Assembly: GCA_903821605.1 (NCBI GenBank)
Contig: CAIJLZ010000006.1
Location: 62,001 to 126,000 of the forward strand
From: an uncultured Sphingomonadales bacterium
GTDB lineage: Bacteria > Pseudomonadota > Alphaproteobacteria > Sphingomonadales > Sphingomonadaceae
Direction: 5' to 3'
DNA length: 64,000 nt
Numbering within the stretch: position 1 is the first letter of the stretch; every line of letters starts with the position of its first letter. Below are positions 1 through 64,000 of the stretch, piece after piece. A program made the translations under genes and the position numbers. Below the pieces are notes generated by a model, which saw only the letters and a program-made list of their open reading frames with translations, had not been told where the DNA came from and did not search any database.

Positions 1-65
1 AGCCGCCGATCGAGGCCGAGGCCCCGCTGCCCGACAGCTTTGCCAAGGCGGGCTTCGCCCTATGA
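1..65 (+). CDS. 3' end of an unidentified upstream gene (partial)
   Basis: The frame beginning at base 3 is open and ends at TGA 63-65, giving a tail of about 20 residues (PPIEAEAPLPDSFAKAGFAL). The following gene starts at ATG 62, so the two share the four-base overlap ATGA typical of translationally coupled genes in one operon. That overlap is the main reason to treat this tail as real coding sequence. The tail is too short to identify a family. Confidence 0.5.
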   Translation, partial: PPIEAEAPLPDSFAKAGFAL

Positions 66-475
66 GCTTCCCGCCCGGTTCGCCCTTGCCGGACCAGGTG
101 CTGGAAGAAAAATTCCTGGCCGCGACCGGACCGGGCGGGCAGAATGTCAACAAAGTGGCAACGGCGGTGCAGATGCGGCTCGACGTGTACGCGCTGCGGT
201 TGCCGCCGTCGGTCTATCGTCGCTTGAAAGAAGCGGCGGGTAGCCGTTGGACCAAAGAGGGCGAAATTGTCCTTGTGGCCCGCAATTACCGGACCCGTGA
301 GGCCAATCGCGAGGATGCCCGCGCCCGGATGCAGGCGCTGGTCGATGCCGCATGGGTGGCGCCGGTGCGGCGCGTCCCGACCAAGGTCGGTAAAGCCGCC
401 AAGGCGCGGCGGTTGGAGGGCAAATCCAAGCGCAGCGAAGTCAAGCAGGGCCGGGGGCGGGTAAGGTTGGACTAA
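62..475 (+). CDS. arfB: Alternative ribosome-rescue factor ArfB (peptidyl-tRNA hydrolase, GGQ family)
   Basis: A 137-residue class-I release-factor-like protein. The catalytic GGQ motif sits at about residues 25-27 in the context GPGGQNVNK, as in ArfB/YaeJ/ICT1 proteins. The short GGQ domain is followed by a basic tail (KVGKAAKARRLEGKSKRSEVK), the element that in this family enters the empty mRNA channel of stalled ribosomes. It lacks the codon-recognition domains of RF1/RF2. By family knowledge it hydrolyses peptidyl-tRNA on ribosomes lacking a stop codon. ATG 62 overlaps the previous stop (ATGA), implying operon coupling. Confidence 0.93.
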   Translation: MSFPPGSPLPDQVLEEKFLAATGPGGQNVNKVATAVQMRLDVYALRLPPSVYRRLKEAAGSRWTKEGEIVLVARNYRTREANREDARARMQALVDAAWVAPVRRVPTKVGKAAKARRLEGKSKRSEVKQGRGRVRLD

Positions 476-525
476 GCGGCCGGGGGTGGATTCCCTTTGC
501 GCTGAAGTTGCGTTATGATGTGCCC

Positions 526-1206
526 ATGCAGGGGAAATCGCCGATTGCGACCAAATGGGTGCTGGTGCTGTTGTTCGCACTGGCCGCTTGTGTAGGCTCG
601 GGACCGAGTGATCGCCAGCCGTCACGATCAGACCAGACCCCCGTCACCGCCGGTCGCCTCCCCAGCAACTCCCCCCAGACCCGCCAGTGCATCAGCCAAT
701 TGCGGCGCATGGGCGCTTCGTTTGAGCCGTTGCCGGATCGCTGGTTCGGGGGTGGGTGCACCGCGCTCTCCTCGGTCAAGCTGCTCGATATTGGCACGCC
801 GCTTGCCCATATGACGGCGATTACCTGCCCGATGGCGACCAATTTGATTGCATGGAGCCGCGATGTCGCCCAACCGGCGGCGCGGCGCTATTTCGGGGCC
901 AATATCCGCCAGATCGAAACCATGGGCAGCTATAGTTGCCGACCGGTGAATGGGCAGGCGGGCAACGGCCTTTCCGAACATGGGCGGGCCAATGCCATCG
1001 ACATTGGCGGCTTCACCTTGGCCGATGGGCGGCGCGTGACCGTGCTTAACGGCTGGAATGGCAAGGATGATCGGGTGCGGCAGTTCCTGCGCGATATCCA
1101 CAAGGGGGCGTGCCGTAATTTCCAGATCGTGCTTGGCCCGGATGCCAATCATTGGCATGCCGACCACCTTCATTTCGACATGGGAAAAGGCCCTTATTGC
1201 CGCTAG
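526..1206 (+). CDS. Extensin-like C-terminal domain lipoprotein
   Basis: A 226-residue protein matching the bacterial extensin-like family by its pattern: a central Cys/Trp region (DRWFGGGC), a SEHGRANAIDIGGF block, and the C-terminal HWHADHLHFDMG with several histidines and a final Cys. The layout resembles metal-dependent peptidase or amidase folds of the DD-peptidase/MepA type, but catalytic function is inference. The N-terminus from ATG 526 has a hydrophobic stretch ending in LAAC (Cys about residue 22), a lipobox, so a periplasm-facing lipoprotein is likely. TTG 508 is an alternative in-frame start; ATG 526 fits the signal peptide better. No clear ribosome-binding site is visible. Confidence 0.85.
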   Translation: MQGKSPIATKWVLVLLFALAACVGSGPSDRQPSRSDQTPVTAGRLPSNSPQTRQCISQLRRMGASFEPLPDRWFGGGCTALSSVKLLDIGTPLAHMTAITCPMATNLIAWSRDVAQPAARRYFGANIRQIETMGSYSCRPVNGQAGNGLSEHGRANAIDIGGFTLADGRRVTVLNGWNGKDDRVRQFLRDIHKGACRNFQIVLGPDANHWHADHLHFDMGKGPYCR

Positions 1207-1276
1207 ATTTGGGCGCGTCGGGCGAGTTGATGCGACGGAGCCTTGCACTCGCGCGCGGGCTGTGGTTGGAGGCGCT

Positions 1277-1879
1277 ATGACTATTCGCAGCCTGTTCGCC
1301 ACGCGTTTCTATGAGGACAGCCTCAACGACGCGACCCTGATCGATGAACTGGAGCACAGCTGTCGCACGCTGGCCGAGGACGACCGGGCGGGGCGCGCTT
1401 GGGCGAAGGAGAATAGCTATCCCGGCTATACTTCTTATGCCTCGCTCAACGATCTGCCGATGCGCGACCCGGTGTTCGCGGACCTCAAGCGCAAGCTCGA
1501 TAAGCATGTGCAGCGCTTTGCCGAGGCATCGTGCATGGAATTGGCCGGCCGCAAGCTCAAACTCGATAGCCTGTGGGTCAATATCCTCAAGCCCGGTGGC
1601 AGCCATAGTAGCCATATCCATCCGCATAGCGTGGTGTCGGGCACGGTCTATGTGGCGGTGCCGCCCGGCGCGGGCTGTCTCAAGCTCGAAGACCCGCGCC
1701 TGCAACTGATGATGGCGGCACCGACCCGCCGGACGGATGCGCCGGAAGAGGATCGCAGCTTTGTATATGCCCAGCCCGCACCGGGCACGATCTTCTTGTG
1801 GGAAAGCTGGCTGCGCCATGAAGTGGTGGCGAGCAAGGCCAAGTCGGAACGGATCAGCGTCAGCTTCAACTATAGCTGA
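1277..1879 (+). CDS. TIGR02466-family 2OG-Fe(II) oxygenase-like protein
   Basis: A 200-residue protein with the jelly-roll features of this family: W-V-N-I-L at mid-length, SSHIHPHS carrying candidate iron-binding histidines, an SGTVYV strand, and a C-terminal FLWESWLRHEV followed by ERISVSFN. The substrate is unknown; family members are putative 2-oxoglutarate/Fe(II) dioxygenases. ATG 1277 was chosen because GGAGG lies just upstream (1268-1272). The frame remains open further upstream but has no comparable ribosome-binding site there. Its last 10 bases overlap the convergent small membrane protein gene. Confidence 0.8.
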   Translation: MTIRSLFATRFYEDSLNDATLIDELEHSCRTLAEDDRAGRAWAKENSYPGYTSYASLNDLPMRDPVFADLKRKLDKHVQRFAEASCMELAGRKLKLDSLWVNILKPGGSHSSHIHPHSVVSGTVYVAVPPGAGCLKLEDPRLQLMMAAPTRRTDAPEEDRSFVYAQPAPGTIFLWESWLRHEVVASKAKSERISVSFNYS

Positions 1880-2175
1880 GTGCGGCCCATCAAATGCCAG
1901 CGCGGTTTGGGCATGATCCCGCCGCAGCGCGGGCATTTGGGGGAGCGGGCAAGAATCTGTTCGCCGCATTGCGGGCAAATGCGGGTGGCGTGGCGTTGAA
2001 GATAGGGCCGCTCGAATTCGCCATAGGCCGCCGGGAGCAGGAGCGCGATGATCAGCGCAAGCGGGCCGGTGAATAGCCCCAGTAGGAAGCCATCAAAGCC
2101 GCTGCGCCCCTTGCTGCACCAGATCACCACGGCAGTGAAGCCCGTCACAAGCCAGAAGAGATGAAGCAGGTGCAT
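1870..2175 (-). CDS. Small membrane protein with C-terminal zinc ribbon
   Basis: A 101-residue protein. Two hydrophobic segments (about residues 3-20 and 28-50, the second LLGLFTGPLALIIALLL) are followed by a cytosolic tail with two CxxC pairs, CPQCG and CPRCG, separated by about 14 residues. This is a zinc-ribbon arrangement. No enzymatic motif is visible and I do not recognise a named family. It converges on the oxygenase gene with a 10-base overlap of 3' ends. Confidence 0.72.
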   Translation of the reverse strand: MHLLHLFWLVTGFTAVVIWCSKGRSGFDGFLLGLFTGPLALIIALLLPAAYGEFERPYLQRHATRICPQCGEQILARSPKCPRCGGIMPKPRWHLMGRTQL

Positions 2176-2342
2176 GGAACGAACCTTGATCTGGAATCGA
2201 CAAATTGTTGCGGTGGATGCGCGATGATGTCAATTCGGTACGTCGATGACCGGGCTGGCGGCTATGCGTAAAGTCCCGCAATTGATGGGCTAATCTGCCA
2301 CGATGATGTGCCCCGACCATGGCAGACAGGAGATGTGACAAA

Positions 2343-3371
2343 ATGAAGGCCGCAGTCTTTCGCGAACCCGGCACCCCGTTGACGATTGAGACGATCGCCG
2401 ACCCGACACCGGCAGTGGGCGAGGCGATCATCCAGGTGCATCATTGCGGCGTTTGCGGCACGGACCTCCACTCGACCGAGCAACAACACGAGCCGGGCAT
2501 CGATTGCGTCGTGCTGGGCCATGAATTCGTCGGCGAGATCGTCGAACTCGGCAAGGATACGCCGGCGGGCTGGCGCAAGGGCGACCGGCTGGCATCCTTG
2601 CCGTTCATCGGCTGCGGTCATTGTCTCGCCTGTCTCAAGGGCACGACATGGCAATGCGCCAGCCGCAAGATTATCGGTTCGGCGGAAGCGCCGGGCGGCT
2701 TTGCCGAATATACCAGCGTGCATCTCAATGAGGCGGTGCACCTGCCGGATGCGGTGAGTTGGGAACATGGGGCGCTGGTCGAGCCGCTCGCGGTCGCGCT
2801 CCATGCGGTGCGCAAGCTTAATCACGGGCTGGCGGGCAAGAATGTGCTGGTGATGGGCGCAGGGCCAATCGGGCTGGCGTGCGTGCTATGGGCCAGTTTT
2901 TTCGGCGCGCGCCATGTGATCGTGAGCGAACTTGATCCGGGGCGCGCCAAGCTGGCCGCCGCATTTGGCGCGACCGGGCTGGTCGATGCCACCGGCGATG
3001 TCGGCGAACAATTCCGCACGCTCACGGGCAGCGCGCCGGAGCTGATCCTTGAATGCGTCGGCGTGCCCGGCATGATTGGGCAGGCGATGGAACTTGCGCC
3101 TTATGGTGGCGAGCTGCTGATTGTCGGTTTTTGCATGAAGCCGGACAGTTTCCTGCCCGCCATCGCGATGGTGAAGGAACTCGCGGTGCAGTTCGTCATT
3201 GCCTATGACAAGTCGGACTTTCAGTTCGTCGTCGACATGCTTGCGGCGGACCGCATCAAGGTCGATGGCATGATCACCGACATCGTGCCCTTCTCGGCCT
3301 TTCCGACGGCGTTTGAGGCGCTGCGGCGGCCAACCAGCCAGTGCAAGATCCTGCTCAACCCGATGGCCTGA
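2343..3371 (+). CDS. Zinc-dependent alcohol/polyol dehydrogenase (MDR family)
   Basis: A 342-residue medium-chain dehydrogenase. GVCGTD supplies catalytic-zinc Cys38, and GHE follows at 59-61. The structural zinc site is the four cysteines at 91, 94, 97 and 105. A Rossmann nucleotide-binding motif (GAGPIG) lies near residue 165, followed by a beta strand ending in E. The family oxidises secondary alcohols, threonine or sugar alcohols with NAD(P); the exact substrate cannot be read from sequence. ATG 2343 has AGGAGA at 2328-2333 with good spacing. The gene ends before a strong bidirectional hairpin. Confidence 0.9.
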   Translation: MKAAVFREPGTPLTIETIADPTPAVGEAIIQVHHCGVCGTDLHSTEQQHEPGIDCVVLGHEFVGEIVELGKDTPAGWRKGDRLASLPFIGCGHCLACLKGTTWQCASRKIIGSAEAPGGFAEYTSVHLNEAVHLPDAVSWEHGALVEPLAVALHAVRKLNHGLAGKNVLVMGAGPIGLACVLWASFFGARHVIVSELDPGRAKLAAAFGATGLVDATGDVGEQFRTLTGSAPELILECVGVPGMIGQAMELAPYGGELLIVGFCMKPDSFLPAIAMVKELAVQFVIAYDKSDFQFVVDMLAADRIKVDGMITDIVPFSAFPTAFEALRRPTSQCKILLNPMA

Positions 3372-3377
3372 ACTTAT

Positions 3378-3405
3378 CAGGGGCCGGTTTGATCACCGGC
3401 CCCTG
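3378..3405. terminator. Bidirectional hairpin between convergent genes
   Basis: An 11-bp perfect stem, CAGGGGCCGGT and ACCGGCCCCTG, with a 6-base loop, lies exactly between the stops of the dehydrogenase and the flavoprotein genes. T-rich flanks are short, so termination is inferred mainly from stem strength and position. Confidence 0.7.
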
Positions 3406-3413
3406 TTCGCAGA

Positions 3414-4877
3414 TCAGAGATTGCCCATCGCGGCCCGGCCCGCGACCCGGCCGAAATAGGACCCCGGCCCCAGGCTCATCCCGCTATTGTAGCTTTTGCC
3501 ATCCTTGGGGATGTGCGCGGTGCAGGCCCCGGCGGCATAAAAGCCCGGAATGACCTTGCCCTGTGGGTTGAGCACCTGCGCATCGCTCGACACCTTCAGG
3601 CCCCCAAGCGTGATGTAGAGATAGGTCGAGCGGTCGAACGAAATGTCGAACGCGGCCCATGGCCCCTGATCCAGTTGCTTCAGCCAATCGGGATGCTTCT
3701 GGAACAGGCTGTCCTTGCCCGCCGCGCAATCGGCATTGTAGGTCGCCAAGGTCTTGACCAGCGCGCCTTCGGGCAGTTCGAGCCGGGCTTCCATTTCTTC
3801 GACTGTTTCGAAACCATCGATCAGTTGATGCTTGGCATAGGGATTTTCGGGATATGCGAAGATTTCCGAATCGACGATCAGATAGGCGCGCCCGCCCGGC
3901 TGTTCCGAGGTGAAACCGGCGGTGCGGCCATGATAGCTGTCCTCGGCCACGAAGCGCTGGCCAAACGCATTGACGATAATGCCCTTGATCAACTGCTGCG
4001 GCGGATAGATGGCGGCGGTCGCGATCATGCCGTCCATGCCCTGCGTATCCGCCCCGGCGGCGAGGCCGAGCAAAATGCCCGAACCATCGGTATAGGGCGT
4101 GCCGAGCGGTTCGGCGCTCGCGGGCAGATCGGGGAAATATTCCGCCAGCATGTCCTTGTTCATGCCAAAGCCGCCGGTGGTGACGATCACGCCGCGCCGG
4201 GCCTGATAATAACGGGTCTGCCCAGTCTGGCGCACGGCGCAGCCGATGATGCGGCCATCTTCATCGCGGATCAGCGCGGTCGCGATGCTGTCATAGCTCG
4301 CGCGCACGCCCTCTTGCTCGCACCGGGCGAGCAGCGGGGTCATCGCCCCGGCGCCCGGGCTTTCGCCCTCCATCGCGACCTGATGACCGCGCGGCACCGG
4401 GCGGGCGATGTCGCGATAGGGCCAGACCTTTTCGTTGCCGGTGCTCATCAGCCCTTCGGACGAGAGGATATAGACCGCCTTGTGCGGGTAATAGCTGCGC
4501 TCAAACGGCACGCCCTGCGCCTCAAGCCAGTTGAAATGATCGACATTGTCATCGCAATAGCGGCGGACCTTATCGGCCTGTTCCGCGCCCATGCTGGCGA
4601 TCATGTAGCGATACATATTTTCAGGGTCGTCATCATAGCCGACGGCCTTTTGCACCTCGGTGCCGCCGCCAAGATAGAACAGGCCGGATGACAAAGCGCT
4701 CGACCCGCCGCCCGCGCTTGCGCGCTCGACAACCAGCACATCGCCCCCAGCCCGGCGCGCCTCAAGCGCGGCGCACGCGCCGGCAATGCCATAGCCGATG
4801 ATGAGGACATCGGCGCTATCGTCAAATTGGGGGACATTTTTCGCGTCAATCAGGCGACTGCTCAGGTCCATGCGCAT
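3414..4877 (-). CDS. FAD-dependent oxidoreductase, KstD / fumarate-reductase flavoprotein type
   Basis: A 487-residue flavoprotein. The N-terminal ADP-binding motif is DVLIIGYGIAG (G28, G30, G33), followed about 20 residues later by VVER. A TTGGFG motif lies mid-protein, and the C-terminal part has YITLGGL and FYAAGACT, typical of the FAD-binding-2 family that includes 3-ketosteroid 1-dehydrogenase and soluble fumarate/urocanate reductases. No signal peptide or heme domain is visible, so a cytosolic enzyme is likely. Steroid versus other enone substrates cannot be decided here. It stands alone: the downstream neighbour is convergent and the upstream neighbour is a divergent toxin-antitoxin pair. 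Confidence 0.85.
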   Translation of the reverse strand: MRMDLSSRLIDAKNVPQFDDSADVLIIGYGIAGACAALEARRAGGDVLVVERASAGGGSSALSSGLFYLGGGTEVQKAVGYDDDPENMYRYMIASMGAEQADKVRRYCDDNVDHFNWLEAQGVPFERSYYPHKAVYILSSEGLMSTGNEKVWPYRDIARPVPRGHQVAMEGESPGAGAMTPLLARCEQEGVRASYDSIATALIRDEDGRIIGCAVRQTGQTRYYQARRGVIVTTGGFGMNKDMLAEYFPDLPASAEPLGTPYTDGSGILLGLAAGADTQGMDGMIATAAIYPPQQLIKGIIVNAFGQRFVAEDSYHGRTAGFTSEQPGGRAYLIVDSEIFAYPENPYAKHQLIDGFETVEEMEARLELPEGALVKTLATYNADCAAGKDSLFQKHPDWLKQLDQGPWAAFDISFDRSTYLYITLGGLKVSSDAQVLNPQGKVIPGFYAAGACTAHIPKDGKSYNSGMSLGPGSYFGRVAGRAAMGNL

Positions 4878-4973
4878 GCTCCGGATAGTGAGAATTGATT
4901 CGATGGCCAGCCTAGCCGGGGATGAGGCGTCTGTAGCCTGACATTTCAGGTAAGGGGGCTTGACCTACATCAC

Positions 4974-4991
4974 CACAAACCCACATTTGTG
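4974..4991. promoter_or_regulatory. Inverted repeat in front of the toxin-antitoxin operon (candidate operator)
   Basis: CACAAA-N6-TTTGTG is a perfect 6-bp inverted repeat 33 bases upstream of the antitoxin start. Type II antitoxins of this size usually repress their own promoter by binding such palindromes; that role is inferred here. A TTGACC hexamer at 4960-4965 may be part of the promoter. AGGAG at 5011-5015 is the ribosome-binding site. Confidence 0.5.
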
Positions 4992-5023
4992 TTTACCTTG
5001 GGTATAGCAAAGGAGCAGCGCGC

Positions 5024-5278
5024 ATGAGTCGGCTAACCATCGACATAACCGATCATCAGCACCAGAGCCTGAAAGCCTTGGCTGCATTGCAGGGCAAGAC
5101 GATCAAGCAATATGCGCTTGAACGGCTTTTTCCTGCACCGCCTGCCGATGATCAGGCGTGGGAGGACTTAAAGGCCCTGCTGGGGCAGCGGATCAACGAC
5201 GGCCTGTCGGGCGTCATGTCAGGCAAGACCATCGACACCATTGTTGATGAGGAATTGGGCCGGGACGAGCGCGCTTGA
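5024..5278 (+). CDS. Type II antitoxin, ParD/RHH-like
   Basis: An 84-residue acidic protein. The N-terminus has the strand-helix pattern of a ribbon-helix-helix DNA-binding domain (LTIDITDHQHQSLKALAA...). The C-terminal half (VMSGKTIDTIVDEELGR) would be the toxin-binding segment. AGGAG lies at 5011-5015. Its stop overlaps the toxin start (TTGA), a classic arrangement that keeps antitoxin and toxin translation coupled. An upstream inverted repeat at 4974-4991 is a candidate autoregulatory site. Confidence 0.85.
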   Translation: MSRLTIDITDHQHQSLKALAALQGKTIKQYALERLFPAPPADDQAWEDLKALLGQRINDGLSGVMSGKTIDTIVDEELGRDERA

Positions 5279-5586
5279 CCGCTCCTTATGTCCTGCTGCC
5301 TGCGGCGGAAGCTGATCTGCGGGACATCATCCGGTACACGCGCCAGCAATCGGGCGACGCGCAAACCCGAAGCTATGTTGCCAAATTACAGCGCGGCATT
5401 GAAAATATCGCGGCTGGGCAGGGGCTGTCCAAGGATATGGCGGCGCTTTATCCGGGCTTGCGGCTGGCCCATTGCGAACAGCACTATATCTTTTGCCTGA
5501 TGCGCGAGGGGGCCGCTGCGCTCGTGGTGGCGATTTTTCATGAGCGGATGGATATAATGCTGCGGCTGGCGGATCGGTTGAAATAA
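5275..5586 (+). CDS. ParE/RelE-superfamily toxin
   Basis: A 103-residue protein with the ParE fold pattern: an N-terminal strand followed by AEADLRDIIRYTR, a central helix, LRLAHCEQHYIFCLM and a C-terminal VVAIFHERMD. By family knowledge ParE toxins poison DNA gyrase and RelE toxins cleave mRNA; the FHERMD ending is more ParE-like. The start is TTG 5275, overlapping the antitoxin stop by four bases. The weak start may keep toxin below antitoxin. The frame is intact, so the pair is probably functional. Confidence 0.87.
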   Translation: MTAPYVLLPAAEADLRDIIRYTRQQSGDAQTRSYVAKLQRGIENIAAGQGLSKDMAALYPGLRLAHCEQHYIFCLMREGAAALVVAIFHERMDIMLRLADRLK

Positions 5587-5638
5587 CCGCAGGCCTGAAA
5601 GGCCAATGCCTAAAAAGCAGCTAAGGTCGCGAAAAGCG

Positions 5639-5713
5639 TGGTGGGCGCGGCAAGGATTGAACTTGCGACCCCACCCGTGTGAAGGGTGTGCTCTACCACT
5701 GAGCTACGCGCCC
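5639..5713 (-). tRNA. tRNA-Val (anticodon CAC)
   Basis: The minus strand folds as a full cloverleaf: acceptor GGGCGCG/CGCGCCC, D-arm GCTC...GAGC, anticodon stem CACCC/GGGTG with loop TTCACAC, and T-arm GCAAG-TTCAATC-CTTGC. Discriminator A and an encoded CCA follow (5639-5641). The anticodon reads GUG codons. Confidence 0.95.
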
Positions 5714-5806
5714 ACGCTTTCGCTGGAGGGTCCATCAATGCGATTGTGGCAATCGCGAACCCTTGATGATTCTTGAAAACAGCCCGTGGGCGATCTCACA
5801 AAATCA

Positions 5807-5832
5807 CGGGCGGCGTTTGCGTGCGCCGCCCG
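5807..5832 (-). terminator. Rho-independent-type terminator of hupB
   Basis: A perfect 9-bp stem CGGGCGGCG/CGCCGCCCG with an 8-base loop is followed on the minus strand by TGATTTTG. A second smaller hairpin (CCGGCAT...ATGCCGG, 5844-5863) lies between it and the hupB stop. Confidence 0.55.
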
Positions 5833-5870
5833 GATTTGTCAACCCGGCATCTTGCGATGCCGGTCAAAAA

Positions 5871-6143
5871 TCAGTTGACCGCGTCCTTCAGGCCCTTGCC
5901 GGGCTTGAACTTCGGCTGGGTCGAAGCGCTGATCGTCATCGGTTCGCCAGTGCGCGGGTTGCGGCCGGTCGAAGCCTTACGCTTGGTGACGGCGAAGGTG
6001 CCGAAACCAACGAGACGAACTTCGTCGCCCTTCTTCAGCGCGCCGGTGATGGCATCGAAAACGCCTTCCACTGCCTTGCCCGCATCGGTCTTCGTCAAGC
6101 CGGTCGCTTCCGCAACGGCGCTGATCAGTTCCTGCTTATTCAT
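5871..6143 (-). CDS. hupB: HU-family nucleoid protein
   Basis: A 90-residue histone-like protein with the standard layout: helical N-terminus MNKQELISAVAEATGLTK, then GDEVRLVGFGTFAV, and the DNA-binding arm signature RKASTGRNPRTGEPM, ending FKPGKGLKDAVN. HU dimers bend and compact DNA. Start ATG 6143 is fixed by the family N-terminus; the frame stays open upstream but that part is not HU. GGGAGG lies directly in front of the start and AAGGGG slightly further up. A good promoter lies about 60 bases upstream and a hairpin terminator follows. Confidence 0.97.
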   Translation of the reverse strand: MNKQELISAVAEATGLTKTDAGKAVEGVFDAITGALKKGDEVRLVGFGTFAVTKRKASTGRNPRTGEPMTISASTQPKFKPGKGLKDAVN

Positions 6144-6196
6144 GCCTCCCGAACCCCCTTCTCTAAACTGTAAAATCAGGCGTGATTGCCGTCGCG

Positions 6197-6226
6197 TATT
6201 AAGAGCAGATTGAATCAGCCTGTCAA
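6197..6226 (-). promoter_or_regulatory. Promoter of hupB
   Basis: On the minus strand a perfect -35 hexamer TTGACA (6221-6226) is followed after 17 bases by CTTAAT (6198-6203), close to a -10 box. This lies about 55 bases upstream of the hupB start. Confidence 0.6.
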
Positions 6227-6379
6227 ACCTAAAAGCAGCAAAAAACCCTGAAAACTGCTGGAAAAACGTGGTTTTTGACATGATTCCCGGATGTGCAGTG
6301 CACAATTTGGGTCTGGCCATGGTCCAAAGGGGGTACAGCGCGCTTGATCGCATCGGGCGCAGCGGCGACAAGGGGCGCC

Positions 6380-7696
6380 ATGGTTGATCTATTTGTCGAT
6401 GATTCCCGCCGTTCCCGCGACGCCTTATTGTCGCCTGCCGGACCGCTTGCCGACCGGTTGCGGCCGCGCACGCTGGGCGAGGTGGTGGGGCAGGAACATC
6501 TCACCGGACCAGAGGGCACGATCGGCCGCATGGTGGCGGCGGGTCGACTATCGTCGTTGATCCTGTGGGGTCCGCCGGGGACGGGCAAGACGACTATTGC
6601 CCGCTTGCTGGCAGATGCCGTGGGCATGCGGTTCGATGGGGTGTCGGCGGTGTTCTCCGGTGTGGCCGATCTGAAAAAGGCATTTGCCACGGCGGCCGAC
6701 TATCGCGATCTCGGGCGGTCGACCTTGTTGTTTGTGGATGAAATCCATCGCTTCAACCGGGCGCAGCAGGATGGCTTTCTGCCCTATGTCGAAAATGGCA
6801 CGATCACCTTGGTCGGGGCGACGACCGAAAACCCAAGCTTTGCGCTCAACGCCGCCTTGCTCAGCCGGGCGCAGGTGCTGGTGCTCAACCGGCTCGATGA
6901 GGCGGCGCTGGATCAGCTCTTGGTGCGGGCAGAGATGTTGGAGCATCGCCCGCTGCCCCTAACGCCGGACGCCCGCACCGCGTTGATCATCAGCGCAGAT
7001 GGCGATGGGCGTTTCCTGCTCAATCAGGCGGAGACATTATTCTCGGTCGATATTGAGGACCCCTTGGACCCGGGGGCGCTGTCGGCACTGCTGCACCGGC
7101 GGATGGCCGTTTATGACAAGGATCGCGACGGCCATTATAATCTGATCTCGGCGCTGCATAAGTCGTTGCGCGGGTCGGACCCGCAAGCGGCGCTCTATTG
7201 GCTGGCACGGATGCTGACGGCGGGCGAGGAGCCGCTCTATGTGCTGCGGCGGATCACCCGCTTTGCGTCCGAGGATATCGGTCTCGCGGACCCGCAGGCA
7301 TTGGTGCAGTGTCTCGCCGCGAAACAGGCCTATGAGTTTTTGGGCAGTCCCGAGGGCGAGTTGGCGATTGTGCAGGCCTGTCTCTATTGCGCGACCGCAC
7401 CCAAATCGAACGCGATCTATCGGGCGCAGAAGGCGGCATGGAAGGCTGCCAAGGAAACCGGCAGCCTGATGCCGCCGCCCAACATACTGAACGCGCCGAC
7501 CAAGCTGATGAAGGATCTCGGCTATGGTAAGGGCTATGCCTATGACCATGATGTCGAGGACGGCTTTTCAGGCGATAATTACTGGCCCGAGGACATGCGG
7601 CCCGCGCGTTATTACGAACCGGTCGAACGCGGCTTTGAGGCGCGGATCAGGGAACGGCTCGCCTTCTGGGATCAGAAACGGCGCGAGCGGGGCTAA
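6380..7696 (+). CDS. rarA: Replication-associated recombination protein A (RarA/MgsA AAA+ ATPase)
   Basis: A 438-residue clamp-loader-like AAA+ ATPase. Walker A GPPGTGKT is at 64-71 and Walker B FVDEIHRF around 118-125. Sensor 1 is GATTENPSFALN, and the C-terminal MgsA tetramerisation region has DPQAALYWLARML and YPEDM-like residues near the end. The family acts at stalled replication forks. ATG 6380 was chosen because the conserved domain starts about 20 residues later and AAGGGG precedes it; an upstream open stretch from 6293 has no family character. It converges on purL across a region with a palindromic repeat. Confidence 0.95.
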   Translation: MVDLFVDDSRRSRDALLSPAGPLADRLRPRTLGEVVGQEHLTGPEGTIGRMVAAGRLSSLILWGPPGTGKTTIARLLADAVGMRFDGVSAVFSGVADLKKAFATAADYRDLGRSTLLFVDEIHRFNRAQQDGFLPYVENGTITLVGATTENPSFALNAALLSRAQVLVLNRLDEAALDQLLVRAEMLEHRPLPLTPDARTALIISADGDGRFLLNQAETLFSVDIEDPLDPGALSALLHRRMAVYDKDRDGHYNLISALHKSLRGSDPQAALYWLARMLTAGEEPLYVLRRITRFASEDIGLADPQALVQCLAAKQAYEFLGSPEGELAIVQACLYCATAPKSNAIYRAQKAAWKAAKETGSLMPPPNILNAPTKLMKDLGYGKGYAYDHDVEDGFSGDNYWPEDMRPARYYEPVERGFEARIRERLAFWDQKRRERG

Positions 7697-7788
7697 GGGG
7701 CTGGTGCGGGGCGAGGTTGATCCTGCGTCGGCTTGGTCGCTTTGGCTCTTATGCCTGTTATTCCCTTATATTCTTACATCCCCTCCCC

Positions 7789-7865
7789 CTCGTCACCCTG
7801 AACTTGTTTCAGGGCCCACTGCGGGCGTGTCGCTAGGTGCGGAACCAAGTTCAGCATGACGAGGG
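7789..7865. repeat. Dispersed palindromic intergenic element, copy 1
   Basis: Long imperfect inverted repeat CCTCGTCACCCTGAACTTG ... CAAGTTCAGCATGACGAGG between the convergent rarA and purL genes. The left half carries its own hairpin CCCTGAA/TTCAGGG. The right half is the ATGC subtype but its inner arm is mutated (GGTTCC in place of GGTTCA). Other copies lie near 17.1, 19.5-20.0, 29.5 and 52.8-53.1 kb. It may serve as a bidirectional terminator here. Confidence 0.85.
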
Positions 7866-7917
7866 GGTGGTAGGGTGTGGGGAACAGCAACGAACGACCA
7901 AGAAACGGCCGGTGGTT

Positions 7918-10062
7918 TTACCCCGCGCGGCCCATGAGTTTCGGGAAAAAGCCTTCATGCGCCTCGCGCAGATCCGTGAGGGATGCGCCGAGCACGTCGG
8001 TGCCGCCGGTGGTGCCGATGCGCAAGGCGTTCGGGATGACCGTGCCTTCCGGTGCCGTCACCACATAACGGGCCTGGTCCTCACCAAAGGCGCGGGCCGT
8101 GGTCAGCGGATCGATTTGCGCGCCGATATTGCCGGCCAGCGCCATCTCCGCGATGGCCACCAGCAGGCCGCCATCTGAAATGTCGTGCACGGCGGTCACG
8201 GTGCCATCGAGAATCAGCCCGCGCACCAGCTCGCCATTGGCGCGCTCTGCGGTGAGATCGACCTGCGGCGGGGCGCCTTCTTCCCGCCCACGGCATTCGC
8301 GCAGCCAGATGGTCTGGCCGAGATGGTCGCCATGGCCGCCAACCAGCCAAATGCCCTCGGCCTCGGCCTTGAATGCGACGGTCGCCGATTTGGACCAGTC
8401 TGCCAGCAGGCCGATGCCGCCAATCGCCGGGGTCGGCAGGATCGCGCTGCCGCCGCCCGTGGCCTTGCTTTCATTATAGAGCGAGACATTGCCCGACACG
8501 ATCGGGAAGTCGAGCGCGCGGCAGGCGTCGCTCATGCCTTCGAGACAGCCGACGATCTGGCCCATGATTTCCGGGCGCTGCGGATTGGCGAAATTGAGGC
8601 AGTTGGTGACCGCGAGCGGCACCGAGCCGACCGCCGTCAGGTTGCGCCAGCATTCTGCCACCGCCTGCTTGCCGCCTTCAACCGGATCGGCGAAGCAATA
8701 ACGCGGGGTGCAATCGGTGCTGATCGACAGCCCCTTTTGCGTGCCATGGACGCGGACAACCGCCGCATCGCCACCCGGGCGCTGCACGGTATCGGCACCG
8801 ACCATGTGGTCATATTGTTCCCAGATCCAGCGCCGCGAGGCGATGTCCGGCGAACCCATGACGCGGATCAGATCGGCGGCCAGATCGGCGCTTTCCGCGA
8901 CCGCGCCCAAGGGGGCGGGCTTCGGCGTCGGCACATGCGGCCGGTCATAGAGCGGGGCTTCATCCGCAAGCGGGGCAAGCGGGATGTCGCAGACGGTCTC
9001 GCCATTGAATTTGAGCACCATGTGCCCGGTTTCGGTGACGCGGCCGATGATCGCGAAGTCGAGTTCCCATTTGTGGAAAATGGCTTCGGCCATGGCTTCA
9101 CGGCCGGGCTTGAGCACCATCAACATGCGCTCCTGCGATTCGGAGAGCATCATTTCATACGGCGTCATGCCGGTTTCACGGCACGGCACCATGTTCATGT
9201 CGAGTTCGATGCCGACGCCGCCCTTGGAGGCCATTTCAACCGAAGAAGAGGTCAGACCGGCCGCGCCCATGTCCTGAATCGCGACAATCGCGTCAGATGC
9301 CATCAGTTCGAGACAGGCCTCGATCAGCAGCTTTTCGGTGAACGGATCGCCGACCTGCACGGTCGGGCGCTTCTCGTCCGACTTTTCGTCGAAATCGGCG
9401 GACGCCATGGTCGCGCCATGGATGCCATCGCGGCCGGTCTTGGAGCCGACATAGACAATCGGGTTGCCGGTGCCGGTCGCGGCTGAATAGAAAATCTTGT
9501 CGGTATTGGCGATGCCGACCGTCATGGCGTTGACGAGAATATTGCCATCATAGGCCGAGTGGAAATTCACTTCGCCGCCGACGGTCGGCACGCCGACGCA
9601 ATTGCCATAGCCGCCGATGCCATGCACCACGCCCGCGATCAGGTGGCGCATCCGGGGATGATCCGGCCGGCCGAAACGCAGCGCGTTCATATTGGCGATC
9701 GGGCGCGCGCCCATGGTGAACACGTCGCGTAAAATGCCGCCGACACCGGTCGCCGCACCCTGATAGGGCTCGATATAGCTGGGGTGGTTGTGGCTCTCCA
9801 TCTTGAAGATGGCGGCTTGGCCATCGCCGATATCGACCACGCCCGCATTTTCGCCGGGGCCGCAAATGACCTGCGGGCCGGTGGTTGGCAGCTTCTTGAG
9901 ATGGAGCCGCGAGGATTTATAGGAGCAATGCTCCGACCACATTACGGAAAAAATGCCGAGTTCGGTCAGATTCGGCTCACGGCCGAGCGCGTGCAGGACG
10001 CGCGCATATTCTTCCGGGGACAGGCCGTGTTCGGCGACGATTTCTGGCGTGATCTGGGTCAT
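7918..10062 (-). CDS. purL: Phosphoribosylformylglycinamidine synthase subunit PurL
   Basis: A 714-residue small-type PurL, the synthetase subunit that with PurQ and PurS converts FGAR to FGAM in purine synthesis. Family landmarks include the N-terminal [34 protein letters not shown], the Mg/ATP-binding ESHNHPS segment, and two repeated AIRS-like halves ([18 protein letters not shown] in the first, [15 protein letters not shown] in the second). The length fits the form that needs separate PurQ/PurS, which are not in this window. Start ATG 10062 gives the conserved N-terminus. Confidence 0.97.
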
Positions 10063-10184
10063 GAGCGCCCCTTTAGCCGCACCTGCGCGAATCGCCTAGA
10101 GGGGATTTGGCCGCAGTTGAGGGTAATCTGGACTTGCCCTCTACCAATCTCAAGTCACGCTAAAGCACGAATTGCAGCCATCAC

Positions 10185-10212
10185 TTGCCGTTTGTGACAC
10201 TACTGCTATAGG
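10185..10212 (+). promoter_or_regulatory. Likely promoter of tRNA-Leu
   Basis: TTGCCG (10185-10190), a 16-base spacer and TATAGG (10207-10212) sit 25 bases upstream of the mature tRNA-Leu 5' end. Confidence 0.45.
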
Positions 10213-10237
10213 GCTCACCGACCGGCGGTCCTTTGAT

Positions 10238-10322
10238 GCGGGCGTGGCGGAACTGGTAGACGCGCTGGATTTAGGTTCCAGTATCGCAAGATGTGGGGGT
10301 TCGAGTCCCTTCGCCCGCACCA
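10238..10322 (+). tRNA. tRNA-Leu (anticodon TAG)
   Basis: Acceptor GCGGGCG/CGCCCGC, anticodon loop TTTAGGT on a GCTGGA/TCCAGT stem, a long variable arm typical of Leu tRNAs, T-loop GTTCGAGTC, and discriminator A with an encoded CCA at 10320-10322. Reads CUA (and by wobble CUG). Confidence 0.96.
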
Positions 10323-10381
10323 GTTTCCGCCCGTGGCAGCGAGGCCCGCACCACGAGATTCCTAGAACATAGAGGCTGACA

Positions 10382-11983
10382 ATGTCGAATATTGTTGAAA
10401 CGCTGAATGAGGGCCTGAAGCGCGCCTACACCCTGTTGATCACCGCTGCTGAAATTGATGCGCGCGTTGATGCCGAAGTGAAGGCAGTTGCCCCGCAGAT
10501 TCGCATGCCCGGCTTCCGCCCCGGCAAGGTGCCTGCCAACCTCGTCCGCAAGATGCACGGCGAATCGATTGCCGCCGATGCCCTGCAAAAGTCGGTGCAG
10601 GAAGGCGTGCAGCAGGTTCTTGAAGAGAATAAGCTGCGTCCGGCGATCCAGCCGTCGGTGGAACTGTCGGAAGGCTATGCCCCCGGCAAGGACGCCGAAG
10701 TGAAGATCGCGCTCGAAATTCTGCCCGACGTGCCGACCCCGGCGATTGAGGGCCTGTCGCTTGAACGCCTGACGGTTGAAGTCCCCGCCGAGCAGATCGA
10801 AGAGCAGCTCAACCGCTTCGCCGGCCAGATGAAGAAGTTTGACGACGCCCCGGCCAAGCACAAGGCGAAGACCGGCGACCAGGTCATCATCGATTTCGTC
10901 GGCAAGGTTGACGGCGTCGCATTTGATGGCGGCACTGGCGAAGCCATGGCAGTCGAAATCGGTTCGGGCAGCCTGATCCCCGGCTTTGAAGACCAGTTGG
11001 TCGGCGTCAAGGCGGGCGACGAAAAGGTCCTGAACGTGACCTTCCCGGAAGATTATGGCTCGGCCGAACTGGCGGGCAAGGCCGCGACCTTCGAGATCAA
11101 GGCGACGGCGGTCAAGGTGCCGGTCGAAACCGCAATCGATGATGATTTCGCCAAGAATCTCGGCCTTGAAAGCCTTGAGAAGCTGCGCGACATCTTCAAG
11201 GGTCAGTTGGAGCAGGAACTCAACGGCCTGACCCGCACCCATATGAAGCGCAAGCTGCTCGACCAGCTCGCCGACCGTCACGATTTCGACGTGCCGCCGA
11301 CGATGGTCGAAATGGAATTCAACCAGATCTGGCAGCAGCTTGAACATGAAGCCGGCCATGAAGCTGATCCGGAAGCCGCCAAGGCGGAACTGGAAAACGA
11401 TCGTGACGATTATCGCAAGATCGCCGTCCGTCGCGTGCGCCTCGGCCTGTTGCTGTCGGAAATCGGTCAGCAGAATGGCGTCGAAGTGAGCCAGCAGGAA
11501 ATGGGCCGTCTCGTGATGCAGGCGGCGCAGCAGTACAGCCAGCAGGATCAGCAGCGCTTTATCCAATATATTCAGCAGGACGCGATGGCCGCTGCCCAGC
11601 TGCGTGCCCCGCTGTATGAAGACAAGGTCGTCGACTTCCTGTTCGAAAAGGCCGCAATCACCGACCGCGCCGTGACCCGTGCGGAACTGGAAGCTGCGAT
11701 CGAAGCGGATGCTGACGTCAAGCCGCACGTCCACGGCCCGGACTGTGGTCATGACCATGATGAAAAGCCAAAGGCGAAGAAGCCGGCCGCGAAAAAGGCC
11801 AAGGCGGCCGACGCTGAACCGGCTGCCGAAGCCGTAGCTGAAGAAGCCAAGCCGGCTGCCAAAAAGCCCGCCGCCAAGAAGAAGGTGGCCGAGGCTGCAC
11901 CGGAAGCCGCACCTGCGGCTGAAGCCAAGCCTGCCAAGAAGCCGGCCGCGAAAAAGGCCCCGGCCAAGAAGGCCGACGCTTAA
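10382..11983 (+). CDS. tig: Trigger factor (ribosome-associated chaperone / PPIase) with long Lys-Ala-Pro tail
   Basis: A 533-residue protein. The N-terminal ribosome-binding domain contains the signature region MPGFRPGKVP (about residues 40-49). The FKBP-type PPIase domain follows (TGDQVIIDFVGKVDGVAFDGG... about 160-245), then the helical chaperone domain. From about residue 440 the protein goes beyond the usual length (E. coli is 432). A His/Cys cluster HVHGPDCGHDHDEK is followed by about 75 residues of repeated KKPAAKK/PAEA blocks, like histone H1 tails. By family knowledge it folds nascent chains at the ribosome exit; the tail's role is unknown. A hairpin follows the stop. Confidence 0.95.
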   Translation: MSNIVETLNEGLKRAYTLLITAAEIDARVDAEVKAVAPQIRMPGFRPGKVPANLVRKMHGESIAADALQKSVQEGVQQVLEENKLRPAIQPSVELSEGYAPGKDAEVKIALEILPDVPTPAIEGLSLERLTVEVPAEQIEEQLNRFAGQMKKFDDAPAKHKAKTGDQVIIDFVGKVDGVAFDGGTGEAMAVEIGSGSLIPGFEDQLVGVKAGDEKVLNVTFPEDYGSAELAGKAATFEIKATAVKVPVETAIDDDFAKNLGLESLEKLRDIFKGQLEQELNGLTRTHMKRKLLDQLADRHDFDVPPTMVEMEFNQIWQQLEHEAGHEADPEAAKAELENDRDDYRKIAVRRVRLGLLLSEIGQQNGVEVSQQEMGRLVMQAAQQYSQQDQQRFIQYIQQDAMAAAQLRAPLYEDKVVDFLFEKAAITDRAVTRAELEAAIEADADVKPHVHGPDCGHDHDEKPKAKKPAAKKAKAADAEPAAEAVAEEAKPAAKKPAAKKKVAEAAPEAAPAAEAKPAKKPAAKKAPAKKADA

Positions 11984-11990
11984 TTGTTAC

Positions 11991-12029
11991 GCCGCCGCTG
12001 GCAGGGACTTTTCTCTCTGCCGGCGGCGG
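11991..12029 (+). terminator. Hairpin downstream of tig
   Basis: A 13-14 bp near-perfect stem, GCCGCCGCTGGCAG pairing with CTGCCGGCGGCGG (one wobble), with a 12-base pyrimidine-rich loop, starts 7 bases after the tig stop. There is no clear following T-run, so terminator function is likely but not certain. Confidence 0.5.
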
Positions 12030-12229
12030 TGTCACATTTTATCGGGGCATCATTCCCCTGTCGCCGGACGCTTGATCCGGTGCTTATATTTCCTCTTCAC
12101 CTTTGACTTCCTGGCACCCGTGCGCGGTTGACGCGCGCGATTGGTTCACTGTGGCGATTTCCTGCTTGCTCTTGGCGCTGGCCTCGCGCATCGACAGCGG
12201 GCGCAATCAGTGGCGAGAGAAGGGGACCG

Positions 12230-13219
12230 ATGGCGACGAGCAATTCTTCCATGACCGATGATATCGCGCCACTGCTCGCCGTCCGGCTGGCCGGATCCAG
12301 CGTCGCGGTCATCCTGCCCTGTTATAACGAGGAAGCCGCGATTGGCCGTACCGTTGCGGATTTCCGCGCGGCGCTGCCTGATGCGGCGATCTATGTCTAT
12401 GACAATAATAGCCGCGACCGCACGGTCGACGTCGCCAAGGCGGCAGGGGCGATTGTTCGGCACGAGCGCGGTCAAGGCAAGGGCCATGTCGTGCGCCGCA
12501 TGTTCGCTGATATTGATGCCGATATTTATGTCATGGCCGATGGCGACGCGACCTATGACGCCGCCGCCGCGCCGCGCCTGATTGCGCGCTTGCTGGATGA
12601 GCAGCTCGACATGGTGGTCGGCGCGCGCGAGAGCGAGGTGCAGGCGGCCTATCGCCGTGGCCACCGGCTTGGCAATGCGCTGCTGACCGGGATTTTGACG
12701 CAATTATTTGGCCGGTCGTTCAGCGACATTTTGTCCGGCTATCGCGTATTTTCGCGCCGCTTCGTCAAATCCTTTCCGGTGTTGTCCGAAGGCTTTGAGA
12801 TCGAGACCGAAATCAGCGTGCATTCGCTTGAGCTGCGAATGCCGGTGGGCGAGGAAGTGACCGCCTATGGTGCGCGGCCCGAGGGGTCGGAATCGAAGCT
12901 GTCGACCTATCGGGACGGCTGGCGGATCCTCAAAACGATTCTCAACCTGTTCCGGCTGGAAAAACCGATCCTGTTTTTCGGGCTGATCGCTGTGGCGCTG
13001 GTCGCGCTCGCGGTCGGGCTCGCGGTGCCGCTTGTCTTGACCTATCTCGATACCGGCCTGGTGCCGCGCCTGCCGACGGCCCTGTTGTCGACCGGCCTGG
13101 TGATTCTGGGCACGTTAAGCTTCATGACCGGGCTGATTCTCGACACGGTGGTGCGCGGGCGGCGCGAGGTGCGGCGGCTTGCCTATCTCGCTTATCCGGC
13201 GCCGGGCCGTCTTGGCTGA
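12230..13219 (+). CDS. Family 2 glycosyltransferase with C-terminal membrane segments
   Basis: A 329-residue protein with a GT-A fold start: VAVILPCYNEE (about 25-35), DNNSRDRT (58-65) and an acidic DGD motif (104-106) for metal and nucleotide-sugar binding. FSDILSGYRVFSRRF and EGFEIETEISVHSLE match polyprenyl-phosphate sugar transferases such as dolichol-phosphate mannosyltransferase-like proteins. Two hydrophobic helices lie near 250-280 and 290-315, suggesting a membrane-anchored enzyme. The acceptor is unknown. ATG 12230 has GAGAGAAGGGG in front; the open frame reaches 12128 but without family similarity. It sits between tig and clpP, an unusual place. Confidence 0.87.
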   Translation: MATSNSSMTDDIAPLLAVRLAGSSVAVILPCYNEEAAIGRTVADFRAALPDAAIYVYDNNSRDRTVDVAKAAGAIVRHERGQGKGHVVRRMFADIDADIYVMADGDATYDAAAAPRLIARLLDEQLDMVVGARESEVQAAYRRGHRLGNALLTGILTQLFGRSFSDILSGYRVFSRRFVKSFPVLSEGFEIETEISVHSLELRMPVGEEVTAYGARPEGSESKLSTYRDGWRILKTILNLFRLEKPILFFGLIAVALVALAVGLAVPLVLTYLDTGLVPRLPTALLSTGLVILGTLSFMTGLILDTVVRGRREVRRLAYLAYPAPGRLG

Positions 13220-13333
13220 CCCGTCGGGCGATCCATCCCCTTGCGTTTCAAAGGGGCCGTGCCCATAACATGAGGCGAACCGCCGTTTGCCGTTCCCGTC
13301 CGGGAATTTTGGCCAGCAAGGAAAACAGAACCC

Positions 13334-13960
13334 ATGAATCCTATTGATGCTCTTGTCCCGATCGTGATCGAACAGTCCAGTCGGGGCGAACGCAGCTTCG
13401 ACATTTATTCCCGCTTGTTGCGGGAACGTATCATCTTCGTCACCGGCGGGGTCGAAGATCAGATGGCGTCTGTGATTGTCGCCCAGTTGCTGTTCCTCGA
13501 ATCGGAAAATCCGAAAAAGGACATCTGGATGTACATTAATTCGCCGGGTGGCGTGGTGACGGCAGGCATGGCGATCCACGATACCATGCAATATATTCGT
13601 CCGAAGGTCGGCACGGTCTGCATCGGTCAGGCGGCGTCGATGGGTAGCTTCCTGCTCGGCGCAGGTGAGCCGGGGATGCGCGTGGCGCTCACCAATGCGC
13701 GGATCATGATCCACCAGCCTTCCGGCGGTGCGCAGGGTCAGGCAACGGATATCGCGATTCAGGCGCAGGAAATTCTCCGCATCCGCGCCAGCATGAATTC
13801 GCTCTATGCCAAATATACCGGCAAGGACATCGAGACGATCGAGAAGGCGATGGAGCGCGACAACTTCATGACCGCCGATGAAGCCAAGACCTTCGGGCTG
13901 ATCGACCATGTGTTCGATCGTCGCCCATCGGGTTCGGAAGAAGGCAAGGCCGAGGCCTAA
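13334..13960 (+). CDS. clpP: ATP-dependent Clp protease proteolytic subunit ClpP
   Basis: A 208-residue serine peptidase with an intact catalytic triad: Ser102 (GQAASMGS), His127 (MIHQPSGG) and Asp176 (ERDNFM). Length and spacing match typical ClpP. It forms tetradecamers that degrade substrates delivered by ClpX or ClpA. The usual clpX neighbour is not present: the next gene, ubiA, is convergent and the two stops overlap by 4 bases. A perfect terminator hairpin for clpP lies inside ubiA (14020-14050). Confidence 0.97.
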
Positions 13961-14874
13961 GCCCCGCCCAAAACCCCGCACGCCAAGGCCATCAACAGCC
14001 CGGTGAAGCGATTAGACCGAAAACGGGCGAGGGCATTCTCGCCCGTTTTTGCGTCCAGCGTCGCCACCTGCCAGATCAGGTGCAGCACGGCGGGGAAGAG
14101 CGGTAGCAAGGCAATGGCCTGCGGCCTGAACTGCCAGAAGGCCATGGCCCAGCAGCCGACGGCGAGCGCGTAAAAGGCCGAAATGCCCAGTTGGGTATAT
14201 GGGCCGAGCCGCAGCGCCGAGGAGCGAATGCCCACCAGCGCGTCGTCCTCGCGGTCCTGCAAGGCGTAGATCGTATCATAGCCGATCACCCAGAAAATCG
14301 CCCCGGCGTAAAGCCACCCCATCGCCGCATCAAATGTGCCGGTTACGGCGACCCAGCCGGTTGGCAAGGCCCAAGCGAACACTAGCCCGAGCCACGCCTG
14401 TGGCCACCAGGTGATGCGCTTCATAAAGGGATAGGCGGCGACCAGCGCGAGGCTGGCGAGTGCGACCAATTGCGCCTCCCAGCGCAGTTGCAGCAGCACG
14501 ACCAGCCCGATCAGGGAGAGGGCAACCAGCCAAATCCACGCCGCCCGGACGCTGACCTGTCCCGAGGCCAGCGGGCGGGCGCGGGTGCGCTCCACCAACT
14601 TGTCGAGATCGCGGTCGATCAGGTCATTATAGACGCAGCCCGCCCCCCGCATCGCCCAAGATCCAAGCGCGAACCATAAGATCAGCGGCCAATGGCCAAA
14701 TCCGCCTGCCAGCAGGATCGCCCATGCGCCCGGCCAGAATAACAACCATGTCCCGATTGGCCGTTCAACGCGGGCCAATTGCGCGAAGGGCACCCATTTG
14801 GCGGGCAACAGGCCAAGCAAGCCATGATACTCGGTATCGGGCACAATCGAGGGTTCATCTGCGGCAAAGGTCAT
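13957..14874 (-). CDS. ubiA: 4-hydroxybenzoate polyprenyltransferase UbiA
   Basis: A 305-residue integral membrane prenyltransferase. The first Asp-rich motif is NDLIDRDLD and the second is [12 protein letters not shown]; both bind Mg-prenyl diphosphate. About eight to nine hydrophobic helices are visible. The family attaches the polyprenyl tail to 4-hydroxybenzoate in ubiquinone synthesis at the inner membrane. ATG 14874 has AGAGGG eight bases upstream; the open frame upstream overlaps the divergent rsmE start and is not family-like. The 3' end carries the clpP terminator within its codons. Confidence 0.94.
14020..14050 (+). terminator. Intrinsic terminator of clpP embedded in ubiA codons
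   Basis: AAAACGGGCGAG / CTCGCCCGTTTT, a perfect 12-bp stem with a 6-base loop and a following T, lies 60 bases after the clpP stop. It reads as a textbook terminator on the plus strand, and its A-tract makes it terminator-like on the minus strand too. The same bases encode part of the UbiA C-terminus. Confidence 0.75.
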
Positions 14875-14889
14875 GATAGGGCCCTCTTT

Positions 14890-15636
14890 ATGCCCGCTAC
14901 GCCCGCCTGGCCACCCCAATCCACCCCGCGCCTGTTTGTTGGCGAAACCCTGTCGGCTGGGGCAAGCATTCGCCTTGATGGGCCACAGGCGCATTATCTC
15001 GTCACCGTGATGCGGACCAAGGTCGGCGATCCAGTCAAGCTATGCGACAATGTGACCGGCGAATGGCTTGCTATTGCCGAGGCCGCGGGCAAGCGCGATC
15101 TGGTGTTGCGGATCGATCACCTCTTGCGGCCGCGCGAACAGGCACCGGATCTTTGGCTGTGCTTTGCCCCGATCAAAAAGGGGCGGATCGAGTTTCTGCT
15201 GGAAAAGGCGTGCGAACTGGGTGCCGCCCGGCTGGTCCCAGTGCTGACCCGGCGCTGTGTCGCCGATAAGCTCAACCATGATCGCGCCATGGCGCATCTG
15301 GTTGAGGCGGCGGAACAATGCAGCCGCACCGCTTTACCCGAGCTGGGCGAGTTGGTGAAGCTGCCGCACTTGTTGCGCGCTTGGCCCACAGATCGCACGC
15401 TGTTCTTTGCTGATGAGAATGGCGGCGAACCGCTTGCCGCCGCTGCCGCCGCCCGCAAGGGCCAGCCCGCGGCCTTGCTGATCGGGCCGGAAGGCGGTTT
15501 TACCGATGAGGAAAGGGCGGAAATCCGTGCCCTACCGCAGGCAGTGGGGGTTGGACTTGGCCCCCGTATCCTGCGCGCCGAGACAGCCGCCACCGCGGCG
15601 CTGGCGGTGTGGATGGCCGCCGCCGGGGATTGGTAA
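14890..15636 (+). CDS. rsmE: 16S rRNA (uracil1498-N3)-methyltransferase RsmE
   Basis: A 248-residue SPOUT methyltransferase. The N-terminal PUA-like part has RLFVGETLSAGASI and HYLVTVMRTKVGD. The C-terminal trefoil-knot SAM site shows LLIGPEGGFTDEE and LGPRILRAETAATAAL, the RsmE signatures. It methylates U1498 of 16S rRNA. ATG 14890 lies 15 bases from the divergent ubiA start, so the two genes share a very short promoter region. Confidence 0.95.
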   Translation: MPATPAWPPQSTPRLFVGETLSAGASIRLDGPQAHYLVTVMRTKVGDPVKLCDNVTGEWLAIAEAAGKRDLVLRIDHLLRPREQAPDLWLCFAPIKKGRIEFLLEKACELGAARLVPVLTRRCVADKLNHDRAMAHLVEAAEQCSRTALPELGELVKLPHLLRAWPTDRTLFFADENGGEPLAAAAAARKGQPAALLIGPEGGFTDEERAEIRALPQAVGVGLGPRILRAETAATAALAVWMAAAGDW

Positions 15637-15690
15637 ATCCGTAACTTAGGGCTTGGCGCAAAGCGGCTTGCCCGGCTAAAGCGCTTCGTC

Positions 15691-17064
15691 ATGAGCACAC
15701 GCACAGAAACCGCCGGAGAGGATCCCTTTATCGAAAGCCGGGACGACCTGCTTTCGGTGTTTGCGAAGGGGGAAAAGCCCGCGCATCGGTGGCGCATCGG
15801 CACCGAGCATGAAAAATTTGTCTATCGCACGGCGGACCATCGCGCCCCGAGCTATGACGAGCCGGGCGGCATTCGCGACCTGTTGATGGCGCTGACGCGT
15901 TATGGTTGGGAACCGGTGATGGAGGGCGATCATGTGATCGCGCTGGCCGGTGCCGACGGCAATGTCAGCCTTGAACCGGCGGGCCAGCTTGAACTGTCGG
16001 GCGCGCCGCTCGAAAATCTGCACCAGACTTGCGCCGAAACCGGCCGCCATCTGCGTCAGGTGAAGGAAGTGGGCGCGGAACTTGGCCTTGGTTTTCTTGG
16101 CCTTGGCATGTGGCCGGACAAGACCCGCGCCGAACTGCCGATCATGCCCAAGGGGCGCTACGACATCATGCTGCGCCACATGCCGCGCGTCGGGTCGATG
16201 GGGCTCGATATGATGCTGCGGACCTGCACCATCCAGACCAATCTCGATTATGCGTCGGAAGCGGACATGGTGCAGAAGTTCCGCGTCAGCCTTGCGCTTC
16301 AGCCATTCGCGACCGCGCTATTTGCCAATTCGCCGTTCACCGAGGGCAAGCCGAACGGTATGCTGTCGTATCGCAGCCATATCTGGACCGACACCGATCC
16401 GCATCGCACCGGCATGCTGCCGTTCGTGTTTGAAGATGGGTTCGGCTATGAACGCTATGCCGATTACATGCTCGATGTGCCGATGTACTTCGTTTATCGC
16501 GAAGGCAAATATATCGATGCGGCAGGCCAGTCGTTCCGCGATTTTCTTACCGGCGACCTGCCCGCCTATCGGGGGCACAAGCCGCGCATCGGTGACTGGA
16601 ATGATCACCTGTCCACCGCCTTCCCGGAAGTGCGGTTGAAGAGCTTCCTCGAAATGCGCGGCGCCGATGGTGGCCGCTGGAACCGCATTTGCGCGCTGCC
16701 TGCCTTGTGGGTGGGCCTGCTTTATGATCAAGCCGCGCTTGATGCGGCATGGGATTTGGTCAAGCATTGGACGATTGCCGATCATGACCGCATCCGCGCC
16801 GAAGTGCCCCGGCTTGGCCTCCACACCCGCGCGCCGGATGGCCGCACCTTCCAGCAACTGGGCCGAGAGATTCTCGACATTGCCCATGCCGGGCTGACCG
16901 CACGCGGGCAGGTCAATGCGATGGGTGACAATGAGACGTCGTTCCTCAACCCGCTTTATGAGATTGTCGACAGCGGCAAGACCAAGGCCGATCTGCTGCT
17001 CGAACGCTTTCATGGCGAATGGGGCGGCGATGTCAGCCGAGTGTATGAGGAAATGAGCTTCTAA
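15691..17064 (+). CDS. gshA: Glutamate-cysteine ligase (plant/alphaproteobacterial type)
   Basis: A 457-residue enzyme of the class found in alphaproteobacteria and plants: WRIGTEHEKFVYR near the N-terminus, NVSLEPAGQLELSG, the MPKGRYDIMLRHMP segment, and MGDNETSFLNPLYEIV near the C-terminus. It makes gamma-glutamylcysteine, the first step of glutathione synthesis. Length fits the class. The ribosome-binding site before ATG 15691 is weak. The gene ends at a repeat-bearing convergent junction with ybgC. Confidence 0.95.
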   Translation: MSTRTETAGEDPFIESRDDLLSVFAKGEKPAHRWRIGTEHEKFVYRTADHRAPSYDEPGGIRDLLMALTRYGWEPVMEGDHVIALAGADGNVSLEPAGQLELSGAPLENLHQTCAETGRHLRQVKEVGAELGLGFLGLGMWPDKTRAELPIMPKGRYDIMLRHMPRVGSMGLDMMLRTCTIQTNLDYASEADMVQKFRVSLALQPFATALFANSPFTEGKPNGMLSYRSHIWTDTDPHRTGMLPFVFEDGFGYERYADYMLDVPMYFVYREGKYIDAAGQSFRDFLTGDLPAYRGHKPRIGDWNDHLSTAFPEVRLKSFLEMRGADGGRWNRICALPALWVGLLYDQAALDAAWDLVKHWTIADHDRIRAEVPRLGLHTRAPDGRTFQQLGREILDIAHAGLTARGQVNAMGDNETSFLNPLYEIVDSGKTKADLLLERFHGEWGGDVSRVYEEMSF

Positions 17065-17129
17065 GCCGGGGGCTGGTGGACGGGGGGTGGTTTCGCTCCC
17101 GCTTCTTTGTCCGCTCCCGCACCCCCTCG

Positions 17130-17210
17130 CGTCACCCTGAACTCGTTTCAGGGTCCATTCGGGACTGGTGCCGCCCGGAGGGTGGATGCTGAACCAAGTT
17201 CAGCATGACG
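17130..17210. repeat. Dispersed palindromic intergenic element, copy 2
   Basis: CGTCACCCTGAACTCG-TTTCAGGG on the left and CTGAACCAAGTTCAGCATGACG on the right, between convergent gshA and ybgC. The left half is the ACCC...GGGT hairpin subtype and the right half the ATGC...GCAT subtype (ATGCTGAACCAAGTTCAGCAT), both intact. Confidence 0.88.
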
Positions 17211-17267
17211 AACCTGGGGGAAGAGGGCGTGCGAGAGGACGGAGCGCAAGCGAAAGCGTCCTTGCCC

Positions 17268-17720
17268 TTATCCGGCCAATATCCGGCGGAAGGCGTCCAT
17301 CCATGCGGCGGGCTGGCGTTTCGGGCGGCCGTCGAGCGTGATGAACGCCGCCGTTACATCGGCGCGGATGAGTAGTTCTTCACCGCGCCAGATTTCCTGA
17401 TGGATGGTGCAACTCGCATTTTTGAGTGCCGTCACGGATGACCGGACCAGCAGTTCATCTTCCAGCCGTGCCGGGCGCAGATAGCGGATATTCACCTCGG
17501 CCACGGCATAGACGCCCTCGCCCGATTCGATGGCGCCGCGCTGGTCGATGTCGATCACGCGCAGCATGTCGGATCGGGCGCGTTCCATGAAGCGCAGATA
17601 ATTGGCGTGATAGACGATCCCCGACAGGTCGGTATCTTCGTAATAGACGCGGATCGGGAAATGGTGGACGGCACCGATATATACCCCCGAGGCGGGGACG
17701 GGCAGGGCCGGGTCACTCAT
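17268..17720 (-). CDS. ybgC: Tol-Pal-associated acyl-CoA thioesterase YbgC
   Basis: A 150-residue hotdog-fold thioesterase. The 4-hydroxybenzoyl-CoA thioesterase signature [26 protein letters not shown] carries the catalytic Asp and is followed by [16 protein letters not shown]. The family hydrolyses short acyl-CoA or acyl-ACP and usually precedes tolQRAB-pal; those genes are not downstream here. The ATG at 17720 overlaps the ruvB stop by 8 bases, so it is translated as the last gene of ruvA-ruvB-ybgC. Confidence 0.93.
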
Positions 17721-18741
17721 CGAACAGGCTGTCTTGCACATTGATGTCGGACGGCGGATTGAGGCCAAGATGCTTCCACCCCCGCGCGTTCAACATCCGA
17801 CCACGCGCCGTGCGCGCGATCAGGCCAAGTTGGATCAGATAGGGCTCGATCACTTCCTCCACCGTGTCGCGCGGTTCAGATAGCCCGGCGGCGAGCGTTT
17901 CTACGCCCACCGGGCCGCCGCGATAAATGTCGGCGATCATCATCAGATAGCGCCGGTCCATCGCGTCCAGCCCCAGCGCATCGACTTCCAGCCGGTTCAG
18001 CGCGGAATCCGCGATTTCTGCGGTCACCAACGCCTGTCCCGCGACATGGGCAAAGTCGCGTACCCGGCGCAGTAAGCGGCCCGCGATGCGGGGGGTGCCA
18101 CGGGCGCGGCGGGCAACTTCGCGCGCGCCATCTGCAGCGATGCCGAGGTCCAGCAACCCGGCGGCACGGCGCACCACCTGTTCGAGTTCGTCGACGGTGT
18201 AAAATTGTAGCCGCACCGGAATGCCAAAACGGTCACGCAACGGTGTGGTGAGCAGTCCCTGTCGGGTCGTTGCCCCGACCAGCGTGAATTTCGGCAGGTC
18301 GATCCGGACCGAACGCGCGCTTGGGCCTTCGCCGATCATGAGGTCGAGCGCGCGATCCTCCATCGCTGGGTAGAGCACTTCTTCGACCGCGGGATTCAGG
18401 CGGTGAATCTCATCAATGAAGAGAACGTCGCCATCCTCTAAATTGGTGAGCAACGCAGCCAGATCGCCTGATTTGGCGATGACGGGGCCAGAAGTGGCGC
18501 GGAAGCCGACGCCCATTTCACGCGCGATGATCTGGGCCAGCGTGGTCTTACCCAATCCCGGCGGGCCAAAGAACAGCACATGGTCAAGCGCGTCATTGCG
18601 CCCGCGTGCCGCCTCGATGAACACGCGCAAATTCTCGCGCGCGGCCTTTTGGCCCACGAACTCGTCAAGCGACTTGGGCCGCAGCGCGGCGTCGACATCT
18701 TCCGGGCGGCGATTGCCGGACAGGAGGCGGTCATCGGTCAT
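17713..18741 (-). CDS. ruvB: Holliday junction branch-migration helicase RuvB
   Basis: A 342-residue AAA+ motor. N-terminal [11 protein letters not shown], Walker [13 protein letters not shown], Walker [10 protein letters not shown], sensor motif [17 protein letters not shown], and the C-terminal winged helix with RTARGR. It forms hexameric rings that pump DNA through the RuvA-Holliday junction complex. Its ATG overlaps the ruvA stop by 4 bases (ATGA) and its stop overlaps ybgC. Confidence 0.98.
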
Positions 18742-19340
18742 TTCGACGCTTTCTTGAGCGCGAGACGGACGAGCGCATCAAGCGTCGCATCATCGCCCAG
18801 TTCATCAACCGCCGCTTGCACGGCCATTGATGCTTCGGCGGGTTTGAAGCCCAGATTGCCGAGCGCCGATGCCGCGTCTGCCGCATGGCCGCCGCGCGGC
18901 ACGGGCGCACCACCCAAGGCGGCCGGGCCAAGCGCGATGCCACCGGCCTTGTCCTTGAGTTCACGCACGATGCGTTCGGCGAGCTTTGGCCCGACGCCAT
19001 TGGCGCGCGCGACCATCGCCTTGTCCTGTGCGCCAATCGCCCGGACGAGTTCCTCCGGCGCCAGCGCGGTGAGAATGTTGAGCGCGACCTTGCCGCCGAC
19101 GCCCTGCACGCTGGTGAGTAGCCGGAACCATTCACGTTCAGCGGCCGAACCGAAGCCGAACAGGGTGATGGCATCCTCTCGCACCTGCATTTCGGTGAGC
19201 AACAGCACCTCATTGCCGGGCTGGCCAATCGCCGACAGCGTGCGCCCGGACAGCAGCACGAGATAACCGACGCCATTGACATCGATCACCGCGTGGTCGG
19301 CGCCGCTTTCCGCCAATATACCCTTGAGCCGTGCAATCAT
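18738..19340 (-). CDS. ruvA: Holliday junction DNA-binding subunit RuvA
   Basis: A 200-residue protein: OB-fold N-terminus [20 protein letters not shown], tandem helix-hairpin-helix motifs ([16 protein letters not shown] and [18 protein letters not shown]), and the C-terminal RuvB-binding domain with a flexible linker. It tetramerises on four-way junctions. It is the first gene of the operon; ruvC, the usual partner in this position, is missing and the upstream 760 bases are repeats. Confidence 0.97.
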
Positions 19341-19449
19341 GCCACCGGGTTAGAGGCAGAATGGGGGCCAGCGCAAGAGGAAAAGTTCTGCTATTGTTCC
19401 GCTATGGCGGTGGTAATGGGCGGCTACCCCGATCTCCCCATTCCTTCCC

Positions 19450-20040
19450 AACTCGTCATGCTGAACTTGTTTCAGCATCCACCCGCAAGCGCAGGTGCCC
19501 GGAATGGACCCTGAAACGAGTTCAGGGTGACGAAGGACGCGTCGAAGGAGGGGTGAGTCGATGGCGAGAGTGAGGGACAGGCCGACGCGGCCGTCCCGCG
19601 ATAGGCGACAACGCACGTTCCGCCTGCTCCTTGCAAGGAAGGCTCCCACCTGCAAGGCTCCCGCCTGCAAGACTCCCCCCTGCACGCCTCCCGCCGCTCC
19701 CCAACTCGTCATGCTGAACTTGTTTCAGCATCCACCCGCGAGCGCAGGTGCCCGGAATGGACCCTGAAACGAGTTCAGGGTGACGAAGGACGCGTCGAAG
19801 GAGGGGTGAGTCGATGGCGAGAGTGAGGGACAGGCCGACGCGGCCGTCTCGCGATAGGCGACAACGCACGCTCCGCCTGCTCCTTGCAAGGAAGGCTCCC
19901 ACCTGCAAGGCTCCCGCCTGCAAGACTCCCCCCTGCACGCCTCCCGCCGCTCCCCAACTCGTCATGCTGAACTTGTTTCAGCATCCACCCGCGAGCGCAG
20001 ATGCCCGGAATGCCCCCTGAAACAAGTTCAGGGTGACGAA
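19450..20040. repeat. 253-bp tandem direct repeat (2 full copies plus 85-bp third copy) carrying the palindromic element
   Basis: Copy 1 spans 19450-19702, copy 2 19703-19955, and a truncated copy 3 19956-about 20040. Copies 1 and 2 differ at about 3 of 253 positions by eye, so the duplication is recent. Each copy begins with the dispersed palindrome (19454-19532, 19707-19785, 19960-20038; left half ATGC subtype, right half ACCC subtype). Copies 1 and 2 also contain a run of 15-bp units (G-CTCCC-N-CCTGCAA-G). The whole 764-base gap between ruvA and purU (19341-20104) has no supportable gene; open frames inside it repeat with the 253-bp period. Confidence 0.95.
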
Positions 20041-20104
20041 AAAAAAGGGGCGACGGCGACGAAGGACAGGGAGGGCGGGCCATGCCGCCCTTAACCTCCG
20101 GCGC

Positions 20105-20962
20105 TTAATCCCGGAATACCACCGTGCGGCTGCCGTTCAGGAGCACCCGGTCTTCGAGATGCGACAATATGGCGGAGGACAGCACCCGGCGTTCGATGTC
20201 ACGGCCTTTGCGGACCAGATCCTCCGGGCTGTCGGCATGGCTGATCGCCTCGACGTCCTGATGGATGATCGGGCCTTCATCCAGATCGGCCGTCACATAA
20301 TGGGCGGTCGCGCCGATCATCTTGACCCCGCGCGCATAGGCCTGATGATAGGGCTTGGCCCCTTTAAAACCGGGCAGGAAGCTGTGGTGGATGTTGATGC
20401 AGCGCCCGCGCAACTCGTCTGCCAACTCGTCCGACAGGATTTGCATATAGCGCGCCAGCACCACCAGTTCCGCGCCGCTGTCGATGATGAGGCCGCGCAA
20501 CCGGGCCTCCTGTTCGGCCTTGGTGTCTTTGCTGATCGCCAGATGGTGGAACGGGATGTCATCCGCCAGCGTCAGGTTGAGCGCCTCGCGGGGGTGGTTG
20601 GAGACAATGCCAGCGACCTCCATCGGCAGTTCGCCGATGCGATGGCGATAGAGCAGATCAGCGAGGCAATGGTCGAACTTGGAGACGAGCAGTAGCGTTT
20701 TGCGCTTCTCGTCCTTGCCGCGCAGCTTCCAATCGAGGCCGAATTGCTGCCCCAACACGCCGAGTGCCGTCCGCAACGCGCCGATGCGCTCGCCATCGAG
20801 CAGCGCGAAGACAACGCGCATGAAGAAGCGGCCACTCATCACATCGTTGAACTGCTGGGAATCGAGAATATTGCCCGAATGTGCCGCGAGTGAACCCGCG
20901 ACAGCGGCGACGAGGCCGGGGCGGTCGTCACAGGAGAGGGTAAGGATATAATGTGTCGACAT
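20105..20962 (-). CDS. purU: Formyltetrahydrofolate deformylase PurU
   Basis: A 285-residue protein with an N-terminal ACT domain ([19 protein letters not shown]) and a formyltransferase-like C-terminal domain. The catalytic elements are visible: SNHP (about 125), [30 protein letters not shown] and the [16 protein letters not shown] segment. It releases formate from 10-formyl-THF, balancing one-carbon pools for purine synthesis. Start ATG 20962 gives the normal family N-terminus; the frame is open to 21001. Confidence 0.95.
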
Positions 20963-20998
20963 GCGGTGTTCCGGTGTCCATCCCATCTGGCCCAACAA

Positions 20999-21028
20999 CA
21001 AAGGGCGGCCATTGCTGACCGCCCTTTG
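20999..21028 (-). terminator. Terminator of the etfBA operon
   Basis: CAAAGGGCGG / CCGCCCTTTG, a perfect 10-bp stem 25 bases after the etfA stop, followed on the minus strand by TTGTTG. It lies between etfA and purU. Confidence 0.65.
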
Positions 21029-21052
21029 CCCTAAACAATCACGTCTGACAAA

Positions 21053-21982
21053 TCAGAGTGCGCTGACCAGCTCCGGCACGACCTTGAACAGGTCGCCGAC
21101 AAGGCCGATATCCGCGACCTGGAAGATCGGGGCTTCTTCGTCCTTGTTGATCGCGATGATCGTCTTGGAGTCCTTCATGCCGGCGAGGTGCTGGATCGCC
21201 CCCGAGATGCCAACGGCGATATAGACTTCCGGCGCGACGATCTTGCCGGTCTGACCCACCTGATAGTCGTTCGGGACATAGCCCGCATCGACGGCCGCGC
21301 GGCTGGCACCGACGGCGGCACCAAGCTTGTCAGCCAGCGGGAAGATGACCTGCTGGAAAGTTTCCGCATCCTTCAGTGCGCGACCGCCCGAGACGATCAC
21401 CTTGGCCGAGGTCAGTTCCGGACGTTCCAGCTTGACGATTTCCGCGCCGACAAATGACGAGGTGCCCGAGTCACCCTTGCCACCGATGGCTTCAATCGCT
21501 GCTGAACCACCTTCCGGGGCCGCCTTGGCAAAGGCAGTGCCGCGCACGGTGATGACCTTTTTGGCGTCCGATGACTGCACGGTCGCAATGGCGTTGCCGG
21601 CATAGATCGGGCGGGTGAAGGTATCGGCGCTTTCAACCGAAAGAATGTCCGAAATCTGCATCACGTCGAGCAGCGCGGCAACGCGCGGCGCGATGTTCTT
21701 GCCATGGGCGGTTGCCGGCGCAAGAAACGCGTCATGATGGCCCATCAGGTCAACGACGAGCGCCGCGACATTTTCGGCCAGTTGATTGGCATAGGCGGCG
21801 TCATCGGCGACGTGGACCTTGGCGACGCCCGCGATCTTCGCGGCCTGTTCACCCACGGCGGCACAGCCCGAACCGGCGACGAGCAGATGCACTTCACCGA
21901 GCTGCGAAGCAGCGGTCACGACCGCGAGGGTCGCGTCCTTCATCGACGCATTGTCGTGTTCGACATAGACGAGGGTCTTCAT
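21053..21982 (-). CDS. etfA: Electron transfer flavoprotein alpha subunit
   Basis: A 309-residue ETF alpha. The C-terminal FAD-binding signature is clear: [43 protein letters not shown] and [14 protein letters not shown]. The protein carries FAD and passes electrons from acyl-CoA dehydrogenases to ETF-ubiquinone oxidoreductase. Its ATG overlaps the etfB stop by 4 bases (ATGA), so both subunits are made together. Confidence 0.97.
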
Positions 21983-22725
21983 GAGGCGACTCCCATTTCC
22001 TTGAGCTTGGCGGCCAGTTCGGCCACGTCGGCAACCTTGATGCCCGCGGTGCGGACCGGCGGTTCCTTGACGGTCAGCGTCTTGAGACGCGGCGTCACGT
22101 CCACGCCATAATCAGCCGGGGTCTTCTGCGCGAGCGGCTTCGACTTGGCCTTCATGATGTTCGGCAGCGAGGCATAGCGCGGCTCGTTCAGACGCAGATC
22201 GGTGGTGATGATCGCCGGGGTCTTGAGCGCAACCGTCTCAAGCCCGCCATCGACTTCACGCGTGACGTTGACGGTATCGCCGTTCACTTCGACCTTGGAG
22301 GCGAAGGTGCCCTGCGGACGACCAGTCAGCGCGGCCAGCATCTGGCCGGTCTGGTTCGAGTCATCGTCGATTGCCTGCTTGCCGAGGATCACGAGGCCCG
22401 GCTGTTCTTCTTCGACGATCTTGGCGAGGATCTTGGCGACGGCCAGCGGCTCGACGTCTTCGGCATTGACGAGGATCGCACGGTCAGCACCCATGGCGAG
22501 CGCGGTACGCAGCGTTTCTTGCGCCTTGTCCGGCCCGATCGAGATCGCGACGATCTCGGTCGCCACGCCCTTTTCCTTCAGGCGAATGGCTTCTTCCACC
22601 GCGATTTCGTCGAACGGGTTCATCGACATTTTCACGTTCGCGAGATCAACACCCGAGCCATCGGCTTTCACCCGCGGCTTCACGTTGTAATCGATCACCC
22701 GTTTGACGGGCACAAGGATCTTCAT
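21979..22725 (-). CDS. etfB: Electron transfer flavoprotein beta subunit
   Basis: A 248-residue ETF beta. The N-terminus [35 protein letters not shown], and [18 protein letters not shown] (AMP-binding) match the family. It forms the heterodimer with EtfA. ATG 22725 was chosen by the family N-terminus, with GAAAGGAAAG upstream; the frame is open further back without similarity. Confidence 0.97.
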
Positions 22726-22808
22726 CTTGCTTTCCTTTCTTGGACCTCGCCCCTCACGTGCGGTGCCCCAGATTGAAGTAGGTCGCTCTATATCCTGCAT
22801 CGGCGGGT

Positions 22809-22834
22809 CGGAAGGGCCGATCAAGGCCCTTCCG
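22809..22834. terminator. Hairpin after sucC
   Basis: CGGAAGGGCC / GGCCCTTCCG, a perfect 10-bp stem with loop GATCAA, 14 bases after the sucC stop. No T-run follows, so its role as terminator is moderate in confidence. Confidence 0.5.
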
Positions 22835-22847
22835 TGCCGTATCAGGA

Positions 22848-24047
22848 TTAGGCGGCCTTATTGACTTCGGCCACGATCTTCTGGGCGGCGTCGCCCAGAT
22901 CGTTGGCCGGAACGATCGGCAGGCCCGAATTGGCGAGGATGTCCTTGCCAAGCTGGACGTTGGTGCCTTCGAGACGGACAACCAGCGGCACCGAGAGGTT
23001 CACTTCCTTCGCGGCGGCCACAATGCCTTCCGCGATGATGTCGCACTTCATGATGCCACCGAAGATGTTGACGAGAATGCCCTTCACCGCCGGATCGCTC
23101 AGGATGATCTTGAACGCCGCCGTGACCTTTTCCTTGGTGGCGCCACCGCCCACGTCGAGGAAGTTGGCCGGGAACGCGCCGTTCAGCTTGATGATGTCCA
23201 TCGTCGCCATGGCGAGACCGGCACCATTGACCATGCAGCCGATGTTGCCGTCGAGCTTGATGTAAGCGAGGTCGTACTTCGACGCTTCGACTTCAGCCGC
23301 ATCTTCTTCGGTTTCGTCGCGCAGGGCGACGACGTCCGGGTGACGGAACAGGGCGTTCGAGTCGAAGCTCATCTTGGTGTCGAGGACGAGCAACTGGCCG
23401 TCCTTCGATTCGACCAGCGGGTTGATTTCGAGCATCGCGCAATCCAGCGCGACAAACGCATCATAGAGGTTCTTCGACAGGGCCTGGGCCTGCTTGTTCA
23501 GGTCGCCTGAGAGCTTCAGCGCGAACGCCACGGCGCGGCCATGGTGCGGCATGAAGCCTTCAGCCGGATCGATCACGATGGTGGTGATCTTTTCCGGGGT
23601 CGAATGCGCGACTTCTTCGATGTCCATGCCACCTTCGGTCGACACGATCATCGCGATCCGGCCAGTGGCACGGTCGACGAGCATCGAGAGATAATATTCC
23701 TTCGCGATATCAACGCCATCGGTGACATACAGGCGGTTGACCTGCTTGCCTGCATCGCCGGTCTGGATGGTGACCAGCGTGTTGCCGAGCATTTCTTCGG
23801 CGAAGGTGCGGACTTCGTCCAGCGACTTGGCGAGGCGGACACCGCCCTTGGCGTCGGCCGGCAGTTCCTTGAACTTGCCCTTGCCGCGGCCACCAGCGTG
23901 GATCTGCGACTTGACGACATACAGCGGGCCGGGGAGCGACTCGGCAGCCTTGACGGCGTCTTCGACGGTCATTGCGGCCACGCCGGTCGGGATGGCGATG
24001 CCGAATTTGGCCAACAATTCCTTGGCCTGATACTCGTGAATATTCAT
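22848..24047 (-). CDS. sucC: Succinyl-CoA synthetase beta subunit (ADP-forming type)
   Basis: A 399-residue ATP-grasp protein. N-terminus [17 protein letters not shown], the GGRGKGKF loop, the EINPLVE segment, and the C-terminal [18 protein letters not shown] and VDVGGGA-like LDVGGGAT segment match SucC. With SucD it makes succinate and ATP from succinyl-CoA. It stands alone here on the minus strand, 11.6 kb from sucD, which is unusual because sucC normally precedes sucD directly. AAAGGGG lies upstream of ATG 24047. Confidence 0.97.
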
Positions 24048-24265
24048 GTCGTTCGTGCCCCTTTCGGCTGCAATGCGAGATGGATCGCATGGGGCTAAAG
24101 CATAGCTGAGCGAAAGAATCCAGCCCGCATTTCCGCTAATCTCGCATTTGCAGCATGACAAAAGTGACAGGGATGCGACACGCCGCCCGCGCAACCGGTG
24201 TCACATCGCGGCCGGGCCGCAGAAAAGTGCTGACCAGCGCATCATGCGCGACTATGGGAGAAGCT

Positions 24266-24769
24266 ATGAATGCGATCCCCGGCCCGTTGTTGTTCCTGTT
24301 GACCGTCATCGGCATGGAGGGCTTTGCCTATGCGGCCCATCGTTGGATCATGCATGGTCCCGGCTGGTTCCTGCATAAAAGCCATCATCGTCCGCGCACC
24401 GGGCGCTATGAGTTGAACGACCTCTATGCCGCGATCTTCGCGCTGCCGTCGATTGGGCTGTTTTGGTACGGCATCGGGCTTGGCCATGGCGCGCCCTATG
24501 CGTGGATCGGGGGCGGTATCGCGGCCTATGGCGCGATTTATTTCGGCTTTCATGATGTGATCGTTCACCAGCGGGTGGCGCACCGTTATGTGCCGCGCTC
24601 TTCCTATATGAAGCGGATCGTGCAGGCCCACCGCTTGCACCATGTGGTGGAAACGCGCGAAGGCAATGTCAGCTTCGGCTTTATCTATGCCCCGAAGCCG
24701 GAGGCGTTGAAGGCCGAATTGGCGAAGCGCGGGCGAGACGGGCTGCGCGCACCACGGGATGCGGCCTGA
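24266..24769 (+). CDS. crtZ: Beta-carotene hydroxylase CrtZ
   Basis: A 167-residue membrane di-iron hydroxylase. All four histidine motifs are present: HRWIMH, HKSHH, HDVIVHQRVAH and HRLHH. These flank about four hydrophobic helices. By family knowledge it adds hydroxyls to beta-ionone rings to make zeaxanthin, fitting the yellow carotenoids of sphingomonads. No other carotenoid gene is nearby. ATG 24266 has GGGAGAA in front; ATG 24254 and an open frame from 24155 are alternatives. The stop abuts the convergent neighbour's stop. Confidence 0.93.
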   Translation: MNAIPGPLLFLLTVIGMEGFAYAAHRWIMHGPGWFLHKSHHRPRTGRYELNDLYAAIFALPSIGLFWYGIGLGHGAPYAWIGGGIAAYGAIYFGFHDVIVHQRVAHRYVPRSSYMKRIVQAHRLHHVVETREGNVSFGFIYAPKPEALKAELAKRGRDGLRAPRDAA

Positions 24770-25303
24770 TTAGTTGATCCGCGCCCAGCGCTGTGGCGGC
24801 ACGGCGCGGAAAGCGAACGGCCAGCCGAGCTTGAACAAGAGCAGCAGCGCGATAAAAGCCGCGAGTTTGAGAGCGGGCAGGGTGACAAGCACCAACCCCA
24901 ATGCAATCAACCAGATGCCGAGATGAAGGGCGAGCTTGCGCTCTTCATCGGCGGATAGATCGGCGCGATGCGGGCGATGGTCGATGGTCCGCTCGATGAT
25001 CAGGCGACCGCCGCTATCCCGCCCCTGGGCAAGGCGCATGAGCAATAAGCCGCCCATTTGCTCCAGCCATGAAGCCGCAGTCGGCGAGCGATGCGCCGAT
25101 GCCGGCTGGGGCGCCGATGTCGCGGTGGTTGTCGGCGCTATGATCGGGCGTGGCGCATTGATCTGGCTGGAGGCAAGCCCGGCAAGATTTCCAGCGGCAT
25201 CCGGGGCACGCGTCGCAAAGCCCTCGACCGGCTGGCCGTCAACAAGGACGACCAACCGCCCCTGTTTTTCGATCACTTCATAGCGTGAACGCGGCTTGTT
25301 CAT
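24770..25303 (-). CDS. Hypothetical membrane protein
   Basis: A 177-residue protein that I do not recognise. N-terminal half: a short SRYEVIEKQGRLVVLVDGQ strand pair, then a Pro/Ala/Thr-rich linker. The C-terminal half has two hydrophobic helices (LHLGIWLIALGLVLVTLPAL and the AAFIALLLLF stretch) and ends in PPQRWARIN. The start is ATG 25303. Its stop directly abuts that of crtZ. Confidence 0.65.
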   Translation of the reverse strand: MNKPRSRYEVIEKQGRLVVLVDGQPVEGFATRAPDAAGNLAGLASSQINAPRPIIAPTTTATSAPQPASAHRSPTAASWLEQMGGLLLMRLAQGRDSGGRLIIERTIDHRPHRADLSADEERKLALHLGIWLIALGLVLVTLPALKLAAFIALLLLFKLGWPFAFRAVPPQRWARIN

Positions 25304-25380
25304 GGCAGATTATCCAGCCGATGGAGATGATGGGGAAGCTTAGGCCCTTGTCTGCCTATCGTGCAAGCGGCGAGCGCGCC

Positions 25381-26067
25381 TCATTGTTCCAGCCCGTTGA
25401 TCGCGTGATGGACGGCGGCTTCAATCGCGGTGCGTTCCATCTTTGGCGGCAGGGCTTCCGCCAATTGCCAGTCCACCACGCCTGCTCGCTTGATCAGCGA
25501 TTGGCGCGGCCAGATGCGGCCCGAATTCAGCGCGACCGGCAGCACCGGCAGGCCCAGCATTTTGTAGAGTGCGGCGAAACCCGCCCGGAGCGGTGGCTGC
25601 TCCCCAACCGGCACGCGGGTGCCTTCTGGAAAAATCACGATCGAGCGCCCGGTCTGCACCGCTTCACGCGCGGCCTGCATCAATGCGCGCAGCGCCGCAG
25701 CCGAGCCTTCGCGGTCGACGCCGATCACGCCATATTTGCGGGCCACCCAGCCCCAGATCGGCATGTCGGAGAGCTCGCGCTTCATCACGACGACCGGGTG
25801 ATCGAACAAGATCAGCACTTCGACCGTCTCGAACATCGACTGATGCTTGCAGGCGATCAGATATTGCCCCGGCGGGACTGGCCCGGACATGCGGCTGCGT
25901 ATCCCCAGCAGCCAGCGCGCGCAAAGGCGATGCCAATGCGCCCATGTCCAGACCACGGCGCGCACCGGGCGTCGACCGAACACGGCAGCCGGAAAGCCGG
26001 ACAGCACGATCGGCAAGCTGCCGGTGTAGAAGATCAGCGTGAACAGGATTGAGCGGATCAGCGCCAT
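25381..26067 (-). CDS. plsC: 1-acyl-sn-glycerol-3-phosphate acyltransferase (PlsC family)
   Basis: A 228-residue membrane acyltransferase. The catalytic HX4D-type motif is KHQSMFET (H-x4-E variant rather than D) and the phosphate-binding FPEGTR motif is intact. An N-terminal hydrophobic helix anchors it. The family makes phosphatidic acid from lysophosphatidic acid. It lies 30 bases downstream of a small gene that is itself coupled to an M16 peptidase, so all three may be cotranscribed. Confidence 0.9.
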   Translation of the reverse strand: MALIRSILFTLIFYTGSLPIVLSGFPAAVFGRRPVRAVVWTWAHWHRLCARWLLGIRSRMSGPVPPGQYLIACKHQSMFETVEVLILFDHPVVVMKRELSDMPIWGWVARKYGVIGVDREGSAAALRALMQAAREAVQTGRSIVIFPEGTRVPVGEQPPLRAGFAALYKMLGLPVLPVALNSGRIWPRQSLIKRAGVVDWQLAEALPPKMERTAIEAAVHHAINGLEQ

Positions 26068-26097
26068 GCCCCGGTGCCCCTTTGGCTTGAACGAGCG

Positions 26098-26409
26098 TTA
26101 GACGCGGCGACGCGTGGCCGAGATCGGGAATTCACCGAATCCGCCCGCGCGGACCAGCCCTTCGAGCCGATCCTCATCAATCTGGGCGGTGCAGAGCAGC
26201 AGCATCCGCATCGGCTTGGTCAACTGCATCTCCCAATGGATTTCATCACCATCGATCCGGCCCGCCGCGATGTCGAGCGCCCCGATATCGGCGGTGTTGG
26301 TGCCGGTAAAGCGGTCCCCCTCCACCTGAAAGCGCAGCACTGATTTTTGCTCCCCCATCGGGGTGGCGGTCAGGCAATCCCATTCACCGGCCAACAGATC
26401 CTTGTTCAT
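26098..26409 (-). CDS. Small conserved beta-rich protein of unknown function
   Basis: A 103-residue protein without signal or membrane segments. It alternates short strands (EWDCLTATPMGEQ, LRFQVEGDRFTGTNTA, IDGDEIHWEMQL) like small lipocalin-type or beta-sandwich proteins; this is only a pattern impression. Its ATG overlaps the stop of the M16 peptidase by four bases (ATGA), so it is translationally coupled to it. Confidence 0.7.
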   Translation of the reverse strand: MNKDLLAGEWDCLTATPMGEQKSVLRFQVEGDRFTGTNTADIGALDIAAGRIDGDEIHWEMQLTKPMRMLLLCTAQIDEDRLEGLVRAGGFGEFPISATRRRV

Positions 26410-29282
26410 TCAGGCGACTCCACGATTTCGACCGGCATCTTCAGCTTCGTCAGTTGCGGGCGGACCTTGGCAGCATCGCCGACCACGACCCAAGTAAAGC
26501 GGGTGGGATCGATCACCGCACGCACCGCCTTATCAAGTTCAGCCGGTGACATCGTGCGGTAGCGGCTGGCAAGCCCGTCATACCAATTGTCCGGCCGCTG
26601 ATAGAGCGCATTGCGCTGCATCGCGGTGAGCACCGCACCTGCGGTTTCAAAACTACCCGGCAGTTTCAGGATATTGTCCGAGATGCGCCGCCGGAATTCA
26701 TCCGCGCTGATCCCCTTGGTGGTGCGGAAAGCCTTCACCTGATCAAGGATTGCGGCCACGGCCGGGCCGGTCTTATCGGCCTGCACCGGGGCCGTGATGA
26801 TATAGGGCACTTGGCCTTCAAACTGGCTTACCCCGCCGCGCACGCCATAAGACCAGCCCTTGGTCTCGCGCAGATCCATGTTGAGGCGGGAGAGGAAGTT
26901 GTTGCTCAGCACCTCGATCCCGGTTTGGAGCGGGAGCAGTTCTTCGGTGCCCTTGAGCGGCAACACCTGCCCGGCCATGATGATCGACTGCGGCGAATCC
27001 GGGCGGTTGATCAGCACAATGCGCGGCATGTCCGGCGCGGTCGCAGTCACGTTGATCGGCTTGTCGGGCGCGGCGCTGCCGGGGGCCTGCCATGTGCCGA
27101 AGCGCTGTTCAATTTGCGGCATCAGGTCGCTGAGAGGCAGGTCGCTGACGACGAAGATCGAAAGCTTTTCCGGGCGCAGCCAAGCGCCATGAAAGGCGAC
27201 GAGATCATCGCGCGTAACGGCCTTGACGCTCGCTTCCGATCCGCTGCCCGAGAAGGGAATGCCATAGGCGCTTTCCTTGCCATAGAGCAGCGTCGGCAAG
27301 AGCCGGCCCGCCATGCCATTCGGGTCTTTCAGTTCCGCCGAAATTGCGGTGAGTTGCTGGGCGCGCAGGCGTTCGACCTCTTGGGGGGCAAAGGCCGGAC
27401 GCTTGACGATATCCTCGAACAGGTCGAGCGACAGGCCGAGATTGGGCGATAGGGCGAAGAGCGAGAGGCTGGTGCGGTCCATGCTGGCCCCAGCGCTGAT
27501 AGCCGCGCCCAGCCGTTCCTGTTCTTCCGCGATCTGGATCGAGTCGCGGTTGGTGGTGCCTTCATCAAGCAGCGACAGCATCAGCGCCTGCGCGCCAAGC
27601 TTAGCCCGATCATCCGCCGCATAGCCCGCGTTGAAGCTGAGCGTCAGCCGCGTCGTCGGTGTGGCGTTGCGCTGGACATAACGCACGGTCACGCCGTTTG
27701 ATAATGTGGCACGCTCGACCGTTGGGAAGTCGAGATCGGCAACCGGCGCTACCATCGGCAATTTGCTGCGGTCGGCCTTGGCCACCGGGGCGAGATTATC
27801 GGGCGGAGAACCTTCGCCCGACCAATAATGGCGCGGTGCCATTTTGCCGCCGCTGCCCTTGGCTTCGTCATAGGCGCTGCGCTGCCCCGGCTCGACGGTC
27901 AGATTATAGACCGGACGCGATAGCCATTTCTGCATCACGGCCGTCACCTCTGCCGGGGTCGTGCGGCCATATTGGCCAAGCTGCACGCGATAGTGGTTGA
28001 TATCGTTATTATAAAGCAGCCCTTCGGCCAGCACATTGGCCTTGCCGCCAAAGCCGCCGACCTGTTCCAGCCCGGTAATGCGACCAGCCAGTTCGCGCGT
28101 CGCAACGCGCTGGACCTCATCGGCCGTCGGGCCATGGGTACGGAAATCGGCGATGATTTCATCGAGCCGCTTGGCCACCAGTGCCGGATCGACCCCCGGC
28201 TTTACATCAGCGGTGACTTCAAACAGGCCGATTTTTTCGAAGGCTTGTACGCTGGCAGCGACGCTGACGGCGACCTGCTCGCTACGAACCAGCGCATTGT
28301 CGAGGCGCGAGCTGGACAGGCCGCCCAGCACCGTTGCGGCGATATCGAGCGGCACGGCATCCGCGCTGTTGATCCCCGGCACGACCCAGTTGCGATAGAT
28401 GCGGGTGGTGGCGACACGGTCTTTCAGCACTTCGGTCTTGGGCGCGTCGAGGGTCGGAATGTCGATCTGGTCGTCCACCGGTTCCGGCCCGCGCGCGATA
28501 TCGCCGAACCATTTTTCGACCAGCGGCCGGGCGGTCTTGGCGTCGATATCGCCAGCCAGCACCAGCACCGCATTGTTCGGGCCGTAATGTTGGCGGAACC
28601 AGTTCTTCACATCATTGAGCGAGGCATGGTCAAGATCGGTCATCGAGCCGATGGTCGAGTGATGATAAGGATGGCCGACCGGGAACAGCGCCTCCAACTG
28701 GGCATATTCGACCATGCCATAAGGCTGGTTATCGCCCTGACGCTTCTCATTCTGGACAACGCTGCGCTGGTTATCGAGCTTTTCTTGCGTCACCGCGCCC
28801 AACAAATGGCCCATGCGGTCGCTTTCGAGAAACAGCGCACGTTCGAGCGCGGCCGTCGGCACATTCTGGAAATAATTGGTGCGATCGAACCAGGTGGTGC
28901 CGTTGAAATCGGTCGCGCCGACTTCCTGCAATGGCTCGAAATAATCACCCGGTGCATTTTCCGAACCGTTGAACATCAGATGTTCGAACAGATGGGCGAA
29001 CCCGGTCTTGCCTGCCGGTTCATGGCGCGAACCGATATGATACCATACCGACACCGCGACGATCGGGGCCTTGCGATCTTCGTGCACAATCACCCGCAGG
29101 CCATTGGGCAGGGTGAAGCTTTCGCTCGGAATATGCACCTTTGCCGCCAATTCGCTCACGGGTACCGGCTGCGGCTTGACGGGCGCCGCCGCCATCGGGG
29201 CGGGCGCGATCTGCACAGGCTGGGTGGTGCAGGCCGATGCGAGCAGCGGCACAAGGCAAAGGGTGAGCAAGGGTTTACGCAT
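26406..29282 (-). CDS. M16-family zinc metallopeptidase (two-domain, lipoprotein)
   Basis: A 958-residue protein. The signal MRKPLLTLCLVPLLASAC ends in a lipobox Cys18. The inverted zinc motif HLFEH is at 97-101 in the N-terminal M16 unit, with the distal Glu region about 75 residues later. The C-terminal unit is homologous but lacks HxxEH, as is normal for pitrilysin-like partners. Such proteins degrade peptides in the periplasm or at the outer membrane. ATG 29282 was chosen for the signal peptide; the frame is open to 29360. Confidence 0.92.
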   Translation of the reverse strand: MRKPLLTLCLVPLLASACTTQPVQIAPAPMAAAPVKPQPVPVSELAAKVHIPSESFTLPNGLRVIVHEDRKAPIVAVSVWYHIGSRHEPAGKTGFAHLFEHLMFNGSENAPGDYFEPLQEVGATDFNGTTWFDRTNYFQNVPTAALERALFLESDRMGHLLGAVTQEKLDNQRSVVQNEKRQGDNQPYGMVEYAQLEALFPVGHPYHHSTIGSMTDLDHASLNDVKNWFRQHYGPNNAVLVLAGDIDAKTARPLVEKWFGDIARGPEPVDDQIDIPTLDAPKTEVLKDRVATTRIYRNWVVPGINSADAVPLDIAATVLGGLSSSRLDNALVRSEQVAVSVAASVQAFEKIGLFEVTADVKPGVDPALVAKRLDEIIADFRTHGPTADEVQRVATRELAGRITGLEQVGGFGGKANVLAEGLLYNNDINHYRVQLGQYGRTTPAEVTAVMQKWLSRPVYNLTVEPGQRSAYDEAKGSGGKMAPRHYWSGEGSPPDNLAPVAKADRSKLPMVAPVADLDFPTVERATLSNGVTVRYVQRNATPTTRLTLSFNAGYAADDRAKLGAQALMLSLLDEGTTNRDSIQIAEEQERLGAAISAGASMDRTSLSLFALSPNLGLSLDLFEDIVKRPAFAPQEVERLRAQQLTAISAELKDPNGMAGRLLPTLLYGKESAYGIPFSGSGSEASVKAVTRDDLVAFHGAWLRPEKLSIFVVSDLPLSDLMPQIEQRFGTWQAPGSAAPDKPINVTATAPDMPRIVLINRPDSPQSIIMAGQVLPLKGTEELLPLQTGIEVLSNNFLSRLNMDLRETKGWSYGVRGGVSQFEGQVPYIITAPVQADKTGPAVAAILDQVKAFRTTKGISADEFRRRISDNILKLPGSFETAGAVLTAMQRNALYQRPDNWYDGLASRYRTMSPAELDKAVRAVIDPTRFTWVVVGDAAKVRPQLTKLKMPVEIVESPE

Positions 29283-29410
29283 GGATGGTTTCCTATTGAT
29301 CGAACACGGCCGACTGCCCGGCGCAGGCTGCGACCATAGCCAAGCCGTGATAATTGGCAATCAATGAGGGCGCGAAAATTGCTGCACGGTGAATGGGGGA
29401 GGCTTTGACC

Positions 29411-29466
29411 GCTGCACCACCGCACCGCTGCACCACCGCACCGTTGCGCCGTTGCGCCGTTGCGCC
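29411..29466. repeat. Short tandem repeats (2 x 16 bp, then 3 x 8 bp)
   Basis: GCTGCACCACCGCACC occurs twice (29411-29426, 29427-29442), followed without a break by GTTGCGCC three times (29443-29466). All units are exact. It lies in the 363-base divergent gap (29283-29645) between the M16 peptidase and tadA, next to a palindromic element; no gene is seen there. Confidence 0.9.
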
Positions 29467-29481
29467 CGTCACTCCATCCTT

Positions 29482-29553
29482 CGTCATGCTGAACTTGTTT
29501 CAGCATCCATCCCCACGCGGCCCGCTGGATGTTGAACCAAGTTCAGCATGACG
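29482..29553. repeat. Dispersed palindromic intergenic element, copy 6
   Basis: CGTCATGCTGAACTTG-TTTCAGCAT on the left and TTGAACCAAGTTCAGCATGACG on the right. Both halves are of the ATGC...GCAT hairpin subtype. Unlike most copies it lies in a divergent intergenic region, so it is not only a convergent-gene terminator. Confidence 0.88.
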
Positions 29554-29645
29554 AGGCGTGGGGAACGGGCAGGGGACGGCGACATGGGCACGCGGACCAC
29601 ATCAATCCCATTCCCCTACTTCGGCTTCTGGCTTAAGGGAGGGCC

Positions 29646-30110
29646 ATGCGCTTGCCCGTTCCCGCCCCGATGCGCCTTGCGCTTGATCTGGCTGCCCGTG
29701 CGGCGGCGGCGGGGGAAGTGCCTGTTGGCGCGGTGATCATGCGTGGCAATGAGGTGGTCGTCGCCATCGCCAATATGATGCACGGCGGCAAGGATCCGAC
29801 CGCCCATGCCGAGATGTTGGCAATCCGTGAGGCTTGTAAAACACTCAACGACGAACGGCTTACCGGTTGCGATCTGTGGGTGACGCTGGAACCTTGTGCG
29901 ATGTGCGCCGCCGCGATCAGCCATGCGCGGATCGACCGGCTTTATTATGCAGCACCTGATCCCAAGGGTGGGGCGGTCGAACATGGTCCGCGCTGGTTTG
30001 AACAGACCACCTGCCATCATAAGCCGGAAATCTATGTTGGTCTGGGTGAGGCCGAGGCAGCGGCACAGTTGCGCACTTTTTTCCGTGAGCGGCGCGAACC
30101 CAAGGCGTGA
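29646..30110 (+). CDS. tadA: tRNA-specific adenosine deaminase TadA (nucleoside deaminase)
   Basis: A 154-residue cytidine-deaminase-fold protein. Zinc ligands and catalytic Glu are in HAE (54-56) and PCAMC (83-87). The C-terminal region AAPDPKGGAVEHGPRWF matches bacterial tRNA A34 deaminases, which make inosine at the wobble position of tRNA-Arg. GGGAGGG precedes ATG 29646. A broader nucleoside deaminase activity cannot be excluded. Confidence 0.9.
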   Translation: MRLPVPAPMRLALDLAARAAAAGEVPVGAVIMRGNEVVVAIANMMHGGKDPTAHAEMLAIREACKTLNDERLTGCDLWVTLEPCAMCAAAISHARIDRLYYAAPDPKGGAVEHGPRWFEQTTCHHKPEIYVGLGEAEAAAQLRTFFRERREPKA

Positions 30111-30113
30111 GCC

Positions 30114-31247
30114 TTATTCCGGATCGGCCTCGCCATGGCCCAGCGCCATATAATCCGCCGACTGCATTTCCATCAGACGCGAAACCGTGCGCTCGAATTC
30201 AAACGCGCCATCGCCTTCGGGATAGAGCTTCGCCGGTTCGGCGGCGGCGCTGGCGAGCAGCTTGACGCGATGTTCATAGAGCGCATCGATCAAGGTCACG
30301 AAGCGGGCGGCCTCGTTGCGATTCTGCGGCCCCATGATCGGGATCGCGACGATGATGATGGTGTGAAAATGCTGTGCAATGGCGATATAATCCGCCGCGC
30401 CGCGCGCTTCTTTGCATAGCCGCTTGAACGAAAAGACGCCGACACCCTTAAAGCTTTTGGGGGCGTGCAGGATGCGGCCGCCGGGGATTTCAATGTCCTC
30501 GGCGGGGACATGCGCCTTGTCTTCGGGGGGATAATCGGTGAGCCGGAAAAACGCATCGGAAAGCGACGCCGTGGCGACCGCATCGGCGGGCGTGTGCCAA
30601 GTCTTGACCCCGGCCAACCGTTCGAGGCGATAATCGACCGGGCCATCCAGCGTCATGATGTCGAACTGATCTTCGAGCAGCGCGATGAACGGCAGGAAAT
30701 GCTCGCGGTTCATGCCGTTTTTGTAGAGATCGCGCGGGTGGCGGTTGGAAGTGGTGACGACCGTCACCCCATGCTGCAACAGCGCGGTGAACAGGCGCGA
30801 CAGGATCATCGCGTCGGCGATGTTGTTGACCTGCATCTCGTCAAACGCGAGCAGGCGCAAATCGGCGGCGAGTTCCCTGGCGACGATCGGGATCGGATCG
30901 CCCTTGTCTTGCGCGCGGGCGAGACGAATGCGGTCGTGCACATCGAGCATGAACGCATGGAAATGGGCGCGGCGCTTGGCCTTGATGTCGAGACAGTCAA
31001 AGAACAGATCCATGATCATCGACTTGCCGCGTCCGACGCCGCCCCACAGATAGAGGTGGCGGATCGGTTGGGCCGCACCCTTGCGTTTGAACAGGCCGAA
31101 CAGGCCGCCATTGGCGTTGCCCTTGTCGGCGGCTTCCAGCGCGTCGGCCATCAGGCGCAGCCGTTCCATCGCCATGCGCTGATCGGCATCGGGGCGCAAT
31201 TCGCCCGCGTCGATCAGGCTGTGGTAGCGCTGCACGATGCGGCTCAT
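30114..31247 (-). CDS. zapE: Cell division protein ZapE (AFG1-like ATPase)
   Basis: A 377-residue P-loop ATPase. Walker A GGVGRGKS is at 69-76, Walker B is LLAFDEMQ, and VTTSNRHPRDLYKNGMNREHFLPFI is the AFG1/ZapE signature region. The family acts at the constricting Z-ring and, in mitochondria, in quality control of respiratory subunits. ATG 31247 was chosen because the conserved start MSRIVQRYHSLI follows; upstream sequence belongs to the preceding thioesterase gene. It lies 10 bases after the thioesterase stop in the order sdhB-thioesterase-zapE. Confidence 0.94.
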   Translation of the reverse strand: MSRIVQRYHSLIDAGELRPDADQRMAMERLRLMADALEAADKGNANGGLFGLFKRKGAAQPIRHLYLWGGVGRGKSMIMDLFFDCLDIKAKRRAHFHAFMLDVHDRIRLARAQDKGDPIPIVARELAADLRLLAFDEMQVNNIADAMILSRLFTALLQHGVTVVTTSNRHPRDLYKNGMNREHFLPFIALLEDQFDIMTLDGPVDYRLERLAGVKTWHTPADAVATASLSDAFFRLTDYPPEDKAHVPAEDIEIPGGRILHAPKSFKGVGVFSFKRLCKEARGAADYIAIAQHFHTIIIVAIPIMGPQNRNEAARFVTLIDALYEHRVKLLASAAAEPAKLYPEGDGAFEFERTVSRLMEMQSADYMALGHGEADPE

Positions 31248-31257
31248 CGACAGGTTC

Positions 31258-31725
31258 TCACTGGCGCGGGCTGGGCTTGCGGAACGTGCCGCTGAAGGAG
31301 GCGATGATCCGGCCCTCCTGTTCAAGCAGGCCGCGAATAAACGCCAAACGCCCGGTCTCGCGCAGCAATTCGACCACGGCATCCATTGGCGCGCCGATTT
31401 GGCCGCCATCGATGAACTGGACCCCGGCGTCGAGCGTCACCGCAGAGGTCACGGGCCGCAGCCCAAGTTCATGCGCGCCTGCAAACAGGGCCATATCGAC
31501 GAAGGCCATCAATGCGCCGCCATGGACATGGCCCATGGGATTTTGATGGCGGGTGCCGGGCCAGAACCGCACCCGCGCCCGGCCATCGTCATCGCGGCGG
31601 AGGCGGATCGGCTCAAAGAGGCTGTTGAACGCCTCATAGCCCTGCGCTTCCCAGATATTCCAACCCGGCATGTCCGGGTCGGGTACGTAACGGAAACAGT
31701 GTTGGTCGTCCGGGTGATCCGACAA
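31258..31725 (-). CDS. PaaI-family hotdog thioesterase
   Basis: A 155-residue single hotdog domain. NPMGHVHGGALMAFVDMALFAGA is the PaaI/YbdB-type signature (long helix with HGG), followed by the strands SAVTLDAGVQFIDGG. It probably hydrolyses an acyl- or aryl-CoA thioester. TTG 31725 is the likely start, two bases after the sdhB stop; the next ATG would truncate the conserved N-terminus. Cotranscribed with sdhB and zapE. Confidence 0.87.
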   Translation of the reverse strand: MSDHPDDQHCFRYVPDPDMPGWNIWEAQGYEAFNSLFEPIRLRRDDDGRARVRFWPGTRHQNPMGHVHGGALMAFVDMALFAGAHELGLRPVTSAVTLDAGVQFIDGGQIGAPMDAVVELLRETGRLAFIRGLLEQEGRIIASFSGTFRKPSPRQ

Positions 31726-31727
31726 GG

Positions 31728-32507
31728 TCAGATCGCCCGTTCGGCCATCATTTTCTTGGTTTCAGCAATGGCGCGGGCGGGCGACAGACCCTTCGGGCAC
31801 ACATTGGCGCAGTTCATGATCGTGTGGCAGCGATACAGGCGGAACGGATCTTCCAGCTCGTCAAGGCGCTCGCCCGTCATTTCATCACGGCTGTCGGCCA
31901 GCCAGCGATAGGCCTGCAACAAGATGGCCGGGCCGAGGAACTTGTCGGAGTTCCACCAGTAACTGGGGCACGATGTCGAGCAGCACGCGCACAAAATGCA
32001 CTCATAGAGGCCGTCGAGCTTGTTGCGATCTTCCGGCGACTGCAGGCGTTCCTTGCCCGAAGGCGTCGGCGTCACGGTCTTCAACCACGGCTGGATCGAC
32101 GCATATTGCGCATAGAAATGCGTGAAGTCGGGCACGAGGTCCTTGATCACATCCATGTGCGGCAGCGGGGTGATGCGGACATCGCCCTTACAATCTTCGA
32201 TCGCGGTGGTGCAGGCGAGGCCGTTGCGACCGTTGATGTTCATCGAGCACGAACCGCAAATGCCTTCACGGCACGAACGACGGAAGGTGAGCGACGGATC
32301 CTGTTCGGACTTCATCTTGATCAGCGCGTCGAGCACCATCGGGCCGCAATCGTCGAGATCGATCTCGAACGTATCATAGCGCGGGTTCTCGCCCGAGTCG
32401 GGGTCATAACGATAGACCTTAAAGGCCTTCACATCGCCGCCATCGGCTTTGTGAACCTTGCCGTTCTTCCGGATCTTGCTGTTGGTGGGCAGTGAGAATT
32501 CCGCCAT
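31728..32507 (-). CDS. sdhB: Succinate dehydrogenase iron-sulfur subunit
   Basis: A 259-residue protein with all three cluster motifs: CREGICGSC plus a downstream Cys for [2Fe-2S], [12 protein letters not shown] for [4Fe-4S], and [14 protein letters not shown] for [3Fe-4S]. It links SdhA to ubiquinone. sdhA, sdhC and sdhD are not next to it: upstream is a short divergent gap and plsY. ATG 32507 has GGGGAAG nine bases upstream. Confidence 0.97.
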
Positions 32508-32686
32508 GTGATCAACTTCCCCGTATTGTCGCGCGGCCCGCCTCTCAGCGCGCCCGTTGCAATCATCTGGCAACGCCTAAAGCATGGACATTGCCGCGTT
32601 GCAATAGCGGAATGGATAGCAAAGGCTGCTTGTGCGCCCTTCGTCAGCCGATATGATGCGGCAAGACCATTTGGGGGAATGATTTG

Positions 32687-33283
32687 ATGCCGCTCTGGAT
32701 TGCGCCGGCCACGGCCTTGTTGCTCGCCTATTTGCTGGGATCGATTCCGTTTGGGGTGATTCTGACAAAACTGGGTGGAGCGGGCGACCTGCGCCAGATC
32801 GGCTCGGGCAATATCGGCGCGACCAATGTGTTGCGCACCGGGCGCAAGGGACTGGCGGCGGCAACATTGGTGCTGGACGGTGCCAAGGGTGCGGTGGCGA
32901 TCCTCATCGCGGGCGCGATCTGGCAGGATTATCTGGCGCTGGCGGCGGCGGGCGCGTTTTTCGGGCATCTCTTCCCGGTGTGGCTCCGATTCAATGGCGG
33001 CAAGGGGGTGGCGACATTGCTTGGCATCGCGCTGGCGCTCGCTTGGCCGGTGGGGTTGGCGTTCGCGCTGGTCTGGCTGGTGGCATTGTATCTGTCGAAG
33101 CGGTCGTCGGTGGGCGGCATGGCGGCGGCGCTATCGACGCCGGTGAGCGCGGTGCTCCTGCATCATACCAATTATATGCCGCTGTTCCTTGGGCTTGCGC
33201 TGATTTGTGTATGGAAACATCAGGATAATATTCGCCGCCTGATCGCGGGCACCGAACCGAAGGTCGGGCAAAAGGGGAAATAG
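32687..33283 (+). CDS. plsY: Glycerol-3-phosphate acyltransferase PlsY
   Basis: A 198-residue membrane protein with five hydrophobic helices and the three PlsY motifs: LLGSIPFGV near the start, GSGNIGATNVLRTGRKG, and GHLFPVWLRFNGGKGVAT. It transfers acyl from acyl-phosphate to glycerol-3-phosphate. ATG 32687 has GGGGGA upstream; the adjacent TTG 32684 is not needed. Followed after 38 bases by dprA, a common order. Confidence 0.95.
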   Translation: MPLWIAPATALLLAYLLGSIPFGVILTKLGGAGDLRQIGSGNIGATNVLRTGRKGLAAATLVLDGAKGAVAILIAGAIWQDYLALAAAGAFFGHLFPVWLRFNGGKGVATLLGIALALAWPVGLAFALVWLVALYLSKRSSVGGMAAALSTPVSAVLLHHTNYMPLFLGLALICVWKHQDNIRRLIAGTEPKVGQKGK

Positions 33284-33321
33284 GCGATCTAGTTGTTGGT
33301 TGCGTCAATGGAGTAAATGTC

Positions 33322-34416
33322 TTGAGTGCAGCGTTGAGTGAAGACCGGATCGCCCGATTGCGGCTCATCCGTTCGGCCAATATCGGGCCGGTGACCTATT
33401 TCCAGTTATTGCAGCGATTCGGATCGGCAGAAGCCGCCTTGCGCGCGGTGCCAGACCTTGCCGCGCGGGGCCGGGGCCAGCCGCCGCGCATCGCCAACCG
33501 GGCCGAGATCGAGCGCGAGATCGTGCAGGTCGACCAACTGGGGGCGCGTTATTTGTTTCTGGGACAGGGCCTATATCCCCCGGCCTTGGGCGAGATCGAG
33601 ACCGCGCCGCCGGTGCTGATCGTGCGTGGCCATGAAATGTTGATGGACAAGCCGATGGTGGCGCTGGTGGGCGCGCGCAATGCGTCGGCGGCGGCGTGCC
33701 GCTTGGCCCGCGACCTTGCGGCCGGATTGGGCGAGCGCGGGCATGTCACCGTGTCCGGTCTGGCGCGGGGCATTGATACGGCGGTGCATCAAGGCTCGCT
33801 TGAAAGCGGGACGATCGCCGTGATCGCGGGCGGCATTGATAGTTACTACCCGCCCGAAAACCGGGCGTTGCAGGATCAAATTGCCGATGTCGGCCTGTTG
33901 ATCGCCGAACAACCGCCGGGCCGGGAGCCGCAGGCGCGCCATTTTCCATATCGCAACCGGATCATCGCCGGGCTGGCGGCGGGCACGGTGGTGGTGGAGG
34001 CCGCGCCACGTTCCGGTTCGTTGATCACCGCTCGCTTGGCGACCGAGTGCGGGCGCGAAGTGATGGCGGTTCCCGGCTCCCCGCTCGATCCCCGGGCGCA
34101 GGGTTGCAACGGCCTGATCCGTGACGGGGCGACGCTGGTGCAATGTGCGGATGACATTATCGAGGCGGTCGGCGGGTTCCACCTGCCGCCGTTTCGGCAA
34201 GAGCCGCAAGACTTCCGCGCGCCGCCGCCGACCGATGCGGATGAGACGGATCGGTCGGCGCTGATCGGCTTGCTTGGCCCGGTGCCGGTGGCGGTAGACG
34301 AGCTGGTGCGCCAGTCCGGCCTGTCCCCGATGATCGTGCAGATCTTGTTGTTGGAACTTGAACTGGCGGGGCGGTTGGAACGCCATGCAGGCGGGCGCTG
34401 CGGCTTGATTGCATGA
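33322..34416 (+). CDS. dprA: DNA-processing protein DprA
   Basis: A 364-residue protein. An N-terminal helical domain (RLRLIRSANIGPVTYFQLL), then the Rossmann-like DprA core: MVALVGARNASAAACRLA, SGLARGIDTAVHQGSL, VIAGGIDSYYPPEN, FPYRNRIIAGLA and PRSGSLITARLA. The C-terminal winged helix has LLGPVPVAVDELVRQSGL. DprA loads RecA on incoming single-stranded DNA. Start TTG 33322 has GGAG 8 bases upstream and no better ATG. topA, the usual next gene in this family, is replaced by mdh. Confidence 0.94.
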   Translation: MSAALSEDRIARLRLIRSANIGPVTYFQLLQRFGSAEAALRAVPDLAARGRGQPPRIANRAEIEREIVQVDQLGARYLFLGQGLYPPALGEIETAPPVLIVRGHEMLMDKPMVALVGARNASAAACRLARDLAAGLGERGHVTVSGLARGIDTAVHQGSLESGTIAVIAGGIDSYYPPENRALQDQIADVGLLIAEQPPGREPQARHFPYRNRIIAGLAAGTVVVEAAPRSGSLITARLATECGREVMAVPGSPLDPRAQGCNGLIRDGATLVQCADDIIEAVGGFHLPPFRQEPQDFRAPPPTDADETDRSALIGLLGPVPVAVDELVRQSGLSPMIVQILLLELELAGRLERHAGGRCGLIA

Positions 34417-34490
34417 TCGATCAAGGTGCGTTATTGCAACTTATCCGCAGTAGCGAAAATTAATTTTGATTTGGCACTGTGATAGGTTGA

Positions 34491-35588
<1,098 letters not shown>

Positions 35589-35636
35589 TCGCCGTCAAAA
35601 TCAACTTGTGACGCATAGCAGAAAAGCGGAAAATCC

Positions 35637-36521
35637 ATGTCCATTCTGATCGACAAGAACACCAAGGTCATCACCCAAGGGATGACCGGTGCCACCGGCA
35701 CCTTCCACACCGAGCAGGCGCTCGCTTATGGCACTCAGATGGTCGGCGGCGTGACCCCGGGCAAGGGCGGCACGACGCATATCGGCCTGCCGAACTTCAA
35801 CACCGTGGCGGAAGCCAAGCACGCGACCGGCGCCAATGCCTCGGTCATCTACGTGCCGCCGCCCTTCGCGGCTGACTCGATCCTCGAAGCGATCGATGCG
35901 GAAATCCCGCTGATCGTGGCGATCACCGAAGGCATTCCGGTGCTGGACATGATCACCGTGAAGCGTGCGCTTCAGGGTTCCAAGTCGCGCCTGATCGGCC
36001 CGAACTGCCCGGGCGTCCTCACCCCGAATGAGTGCAAGATCGGCATTATGCCCGGCTCGATCTTCAAAAAGGGTTCGGTCGGCGTCGTTTCACGCTCCGG
36101 CACGCTCACCTATGAAGCGGTGTTCCAGACCTCGAACGCTGGCCTTGGCCAGACGACGGCGGTCGGCATCGGTGGTGATCCGGTCAACGGCACCAACTTC
36201 ATCGACATGCTCGAACTGTTCCTCGGCGACGACGAAACCAAGTCGATCATCATGATCGGCGAAATCGGCGGCAGCGCGGAAGAAGAAGCAGCGCAGTTCC
36301 TGATCGACGAAGCCAAGAAGGGCCGCAAGAAGCCGATGGTCGGCTTCATCGCTGGTCTGACTGCTCCTCCGGGCCGTCGCATGGGCCATGCCGGCGCGAT
36401 TGTGTCGGGCGGCCAGGGCGGCGCGGAAGACAAGATCGCCGCGATGGAAGCGGCTGGCATCCGTGTCAGCCCCAGCCCGTCGTTGCTTGGCGAGACCTTG
36501 CTCGACGTGCTGAAGGGCTAA
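35637..36521 (+). CDS. sucD: Succinyl-CoA synthetase alpha subunit
   Basis: A 294-residue protein: CoA-binding N-terminus with [28 protein letters not shown], the [20 protein letters not shown] segment, and the phosphohistidine region [16 protein letters not shown] with active-site His. It pairs with SucC, whose gene is 11.6 kb away on the other strand. The gap to mdh is 48 bases. Confidence 0.97.
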
Positions 36522-36541
36522 GCCTTTTACCTGCGTATCGT

Positions 36542-36571
36542 CGGGCGGCGGGCTATCGTGCCTGCCGCCCG
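36542..36571. promoter_or_regulatory. Strong hairpin between sucD and sucA
   Basis: CGGGCGGCGGGC pairs with GCCTGCCGCCCG (12 bp, one wobble, 6-base loop) 21 bases after the sucD stop in the 138-base gap before sucA. There is no T-run, so it is more likely an mRNA processing or stability element, or an attenuator, than a full terminator; the role is inferred. Confidence 0.5.
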
Positions 36572-36659
36572 GCAGCGGTAGCGGACCCCGTTGGTTCGAA
36601 GCCGCACAACTCCCCCGGGGCCGCCGTGGCCCCGTTACCTGACAAGGGAAGAGCGGACG

Positions 36660-39476
36660 ATGGATATCGAAGGTCAAAGCTTCGACGTGAGCGAGGAACA
36701 AGCTGGTCCCAGTTGGGCCAGAAAGAACTGGCCGCTCCATGATACGGATGCGCTGACAGCGGCGCTTGATCCGACCCAGATGACGCCGGAGGTCAAGGAG
36801 GCGCTTTCAAGGGTGGCGAGGGCAGACGCCCCACCCAGCGCCCCCGCTGCCGCCCCGGTCAGTGCGGCGGAACTCCAGCGGGCAGCAGATGACAGCATCC
36901 GCGCCCAGATGCTGATCCGGACGTACCGCGTACGCGGCCATCTCGCCGCCAACCTCGATCCCCTCGGTCTCACCAAGCGTGACATCCCGGCGGACTTGAC
37001 CCCCGAATATCATGGCTTCAAGGGAAGCGATCTCGACCGCCCGATCTATCTCGGCGGCACACTCGGCCTCCAATATGGCACCATCACCGAAGTGGTGGAT
37101 ATTCTGCGCGCCAATTATTGCGGCAGTGTCGGCCTTGAATATATGCACATCGCCGATGTTGAAGAGCGCCGCTTCTTGCAGGAACGGATGGAAGGTCGCG
37201 ACAAGACCATCCAGTTCAGCGAAATGGGCAAGCGCGCGATCCTCACCAAGGTGATCCACGCCGAACAATATGAGAAATTCCTGGGCCGCAAATATGTCGG
37301 CACCAAGCGTTTCGGCCTTGATGGCGGCGAGGCGATGATCCCCGCGCTTGAAAATATCATCAAATATGGCGGCCAGTCGGGCGTGCGCGAAATCGTGGTC
37401 GGCATGCCGCATCGCGGGCGATTGAACGTGCTGGCGAATGTGATGGGCAAGCCCTATCGCGCGATCTTCCACGAATTCGCCGGTGGATCGGCCAACCCGT
37501 CGGATGTCGGCGGCTCGGGTGACGTGAAATATCACCTTGGCGCCTCATCAGATCGCGAATTTGACGGTATTTCGGTTCACCTGTCGCTGACGCCGAACCC
37601 CTCGCATCTCGAAGCGGTTGACCCGGTGGTGCTCGGCAAGGTGCGCGCCAAGCAAACCAAGCTGGATGACCTTGAGCGCGGCCAGATTCTGCCGATCCTG
37701 ATGCACGGCGATGCCGCCTTTGCGGGTCAGGGCATCATCATGGAATGCTTCGCCTTTTCGGGCATTCGCGGCTATAATACGGGTGGCACCATCCACTTTG
37801 TGGTCAATAATCAGGTCGGCTTCACCACCTCGCCGCAATTCTCGCGGTCCTCGCCTTATCCGTCGGATATTGCGAAGATGGTGCAGGCCCCGATCATCCA
37901 TGTGAATGGCGATGATCCTGAAGCGGTGACCTTCGCGACCAAGCTGGCGACCGAATATCGCCAGAAGTTCAAGCGCGATATCGTCATCGACATGTGGTGC
38001 TATCGTCGCTTCGGCCATAATGAAGGCGACGAGCCGAGCTTTACCCAGCCGTTGATGTATGACGTGATCCGCAAGCATCCGTCGGTATCCAGCATCTATG
38101 CCGCGCGTCTGAAGGACGAGGGCGTCATCGACCAGATCTGGTATGATGCGACGGTTGAAAGCTTTATCAAGACGCTCGACGGTGATTTCGAGGCGGCCAA
38201 GAGCTACAAGGTCAATAAGGCCGACTGGTTCGGCGGCGAGTGGGAAGGCTTTGCTGAACCGCAGGAAGAAATCCACGAACGCCGCGCGGCGGTGACCGGG
38301 GTCAAGCCGGATCGCCTGCGTGAACTTGGCAAGCATCTCACCACGGTGCCGGAAGAGTTGAACATCCACAAAACGCTCGACCGCATTCTCGCGGCCAAGC
38401 GCCAGATGTTCGAAACCGGTCAGGGCTTTGACTGGGCAACGGCGGAATCGCTGGCGTTCGCTACATTGTTGCAAGATGGCTATGGCGTCCGCCTGTCGGG
38501 TCAGGACTCAGGGCGTGGCACGTTCAGCCAGCGTCACGCGGTGTGGACTGATCAGAAGACCGAGCGCAAATATATCCCGCTCTCGGCGCTGGATCGCAGC
38601 TTTCAGGTGCTGGATAGCCCGCTCTCGGAATTCGGCGTGCTGGGTTTCGAATATGGTTATTCCTCGACCGCCCCGAACACATTGGTGATGTGGGAAGCGC
38701 AGTTTGGCGACTTTGCCAATGGTGCACAGGTCATGATCGACCAGTTCATCGCGGCCGCCGAAGCCAAATGGTTGCGCGTCAACGGCCTCGTGATGCTGTT
38801 GCCGCATGGCTATGAAGGGCAGGGGCCGGAACACTCATCGGCCCGACTGGAGCGTTATCTCCAGCTCTGCGCCGAGGATAATATGCAGGTGTGCAACATT
38901 ACCTCGCCGGCCAATTATTTCCATGTGCTGCGCCGGCAGATGCACCGCAAGTTCCGCAAGCCCCTGGTCATCATGACGCCCAAGTCGCTGTTGCGTCACC
39001 CGCAGGCGATTTCGTCGTTCGATGACATGACCGGCGACACGCATTTCATGCGGCTGCTTTCCGATCCCGACGCTCCGGCGGACAAGGATGTGAAGCGGCT
39101 GGTGCTGTGTTCGGGCAAGGTCTTTTACGATCTCGCCAAGGCGCGCGCCGAGGCGGGGGATAAGCACACCACGATCATCCGGGTTGAACAGCTTTATCCG
39201 TTCCCAGCCGATGCGCTGGTCAAGCGGATCAGCCGGATGGCCAATCTCGAAACCGTGGTCTGGGCTCAGGAAGAGCCGAAGAACGCGGGGGCATGGTTCT
39301 TTGTTGAGCCGTTGGTCGAAGACGTGCTGGCGGAGGCGGGCGTTAAGCCCGGCCGCGCACGTTATGCTGGTCGCAAGGCCAGCGCGGCGACCGCGACCGG
39401 CCTCGCCAAAACCCATGCAATGCAACAGGCAGCCCTTGTCGCCGATGCGCTCGGGCACGAAGTGAAGGACAAGTAA
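36660..39476 (+). CDS. sucA: 2-oxoglutarate dehydrogenase E1 component
   Basis: A 938-residue thiamine-diphosphate enzyme. N-terminal E2-binding/linker, then [36 protein letters not shown], the ThDP region [21 protein letters not shown] and NNQVGFTT, and the C-terminal [20 protein letters not shown] and [14 protein letters not shown]. It decarboxylates 2-oxoglutarate and hands succinyl to the lipoyl group of SucB. ATG 36660 has AAGGGAAGAG upstream. One base separates its stop from sucB. Confidence 0.97.
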
Positions 39477-39477
39477 C

Positions 39478-40725
39478 ATGGCCGTCGAAATTGTCGTGCC
39501 GACCCTGGGTGAATCGATCAGCGAAGCGACGCTGGGCGCGTGGCTCAAGCAGCCGGGTGAAGCGGTTGCCGCTGATGAAGCAATTGCCAGCCTTGAAACC
39601 GACAAGGTGTCGGTCGAGGTCAACGCCCCCGTCGCTGGTGTGCTGAGTGCGCAACTGGTCGGCATTGGGGAGACGGTGAAGGTGGGGGCTGTGCTTGCCA
39701 CGCTGGAAGCAGGCGCAACCGCGTCGGCCCCGGCCAAGCCGGCGGCACCGATTGCCGCCGCTGCAGCACCGGCGCCGGCGACATCGGCCCCGGCGGCCGA
39801 GGCGGCGGGTGATGGGGGTCCGTTGACGCTGTCACCGGCGGTGCGCCGTTTGGTGCTGGAATATGGCGTTGATCCTTCGACCATCAATGGCACCGGCAAG
39901 GATGGCCGTTTGACCAAGGATGACGTGTTGGCTGCGGCGAAAAACCAGACGGCCAAGCCGATGGCGTCGCCGGTTGCGGTGGGCGCGGCCCCGGCTGCGG
40001 CGGTTGCGCCGCGGGCTGCCGGTGCGCGCCAGGAAGAGCGCGTCAAAATGACCCGCCTGCGCCAGACCATCGCCAAGCGGTTGAAGGAAGCGCAGGATAC
40101 TGCTGCGATGCTGACGACGTTCAACGACGTTGATATGTCGGCGGTGATCGAGGCCCGCAACAAGTACAAGGACCTGTTCGAAAAGAAGCACGGCGTCCGT
40201 CTCGGTTTCATGGGCTTTTTCGTCAAGGCGGCCTGCATGGCGCTTAAGGACGTGCCCGCCGTCAACGCGATGATCGAGGGCGACGAGATCGTCTATCGCA
40301 ACTATGCCGATATCTCGGTTGCGGTCAGCGCGCCCAATGGTCTGGTCGTGCCGGTGATCCGCGATGCGCAGGACATGTCGGTGGCGGAAATCGAAAAGAC
40401 CATCGCCGATTTTGGCAAGCGCGCCAAGGCCGGCACGATGACGATGGACGATATGAAGGGGGGCACCTTCACCATTTCCAATGGTGGCGTGTTCGGTTCG
40501 CTGCTCTCGACCCCGATCATCAACCCGCCGCAGTCGGCGGTGCTTGGTCTGCACCGCATCGACCAGCGCCCGGTGGTGGTGGATGGCGAGATCGTGGCCC
40601 GCCCGATGATGTATCTCGCGCTCAGCTATGACCATCGCCTGATCGATGGCCGTGAGGCGGTCACCTTCCTCGTCGCGCTCAAGAACGCGATCGAGGATCC
40701 GACCCGCCTGTTGATCGACCTTTGA
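39478..40725 (+). CDS. sucB: Dihydrolipoyllysine-residue succinyltransferase (E2 of 2-oxoglutarate dehydrogenase)
   Basis: A 415-residue protein in the standard E2 order: one lipoyl domain with modified Lys43 (ETDKVSVEV), an Ala/Pro-rich linker, the E1/E3-binding domain ([18 protein letters not shown]..., about 120-155), a second Ala/Pro linker, and the catalytic domain ending with [12 protein letters not shown], where His is catalytic. It forms the core of the complex. The start is one base after sucA. Confidence 0.97.
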
Positions 40726-40726
40726 T

Positions 40727-41067
40727 GTGCAGCCGTGCTCCTGCGTAAGCAGGGGCCGAGTTTCGGGAGTATCTGTTACCAAGCCAGGCTTTGTTTATCT
40801 GATGGCCAGCAGGCGGAACGGCACCCTCTATCTTGGGGTGACCAGCAACCTTGTGCCGCGCGCCGATCAGCATCGTCATGGCTTGGTGGAGGGTTTCTCC
40901 CGCAAATATGATTGTCGGCAGCTTGTTTGTTCCTGCCCTTCGAAGACCTGCAAGAAGCGCGAACCCGCGAATTGCAGATGAAGAAATGGAAGCGGTGCTG
41001 GAAGATTGAATTGATCGAACGGGTCAACCCGCATGGGGACGCCCTATTCGATCAGATCGCCATCTGA
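40727..41067 (+). pseudogene. GIY-YIG nuclease gene disrupted by a frameshift
   Basis: The first part reads FVYLMASRRNGTLYLGVTSN, the conserved GIY-YIG start, then HRHGLVEGFSRKYDCRQLV. Around 40925-40940 the frame is lost. The expected C-terminal half continues in another frame as FEDLQEARTRELQMKKWKR, WKIELIERVNP and ends at TGA 41065-41067. A one-base deletion or two-base insertion explains this. No good ribosome-binding site or ATG precedes it; GTG 40727 is the first possible start. It sits between sucB and lpd and is bracketed by two CCTGC/GCAGG hairpins (40738-40755 and 41072-41091). Confidence 0.85.
40738..40755. repeat. Small hairpin left of the GIY-YIG remnant
   Basis: CTCCTGC-GTAA-GCAGGGG, a 7-bp stem with one wobble, 13 bases after the sucB stop. 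Same stem core (CCTGC/GCAGG) as the hairpin to the right of the GIY-YIG remnant. Confidence 0.6.
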
Positions 41068-41071
41068 CTGG

Positions 41072-41091
41072 ATTCCTGCCTTCGCAGGAAT
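41072..41091. repeat. Small hairpin right of the GIY-YIG remnant
   Basis: ATTCCTGC-CTTC-GCAGGAAT, a perfect 8-bp stem with tetraloop, 5 bases after the remnant's stop and 27 bases before lpd. This sequence type is a common short intergenic repeat in proteobacteria. Confidence 0.65.
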
Positions 41092-41117
41092 ACGGATGAA
41101 AGAAGCAAGGGTGAAGC

Positions 41118-42512
41118 ATGAGCGATTTTGACTACGACCTGATCGTCATCGGTGCCGGTCCCGGCGGCTATGTCGCGGCCATTCGTGCGGCGCAACTGGG
41201 GTTGAAGACCGCGTGCGTCGAAAGCCGCGAGACCTTGGGTGGGACGTGCCTCAATGTGGGCTGCATCCCGTCTAAGGCGCTGCTCCATGCATCCGAATTG
41301 TTCGAGGAGGCGCATTCCGGCGCGCTCGCCAAATTCGGGGTCAATATTGCGGGTGCGGCGCTCGACCTTGGTCAGATGCAGGCCAATAAGGCGGGCGTGG
41401 TCAAGGAACTGACCGGCGGCATCGAATATCTGTTCAAGAAGAACAAGGTGACATGGCTCAAGGGCAAGGGCCGCTTCACCGGGGCGCATACGCTCGACGT
41501 GGACGGGCAAAAGGTCACGGGCAAGAATATCGTGATCGCCACGGGTTCGTCGGTGACCCCGCTGCCCGGCGTCACCATCGACCAGCAGGTCGTGGTCGAT
41601 TCCACGGGCGCACTCGCATTCGATAAGGTGCCGGCGCATCTTGTCGTCATCGGTGGCGGCGTGATCGGGCTGGAACTGGGTTCGGTCTGGAAGCGGCTGG
41701 GCGCGAACGTCACCGTGATCGAATTCCTTGATCAGTTGCTGCCCGGCATGGATGGCGAGGTCCGCAAGGAAGCGGCCAAGATTTTCAAGAAGCAGGGCAT
41801 GGCGCTTAAGCTTGGCACCAAGGTGACGGGCGTGGCGGTCAAGGGCAAAAAGGCAATGGTCACCGTCGAACCGGCGGCGGGCGGCGCTGCTGAACAGATC
41901 GAGGCGGACGCGGTGCTGGTTGCGATTGGGCGTCGCCCGAACACCGAAGGTTTGGGGCTGGACGTGATCGGGCTGGAGACCAATGCGCGCGGCCAGATTG
42001 AAATCGACCATGAGTTCGGCACCAAGGTTCCGGGCGTCTGGGCGATTGGCGATGTAGTGCCGGGTCCGATGCTGGCGCATAAGGCCGAGGATGAGGGCGT
42101 CGCCGTGGCCGAAAATATCGCGGGCCTGACCGGTCTGGTGAACCATGATGTGATTCCGGGCGTGGTCTATACCCATCCGGAATTCGCGAGCGTCGGCCTG
42201 ACGGAAGAACAGGCCAAGGAACGCGGCGAGATCAAGGTCGGCAAATTCCCGTTCATGGCGAACAGCCGTGCCAAGGCCAATCGCGACACCGAGGGCTTCG
42301 TCAAGGTGATCGCCGATGCGAAGTCGGACCGGGTGCTGGGCGTGCATATCATTTCCACCCTCGCGGGCACGATGATTGCGCAGGCGGCGCAGGCGATGGA
42401 ATTTGGCGCGACGTCGGAAGACATCGCCTATACCTGCCACGCGCACCCGACCCATGCCGAAGCGCTGAAGGAAGCGGCGATGGGCGTGCAGGGCAAGCCG
42501 ATCCACATCTGA
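41118..42512 (+). CDS. lpdA: Dihydrolipoamide dehydrogenase (E3)
   Basis: A 464-residue flavoprotein disulfide reductase. FAD motif IGAGPGGYVAAIRAAQLG (11-28), redox-active Cys44 and Cys49 in GGTCLNVGCIPSK, NAD motif VIGGGVIGLELGSVWKRLG, and C-terminal HAHPTHAEAL with the His-Glu pair of the other subunit's active site. It reoxidises the lipoyl arm of SucB. It is separated from sucB by about 390 bases containing the GIY-YIG remnant. AAGGGTGAAGC precedes the ATG. Confidence 0.97.
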   Translation: MSDFDYDLIVIGAGPGGYVAAIRAAQLGLKTACVESRETLGGTCLNVGCIPSKALLHASELFEEAHSGALAKFGVNIAGAALDLGQMQANKAGVVKELTGGIEYLFKKNKVTWLKGKGRFTGAHTLDVDGQKVTGKNIVIATGSSVTPLPGVTIDQQVVVDSTGALAFDKVPAHLVVIGGGVIGLELGSVWKRLGANVTVIEFLDQLLPGMDGEVRKEAAKIFKKQGMALKLGTKVTGVAVKGKKAMVTVEPAAGGAAEQIEADAVLVAIGRRPNTEGLGLDVIGLETNARGQIEIDHEFGTKVPGVWAIGDVVPGPMLAHKAEDEGVAVAENIAGLTGLVNHDVIPGVVYTHPEFASVGLTEEQAKERGEIKVGKFPFMANSRAKANRDTEGFVKVIADAKSDRVLGVHIISTLAGTMIAQAAQAMEFGATSEDIAYTCHAHPTHAEALKEAAMGVQGKPIHI

Positions 42513-42531
42513 GGGGCGAAGGGCGGGCGGT

Positions 42532-42550
42532 GACGGGGTGCTGCCCCGTC
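42532..42550. terminator. Hairpin between convergent lpdA and DUF4197 gene
   Basis: GACGGGG-TGCTG-CCCCGTC, a perfect 7-bp GC-rich stem in the 58-base gap, extended by partly paired flanks. No T-run. Confidence 0.5.
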
Positions 42551-42570
42551 GCCCAAACCCACGTCTGACC

Positions 42571-43257
42571 TTAGCGCCTGCCGCCGAAGACAGCGATCAA
42601 TACCGGGTCTTTCGTGTTTCTTGGATCGGCGCGAATGGCGGCCTCTTCGCGGCCCATGGCGCGGAAAATGCCCTTTGCCGTCTGGTGCGCCACATCATCG
42701 CGCAAGGCCGAGACATCAATCCCGGTCGCGACGCGCAACGCGTCGTTCAGCGCCTTGTCGTCGAATAGCCGCAGCGCCTCATCAACGCCGGGCACCAGCG
42801 CTCGGAACAGCGAATCGCCGACATGCTGTTCCAGCACCAAGCTGGCCGCCGTCGGGCCGCCGCGGATGATGGCTTGGGCATCGATGACGGGCATGTCGAG
42901 AATCGCATCGGCAATCACCGGCGCGGCACGGTCTGCGGCGCGCGCGGCGACTTGGTTCAACTGGCGGAGCAGGCGGCGGCGCACCGGTTCGGTGAGGACC
43001 AGCGCGCGCAGCACATTCCCGCCCGCATCGCCGCCCAAGGCACGCGGCAGGTTCACCCGCGCCATTTCGTCATGGAGAAAACCATCAGGCGCCAGCAACG
43101 CGGTAAAGGCGCGCTGCGACGAGGCTTGCAGCAGGCGACGGATCACATCCGTGAGCTGATAACGCAGGCTGCCCGCACAGGCGGCCAGGGCCGCCGCTGG
43201 TAACATCGCCCCACCGATCAGGAATCGGCGGCGGGAAATCCCGATATCCATGGCCAT
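42571..43257 (-). CDS. DUF4197 lipoprotein with twin-arginine-like signal
   Basis: A 228-residue protein of the DUF4197 family, recognised by the helical body and motifs such as VNLPRALGGDAGGNVLRALV, LFRALVPGVDEALRLFDD and DVAHQTAKGIFRAMG. The N-terminus has RRRF followed by a hydrophobic stretch and LAAC, so export by Tat with lipid attachment is plausible. Function unknown. ATG 43257 has AGGAG upstream; ATG 43251 is an alternative. Divergent from priA. Confidence 0.85.
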   Translation of the reverse strand: MAMDIGISRRRFLIGGAMLPAAALAACAGSLRYQLTDVIRRLLQASSQRAFTALLAPDGFLHDEMARVNLPRALGGDAGGNVLRALVLTEPVRRRLLRQLNQVAARAADRAAPVIADAILDMPVIDAQAIIRGGPTAASLVLEQHVGDSLFRALVPGVDEALRLFDDKALNDALRVATGIDVSALRDDVAHQTAKGIFRAMGREEAAIRADPRNTKDPVLIAVFGGRR

Positions 43258-43342
43258 GCTCCACTCTCCTGTCTTGCGCTTGTACCAGCTTGGTGAAGGA
43301 GCCCTTTGCCAGCACGCGGTCAAGGCCCTATGTCGTGCCATC

Positions 43343-45511
43343 ATGACCCGTGTGCCTGTCTTGTTGCTGAACAGCGGTATTGCCATGCTCGACTACCGGG
43401 TGCCACCGGGGGTCTGTGCCCCGGCGGGCACGGTCGTGCGCGTGCCGATCGGGCCGCGACAGGTGGTCGGCGTGGTCTGGGACCATGGTTTGGGCGATGG
43501 CGATGATGGGCTGGATGAAAACAAGCTGCGCCCGGTTCAAGTGCTCGCCGACGCGCCGCTCATCCCGCCGCCGCTGCGTCGGCTGATCGACTGGACATCC
43601 GATTATTATGTCGCCAACCCGGCGGCGGTGCTGAAAATGGCGATCCCCGTGATGGATGCGCTGCTGCGCGATGCGGAGGTGCCGGAATATCAGCTTTCCG
43701 CCATTGAACCGGCGCGCATGACCGAAGGCCGGTTGCAGGCGATGGCCGCGATTGGCGATCATAGCGGGACGGTGCGCGAATTGATGATGCGGGCCAATGT
43801 GTCGGAAGCGGTCATTCGCGGCATGATCAAGACCGGCCTGTTGATCGTGGCCGATCCGATGCCGGAACATGCATTGCCGCCGCCCGATCCCGATTTCGGT
43901 GCGCCGCAATTGTCGGCGGAACAGCAAGTGGTCGCGAGCGAATTGGTGGCAGCGGTGACGGCACGCAAATTTGCGCCGCTGGTGCTGCATGGCGTGACCG
44001 GATCGGGCAAGACCGAGGCGTATTTTGAAGCCGTGGCGGCGGCGCTGCGGGCCGGGCGACAGGTAATGATCCTGCTGCCGGAAATCGCGCTGACCGAACC
44101 ATTTGTGGATCGCTTCGTGGCCCGGTTTGGGGTCGAACCTGCGGTTTGGCATTCCGATATGCGCTATGCCGAACGCCGCCGGACGTGGCGCGCGATTGCA
44201 TCGGGCCGGACGCAGGTGGTGATGGGCGCGCGCTCGGCGCTATATCTGCCCTTTCCCGCTCTCGGCCTGATTGTGGTCGATGAAGCGCATGAGATGAGCT
44301 TCAAGCAGCAGGATGGCGTGACCTATCACGCCCGCGATGTGGCGGTGATGCGGGCGCGGATGGAAGACTGCCCGGTCATTCTCGCTTCGGCCACCCCGGC
44401 GCTCGAAACGCGGGTACAGGTCGCCAAGGGCCATTATCGTCAGCTTGAACTCCCCAGTCGCTTTGGTGGCGCGACCATGCCGGATATTGCCGCGATCGAC
44501 CTGTTGCAGGATCCGCCGGTGCGCGGCACGTGGCTGGCCCCGACGCTGGTCCGCGCGATGGAGGAAACGCTGGGGCGTGGCGAACAGGTGTTGTTGTTCC
44601 TCAACCGCCGGGGCTATGCGCCACTGACGCTCTGCCGCCATTGCGGCCATCGCTGCCAATGCCCCAATTGTTCGGCGTGGATGGTCGAACATCGCCGCAC
44701 CCATCGCTTGCTTTGCCATCATTGCGGCCATGTCGAGATGGTGCCGCAGCATTGCCCGGAATGTGGCGAAGTGGATCAGCTCGTCGCGTGCGGGCCGGGG
44801 GTCGAGCGCATCGCCGAAGAGGCGGAGCGGCTGTTCCCCGATGCAAAGGTGGTGCAGGCGACCTCCGACACATTGTCATCGCCCGCCAAGGCCCAGGCCT
44901 TTGTCCACCGCATGGAATCGGGCGAAATCGACATTGTGGTTGGCACCCAGCTCATCACCAAAGGCTATCATTTCCCCGAACTGACCTTGGTCGGCGTGGT
45001 GGACGCAGATCTTGGGCTGCAAGGCGGTGATCTGCGGGCGGCCGAACGCAGTTTCCAGCAGATCGCGCAGGTTGCAGGCCGGGCGGGACGGGGCAGCAAG
45101 CCGGGCCGGGTGTTTGTGCAGACCCACGACCCGCAGGCGTCCGTCATTCGCGCGCTGGTGAGCGGGGACGAACATCGTTTCTATCGCGAGGAGACCGAAA
45201 TGCGGCGGCTGGCCGGGGCGCCGCCCTTTGGCCGCTTTGTCGCGATCATCATATCCTCGGAGGAGGCGGACGAGGCGACCGCCGTTGCGAAATCCATTGC
45301 GCGCGCCGCGCCGCATGTGCCGGGGATGCAGGTCTTCGGCCCCGCGCCTGCGCCGCTGGCCAAGTTGCGGGCGCGTTATCGCCATCGGTTGTTGGTCCAT
45401 GCTGAACGGAGCGTGCCAGTCCAGCGGGTGGTGCGGGAATGGCTGGGCCGGGTCCGCATTCCCAAGGGCTGCCGTGTCGGGGTGGATGTCGATCCCTATA
45501 GCTTCATGTGA
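43343..45511 (+). CDS. priA: Primosomal protein N' (PriA helicase)
   Basis: A 722-residue helicase. N-terminal 3'-DNA-binding domain (YRVPPGVCAPAGTVVRVPIG), Walker A GVTGSGKT at about 217-224, DEAH in VVDEAHE, and the zinc-binding insert with four CxxC pairs (CRHCGHRCQCPNC, CHHCGH, CPECG). The helicase motif QVAGRAGRGSKPG is present. PriA restarts replication forks. Start ATG 43343 is in line with family length; the frame is open to 43250 but without similarity. Confidence 0.96.
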   Translation: MTRVPVLLLNSGIAMLDYRVPPGVCAPAGTVVRVPIGPRQVVGVVWDHGLGDGDDGLDENKLRPVQVLADAPLIPPPLRRLIDWTSDYYVANPAAVLKMAIPVMDALLRDAEVPEYQLSAIEPARMTEGRLQAMAAIGDHSGTVRELMMRANVSEAVIRGMIKTGLLIVADPMPEHALPPPDPDFGAPQLSAEQQVVASELVAAVTARKFAPLVLHGVTGSGKTEAYFEAVAAALRAGRQVMILLPEIALTEPFVDRFVARFGVEPAVWHSDMRYAERRRTWRAIASGRTQVVMGARSALYLPFPALGLIVVDEAHEMSFKQQDGVTYHARDVAVMRARMEDCPVILASATPALETRVQVAKGHYRQLELPSRFGGATMPDIAAIDLLQDPPVRGTWLAPTLVRAMEETLGRGEQVLLFLNRRGYAPLTLCRHCGHRCQCPNCSAWMVEHRRTHRLLCHHCGHVEMVPQHCPECGEVDQLVACGPGVERIAEEAERLFPDAKVVQATSDTLSSPAKAQAFVHRMESGEIDIVVGTQLITKGYHFPELTLVGVVDADLGLQGGDLRAAERSFQQIAQVAGRAGRGSKPGRVFVQTHDPQASVIRALVSGDEHRFYREETEMRRLAGAPPFGRFVAIIISSEEADEATAVAKSIARAAPHVPGMQVFGPAPAPLAKLRARYRHRLLVHAERSVPVQRVVREWLGRVRIPKGCRVGVDVDPYSFM

Positions 45512-45525
45512 CGGGTCGCTTTTCC

Positions 45526-45552
45526 TTGCATTTCGGCAGGCTGCGGTATAAA
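45526..45552 (+). promoter_or_regulatory. Candidate promoter of rimP-nusA-infB operon
   Basis: TTGCAT (45526-45531), a 15-base spacer and TATAAA (45547-45552) lie about 100 bases upstream of rimP, just after the priA stop. The spacer is short, so the assignment is tentative. The leader in between contains GGAAAGCTCCCGCTTCC, a small hairpin. Confidence 0.4.
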
Positions 45553-45648
45553 GAGACCCATCTCTCGACATCACCAGATATCCAGAGGTCGGAAAGCTCC
45601 CGCTTCCCGGCACGGTTCTGGTGTTGCCGATTCGCTGGATGGGAATAA

Positions 45649-46173
45649 ATGACGGATATTGCCGCGCTCACTGCTTTGATCGAACCGGAAGTGAAGGCCC
45701 TTGGCCTTTCGCTCGTCCGGATCGGCATGTTTGGCGGCAAGTCAGACCCGACCCTGCAAATCATGGCCGAACGTCCCGATACGCGTCAGTTGGTGCTGGA
45801 TGATTGCGCCACCTTGTCGCGCCGCCTGTCGGATGTGCTGGACGAGGCCGACCCGATTGAATTCGCCTATCGGCTCGAAGTGAGCTCGCCGGGCATTGAC
45901 CGTCCGCTCACCCGCTTATCCGATTATCAGGATTGGGCCGGGTTTGACGCGCGCATCAAGCTGCTGGAAGCCGTGGAGGGCCGCAAGCAGATCGAGGGTA
46001 AGCTGCTTGGCCTCGATGGTGAGACGATCAAGATGAATGTGGCGAAGGTGGGCGAGATGGAAATCCCGTATCACCTCGTTTCCCATGCCAAGCTGTTGCT
46101 GACCGACGCGTTGATTGCGGCTACCGCCCCAATCTCGGCGGAAGGCGCCGACAAGATTGCCGTAGAAGGATAG
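45649..46173 (+). CDS. rimP: Ribosome maturation factor RimP
   Basis: A 174-residue protein with N-terminal alpha/beta domain (LIEPEVKALGLSLVRI) and the signature DDCATLSRRLSDVLD, then EVSSPGIDRPLTR, followed by an SH3-like C-terminal domain. It assists 30S subunit assembly. It is the first gene of the conserved rimP-nusA-DUF448-infB-rbfA operon; nusA starts 9 bases after its stop. Confidence 0.95.
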   Translation: MTDIAALTALIEPEVKALGLSLVRIGMFGGKSDPTLQIMAERPDTRQLVLDDCATLSRRLSDVLDEADPIEFAYRLEVSSPGIDRPLTRLSDYQDWAGFDARIKLLEAVEGRKQIEGKLLGLDGETIKMNVAKVGEMEIPYHLVSHAKLLLTDALIAATAPISAEGADKIAVEG

Positions 46174-46182
46174 GATCGACTG

Positions 46183-47799
46183 ATGTCCACTGCCATTTCC
46201 GCCAACAAGGCCGAACTGCTTGCCATCGCCGATGCGGTGGCCCGCGAGAAGCTGATCGACCGTGAAATCGTCATCGAGGCGATGGAAGACGCGATTCAGC
46301 GCGCGGCGCGTGCCCGTTACGGCGCCGAAAACGACATTCGTGCCAAGATCGATGGCCGCACCGGCGATATGCGCCTGTGGCGCGTCGTTGAAGTGGTCGA
46401 TCAGGTCGATGACTATTTCAAGCAGGTCAGCGTCGTTGATGGCGAAAAATTGCAGCCGGGCTGCACGGTGGGCGACTTCATCGTTGATCCGCTGCCCCCG
46501 ATCGAATTCGGCCGCATCGCGGCGCAGGCCGCCAAGCAGGTGATCTTCCAGAAGGTCCGTGATGCGGAGCGTGATCGTCAGTACGAAGAATATAAGGATC
46601 GCGTGAACGAGGTCATCACCGGTGTCGTCAAGCGCGTCGAATTCGGCCATGTCGTGGTCGATCTGGGTCGTGCCGAAGGCGTGATTCGGCGCGATCAGCA
46701 GATCCCGCGCGAAGTGGTGCGCGTTGGCGACCGTATCCGTTCGGTCGTGCTCAGCGTTCGTCGTGAAAGCCGTGGCCCGCAGATCTTCCTCTCGCGCTCG
46801 CACCCCGAGTTCATGAAGAAGCTGTTCGCGCAGGAAGTGCCGGAAATCTACGACGGCATCATCGAAATCAAGGCCGCCGCCCGCGATCCGGGCAGCCGCG
46901 CCAAGATCGGCGTGATCAGCCATGACGGTTCGATCGATCCGGTCGGCGCTTGCGTCGGCATGAAGGGCAGCCGCGTGCAGGCCGTCGTGCAGGAAATGCA
47001 GGGCGAGAAGATCGACATTATTCCGTGGTCGCCCGATACCGCGACCTTCGTCGTCAACGCGCTTCAGCCCGCTACCGTCAGCCGCGTGCTGATCGACGAG
47101 GAAGAGGGCCGGATTGAAGTCGTGGTGCCGGATGACCAGCTGTCGCTCGCCATCGGTCGTCGTGGCCAGAATGTCCGTCTTGCCAGCCAGTTGACCGGCT
47201 CGGCGATCGACATCATGACCGAGACGGACGCCAATGAGAAGCGCCAGAAGGAATTCGTGGACCGTTCCGCGATGTTCGAGCGTGAACTGGACGTCGATGA
47301 AACCTTGGCGCAGCTGCTGGTTGCCGAAGGCTTCGGTGAACTTGAAGAAGTCGCCTATATCGAGACCGCAGAACTCGCCGGGATCGAAGGCTTTGACGAA
47401 GAACTGGCTGCTGAATTGCAGAACCGTGCAGCGGAAGCGCTGGAACGTCGCGAGGAAGCCCATCGCGAGGAACGCCGTGGCCTGGGTGTCGAAGACGCAT
47501 TGGCGGGCATGCCGTATCTGACCGAGGCGATGCTGGTCACGCTCGGCAAGGCCGGGATCAAGACGCTTGACGATCTGGCCGATCTCGCCACCGACGAACT
47601 GGTTGCCCGCAAGGCACGCAGCGAGCCGCGTCGTGGTGATCGTCCCGACCGTGCCGATCGTCCAAGCCGCACCGAAGACAAGGGTGGCGTGCTCGGCGAA
47701 TTCGGTCTGAGCGAAGAACAGGGTAACGAAATCATCATGGCCGCTCGCGCCCATTGGTTCGAAGACGAGGGAGACGCTGTTGCGGACCCCTCGGCATGA
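46183..47799 (+). CDS. nusA: Transcription termination/antitermination factor NusA
   Basis: A 538-residue protein: N-terminal RNA-polymerase-binding domain, S1 domain ([19 protein letters not shown]), two KH domains ([18 protein letters not shown] and [16 protein letters not shown]), and C-terminal acidic repeats with helix-hairpin-helix ([18 protein letters not shown]). It controls pausing, termination and antitermination. The C-terminus contains an Arg/Asp-rich patch ([14 protein letters not shown]), then an acidic end. It overlaps the next gene by 20 bases. Confidence 0.97.
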
Positions 47800-48577
47800 G
47801 CAGGCGGTAACGCCCCCCACGCTCCCGAAACCCCGGTCGAAACACCGGGGCCAGTCGGGTGATCGTGTCTCGAAAACGGACGAGGCGACCGGGAATGACG
47901 ATCATTCCCCGGAACGCCGTTGTGTGCTTTCCGGTGAACGAGCCCCGCGCGATCATCTGATCCGGCTGGCGCTTGGTCCGGATGGCGTCGTCGCGCCCGA
48001 TGTCCGTGCCAAGGCACCGGGCCGTGGGGCTTGGGTCGGCGTTGCGCAGGATGTGCTTCAGACTGCACTGGATAAGGGCAAGCTGAAGGGTGCACTCGCC
48101 CGCGCGTTCAAGACTAGCGCGATCATTATTCCCGACGATCTCGTCCAGCGGATCGAGGAGGCGCTGCGCAAGCAGGCGCTTGACCGCTTGGGGCTGGAGG
48201 CGAAATCCGGGACGTTGCTGACGGGTGCGGACCGCATCGCCGATGCCGCGCGCAAAGGGACGGTGCAACTGTTGATCCACGCCCGCGATGCGGGACTGGA
48301 TGGCAGGCGCAAGCTTGATCAGTTGTTGCGGGTCGGGCGCGATATGGAGGGCAGTGACCTGCGTGGCATGGTCGCACCGCTGTCGCGCGAACTGTTATCC
48401 ATGGCGCTGGGCCGCGAAAATGTGGTACATATCGCGATGATCGCTCCTGCTGCGGCGACCCGAGTTCAGGGTGCGCTTCAGCGGTGGCAAAATTTTGTCG
48501 GAAAGACTATGGGATCGGGCGAACCGGGAGATGCGTCTCCGGGTGAGTCCGGCGTTGATGTAAAGAATGAAGGATAA
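47780..48577 (+). CDS. YlxR-family (DUF448) RNA-binding protein with L7Ae-like domain
   Basis: A 265-residue protein. The DUF448/YlxR signature is ERRCVLSGERAPRDHLIRLALGPDG with KAPGRGAWV. The C-terminal half (KSGTLLTGADRIADAARKG, VQLLIHARDAGLDGRRK) resembles L7Ae/ribosomal RNA-binding domains. It is probably involved in ribosome or RNA metabolism. Start TTG 47780 has a strong GAGGGAGA 7 bases upstream and overlaps nusA by 20 bases; no in-frame ATG lies before the conserved domain. Confidence 0.88.
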   Translation: MRTPRHEQAVTPPTLPKPRSKHRGQSGDRVSKTDEATGNDDHSPERRCVLSGERAPRDHLIRLALGPDGVVAPDVRAKAPGRGAWVGVAQDVLQTALDKGKLKGALARAFKTSAIIIPDDLVQRIEEALRKQALDRLGLEAKSGTLLTGADRIADAARKGTVQLLIHARDAGLDGRRKLDQLLRVGRDMEGSDLRGMVAPLSRELLSMALGRENVVHIAMIAPAAATRVQGALQRWQNFVGKTMGSGEPGDASPGESGVDVKNEG

Positions 48578-48586
48578 AGCAGGCTC

Positions 48587-51166
48587 ATGAGCGACGATAA
48601 CAAGCCAAAACTCGGCACCCGAGCGCCGTTGGGCCTGAAGCGCACCGTGGAAACCGGACAGGTGAAGCAGAGCTTCTCGCATGGCCGTTCGAACACCGTG
48701 GTGGTCGAGGTCAAGCGTCGTCGTGTCGTCGGCAAGCCGGGTGAAGCGGGTGCGCCTGACGCCCCGGTCGCGGCCGAAGTCGAGGTCGTCACCCCGGTAG
48801 CCGCGCCTGCCGCCCCCGCGCCCCAGCCTCAGGCCGCCCGTCCGGCCCCTGCACCCCAGGCCCGTGCGACCCGTGCGCCCGCCGCCGGCGGCGACCTGAT
48901 GAGCCGTCAGGAATTGCAGGCCAAGCTACTGCGCGAGGCCGAAGAGGCCCGCATGACGGCGCTGGAAGAGGCGCGTCGCCGCGATGAACGCGCCAAGCAG
49001 GAGGCTTCCGAAGAGGAACGCCGCCGCGCCGAAGATAACCGCAAGGCAGAAGAAATTGCCCGCGAAGCGCCTGAACCAGTGGCGGTCGAAACGGAAACAT
49101 CTGCTGCCGAGCCTGCCGCGCCGGTCGCCGTGTCCGAGCCGGAAGCCCGCACCGCACCGTCGGCCAGCGATGATGGCCGTCCCGGCCATGCTGCGCGTCG
49201 TCCGGTTGGTGGTGCCCCCGCGCCTAAGCGCCCGGAACCTGCCCGCCCGTCGCGTGGCCGGGTTGATGATCGTCGCCAGTCAGGCAAGCTGACCGTCACC
49301 CGCGCGCTTGACGAAGAGGGCGGCGATGCCCGCGCTCGTTCGCTTGCCGCGCTGAAGCGCGCCCGTGAAAAGGACCGTCGTGCCCATCAGGGCGGTGGCC
49401 AGCAGGCCAAGCAGGTTCGTGACGTGCAGGTGCCGGAATCGATCACGGTGCAGGAACTCGCGAACCGCATGGCGGAACGTGGCGCTGCGCTGGTCAAGTC
49501 GCTGTTCAAGCTCGGCATGCCGGTAACGATCAACGCCACCATCGATCAGGACACCGCCGAACTGCTCGTGACCGAATTCGGCCACAACATTGTCCGCGTG
49601 TCGGATTCGGACGTTGAAATCGACAGCAATGCCGATGTCGATGCCGCCGAAACCTTGAAGCCGCGTGCACCGGTTGTCGCGATCATGGGCCATGTCGATC
49701 ACGGCAAGACCTCGCTGCTCGATGCCCTGCGCGGCACCGATGTGGTGTCGGGCGAATCCGGTGGCATTACCCAGCATATCGGCGCCTATCAGGTGACGAT
49801 GAAGGATAAGTCGAAGATCACCTTCCTCGACACGCCGGGCCACGAAGCCTTTACCGAAATGCGTGCCCGTGGCGCGAATGTGACCGACATTGTCGTGATC
49901 GTTGTGGCCGCTGATGATGGCCCCAAGCCGCAGACGGTCGAAGCGATCAACCATGTGAAGGCGGCCGGCGTGCCGATGATCGTGGCGATCACCAAGATCG
50001 ACAAGCATGAAGCCAATCCGCAAAAGGTGCGCGAACAACTGCTGCAATATGACGTGGTGGTGGAAGCGATGTCCGGCGATGTGCAGGACGTTGAGGTGTC
50101 GGCCAAGACCCGTGAAGGTCTGGATGAACTGATCGAGAAGATCCAGCTTCAGGCCGAACTGTCCGAACTGCGGGCCAATCCGGAACGCGCGGCCGAAGGC
50201 CGGGTGATCGAGGCGAAGCTCGACAAGGGTCGCGGCCCGGTGGCCACGATCCTCGTGCAGCGCGGCACGCTCAAGACCGGCGACATCTTCGTCGTCGGCG
50301 CGGAAAGCGGTCGTGTGCGTGCGATGATCGACGACAAGGGTCGCCAGATCAAGGAAGCTGGCCCGTCGATGCCGGTCGAAGTGCTTGGCTTGGGCGGCGT
50401 GCCGTCGGCCGGTGACACGCTGACCGTTGTCGAGAGCGAAGCGCGTGCCCGTGAGGTTGCGGCCTATCGTTCCGACCTGTTGACCAAGAAGCGCACGGGC
50501 ACTGGCCCGGCCTCGCTCGAAGCGATGTTCTCGGCGCTCAAGGAAAAGCAGGTTGTGGAATATCCGGTCGTCGTCAAGGGCGACGTGCAGGGTTCGGTGG
50601 AAGCCATTTGTTCGTCGTTGCAGAAGATCGGCAATGACGACATCAAGGTCCGCATCCTGCATTCGGGCGTGGGTGGTATCACCGAAAGCGATGTGTCGCT
50701 CGCCGGTGCATCTGGCGCGCCGATCCTTGGCTTCAATGTCCGTGCCAATGCCAAGGCGCGCGAAATTGCCGAGCGGAGCAAGGTTGCGCTCAAATATTAT
50801 GACGTGATCTATGACCTGCTCGACGATATCCGTGCGGGCATGGCCGGTGAATTGGGCCCGGAATATTTCGAAACGATCGTCGGTCGTGCCGAAATCCGTC
50901 AGGTCTTCCCGGCTGGCAAGCATGGCAAGGCAGCGGGCCTGCTCGTCACCGAAGGCTATATCAAGAAGAACCTGCGCGCTCGCGTTACCCGCGACGATGT
51001 CATCATCTACAACGGGTCGATCAGCAACCTGCGTCGCTTCAAGGATGATGTCGCGGAAGTCCGCGCTGGTCTTGAATGCGGCGTCACGCTGGAAGCCACG
51101 ACCGACATCAAGGCGGGCGACTTCCTCGAAACATTCGAGGTTGAAGAGCGCGCTCGGACCATTTGA
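48587..51166 (+). CDS. infB: Translation initiation factor IF-2
   Basis: An 859-residue GTPase. The N-terminal 280 residues are low-complexity (Ala/Pro, then charged [18 protein letters not shown], then Arg-rich). The G-domain has G1 GHVDHGKTS at about 368, G3 DTPGHE and G4 TKID. Domains II-IV follow, ending near [11 protein letters not shown]. It brings initiator tRNA to the 30S subunit. It lies 9 bases after the DUF448 gene, and its TGA overlaps the rbfA ATG by one base. Confidence 0.98.
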
Positions 51167-51561
51167 TGACGACAACTGCCCAGCCGGAACGCTCCGTTCG
51201 CCTCCTCCGGGTTGGCGAACAGGTGCGGCACGTCTTGTCTGAAATCCTGATGCGTGGCGAGGTGCATGATGATGTCCTCGCCAAGCATCCGGTTTCGGTC
51301 ACCGAAGTGCGCATGTCGCCCGATCTGCGGCACGCGACGGTGTTTGTGAAGCCGTTGCTGGGGCGGGATGAGGAGGCGGTGCTGAAGGCGCTGCGGACCA
51401 ATACCGCCTATCTGCAGCGCGAAGTCGCGCACAAGGTGAAGACGAAATACGCGGCCAAGCTCAAGTTTCTGGCAGATGAGAGCTTTGACGAAGGTAGCCA
51501 TATCGACCGGCTATTGTCCAACCCGCATGTCGCGCAGGATCTCGACAAGGACGCGGGCTGA
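51166..51561 (+). CDS. rbfA: Ribosome-binding factor A
   Basis: A 131-residue KH-like protein: [20 protein letters not shown] at the N-terminus, [17 protein letters not shown] in the middle and [19 protein letters not shown] near the end. It binds 30S during cold-sensitive maturation. Its ATG overlaps the infB stop (TGATG). truB, the usual next gene, is not present; the following gene is a PfkB kinase. Confidence 0.96.
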
Positions 51562-51726
51562 CATCCGCTGGTGCGCCGGCGCCAGCAGGCACTGGCCCCT
51601 CACATCCGCCCCGTGCCCGGCGCGCTAAGCGCGGTCAATCCTGCATTGCCAGCACCCGATGGGCGGATTAGAGAGCGGGCGGGCAAGCGACCTTGCCCAT
51701 CCATGTTCTTGCAACAGGAGTGCAAT

Positions 51727-52725
51727 GTGACCGCCCCCAGTCTGGATATTGTTGCCATCGGCAACGCCATTGTCGACGTGATCGCACAGGCCGATGACCA
51801 ATTCCTGCATGATGAGGGGCTCGCCAAGGGCGCGATGCAGTTGCTGTTCTCGCCGGAAGAGGCCGAGATGCTCTACGCCAAAATGGGGTCGGCGATTGAA
51901 GCGAGCGGCGGTTCGGCGGCCAATACTATCGCGGGTGTGGCGGCGCTGGGTGGCAAGACCGGCTTTATCGGTCAGGTCGCCAACGACCAACTGGGCCATG
52001 TCTTTGCCCATGATATTCGTGCGCTGGGCGTCGATTTCACCACGCCGGTGCGTGAGGGCAATCCGCCGACCGCACGTTGCCTGATCCTCGTCACCCCGGA
52101 CGGCCAGCGCACGATGAATACTTTTCTCGGTGCCTCGCAGTTTCTCAGCAGCAAGATGCTCGACAAGGGCCTGATCGAGCGCGGCGCGATTCTCTATCTC
52201 GAAGGCTATCTCTGGGATCCGGAAGAGCCCCGCGCCGCGATGCGCGAGGCGATGGCCATTGCCCGTGCCGCAGGCCGCAAGGTCGCCTTCACCCTGTCGG
52301 ACGGCTTTTGTGTGGATCGCCACCGCGAGAGTTTCCTCGACCTGATCCGGGGCGGCGAGATTGATATCCTGTTTGCCAATGAAGCCGAGATCAAGTCGTT
52401 GCATGAAACCCATGATTTCGAAGCTGCGGTCGAAGCGACGGCGGCCTATGTTCCGGTGACGGTGGTGACGCGTTCCGAAAATGGGGCCATCGCGATGGTG
52501 GGGGATCAGATTTATTCGGTCCCGGCTGACCCGGTTGAAAAGCTGGTTGATACCACGGGCGCTGGCGATCTGTTCGCGGCAGGCTTTCTGGCCGGCCAAG
52601 TGCAGGGGCGCAGCGTACAGGATTCGCTGGTCATGGGTGCAGTTTGTGCCGCCGAGGTAATCTCGCATTACGGCGCCCGCCCCGAAGCCGACATCGCGGC
52701 GCTGGTGGCGGCAAAATTGGCCTAG
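51727..52725 (+). CDS. PfkB-family carbohydrate kinase, adenosine-kinase-like
   Basis: A 332-residue ribokinase-fold enzyme. N-terminal substrate region GGSAANTIAGVAALGG (about 64-79) and C-terminal anion-hole motif DTTGAGDLFAAGF at 275-287 with catalytic Asp281. The overall pattern (DIVAIGNAIVDVIA start, LEGYLWDPEE in the middle) resembles alphaproteobacterial adenosine/ribonucleoside kinases; the substrate is inference. GTG 51727 has AGGAG at 51716-51720, better than ATG 51703. Confidence 0.88.
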   Translation: MTAPSLDIVAIGNAIVDVIAQADDQFLHDEGLAKGAMQLLFSPEEAEMLYAKMGSAIEASGGSAANTIAGVAALGGKTGFIGQVANDQLGHVFAHDIRALGVDFTTPVREGNPPTARCLILVTPDGQRTMNTFLGASQFLSSKMLDKGLIERGAILYLEGYLWDPEEPRAAMREAMAIARAAGRKVAFTLSDGFCVDRHRESFLDLIRGGEIDILFANEAEIKSLHETHDFEAAVEATAAYVPVTVVTRSENGAIAMVGDQIYSVPADPVEKLVDTTGAGDLFAAGFLAGQVQGRSVQDSLVMGAVCAAEVISHYGARPEADIAALVAAKLA

Positions 52726-52841
52726 CCTGGGGTTTCGAGGTTGTAATTGTCACGCGCTTGGCGGCCGATCGTCCACCCTGCGCCTCTCGTTACACCCACC
52801 CTTCGTTACTGTCACATCCACCCCTCGTCACATCCACCCCT

Positions 52842-52923
52842 CGTCACCCTGAACTTGTTTCAGGGTCCATCTCGGCGCGGTGTGGCGTGCGTCATGGGAT
52901 GCTGAAACGAGTTCAGCATGACG
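52842..52923. repeat. Dispersed palindromic intergenic element, copy 7
   Basis: CGTCACCCTGAACTTG-TTTCAGGGT on the left (ACCC subtype) and GATGCTGAAACGAG-TTCAGCATGACG on the right (ATGC subtype). It lies in the 385-base gap 52726-53110, together with two extra CCCTCGTCAC half-motifs just upstream (52822-52845) and a purine-rich repeat just downstream; no gene is seen in the gap. Confidence 0.88.
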
Positions 52924-52946
52924 AAGGGGGAGACGGGGGGAGAGGG

Positions 52947-53027
52947 AGCAGAAGGGGCAGAACAGGCAGAGGGAGCGGAAGAGGCAGAGCGGGCAGAAGA
53001 GGCAGAAGGGGCAGAAGAGGCAAAAGG
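52947..53027. repeat. Purine-rich 9-bp tandem repeat (9 imperfect copies)
   Basis: Units of the form GGCAGAAGA / GGCAGAAGG / AGCGGAAGA follow each other with a strict 9-base period. The plus strand is almost pure G/A with one C per unit. An open frame on the minus strand (repeating CLFCPF) is only a by-product of the repeat. Confidence 0.9.
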
Positions 53028-53062
53028 GCCGGGCCATGCCCAGCCAGCCTATCCATCCATGT

Positions 53063-53090
53063 CGTCATGCTGAACTTGGTTCAGCATCCA
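53063..53090. repeat. Dispersed palindrome, half element (copy 8)
   Basis: CGTCATGCTGAACTTGGTTC-AGCATCCA occurs without its partner half. It contains a complete ATGCTGAAC/GTTCAGCAT-like hairpin of the ATGC subtype. Confidence 0.8.
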
Positions 53091-53110
53091 CCCCCTCGGT
53101 CGCCGCAGGC

Positions 53111-53323
53111 TTAGCGTCGGGCGTGGCTGTCCGCATTGGGGGTGAGGCCGAGTTCCGCCAGTGGTTCGGTGGCCTCGCCACGGTTGGCCGTATCGCTGGC
53201 GTTGGCGGCGGCCATGTTGCCGTCGCGTTGGCCGTCTCCGAACATGGAAAAGATAGCGGCGCCCAGCACCACCACCAGAAATACGCTGGCCAAGCCTGTC
53301 AGCCCGATCCGGATGCGCCGCAT
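53111..53323 (-). CDS. Small single-pass membrane protein, unknown function
   Basis: A 70-residue protein: MRRIRIGLTG then a hydrophobic helix (LASVFLVVVLGAAIFSMF), followed by a polar, Asn/Ala-rich tail of about 35 residues ending ADSHARR. GGAGAAA lies upstream of ATG 53323. I do not recognise a family. Its 3' end is next to the repeat region. Confidence 0.6.
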   Translation of the reverse strand: MRRIRIGLTGLASVFLVVVLGAAIFSMFGDGQRDGNMAAANASDTANRGEATEPLAELGLTPNADSHARR

Positions 53324-53443
53324 GATGATTTCTCCGCCCGTCAAGAGACCGTTACCTGCTTGCACATATGGGCATGACCCCGTTGGACAGCAAGCTAGCG
53401 TCAGTCACACGCCTTGCCAAGCCAGCCTGTCGGGGAAGGGATT

Positions 53444-54427
53444 TTACATCCACGGCGCGAGCTCAAGCCCTTTTTCCCGCAGCCATTGCGGATTGTAGAG
53501 GGTCGAGAGATATCGGAAGCCACTGTCGCACAGGATGGTGACGATGGTGTGGCCCGGTCCCAATTCGCGGGCCAGCGCCATGGCGCCGGCGACATTGATG
53601 CCGGATGACAGGCCAAGGCACAGGCCTTCTTGTCCAAGCAGGGCATAGACCTGCGCCAATCCTTCGGCGTCAGCGATGCGGAACTGCGTATCGATCGGCG
53701 CATTTTCGAGATTGGCGGTGATCCGGCCCTGACCAATGCCTTCGGCGACGGACGATCCTTCGGCCTTTAGTTCGCCATGCGCATAATAATGATAAAGCGC
53801 CGCGCCATGGGGATCGGTCAGGGCGATGCGGATGTTCTCGTTAAACTCTTTCAGCCCCAAGCCGACGCCCGCGAGCGTGCCGCCGGTGCCGACCGCACAG
53901 GTGAAACCGTCGATCTTGCCCGCTGTCTGTTCCCAGATTTCGCGCGCGGTGCTTTGCACATGGGCGCGGCGGTTGGCGATATTGTCGAACTGATTGGCCC
54001 ATAAGGCACCGGGCGTCTCTTCGGCGATACGGCGCGAAGTGTGCACGAAATGACCGGGATTGGAATAAGGCGCGGCAGGCACCAGCACCAGTTCCGCCCC
54101 CAGCGCGCGCAGCGTATCCATCTTTTCCCGGCTCTGCGTTTCGGGCATCACGATGGTGGTCTTATACCCCTTGGCATTGCCGACAAGCGCGAGGCCGATG
54201 CCGGTATTGCCTGCGGTGCCCTCAACAATCATGCCGCCGGGCTGCAACAGGCCGCGTGCCTCGGCGTCCTCAACGATGAACAGCGCGGCGCGATCCTTGA
54301 CCGAACCGCCCGGGTTCATGAATTCACATTTGCCGAGAATCGTGCAGCCGGTGGCCTCGCTTGGGCCTTTAAGCTTCACCAAGGGCGTGTTGCCGATCAG
54401 GGCAAGGGTATCAGATGCGATGGTCAT
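53444..54427 (-). CDS. cysK: Cysteine synthase A (O-acetylserine sulfhydrylase)
   Basis: A 327-residue fold-type II PLP enzyme. The PLP lysine is Lys44 in NPGGSVKDR; the substrate loop is EGTAGNTGIGLA, and the phosphate-binding Gly loop is VGTGGTLAGV. CDSGFRYLSTLY closes the C-terminus. It forms cysteine from O-acetylserine and sulfide. The T-A-G-N-T-G loop is the variant seen in many alphaproteobacterial cysteine synthases; a cystathionine beta-synthase-like role is less likely since no CBS domain is present. Confidence 0.92.
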   Translation of the reverse strand: MTIASDTLALIGNTPLVKLKGPSEATGCTILGKCEFMNPGGSVKDRAALFIVEDAEARGLLQPGGMIVEGTAGNTGIGLALVGNAKGYKTTIVMPETQSREKMDTLRALGAELVLVPAAPYSNPGHFVHTSRRIAEETPGALWANQFDNIANRRAHVQSTAREIWEQTAGKIDGFTCAVGTGGTLAGVGLGLKEFNENIRIALTDPHGAALYHYYAHGELKAEGSSVAEGIGQGRITANLENAPIDTQFRIADAEGLAQVYALLGQEGLCLGLSSGINVAGAMALARELGPGHTIVTILCDSGFRYLSTLYNPQWLREKGLELAPWM

Positions 54428-54520
54428 AATGTCGTCAATAGCCGCGCCAGTCCCTGTCGGGCAAGCATCGAAGTCGTTCCCGCTTGACGTATGTGCGCAA
54501 ATTGCTCATGCGCTCATCCC

Positions 54521-54790
54521 ATGACTGATACGACCTCCGACGCCATGCCCGACCGTCTCTCGGTCGATCCACGCAGCCCCCATTTCAACGCCGAAGTTCT
54601 GCGCCGCGGAATCGGCGTGCGCTTCAAGGGGAAAGAGCGGACCGATGTTGAGGAATTTTGCCTGTCTGAAGGCTGGATTCGCGTGGCGCTTGCCCGCAAG
54701 ATGGGCCGCGATGGCCGCCCGCTGACGATCAAGCTGAGCGGCGAAGTTGAGGCATGGTACGAAAATCCGGCTGAAGCTGCGGGCGAATAA
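54521..54790 (+). CDS. DUF3297 family protein
   Basis: An 89-residue protein. The family core is PDRLSVDPRSPHFNAEVLRRGIGVRFKG, then VEEFCLSEGWIRVALARKMGRDGRPLTIKLSG. It has no signal or membrane segment. Function unknown; small conserved soluble protein in proteobacteria. ATG 54521 was chosen as it gives the family length. A tRNA gene follows 74 bases later. Confidence 0.85.
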   Translation: MTDTTSDAMPDRLSVDPRSPHFNAEVLRRGIGVRFKGKERTDVEEFCLSEGWIRVALARKMGRDGRPLTIKLSGEVEAWYENPAEAAGE

Positions 54791-54864
54791 GCCGCATCGC
54801 AAAATCGGTAAAATCGGCGTTGCATCCGGGCAAATGGCTCGCTAAAGCACCGCCCATAGTATGT

Positions 54865-54940
<76 letters not shown>

Positions 54941-54967
54941 TCTACTCCTGACATTGCCTGATTTGAC

Positions 54968-55004
54968 GCTAGGCGCTGTAAGCGCGTGATGTGGCGCGCC
55001 TAGC
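54968..55004. terminator. Inverted repeat downstream of tRNA-Ala
   Basis: GCTAGGCGC pairs with GCGCCTAGC (9 bp, loop 19) 27 bases after the tRNA. Possibly the terminator of the tRNA transcript. The rest of the gap to the SDR gene (297 bases) shows no gene. Confidence 0.4.
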
Positions 55005-55237
55005 GGTCATCGGGTGCCGCTGCACACCCGCCGTCCCGCGCTGTTCCTCCGACAAGTGATAGTTTGATTGGGGAGGAAGCTTCAGGCAGTTTCGTGCCAT
55101 AATTAAGTTCCTCCGGAACATATGCGATCAGGCGTGCCGCGCGCCGCAAGGCTGGGCCGCCAACAGCTGATCGTGCCGTCGCAATGACGGTGGATGGCGG
55201 GAATCACGGGCAGTTGATCATTTTTAAGGAGGAACAC

Positions 55238-56038
55238 ATGGGGCGTCTTGCAGGCAAAACGGCGATCATTTTGGGTGCGGCTGGCCGGGATAATATGGGG
55301 CAGGTCATTGCCCGCAGATATACCGATGAAGGCGCGCGCGTCGCGGTTGCCGGTCGCAACAAGGAAGAGCTGGAGCGCTTTGCTGCCGAGATCGGCGGCA
55401 TGGCGGTGCTGTGCGATATTACTGATCGCGATCAGGTGTTCGCCATGACCCGGACGGTCAAGGACAAATGGGGCCGGGTCGATATTGGGATTAACGCCAC
55501 CGGCTGGGGGTTGCTTGAACGGTTCGAGGATACGTCGGTCGAAACCCTGACCAAGATGGTCGATCTCCAGTTCAAGGGGCCCTATTATTTCTTCCAAGCG
55601 CTGGTCGAAGCGATGAAGTCGAATGACCCGACGGGCGGGTCGATCATCACCATCTCATCGGCCACGGCCAAGATCATGCTGAACGACCACGCCTCCTATA
55701 TGGGTTGCAAGGCAGGCATTGATCACGTCATCCGCGTGTTGGCGCATGAATTTGGCCAATATGGCATTCGCGCCAATTCGATTTCGCCGGGCCTGACTGA
55801 AACCCCGATGACCGCTGGTTCGACGGTGGTGCCGGGTCTTATCGATGCCTTCGTGGCGGGATATCCGTTGGGCCGCATCGGCACCAAGGACGACATTGCC
55901 GCTGCCGCCGTGTTCCTGGCATCGGACGAATGTTTCATGACCGGCGAGAATTTGCAGGTCAATGGCGGTCTCACGCTGCGCCGCAACCCGACCCGCGAAG
56001 AGGTTGAAGCCTCGATCATCGCGGCCTCGCAGGGCTGA
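55238..56038 (+). CDS. Short-chain dehydrogenase/reductase (SDR)
   Basis: A 266-residue Rossmann enzyme. N-terminal cofactor motif GAAGRDNMG (Gly13, Gly16, Gly21; a variant of TGxxxGxG) followed by AVAGR at 36-40, so NADP is possible. Active-site Ser140/141, Tyr154 and Lys158 (YMGCK) are present, with IRANSISPGLTETPMT after. The N-terminal motif with GRDNMG resembles the enoyl-reductase-like SDRs, but substrate is unknown. AAGGAGGAACAC is a strong ribosome-binding site before ATG 55238. Confidence 0.9.
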   Translation: MGRLAGKTAIILGAAGRDNMGQVIARRYTDEGARVAVAGRNKEELERFAAEIGGMAVLCDITDRDQVFAMTRTVKDKWGRVDIGINATGWGLLERFEDTSVETLTKMVDLQFKGPYYFFQALVEAMKSNDPTGGSIITISSATAKIMLNDHASYMGCKAGIDHVIRVLAHEFGQYGIRANSISPGLTETPMTAGSTVVPGLIDAFVAGYPLGRIGTKDDIAAAAVFLASDECFMTGENLQVNGGLTLRRNPTREEVEASIIAASQG

Positions 56039-56064
56039 TCTGGCCCCCGTCTTCTGATCTGAAC

Positions 56065-56100
56065 GGCACCGCGTCACGTTTTTCGGCCTGATGCGGTGCC
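56065..56100 (+). terminator. Hairpin downstream of SDR gene
   Basis: GGCACCGC / GCGGTGCC, perfect 8-bp stem with a 20-base loop that includes CGTTTTTCGG, 27 bases after the SDR stop. Confidence 0.4.
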
Positions 56101-56188
56101 TCCCAGTCCTGTGCCCCTCAACCTATGTCATTGTAAACCAACTGGCATGCCTTATGATGGCGCCTCAAGTTTCGAGGAGAGACGGCGC

Positions 56189-56236
56189 ATGGTCAGCAAG
56201 CGGCAACATGATCAAGTTACGGCGTGCCAGTTGTGA
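56189..56236 (+). CDS. 15-residue leader ORF coupled to the Hpt gene (candidate)
   Basis: ATG 56189 follows a strong GAGGAGAGAC ribosome-binding site and encodes MVSKRQHDQVTACQL, ending at TGA 56234-56236. The stop overlaps a GTG (56233) in the Hpt frame as GTGA. The Hpt gene itself has no ribosome-binding site. This suggests translation of Hpt depends on the leader. Alternatively the leader could be the remnant N-terminus of Hpt displaced by a frameshift. Confidence 0.45.
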   Translation: MVSKRQHDQVTACQL

Positions 56237-56529
56237 ATTCCCTTGAAGACCGTCTCGCCGCCGTGCGCCTGCGCTTTATCGCCCGGGTGCCGGATGAAAT
56301 CGCCGAATTTGAGGCCGGGCTGGCGGCGTTGATGACGCAGGTCGACACGGCGCGGCCGATGCTTGCCGATCAGGCGCACAAGCTGGCGGGCGGTGCCGGT
56401 ATGCTCGGCTTTCAGGAAATCGGTGGCATGGCATCGGCGGTTGATCGCGCTATTCGCCGCGACGGGGCATCCGTTGTGGAGATCAGGGAACGGGTGGAGC
56501 AGTTGTTGATGGCGTTGCGGGCGCTGTGA
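56233..56529 (+). CDS. Histidine phosphotransfer (Hpt) domain protein
   Basis: A 98-residue four-helix protein with the Hpt signature QAHKLAGGAGMLGF; the phosphorylated His is at about residue 49. The helices before it (RLRFIARVPDEIAEFEAGL) and after it (VEIRERVEQLLMALRAL) fit the family. It would relay phosphate between a histidine kinase and response regulator; none is in the window. GTG 56224 is an alternative start. Its last 47 bases overlap the convergent AI-2E transporter gene. Confidence 0.82.
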   Translation: MNSLEDRLAAVRLRFIARVPDEIAEFEAGLAALMTQVDTARPMLADQAHKLAGGAGMLGFQEIGGMASAVDRAIRRDGASVVEIRERVEQLLMALRAL

Positions 56530-57601
56530 TCGCCTCGGCGGGGGGTGCATCGCCCTCGTCATGGCGCGCGTCGATGCGGTCGCGCCAAATATCCAGCAGG
56601 GTCAGCGTGCCAGCCACGATCACCGGACCCAGCACCACACCGGGTGAACCGAACAGCACCAGCCCACCGATGATGGCGATGAAGGCGGGCATTGAGTGCA
56701 GCGCCAGCCGTCGTCCGACCAAAATCGGATAGAGGACGTTATCGACCAGCCCGACCACAATCAGCCCCCAACTGGTCAGCAAGGCGGCGGAGATAAAGTC
56801 GCCCTTCATCGCCAGCACAAACGCCGCCGGGGCCCAGATCAGGAACGCGCCGAGAAACGGCACCACCGCCAATAGACCCATGACCACGCCCCAGAACAGG
56901 GGAGAGGGCAGGCCGAGCCACCAGAACATCAGCCCGCCCAGCACCCCCTGCAAGGCCGCCACCACCGCCGTGCCGTAAACAGTGGCGAACACCGTGCTGT
57001 TGATCCGCTCGACCAAGGTTGTGAATTCGTTCGGGCGCAAGGTGCTTAACCGTTCCGTCGCGGCGAGCGCCTGATCATGGTCGCGCAAAATATAGAACAG
57101 GAAATAGAAGGTCAGCAGCAGGTTGACCACGCTTGCGACCGAACCTTGCAGCACGCTCGCGCTCCAATTGCCCAACAGGCCGGTGACACCCTGGATCAGG
57201 GCATAAATATCGACATGCGTCATGATCCAGCGGATCAGCGGGGCAAAAGCGGGATGTTGCCCGGCCAGCGTGGTCCATGTTCCCGGCTGCATCGCGTCGC
57301 TCAGCAGATTGCCGCTCGCGATCACCTCGTTGATCAACGTGCTGGATATCATCACCATCGGGATCACGACGAAACCGGCGGCGATGATCACGGTCAGGCT
57401 CGTGGCGATGGCGGCGTTTGGCACCCGGCGACATAATTGCGCCTGCAACGGCCGGAACAGCACGGCGAGCGTCACCGACCAGACAATCGCCGAGAGAAAG
57501 GGCAGTGCGATCAGATAGCAAAGCACAATGCCCAAGATCAGCCCGGCCGTGAGGACCGCCATCGCATAATATCTCGGCAAGGGTAGATGATCGTTGGCCA
57601 A
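56483..57601 (-). CDS. AI-2E family transporter (putative permease)
   Basis: A 372-residue integral membrane protein. Two N-terminal hydrophobic helices, a long soluble segment, then clustered helices with LLTFYFLFYILRDHD, FWGVVMGLLAVVPFLGAFLIWAPAA, and GLVLFGSPGVVLGPVIVAGTL, the family signature. Members export autoinducer-2 or act as cation exchangers; substrate unknown here. TTG 57601 gives the full N-terminus; ATG 57562 is an alternative. The hydrophilic Pro/Ala tail overlaps the Hpt gene. Confidence 0.87.
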   Translation of the reverse strand: MANDHLPLPRYYAMAVLTAGLILGIVLCYLIALPFLSAIVWSVTLAVLFRPLQAQLCRRVPNAAIATSLTVIIAAGFVVIPMVMISSTLINEVIASGNLLSDAMQPGTWTTLAGQHPAFAPLIRWIMTHVDIYALIQGVTGLLGNWSASVLQGSVASVVNLLLTFYFLFYILRDHDQALAATERLSTLRPNEFTTLVERINSTVFATVYGTAVVAALQGVLGGLMFWWLGLPSPLFWGVVMGLLAVVPFLGAFLIWAPAAFVLAMKGDFISAALLTSWGLIVVGLVDNVLYPILVGRRLALHSMPAFIAIIGGLVLFGSPGVVLGPVIVAGTLTLLDIWRDRIDARHDEGDAPPAEAITAPATPSTTAPPVP

Positions 57602-57699
57602 GGCAATTCCCGTATCAGTCGGCGCCGGGACACTGACGCAACATCAACGGTGAGCTTAACCGAAGCCGCGTGCAGGCGCGAGCCCCTTTCCGATCAGGG

Positions 57700-58080
57700 T
57701 CAGCGCACCCGCAGACTGGGCCGCTTACAGTCGCTATCGGGCTGGAACTGGGGTGCGACTTCCCATTTCAGGGGAGCTTCAGCCGCTGGTGTCGCGGCCG
57801 GTTCGGCGGCCATCGGGACATCGAGCAGCACGCCGAAGTTGCGGTGATGCACCCAGCGCACGACGCCGGTGAGGGTGATGCCATCCGCGAAGGAAAAGGT
57901 CACCGCCTCGCCACGAAAAGGTGGTTGCGAATGGGTGATCGCACCGATGCCGAGTGCCGACATGTTGCGGATCACGATTTTGTGCAACGGCAGCCGCTTG
58001 CTCGACATTTGGCCCAGCAGCAGCCGCTTGTGCCGGGTTTCTCGTTGCTCAGTCTCTTCTGTGGTTTGATCGTTACGCAC
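57700..58080 (-). CDS. PilZ domain protein (single)
   Basis: A 126-residue protein. The PilZ pattern includes an Arg cluster RETRHKR near the N-terminus and NMSALG (N-x-S-x-x-G) at about 39-44, followed by beta strands (ITHSQPPFRGEAVTFSF, GVVRWVHHRNFGV). The first c-di-GMP motif is RxxR rather than RxxxR, so binding may be weak. GTG 58080 has AGGA upstream; the frame is open to 58128. Upstream PilZ gene is on the same strand 146 bases away. Confidence 0.75.
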   Translation of the reverse strand: MRNDQTTEETEQRETRHKRLLLGQMSSKRLPLHKIVIRNMSALGIGAITHSQPPFRGEAVTFSFADGITLTGVVRWVHHRNFGVLLDVPMAAEPAATPAAEAPLKWEVAPQFQPDSDCKRPSLRVR

Positions 58081-58225
58081 TGATAATATCCTCGCCCTGT
58101 TGCCCCAGACAGGTATGCAACCGGACAATGAGGCGTCCGGCGGATTGCCAATTTGCGAAATCGATCATCGGCAACATCATGTCATTGCCACGAAAAGGTT
58201 AATAATATCCCTATTATGGAGGATG

Positions 58226-58858
58226 TTACTCGTTTGAAGGGGCATGATCATCGCGCAGCCGGCGGAAGCGTTCATAGGCCCAGCCTGCCAGTTCCGAGAA
58301 TTTGATCTGGCGAAAAAAGGCCAGACCCACCCGACCGGCATGTTTCCAACAGACATGGGCCCGGCGCGAATCCAGCCCATCCACCACCAGCATAATTTCC
58401 TGCCCGACGGTGAGGAAATCGGCGACGATCTTGGCGCCGCCTTGGGAAATATCGATCACCGGCACGCGGAAACCAGTGGGGCCGAGGTGAAGATCGGCTT
58501 CGCAGGCGACGGATAGACGAGGGGCGCGCTGCACCTTGCCGTCGATGATCCGGCGCGCAATCTGTTGCAGCACCTGCTGGACATCAATCGGCTGATCGAA
58601 GTGGACGCCCATCTGGCCCTGATTTGACCAGACGACATGTCCGTTGAGCTGGACCGCGCTGTTCATGTCGATTTCGATCACGCTGCCCGGTTGGACGTCG
58701 CCCGGGACGTCGCCCATCAACCCGCCAGCCGAAATATTGCGCACGAGACAAAGACCCTCACACCCCTCGACGCGAAAGACGACGGGCCGGAAAACGCGCG
58801 TGTATCGTTCGGACGATCGTTGATTGGGGTCAGGGTAAATACCCGACTGGAAATTCAT
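58226..58858 (-). CDS. Tandem PilZ domain protein
   Basis: A 210-residue protein with two PilZ domains. Domain 1 has RxxxR (Arg14-SSE-Arg18) and NISAGG at 41-46, a complete c-di-GMP motif. Domain 2 (from about 111) has RAPR and DISQGG at 136-141, so its first motif is degenerate. The C-terminal GRVGLAFFRQI matches the PilZ ending. It probably senses c-di-GMP through domain 1. ATG 58858; no signal or membrane segment. Confidence 0.87.
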   Translation of the reverse strand: MNFQSGIYPDPNQRSSERYTRVFRPVVFRVEGCEGLCLVRNISAGGLMGDVPGDVQPGSVIEIDMNSAVQLNGHVVWSNQGQMGVHFDQPIDVQQVLQQIARRIIDGKVQRAPRLSVACEADLHLGPTGFRVPVIDISQGGAKIVADFLTVGQEIMLVVDGLDSRRAHVCWKHAGRVGLAFFRQIKFSELAGWAYERFRRLRDDHAPSNE

Positions 58859-59135
58859 GCACTGTCCTCATTTGACATGGCGTTGAGTGTCCCTTGGTAT
58901 TTACGCGCACCGTCCTGAAGCGCGTAGGATGCCAGCAAGGGTTGAAGGAATTCTTAAATATATCTGCATTTGGGACCGGATCGGCGCGATTCCCGACGGG
59001 TGCGTCCATCTTTGGTTGTGCAAAGCAGCATAAGTCTGTACCGGGACGGGCAGAAAGGCATGGCGCCCCGCCAGTTCGGCGAGGGGTGCCGGCCGACAGA
59101 ACGGAATCTCCCTTGCTAGAAATGAATTATTGATC

Positions 59136-61088
59136 ATGGCGTTTGATGCTATTCTCCCGGCCTTGGCCGAAGCTTTGGCTGCACGCGGCTATGACGCGCT
59201 CACCCCTGTCCAGTCCGCCGTGATCGAACCAGAGGCGGTTGGCCGCGACCTTGTCGTTTCGGCACAGACCGGCTCCGGCAAGACGGTGGCGTTCGGCTTG
59301 GCGATGGCGGGCGAATTGCTGGATGAAACCGGCAAGGCCCCGCCGCCTGCCGCGCCGCTCGCGCTCATCATTGCGCCGACGCGCGAATTGGCATTGCAGG
59401 TCAGCCGCGAATTTATCTGGCTTTATGGCCCGACCGGCGCGCGCATCGCGACCTGCGTCGGCGGCATGGATGCCTCCAAGGAACGCCGTGCGCTTAATCA
59501 GGGTGCACAGGTGGTGGTGGGCACGCCGGGTCGTCTGCGCGACCATCTCGAACGCGGCGCGCTCAACCTGTCGGCACTGCGCGCGGTCGTGCTTGATGAA
59601 GCGGACGAAATGCTCGACATGGGCTTCCGCGAAGACCTTGAAGAAATTCTCGATGCGACGCCGGATGGCCGCCGCACCCTGTTGTTCTCGGCGACCATGC
59701 CGCAGTCGATTGTCGCGCTTGCCCGGCGTTACCAGAAGGATGCGCTGCGCATCTCGACCGTGACGGACGCGCGCGGCCATGGCGATATCAGCTATCAGGC
59801 GGTGACGGTCGCCCCAGCCGATATCGAACATGCGGTGGTCAACCTGTTGCGCCTGCACGATGCGCCGACGGCCATGCTGTTTTGCGCGACCCGTGACAAT
59901 GTCCGCCACTTGCATGCCAGCCTGACCGAACGCGGTTTCGGCGCGGTTGCGCTGTCGGGCGAGCATAGCCAGAACGAGCGCAACGCCGCATTACAGGCGC
60001 TGCGCGATCGCCGCGCGCGGGTTTGCGTCGCGACCGACGTCGCCGCACGCGGGATCGATTTGCCGAGCCTGTCGCTCGTCATCCATGTTGAACTGCCGCG
60101 CGACGCAGAAACATTGCAGCACCGTTCGGGCCGTACCGGCCGTGCGGGCAAGAAGGGCGTCGCCGTGCTGCTGGTGCCCTATCCACGCCGCCGTCGGGTG
60201 GAAATGATGCTGCGCGGGGCTAAGATTGCCGCCGAATGGGTCAGCCCGCCGACACCGGATGATATCCGCGCCGCAGATCATGAGCGCTTGCTCACGGCCC
60301 TGTTGCAGCCGGTGGAGATTGAGGAAGAAGATCGGGCGTTGGCTGAAAAGCTGATGGCTGAAAAGTCGCCTGAAGACATCGCCGGTCTGCTTGTTCGCGC
60401 CCATCGCGCCAGCCTGCCAGCACCCGAAGAACTGATCGACGTCAGCGCCGGTCTTCCCGCCCGTCCCGATGGCCCGCGTCCGGGCTTTGAAGACACGGTG
60501 TGGTTCCGGATGGATATTGGTCGTCGCCAGAATGCCGATCCGCGCTGGGTGTTGCCGTTGCTGTGCCGTCGCGGTCACATCACCCGCAGCGAAATCGGCG
60601 CGATCCGGATCGCCGCCAATGAGACGATGTTCGAGGTCACGCGCCAGATTGCTGATCGCTTTGCACAGGCCGTGCAGCGCACCGCGACGGATGCCGATGA
60701 TGAAGGCAGCGTGCGGATTGAGGCGATGGACGGCAAGCCGCGTGAGGAAGCCAAGCGCAACCGGCGCGAGGACAATGCGGCTGGCCAGCATGAGGCTCGG
60801 CCTTATCGTAAGACCTTGACCCCCCAGACTGGCGGCCCGCGTCCGTCGCAGGGCGCAGGCGGCCCCCGTTCGGCGTCTTCCGGCGGTCCGCGTTCCGGCC
60901 CGTCGGCTGGCCCGCGTTCAGGCCCGTCGGGCGGCCCACGTCCGCCTTATGGTGCCGGTGGCCCGCGCAAGGGTCCGCCCGGTGCCGGTGGCAAGCCCTA
61001 TGCGGGTGGCGGTGGCGGCAAGCCCTATGCGGGTGGCGGTGGCGGCAAGCCTGCTCGTCCTGGTGGCGGTAACAAGCGCCCGCGCTGA
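59136..61088 (+). CDS. DEAD-box RNA helicase with DbpA-type RNA-binding domain and Gly-rich tail
   Basis: A 650-residue helicase. Q motif near GYDALTPVQSAVI, Walker A AQTGSGKT (43-50), PTREL, DEAD (154-157), SAT (185-187) and HRSGRTGRAGKKG are all intact. About residue 450-515 is a DbpA-like RNA-binding domain (WFRMDIGRRQNADPRWVLPL..., ITRSEIGAIRI). The last 85 residues are Gly/Pro/Ser/Arg repeats with GGPRSGPS and KPYAGGGGG. It probably acts in ribosome assembly or RNA turnover. A 277-base AT-rich leader region (58859-59135) precedes it with no gene seen. Confidence 0.93.
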   Translation: MAFDAILPALAEALAARGYDALTPVQSAVIEPEAVGRDLVVSAQTGSGKTVAFGLAMAGELLDETGKAPPPAAPLALIIAPTRELALQVSREFIWLYGPTGARIATCVGGMDASKERRALNQGAQVVVGTPGRLRDHLERGALNLSALRAVVLDEADEMLDMGFREDLEEILDATPDGRRTLLFSATMPQSIVALARRYQKDALRISTVTDARGHGDISYQAVTVAPADIEHAVVNLLRLHDAPTAMLFCATRDNVRHLHASLTERGFGAVALSGEHSQNERNAALQALRDRRARVCVATDVAARGIDLPSLSLVIHVELPRDAETLQHRSGRTGRAGKKGVAVLLVPYPRRRRVEMMLRGAKIAAEWVSPPTPDDIRAADHERLLTALLQPVEIEEEDRALAEKLMAEKSPEDIAGLLVRAHRASLPAPEELIDVSAGLPARPDGPRPGFEDTVWFRMDIGRRQNADPRWVLPLLCRRGHITRSEIGAIRIAANETMFEVTRQIADRFAQAVQRTATDADDEGSVRIEAMDGKPREEAKRNRREDNAAGQHEARPYRKTLTPQTGGPRPSQGAGGPRSASSGGPRSGPSAGPRSGPSGGPRPPYGAGGPRKGPPGAGGKPYAGGGGGKPYAGGGGGKPARPGGGNKRPR

Positions 61089-61093
61089 TCGCG

Positions 61094-61546
61094 ATGGTGG
61101 CGATCCTCGTCGATGCCGATGCCTGCCCGGTCAAGGAGGAGATCTATAAGGTCGCCTTCCGCCAGAATGTGTCGGTGATGATCGTGAGCAATAGCCCGAT
61201 CCGCATCCCCGCCCATCCGTTGATTGGGCGGACCATCGTCAGCGATGGCTTTGACGCGGCGGACGACTGGATCGCAGAGCGCGCCGATGCGGAGACGGTG
61301 GTGGTGACGGCGGATATTCTGCTGGCTGATCGCTGTCTCAAGGCCGGGGCGAGCGTGATCGCGCCGACCGGCAAGCCTTTCACCATGGCGTCGATCGGGA
61401 CGGCGATTGCGACCCGTGCGATCATGGCGGATCTGCGTGCCGGGGGGGATGCGATTGGCGGCCCTGCACCCTTTGCCAAAACCGATCGGTCGCGTTTTTT
61501 GTCGGCGCTGGATGAAGTGTTGGGCAGGTTGAAACGCAGCCGCTGA
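61094..61546 (+). CDS. YaiI/YqxD family protein (DUF188)
   Basis: A 150-residue protein: MVAILVDADACPVKEEIYKVA, VSNSPIRIP, VVTADILLADRCLKAGA and the closing RSRFLSALDEVLGRL match the family. It has a PIN-like nuclease fold pattern with Asp7/Asp9 near the start; function uncertain. It starts 5 bases after the helicase stop, so it is probably cotranscribed. Confidence 0.92.
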   Translation: MVAILVDADACPVKEEIYKVAFRQNVSVMIVSNSPIRIPAHPLIGRTIVSDGFDAADDWIAERADAETVVVTADILLADRCLKAGASVIAPTGKPFTMASIGTAIATRAIMADLRAGGDAIGGPAPFAKTDRSRFLSALDEVLGRLKRSR

Positions 61547-61550
61547 GTTT

Positions 61551-61603
61551 CATTGTGTTACAAATTTATAATTTAAGTTAATATATGATTTTGCTTCACC
61601 GCT
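61551..61603 (+). promoter_or_regulatory. AT-rich promoter region of the TadE/TadG pair
   Basis: A 53-base AT-rich stretch in a GC-rich genome, containing TATAAT at 61567-61572, lies upstream of TadE. No -35 box with normal spacing is clear. Confidence 0.4.
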
Positions 61604-61625
61604 CATCCAGCTGGGAAACATGATC

Positions 61626-62099
61626 ATGACAAAGAGCCTCAGGCTGCAGCGAGGCATTGCCGGGCGTCCCGACCAGCGTGGGCTTGCGGTCGCCGAGTTC
61701 GGCCTGGTCTTTCCGATCTTCGTGCTGATTACCTTTGCCATTATCGAGATCGGCTTCGGCCTGTTCAACAAATATGTCCTCTCGAACGCGGCCGCCAAGG
61801 CAGCGCGCGCGGCGACGGTCTATAAGAACGCCAAACTGGGAAGTGAGGCGCAGACCCTCGTGACGAGCGAGGTCACGGCCTATTGTGCCAGTAATCTGAT
61901 CACCTTCGGATCAAGCAATACCCCGGTAGCGACCGCGACATGGTCGCCAAGCGTCGGTTCGTCCAGCACGGTGCCGTTCCTGACCAAGCTGACGGTGACG
62001 GTGTCCTATCAATATAATGGACTGATTCTGCCGCGCCTGCTGGGATTGACGGGCAATGCGCTGACGTTGTCCGAAGCCGTGATCATGTACAATGAATAG
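61626..62099 (+). CDS. TadE-like pilus assembly protein
   Basis: A 157-residue protein with the TadE N-terminus: RGLAVAEFGLVFPIFVLITF hydrophobic helix with a Glu near its start. This is the class of pseudopilin-like proteins of Flp/Tad secretion systems, processed by prepilin peptidase. The rest is a Ser/Thr-rich periplasmic domain. ATG 61620 is an alternative start. TadG follows with an 8-base overlap; no other tad gene is in the window. Confidence 0.84.
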   Translation: MTKSLRLQRGIAGRPDQRGLAVAEFGLVFPIFVLITFAIIEIGFGLFNKYVLSNAAAKAARAATVYKNAKLGSEAQTLVTSEVTAYCASNLITFGSSNTPVATATWSPSVGSSSTVPFLTKLTVTVSYQYNGLILPRLLGLTGNALTLSEAVIMYNE

Positions 62100-63192
62100 C
62101 CGCCTGCCTCTCCCCCGCCATCTCGGGCGGCGGCGGTCGGACCAACGCGGCGCGGTCATCCTCTGGGCGGCAGCGGCGCTGGGCATGTTTCTGACGGTCG
62201 CGGCGTTCGTGATCGACATCGGCTATGTTTTCATGACCAAGAGCCAGTTGCAGAACGCCGCCGATGCTGGGGCCTCCAAGGGCGCAACCTTATTATATTA
62301 TCGCGCGGATGTGACGGGCGATGGCGTCCCCGATCCGATGACCTATGACATGGTGGTGTCGGGCAGTTATGTGCAGCCGAATTTCACGCTGGCCGAGGCC
62401 CATGCGACGGCCAATGCCACCGAAAATAGCGCCGAGAAGCGGCTGGTGGCGACCAGTGATGTCGTGGCTGAGGGCGGCTGCTGGAACACGGCGGCGGCAT
62501 CTGGACAAAGCGCGTGGATTGCCAAATCGGCCTCAGGCTGCCTCAACGACGGCAAGATTTTTCCGGCGATGCGGGTCACGGTGACGCGGTTGAGCGTGAT
62601 CCTCTTTTTCGAGCGATTGATCGGTCTCGGCACGGCGACGGTCGAGACGCAGGCTATTGCTTTGGTCAAGAGCCCCGGCTCGGTCGGGTCCGGCATGATG
62701 CTGCCCATCGCATTTGATGAACAGGCCTATCTCGGCACACGGGTTGCGCCGCTTGATCCACTCTATATCGCTGAAGACCAAGCCATTCGTGACGGTGGCT
62801 ATTGGGCAACATTGGTTTCCAATGCATCGGCAAGCTATATCCGTGATGTGATCTACGGCAATGTGTCGCAGGCAGGTGCCAGCGTCGGCGATCCCATGGC
62901 GGTGTCCGATAGCGCGAAGGACGTTGCCTATCAGGCATTTGTTGATTGCGTCACGAACACGGCGCTCGCCTGCCATGCCCGCGTGCAGCAGGCGGTGCTG
63001 CCTATTACCCGGCGGATCGACAATGTGACGGCGACCATCATTGGTTTTGCATGTGTTCGCATTGCCAGCGCGCAGTCGGGCGGTACCAACAGTAAGCTCG
63101 TTTTCTATCCGAACACCGGCTGCATGGTGGCACAATCGCCGGTGGCGGGGATTTATGCGGGCACGACGGACGGAACCCGGATGGTGTTTTGA
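62092..63192 (+). CDS. TadG-like pilus assembly protein
   Basis: A 366-residue protein with the Tad N-terminal signature: DQRGAVILWAAAALGMF, a single hydrophobic helix, then VIDIGYVFMTKSQLQNAADAGA. The large C-terminal extracytoplasmic region has several Cys and is presumably exported. It starts 8 bases before the TadE stop, so translation is coupled. A strong terminator follows 57 bases after its stop. Confidence 0.86.
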   Translation: MNSRLPLPRHLGRRRSDQRGAVILWAAAALGMFLTVAAFVIDIGYVFMTKSQLQNAADAGASKGATLLYYRADVTGDGVPDPMTYDMVVSGSYVQPNFTLAEAHATANATENSAEKRLVATSDVVAEGGCWNTAAASGQSAWIAKSASGCLNDGKIFPAMRVTVTRLSVILFFERLIGLGTATVETQAIALVKSPGSVGSGMMLPIAFDEQAYLGTRVAPLDPLYIAEDQAIRDGGYWATLVSNASASYIRDVIYGNVSQAGASVGDPMAVSDSAKDVAYQAFVDCVTNTALACHARVQQAVLPITRRIDNVTATIIGFACVRIASAQSGGTNSKLVFYPNTGCMVAQSPVAGIYAGTTDGTRMVF

Positions 63193-63249
63193 GTGCAACG
63201 GTGCGGCGTATCCGTATCGTGATGTGTGATGTCGCCAACGCCCAAACGA

Positions 63250-63275
63250 AAAACCCCGCCCGAAGGCGGGGTTTT
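63250..63275. terminator. Intrinsic bidirectional terminator
   Basis: AAAACCCCGCC-CGAA-GGCGGGGTTTT, a perfect 11-bp stem with tetraloop. It ends the TadE/TadG transcript on the plus strand and the tRNA-Pro/reductase direction on the minus strand. Confidence 0.9.
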
Positions 63276-63302
63276 ATGCAACATCAAGATGTTGGAAGAA
63301 GT

Positions 63303-63379
63303 TGGTCGGGGAAAGAGGATTCGAACCTCCGGCCCCTGCCTCCCGAAGACAGTGCTCTACCAGGCTGAGCTATTCCCCG
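63303..63379 (-). tRNA. tRNA-Pro (anticodon CGG)
   Basis: Minus-strand cloverleaf: acceptor CGGGGAA/TTCCCCG, D-arm GCTC...GAGC, anticodon stem CTGTC/GGCAG with loop TTCGGGA, T-arm GGAGG-TTCGAAT-CCTCT (one wobble), discriminator A and encoded CCA (63303-63305). It reads CCG codons. Confidence 0.95.
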
Positions 63380-63446
63380 ACCGAGCCAGTGAGCGAACCC
63401 ACTGGTGAAGCAGTGGGGTGGCCATTAGGCAGAGATCGGCTTGGGG

Positions 63447-64000
63447 TCAAGCGTCTTTGGCGGCGATCATGTCTTTCACATGCACAAATTTCTCACGCGG
63501 GGCGTCGGTACGGGCCCGCGCGACCTCTGCGGCATCGATGGATTGCCAGTCGGAAAAACTCACCACGTCAAGCTGGCGTGCGGAAATCAGGGATTCCAGC
63601 CCGGTGCGCCCTGGCTTGCCACCGGCAACCGGCAGATCGGCAAGGATCTGATCGGCGATGAACACACCATCGGGCTTGTTGGTGCCAATTGTCCCGCTCG
63701 GGCCGCGCCGTGCCCAGCCGACGCAATAGAGACCGGGTAGGATTCGCCCGTCATCATTGGCGAAGCGTCCGCTATTGTCGTCATAGGGCACGCCGGGAAT
63801 ATGGGGCGTGCGATAGCCGATACAACTCACCACCAACCCGCAGGAGATGGCATAGGTCTCGCCGGTGCCGACGGCTTGCAGGCGGTGATCCAGCCGGGTG
63901 CGTTCCACGATCATGCGCTCGACCTTGCCATCGCCCTCAATGGCGAGGGGCTTGGCGAAAAAGTCGAAGGCGATGCTGACCGGCTTGCCCCCGGCAGGGG
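63447..64000 (-). CDS. FprA-like ferredoxin-NADP(+) reductase, C-terminal part (partial, cut by window edge)
   Basis: At least 183 residues of the C-terminal part, still open at base 64000. Recognisable are FDFFAKPLAIEGDGKVE, then VSCIGYRTPHIPGVPYDD, and YCVGWARRGPSGTIGTNKPD, which carries the FAD-binding G-W-x-x-R-G-P-x-G-x-I motif of adrenodoxin-reductase/FprA-type enzymes. They move electrons between NADPH and ferredoxin. The N-terminal FAD and NADP domains lie beyond the window. Confidence 0.9.
   Translation of the reverse strand, partial: PAGGKPVSIAFDFFAKPLAIEGDGKVERMIVERTRLDHRLQAVGTGETYAISCGLVVSCIGYRTPHIPGVPYDDNSGRFANDDGRILPGLYCVGWARRGPSGTIGTNKPDGVFIADQILADLPVAGGKPGRTGLESLISARQLDVVSFSDWQSIDAAEVARARTDAPREKFVHVKDMIAAKDA

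What the first reader, a model, noticed from the sequence alone, without database searches (positions are those of the whole stretch)
19450..20040. 253-bp tandem duplication between ruvA and purU
Two nearly identical 253-bp copies (about 3 differences by eye) and a truncated third copy fill the space where ruvC would be expected. Each unit combines the dispersed palindrome with a run of 15-bp repeats. High identity means either very recent duplication or ongoing gene conversion. Copy number is a candidate for strain-to-strain variation and slipped-strand or RecA-mediated change.
Basis: seen in the sequence. Interest (0 to 1): 0.6.

Follow-up and report, generated by a model that had tools for sequence, protein, structure and literature searches.

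The report
Tandem array of palindromic REP doublets
A short stretch between two ordinary genes holds three copies of a common hairpin-forming DNA repeat separated by two copies of the same spacer, and the middle copy looks like a recombination product of the outer two, so this is a known type of repeat-driven local duplication rather than a new genetic system.

Summary
The repeat is real. Window 19444-19696 and 19697-19949 are 253-bp direct copies that differ at 4 sites, followed by a 91-nt partial third copy (19950-20040). The layout is P1-S1-P2-S2-P3. P is a CGTC-tagged REP doublet, dispersed in this genome (39 clusters in the stretches read). S is a 162-bp spacer found nowhere else. P2 carries P3's alleles in its 5' part and P1's in its 3' part, with one breakpoint. 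Unequal crossing-over (or an equivalent slip) between P1 and P3 of an ancestral P-S-P would leave exactly that. The two congeners held lack the whole ~720-bp insert: purU and ruvA are 45 bp apart there. So the array did not take ruvC's place; ruvC lies near a YebC-like gene on another contig. 'Very recent' is not shown (S1 and S2 differ at 2 of 162 sites), and copy-number variation is untested because no other strains were available. Tandem REP clusters that include flanking DNA are known in Pseudomonas. One extra observation: tandem repeats in this genome concentrate at these REPs (16 of 39 clusters, against 3 of 40 in a congener). Verdict: a new member of a known kind, of modest interest.

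The parts
19385..20104 (.). whole extra stretch in the purU-ruvA spacer relative to both congeners, which have 45 bp in all here; edges approximate by a few bases
   Evidence: alignable to both congeners up to about 19382-19385 and again from the purU 3' end
19444..19534 (+). P1: REP doublet. CGTC-tagged arms 19454-19479 (+) and 19507-19532 (-), CGTC tips outward
   Evidence: folds as one long hairpin, -46 kcal/mol, z about -7
19535..19696 (.). S1: 162-nt spacer, unique to this locus, with 15-bp tandem repeats at 19639-19692
19697..19787 (+). P2: hybrid REP doublet (P3 alleles at positions 3 and 44; P1 alleles at 52, 64, 65, 75)
19788..19949 (.). S2: second copy of the spacer, 2 substitutions from S1 (window 19849, 19871)
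19950..20040 (+). P3: terminal REP doublet (the 'truncated third copy'), 93% identical to P1
18738..19340 (-). ruvA, downstream of the array in the sense of transcription
20105..20962 (-). purU (formyltetrahydrofolate deformylase-like), upstream of the array in the sense of transcription
   Evidence: name from reading the sequence and synteny, no family search run

Best explanation
The feature is a tandem REP-doublet cluster. An imperfect palindrome of the CGTC-tagged REP kind (P) came to lie twice in the same orientation in the purU-ruvA spacer, flanking a 162-bp segment (P1-S-P3; inferred). Unequal exchange between sister chromosomes, with P3 of one pairing with P1 of the other (or the equivalent long slip during replication), duplicated S and left a hybrid P2 between the copies (P1-S1-P2-S2-P3). 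The hybrid is shown in the sequence; the event itself is inferred. The array is most likely non-coding: the 253-nt period is not a multiple of three. Any effect it has would come from separating ruvAB from purU transcription and from the strong hairpins; that is inferred and untested.
For: P1-S1-P2-S2-P3 layout with constant 253-nt spacing. All six variable P positions fit one crossover, with the switch from P3 to P1 alleles between positions 44 and 52; independent mutation on a star tree gives this pattern with probability about 0.007. P is dispersed: 91 stem matches in the genome at up to 3 mismatches, control 0, mostly as outward-tipped doublets. Other local groups of near-identical P occur in the same genome (3 x 107 bp; P pairs 95-96% alike 256-258 bp apart), while unlinked P pairs average 76% identity. 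Both congeners have only a 45-bp spacer.
Against: Only six variable sites support the hybrid, so a mutation-only history is not excluded. No genome with the predicted intermediate P-S-P was found. How P1 and P3 (93% identical, far above the family average) first came to flank S is not explained. No reads or strains could be inspected.
Confidence: 0.75

Rival explanations
1. Hairpin-provoked replication slippage without homologous recombination made the duplication. Synthesis stalls at the long P hairpin, the nascent end slips back to the previous P and copies P-S again.
For: P folds to a long imperfect hairpin. Tandem repeats cluster at REPs in this genome: 16 of 39 clusters against 3 of 40 in congener G001, Fisher p = 5e-4. 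Nine of 21 short arrays cross a CGTC tip against 4.9 expected, P = 0.03. Slippage of archaeal polymerases on a hairpin-bearing template in vitro is reported in PMC4134008 (abstract).
Against: It predicts the same hybrid P2, so the sequence does not separate it from crossing-over. Slips of 253 nt are long.
Confidence: 0.3
2. The array is a functional element, such as an RNA leader or attenuator controlling ruvAB, kept by selection.
For: It lies directly upstream of ruvA on the transcribed strand; the hairpins are strong.
Against: Absent in both congeners. No Rfam match near a family threshold. No promoter-like or terminator-like site by consensus scan. S has no relatives, so there is no conservation to test.
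Confidence: 0.08
3. Assembly artefact: the second unit does not exist.
For: Draft of 19 contigs; a similar REP array lies at two contig ends (C8 end, C11 start).
Against: S1 and S2 carry two distinguishing substitutions, P1 and P3 share no exact run over 40 nt, and the longest exact repeat in the array is 129 nt.
Confidence: 0.07

Closest known systems
Ordered REPIN clusters of Pseudomonas fluorescens SBW25 (PMC3116915)
   Same: Tandem repeats of nearly identical REP doublets including flanking sequence; the typical cluster has two units; 16 such clusters in SBW25.
   Different: Those are REPINs in a genome with RAYT transposases. Here the elements are CGTC-type, no Y1 transposase is detected, and the hybrid middle copy shows the exchange point.
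CGTC-tagged REPs (PMC3733652)
   Same: CGTC tip, 8-bp stem beginning with AT, 5-nt loop, CCA tail in many copies, doublets with CGTC outside (HH), alphaproteobacterial host, no dedicated transposase found.
   Different: That paper calls grouped CGTC elements rare, with large clusters in Neisseria and Wolbachia; here several local tandem groups exist in a sphingomonad.
BIMEs (as summarised in the abstract of PMC2817692)
   Same: Composite arrays of REPs.
   Different: BIMEs have regularly spaced REPs in alternating orientation; here whole doublets repeat head to tail with a 162-bp spacer.

Membership tests
CGTC-tagged REP family | terminal CGTC motif at the outer end | tested here: met
CGTC-tagged REP family | stem of 8-9 bp starting with complementary AT, loop 4-5, CCA-like tail | tested here: met
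   CGTC-ATGCTGAA-CTTGT-TTCAGCAT-CCA read directly against the criteria; some copies have CACCC stems or CT tails
CGTC-tagged REP family | predominantly HH doublets | tested here: met
   36 outward-tipped doublets from 98 stems
CGTC-tagged REP family | no dedicated transposase | tested here: met
   no PF01797 match in the three genomes; controls ring. Other transposase families were not searched.
REPIN tied to a RAYT | RAYT (Y1_Tnp) gene in the genome | tested here: not met
Ordered tandem REPIN cluster (by architecture) | two or more tandem units of near-identical REP doublet plus flank | tested here: met

The most novel reading that the evidence does not exclude
In this lineage CGTC-REP hairpins act as general seeds of tandem duplication: their outer CGTC tips are borders from which flanking DNA is repeatedly duplicated outward, so REPs drive the growth of intergenic repeats without any transposase, a process weak or absent in a congener with as many REPs.
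Probability: 0.3. Interest if true: 0.5.

Novelty: new member of a known kind. Interest (0 to 1): 0.3.

Why it matters
A three-copy array whose middle copy records the exchange point gives a simple, sequence-level example of how REP doublets can make tandem clusters. The genus offers a natural comparison: one genome with many REPs and many REP-linked tandem repeats, one with many REPs and few, one with no matching REPs. That could be used to ask what makes REP hairpins unstable.

Tried and rejected
ruvC replaced by the array: rejected. S as a fragment of a mobile element, phage or plasmid: no match in 396 genomes of the order beyond 19-50-nt chance-level hits, nor in phages or plasmids. S or P as a known RNA family: nothing near threshold. 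A coding array: the 253-nt period shifts frame and the listed ORFs run through the palindrome. RAYT-driven mobility: no Y1_Tnp found. Flank pairing beyond the element: the left flank is pyrimidine-rich and the right flank purine-rich, but pairing is not above partner shuffles.

Full report
Observation. The array is present as described. Two 253-nt direct copies, 19444-19696 and 19697-19949, are 98% identical and are followed by 91 nt of a third copy, 19950-20040. Base by base the two full units differ at four positions. Each unit is a palindromic element P plus a 162-nt spacer S that includes a 15-bp tandem repeat (3.6 copies). The arrangement is therefore P1-S1-P2-S2-P3.

What P is. P belongs to a dispersed family. 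A 26-nt stem motif matches 91 times in the genome at up to three mismatches, while the reversed control pattern matches 0 times. In the stretches read, 98 stems make 36 doublets with CGTC tips facing outward. The stem reads CGTC-ATGCTGAA-CTTGT-TTCAGCAT-CCA, which fits the published description of CGTC-tagged REPs: 8-bp stem starting with AT, 5-nt loop, CCA tail, mostly HH doublets, mainly alphaproteobacteria, no dedicated transposase (PMC3733652). The whole doublet folds into one long hairpin, -46 kcal/mol, z about -7. No Y1_Tnp/RAYT gene was found in this genome or its two congeners, with controls ringing.

What S is. S occurs only here. It was not found elsewhere in the genome, in 39 relatives, in plasmids or phages, or in 396 genomes of the order beyond 19-50-nt hits at E of about 1e-3 to 1e-2 (only two candidates per genome were scored there). 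It has no Rfam match near threshold.

How the array formed. P1, P2 and P3 differ at six positions. At positions 3 and 44, P2 has the P3 base; at 52, 64, 65 and 75 it has the P1 base. This is the product expected when P3 of one P-S-P chromosome exchanges with P1 of another. Under independent mutation on a star tree the pattern has probability about 0.007. That is supportive, not conclusive, because only six sites inform it, and the test was framed after the pattern was seen. A slip during replication between the two P copies gives the same product, so the recombination and slippage routes are not separated here. S1 and S2 differ at two sites, so the duplication is not brand new.

Surroundings. 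The window lies in a sphingomonad. Two other genomes of the same genus were compared. Both congeners are syntenic with the window, and in both purU and ruvA are 45 bp apart without any repeat, against 764 bp in the window. The insert is thus specific to the window's lineage or was lost in the ancestor of the other two. In the window's genome ruvC lies on contig C4, about 0.7 kb downstream of an ORF that reads like YebC (the YebC name is from reading the sequence, not from a family search). Because purU already adjoins ruvA in the congeners, the array did not displace ruvC.

A wider pattern. In the stretches read, 16 of 39 REP clusters have a tandem repeat within 150 bp, with only 5 tandem-repeat loci elsewhere in 134 kb. 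In G001 the figures are 3 of 40, with 6 elsewhere in 106 kb (Fisher p = 5e-4). Some arrays run outward from a REP tip, for example TTCAGGATGACGAAGATC repeated from the arm end in L138, and CGTCATCGCAATGCTT or GTCACATCCACCCCTC repeated up to the arm in L146 and at window 52811. Nine of 21 short arrays cross a tip against 4.9 expected by random placement nearby, P = 0.03. The stretches were chosen because they hold REPs, the flanks include coding DNA, L125 and L126 may be one array counted twice, and the thresholds were set while looking at these data. This is a lead rather than a demonstrated rule.

Known or new. [quoted passage not shown] fluorescens SBW25, with a two-unit cluster drawn as typical (PMC3116915). 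The 2013 survey of tagged REPs describes clusters reiterated in tandem with flanking DNA and calls grouped CGTC elements rare (PMC3733652). The present array is a CGTC-type example of that known kind.

Limits. One genome per species was available, with no reads and no strains. Whether copy number varies, which route of recombination or slippage acts, and whether ruvAB expression is affected remain untested.

Noticed in passing
G000, G001, G002 (whole-genome counts): CGTC-REP stem counts at up to 1 mismatch are 48 in the window's genome, 72 in G001 and 0 in G002, although G001 and G002 are about 88-94% identical over the compared stretch. At two spacers (window 7791 and 17130) G000 and G001 both have a REP where G002 has none.
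   Followed up: partly
window 17074-17290 and the syntenic G002 spacer: Where G000 and G001 carry a CGTC-REP, G002 has a different sequence (AGTCGCCGGCGGCAACATCCGCTGCCTTAGGCTTTCGCGCC...), whose close relative appears at a second G002 spacer; it may be another dispersed family.
   Followed up: no
L126 (end of contig C8) and L125 (start of contig C11): Both contig ends carry a 64-bp tandem repeat followed by near-identical REP doublets (99%), and the head of C11 matches the tail of C8; probably one array at which the assembly broke.
   Followed up: partly
REP flanks in window, L125-L156 and G001 loci: The 10 nt left of REP doublets are about 81-83% pyrimidine and the 10 nt right about 80-81% purine, decaying within roughly 30 nt.
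   Followed up: partly
G000:C4:103187-104032: A second purU-like gene (66% identical to the window's purU) lies on another contig.
   Followed up: no
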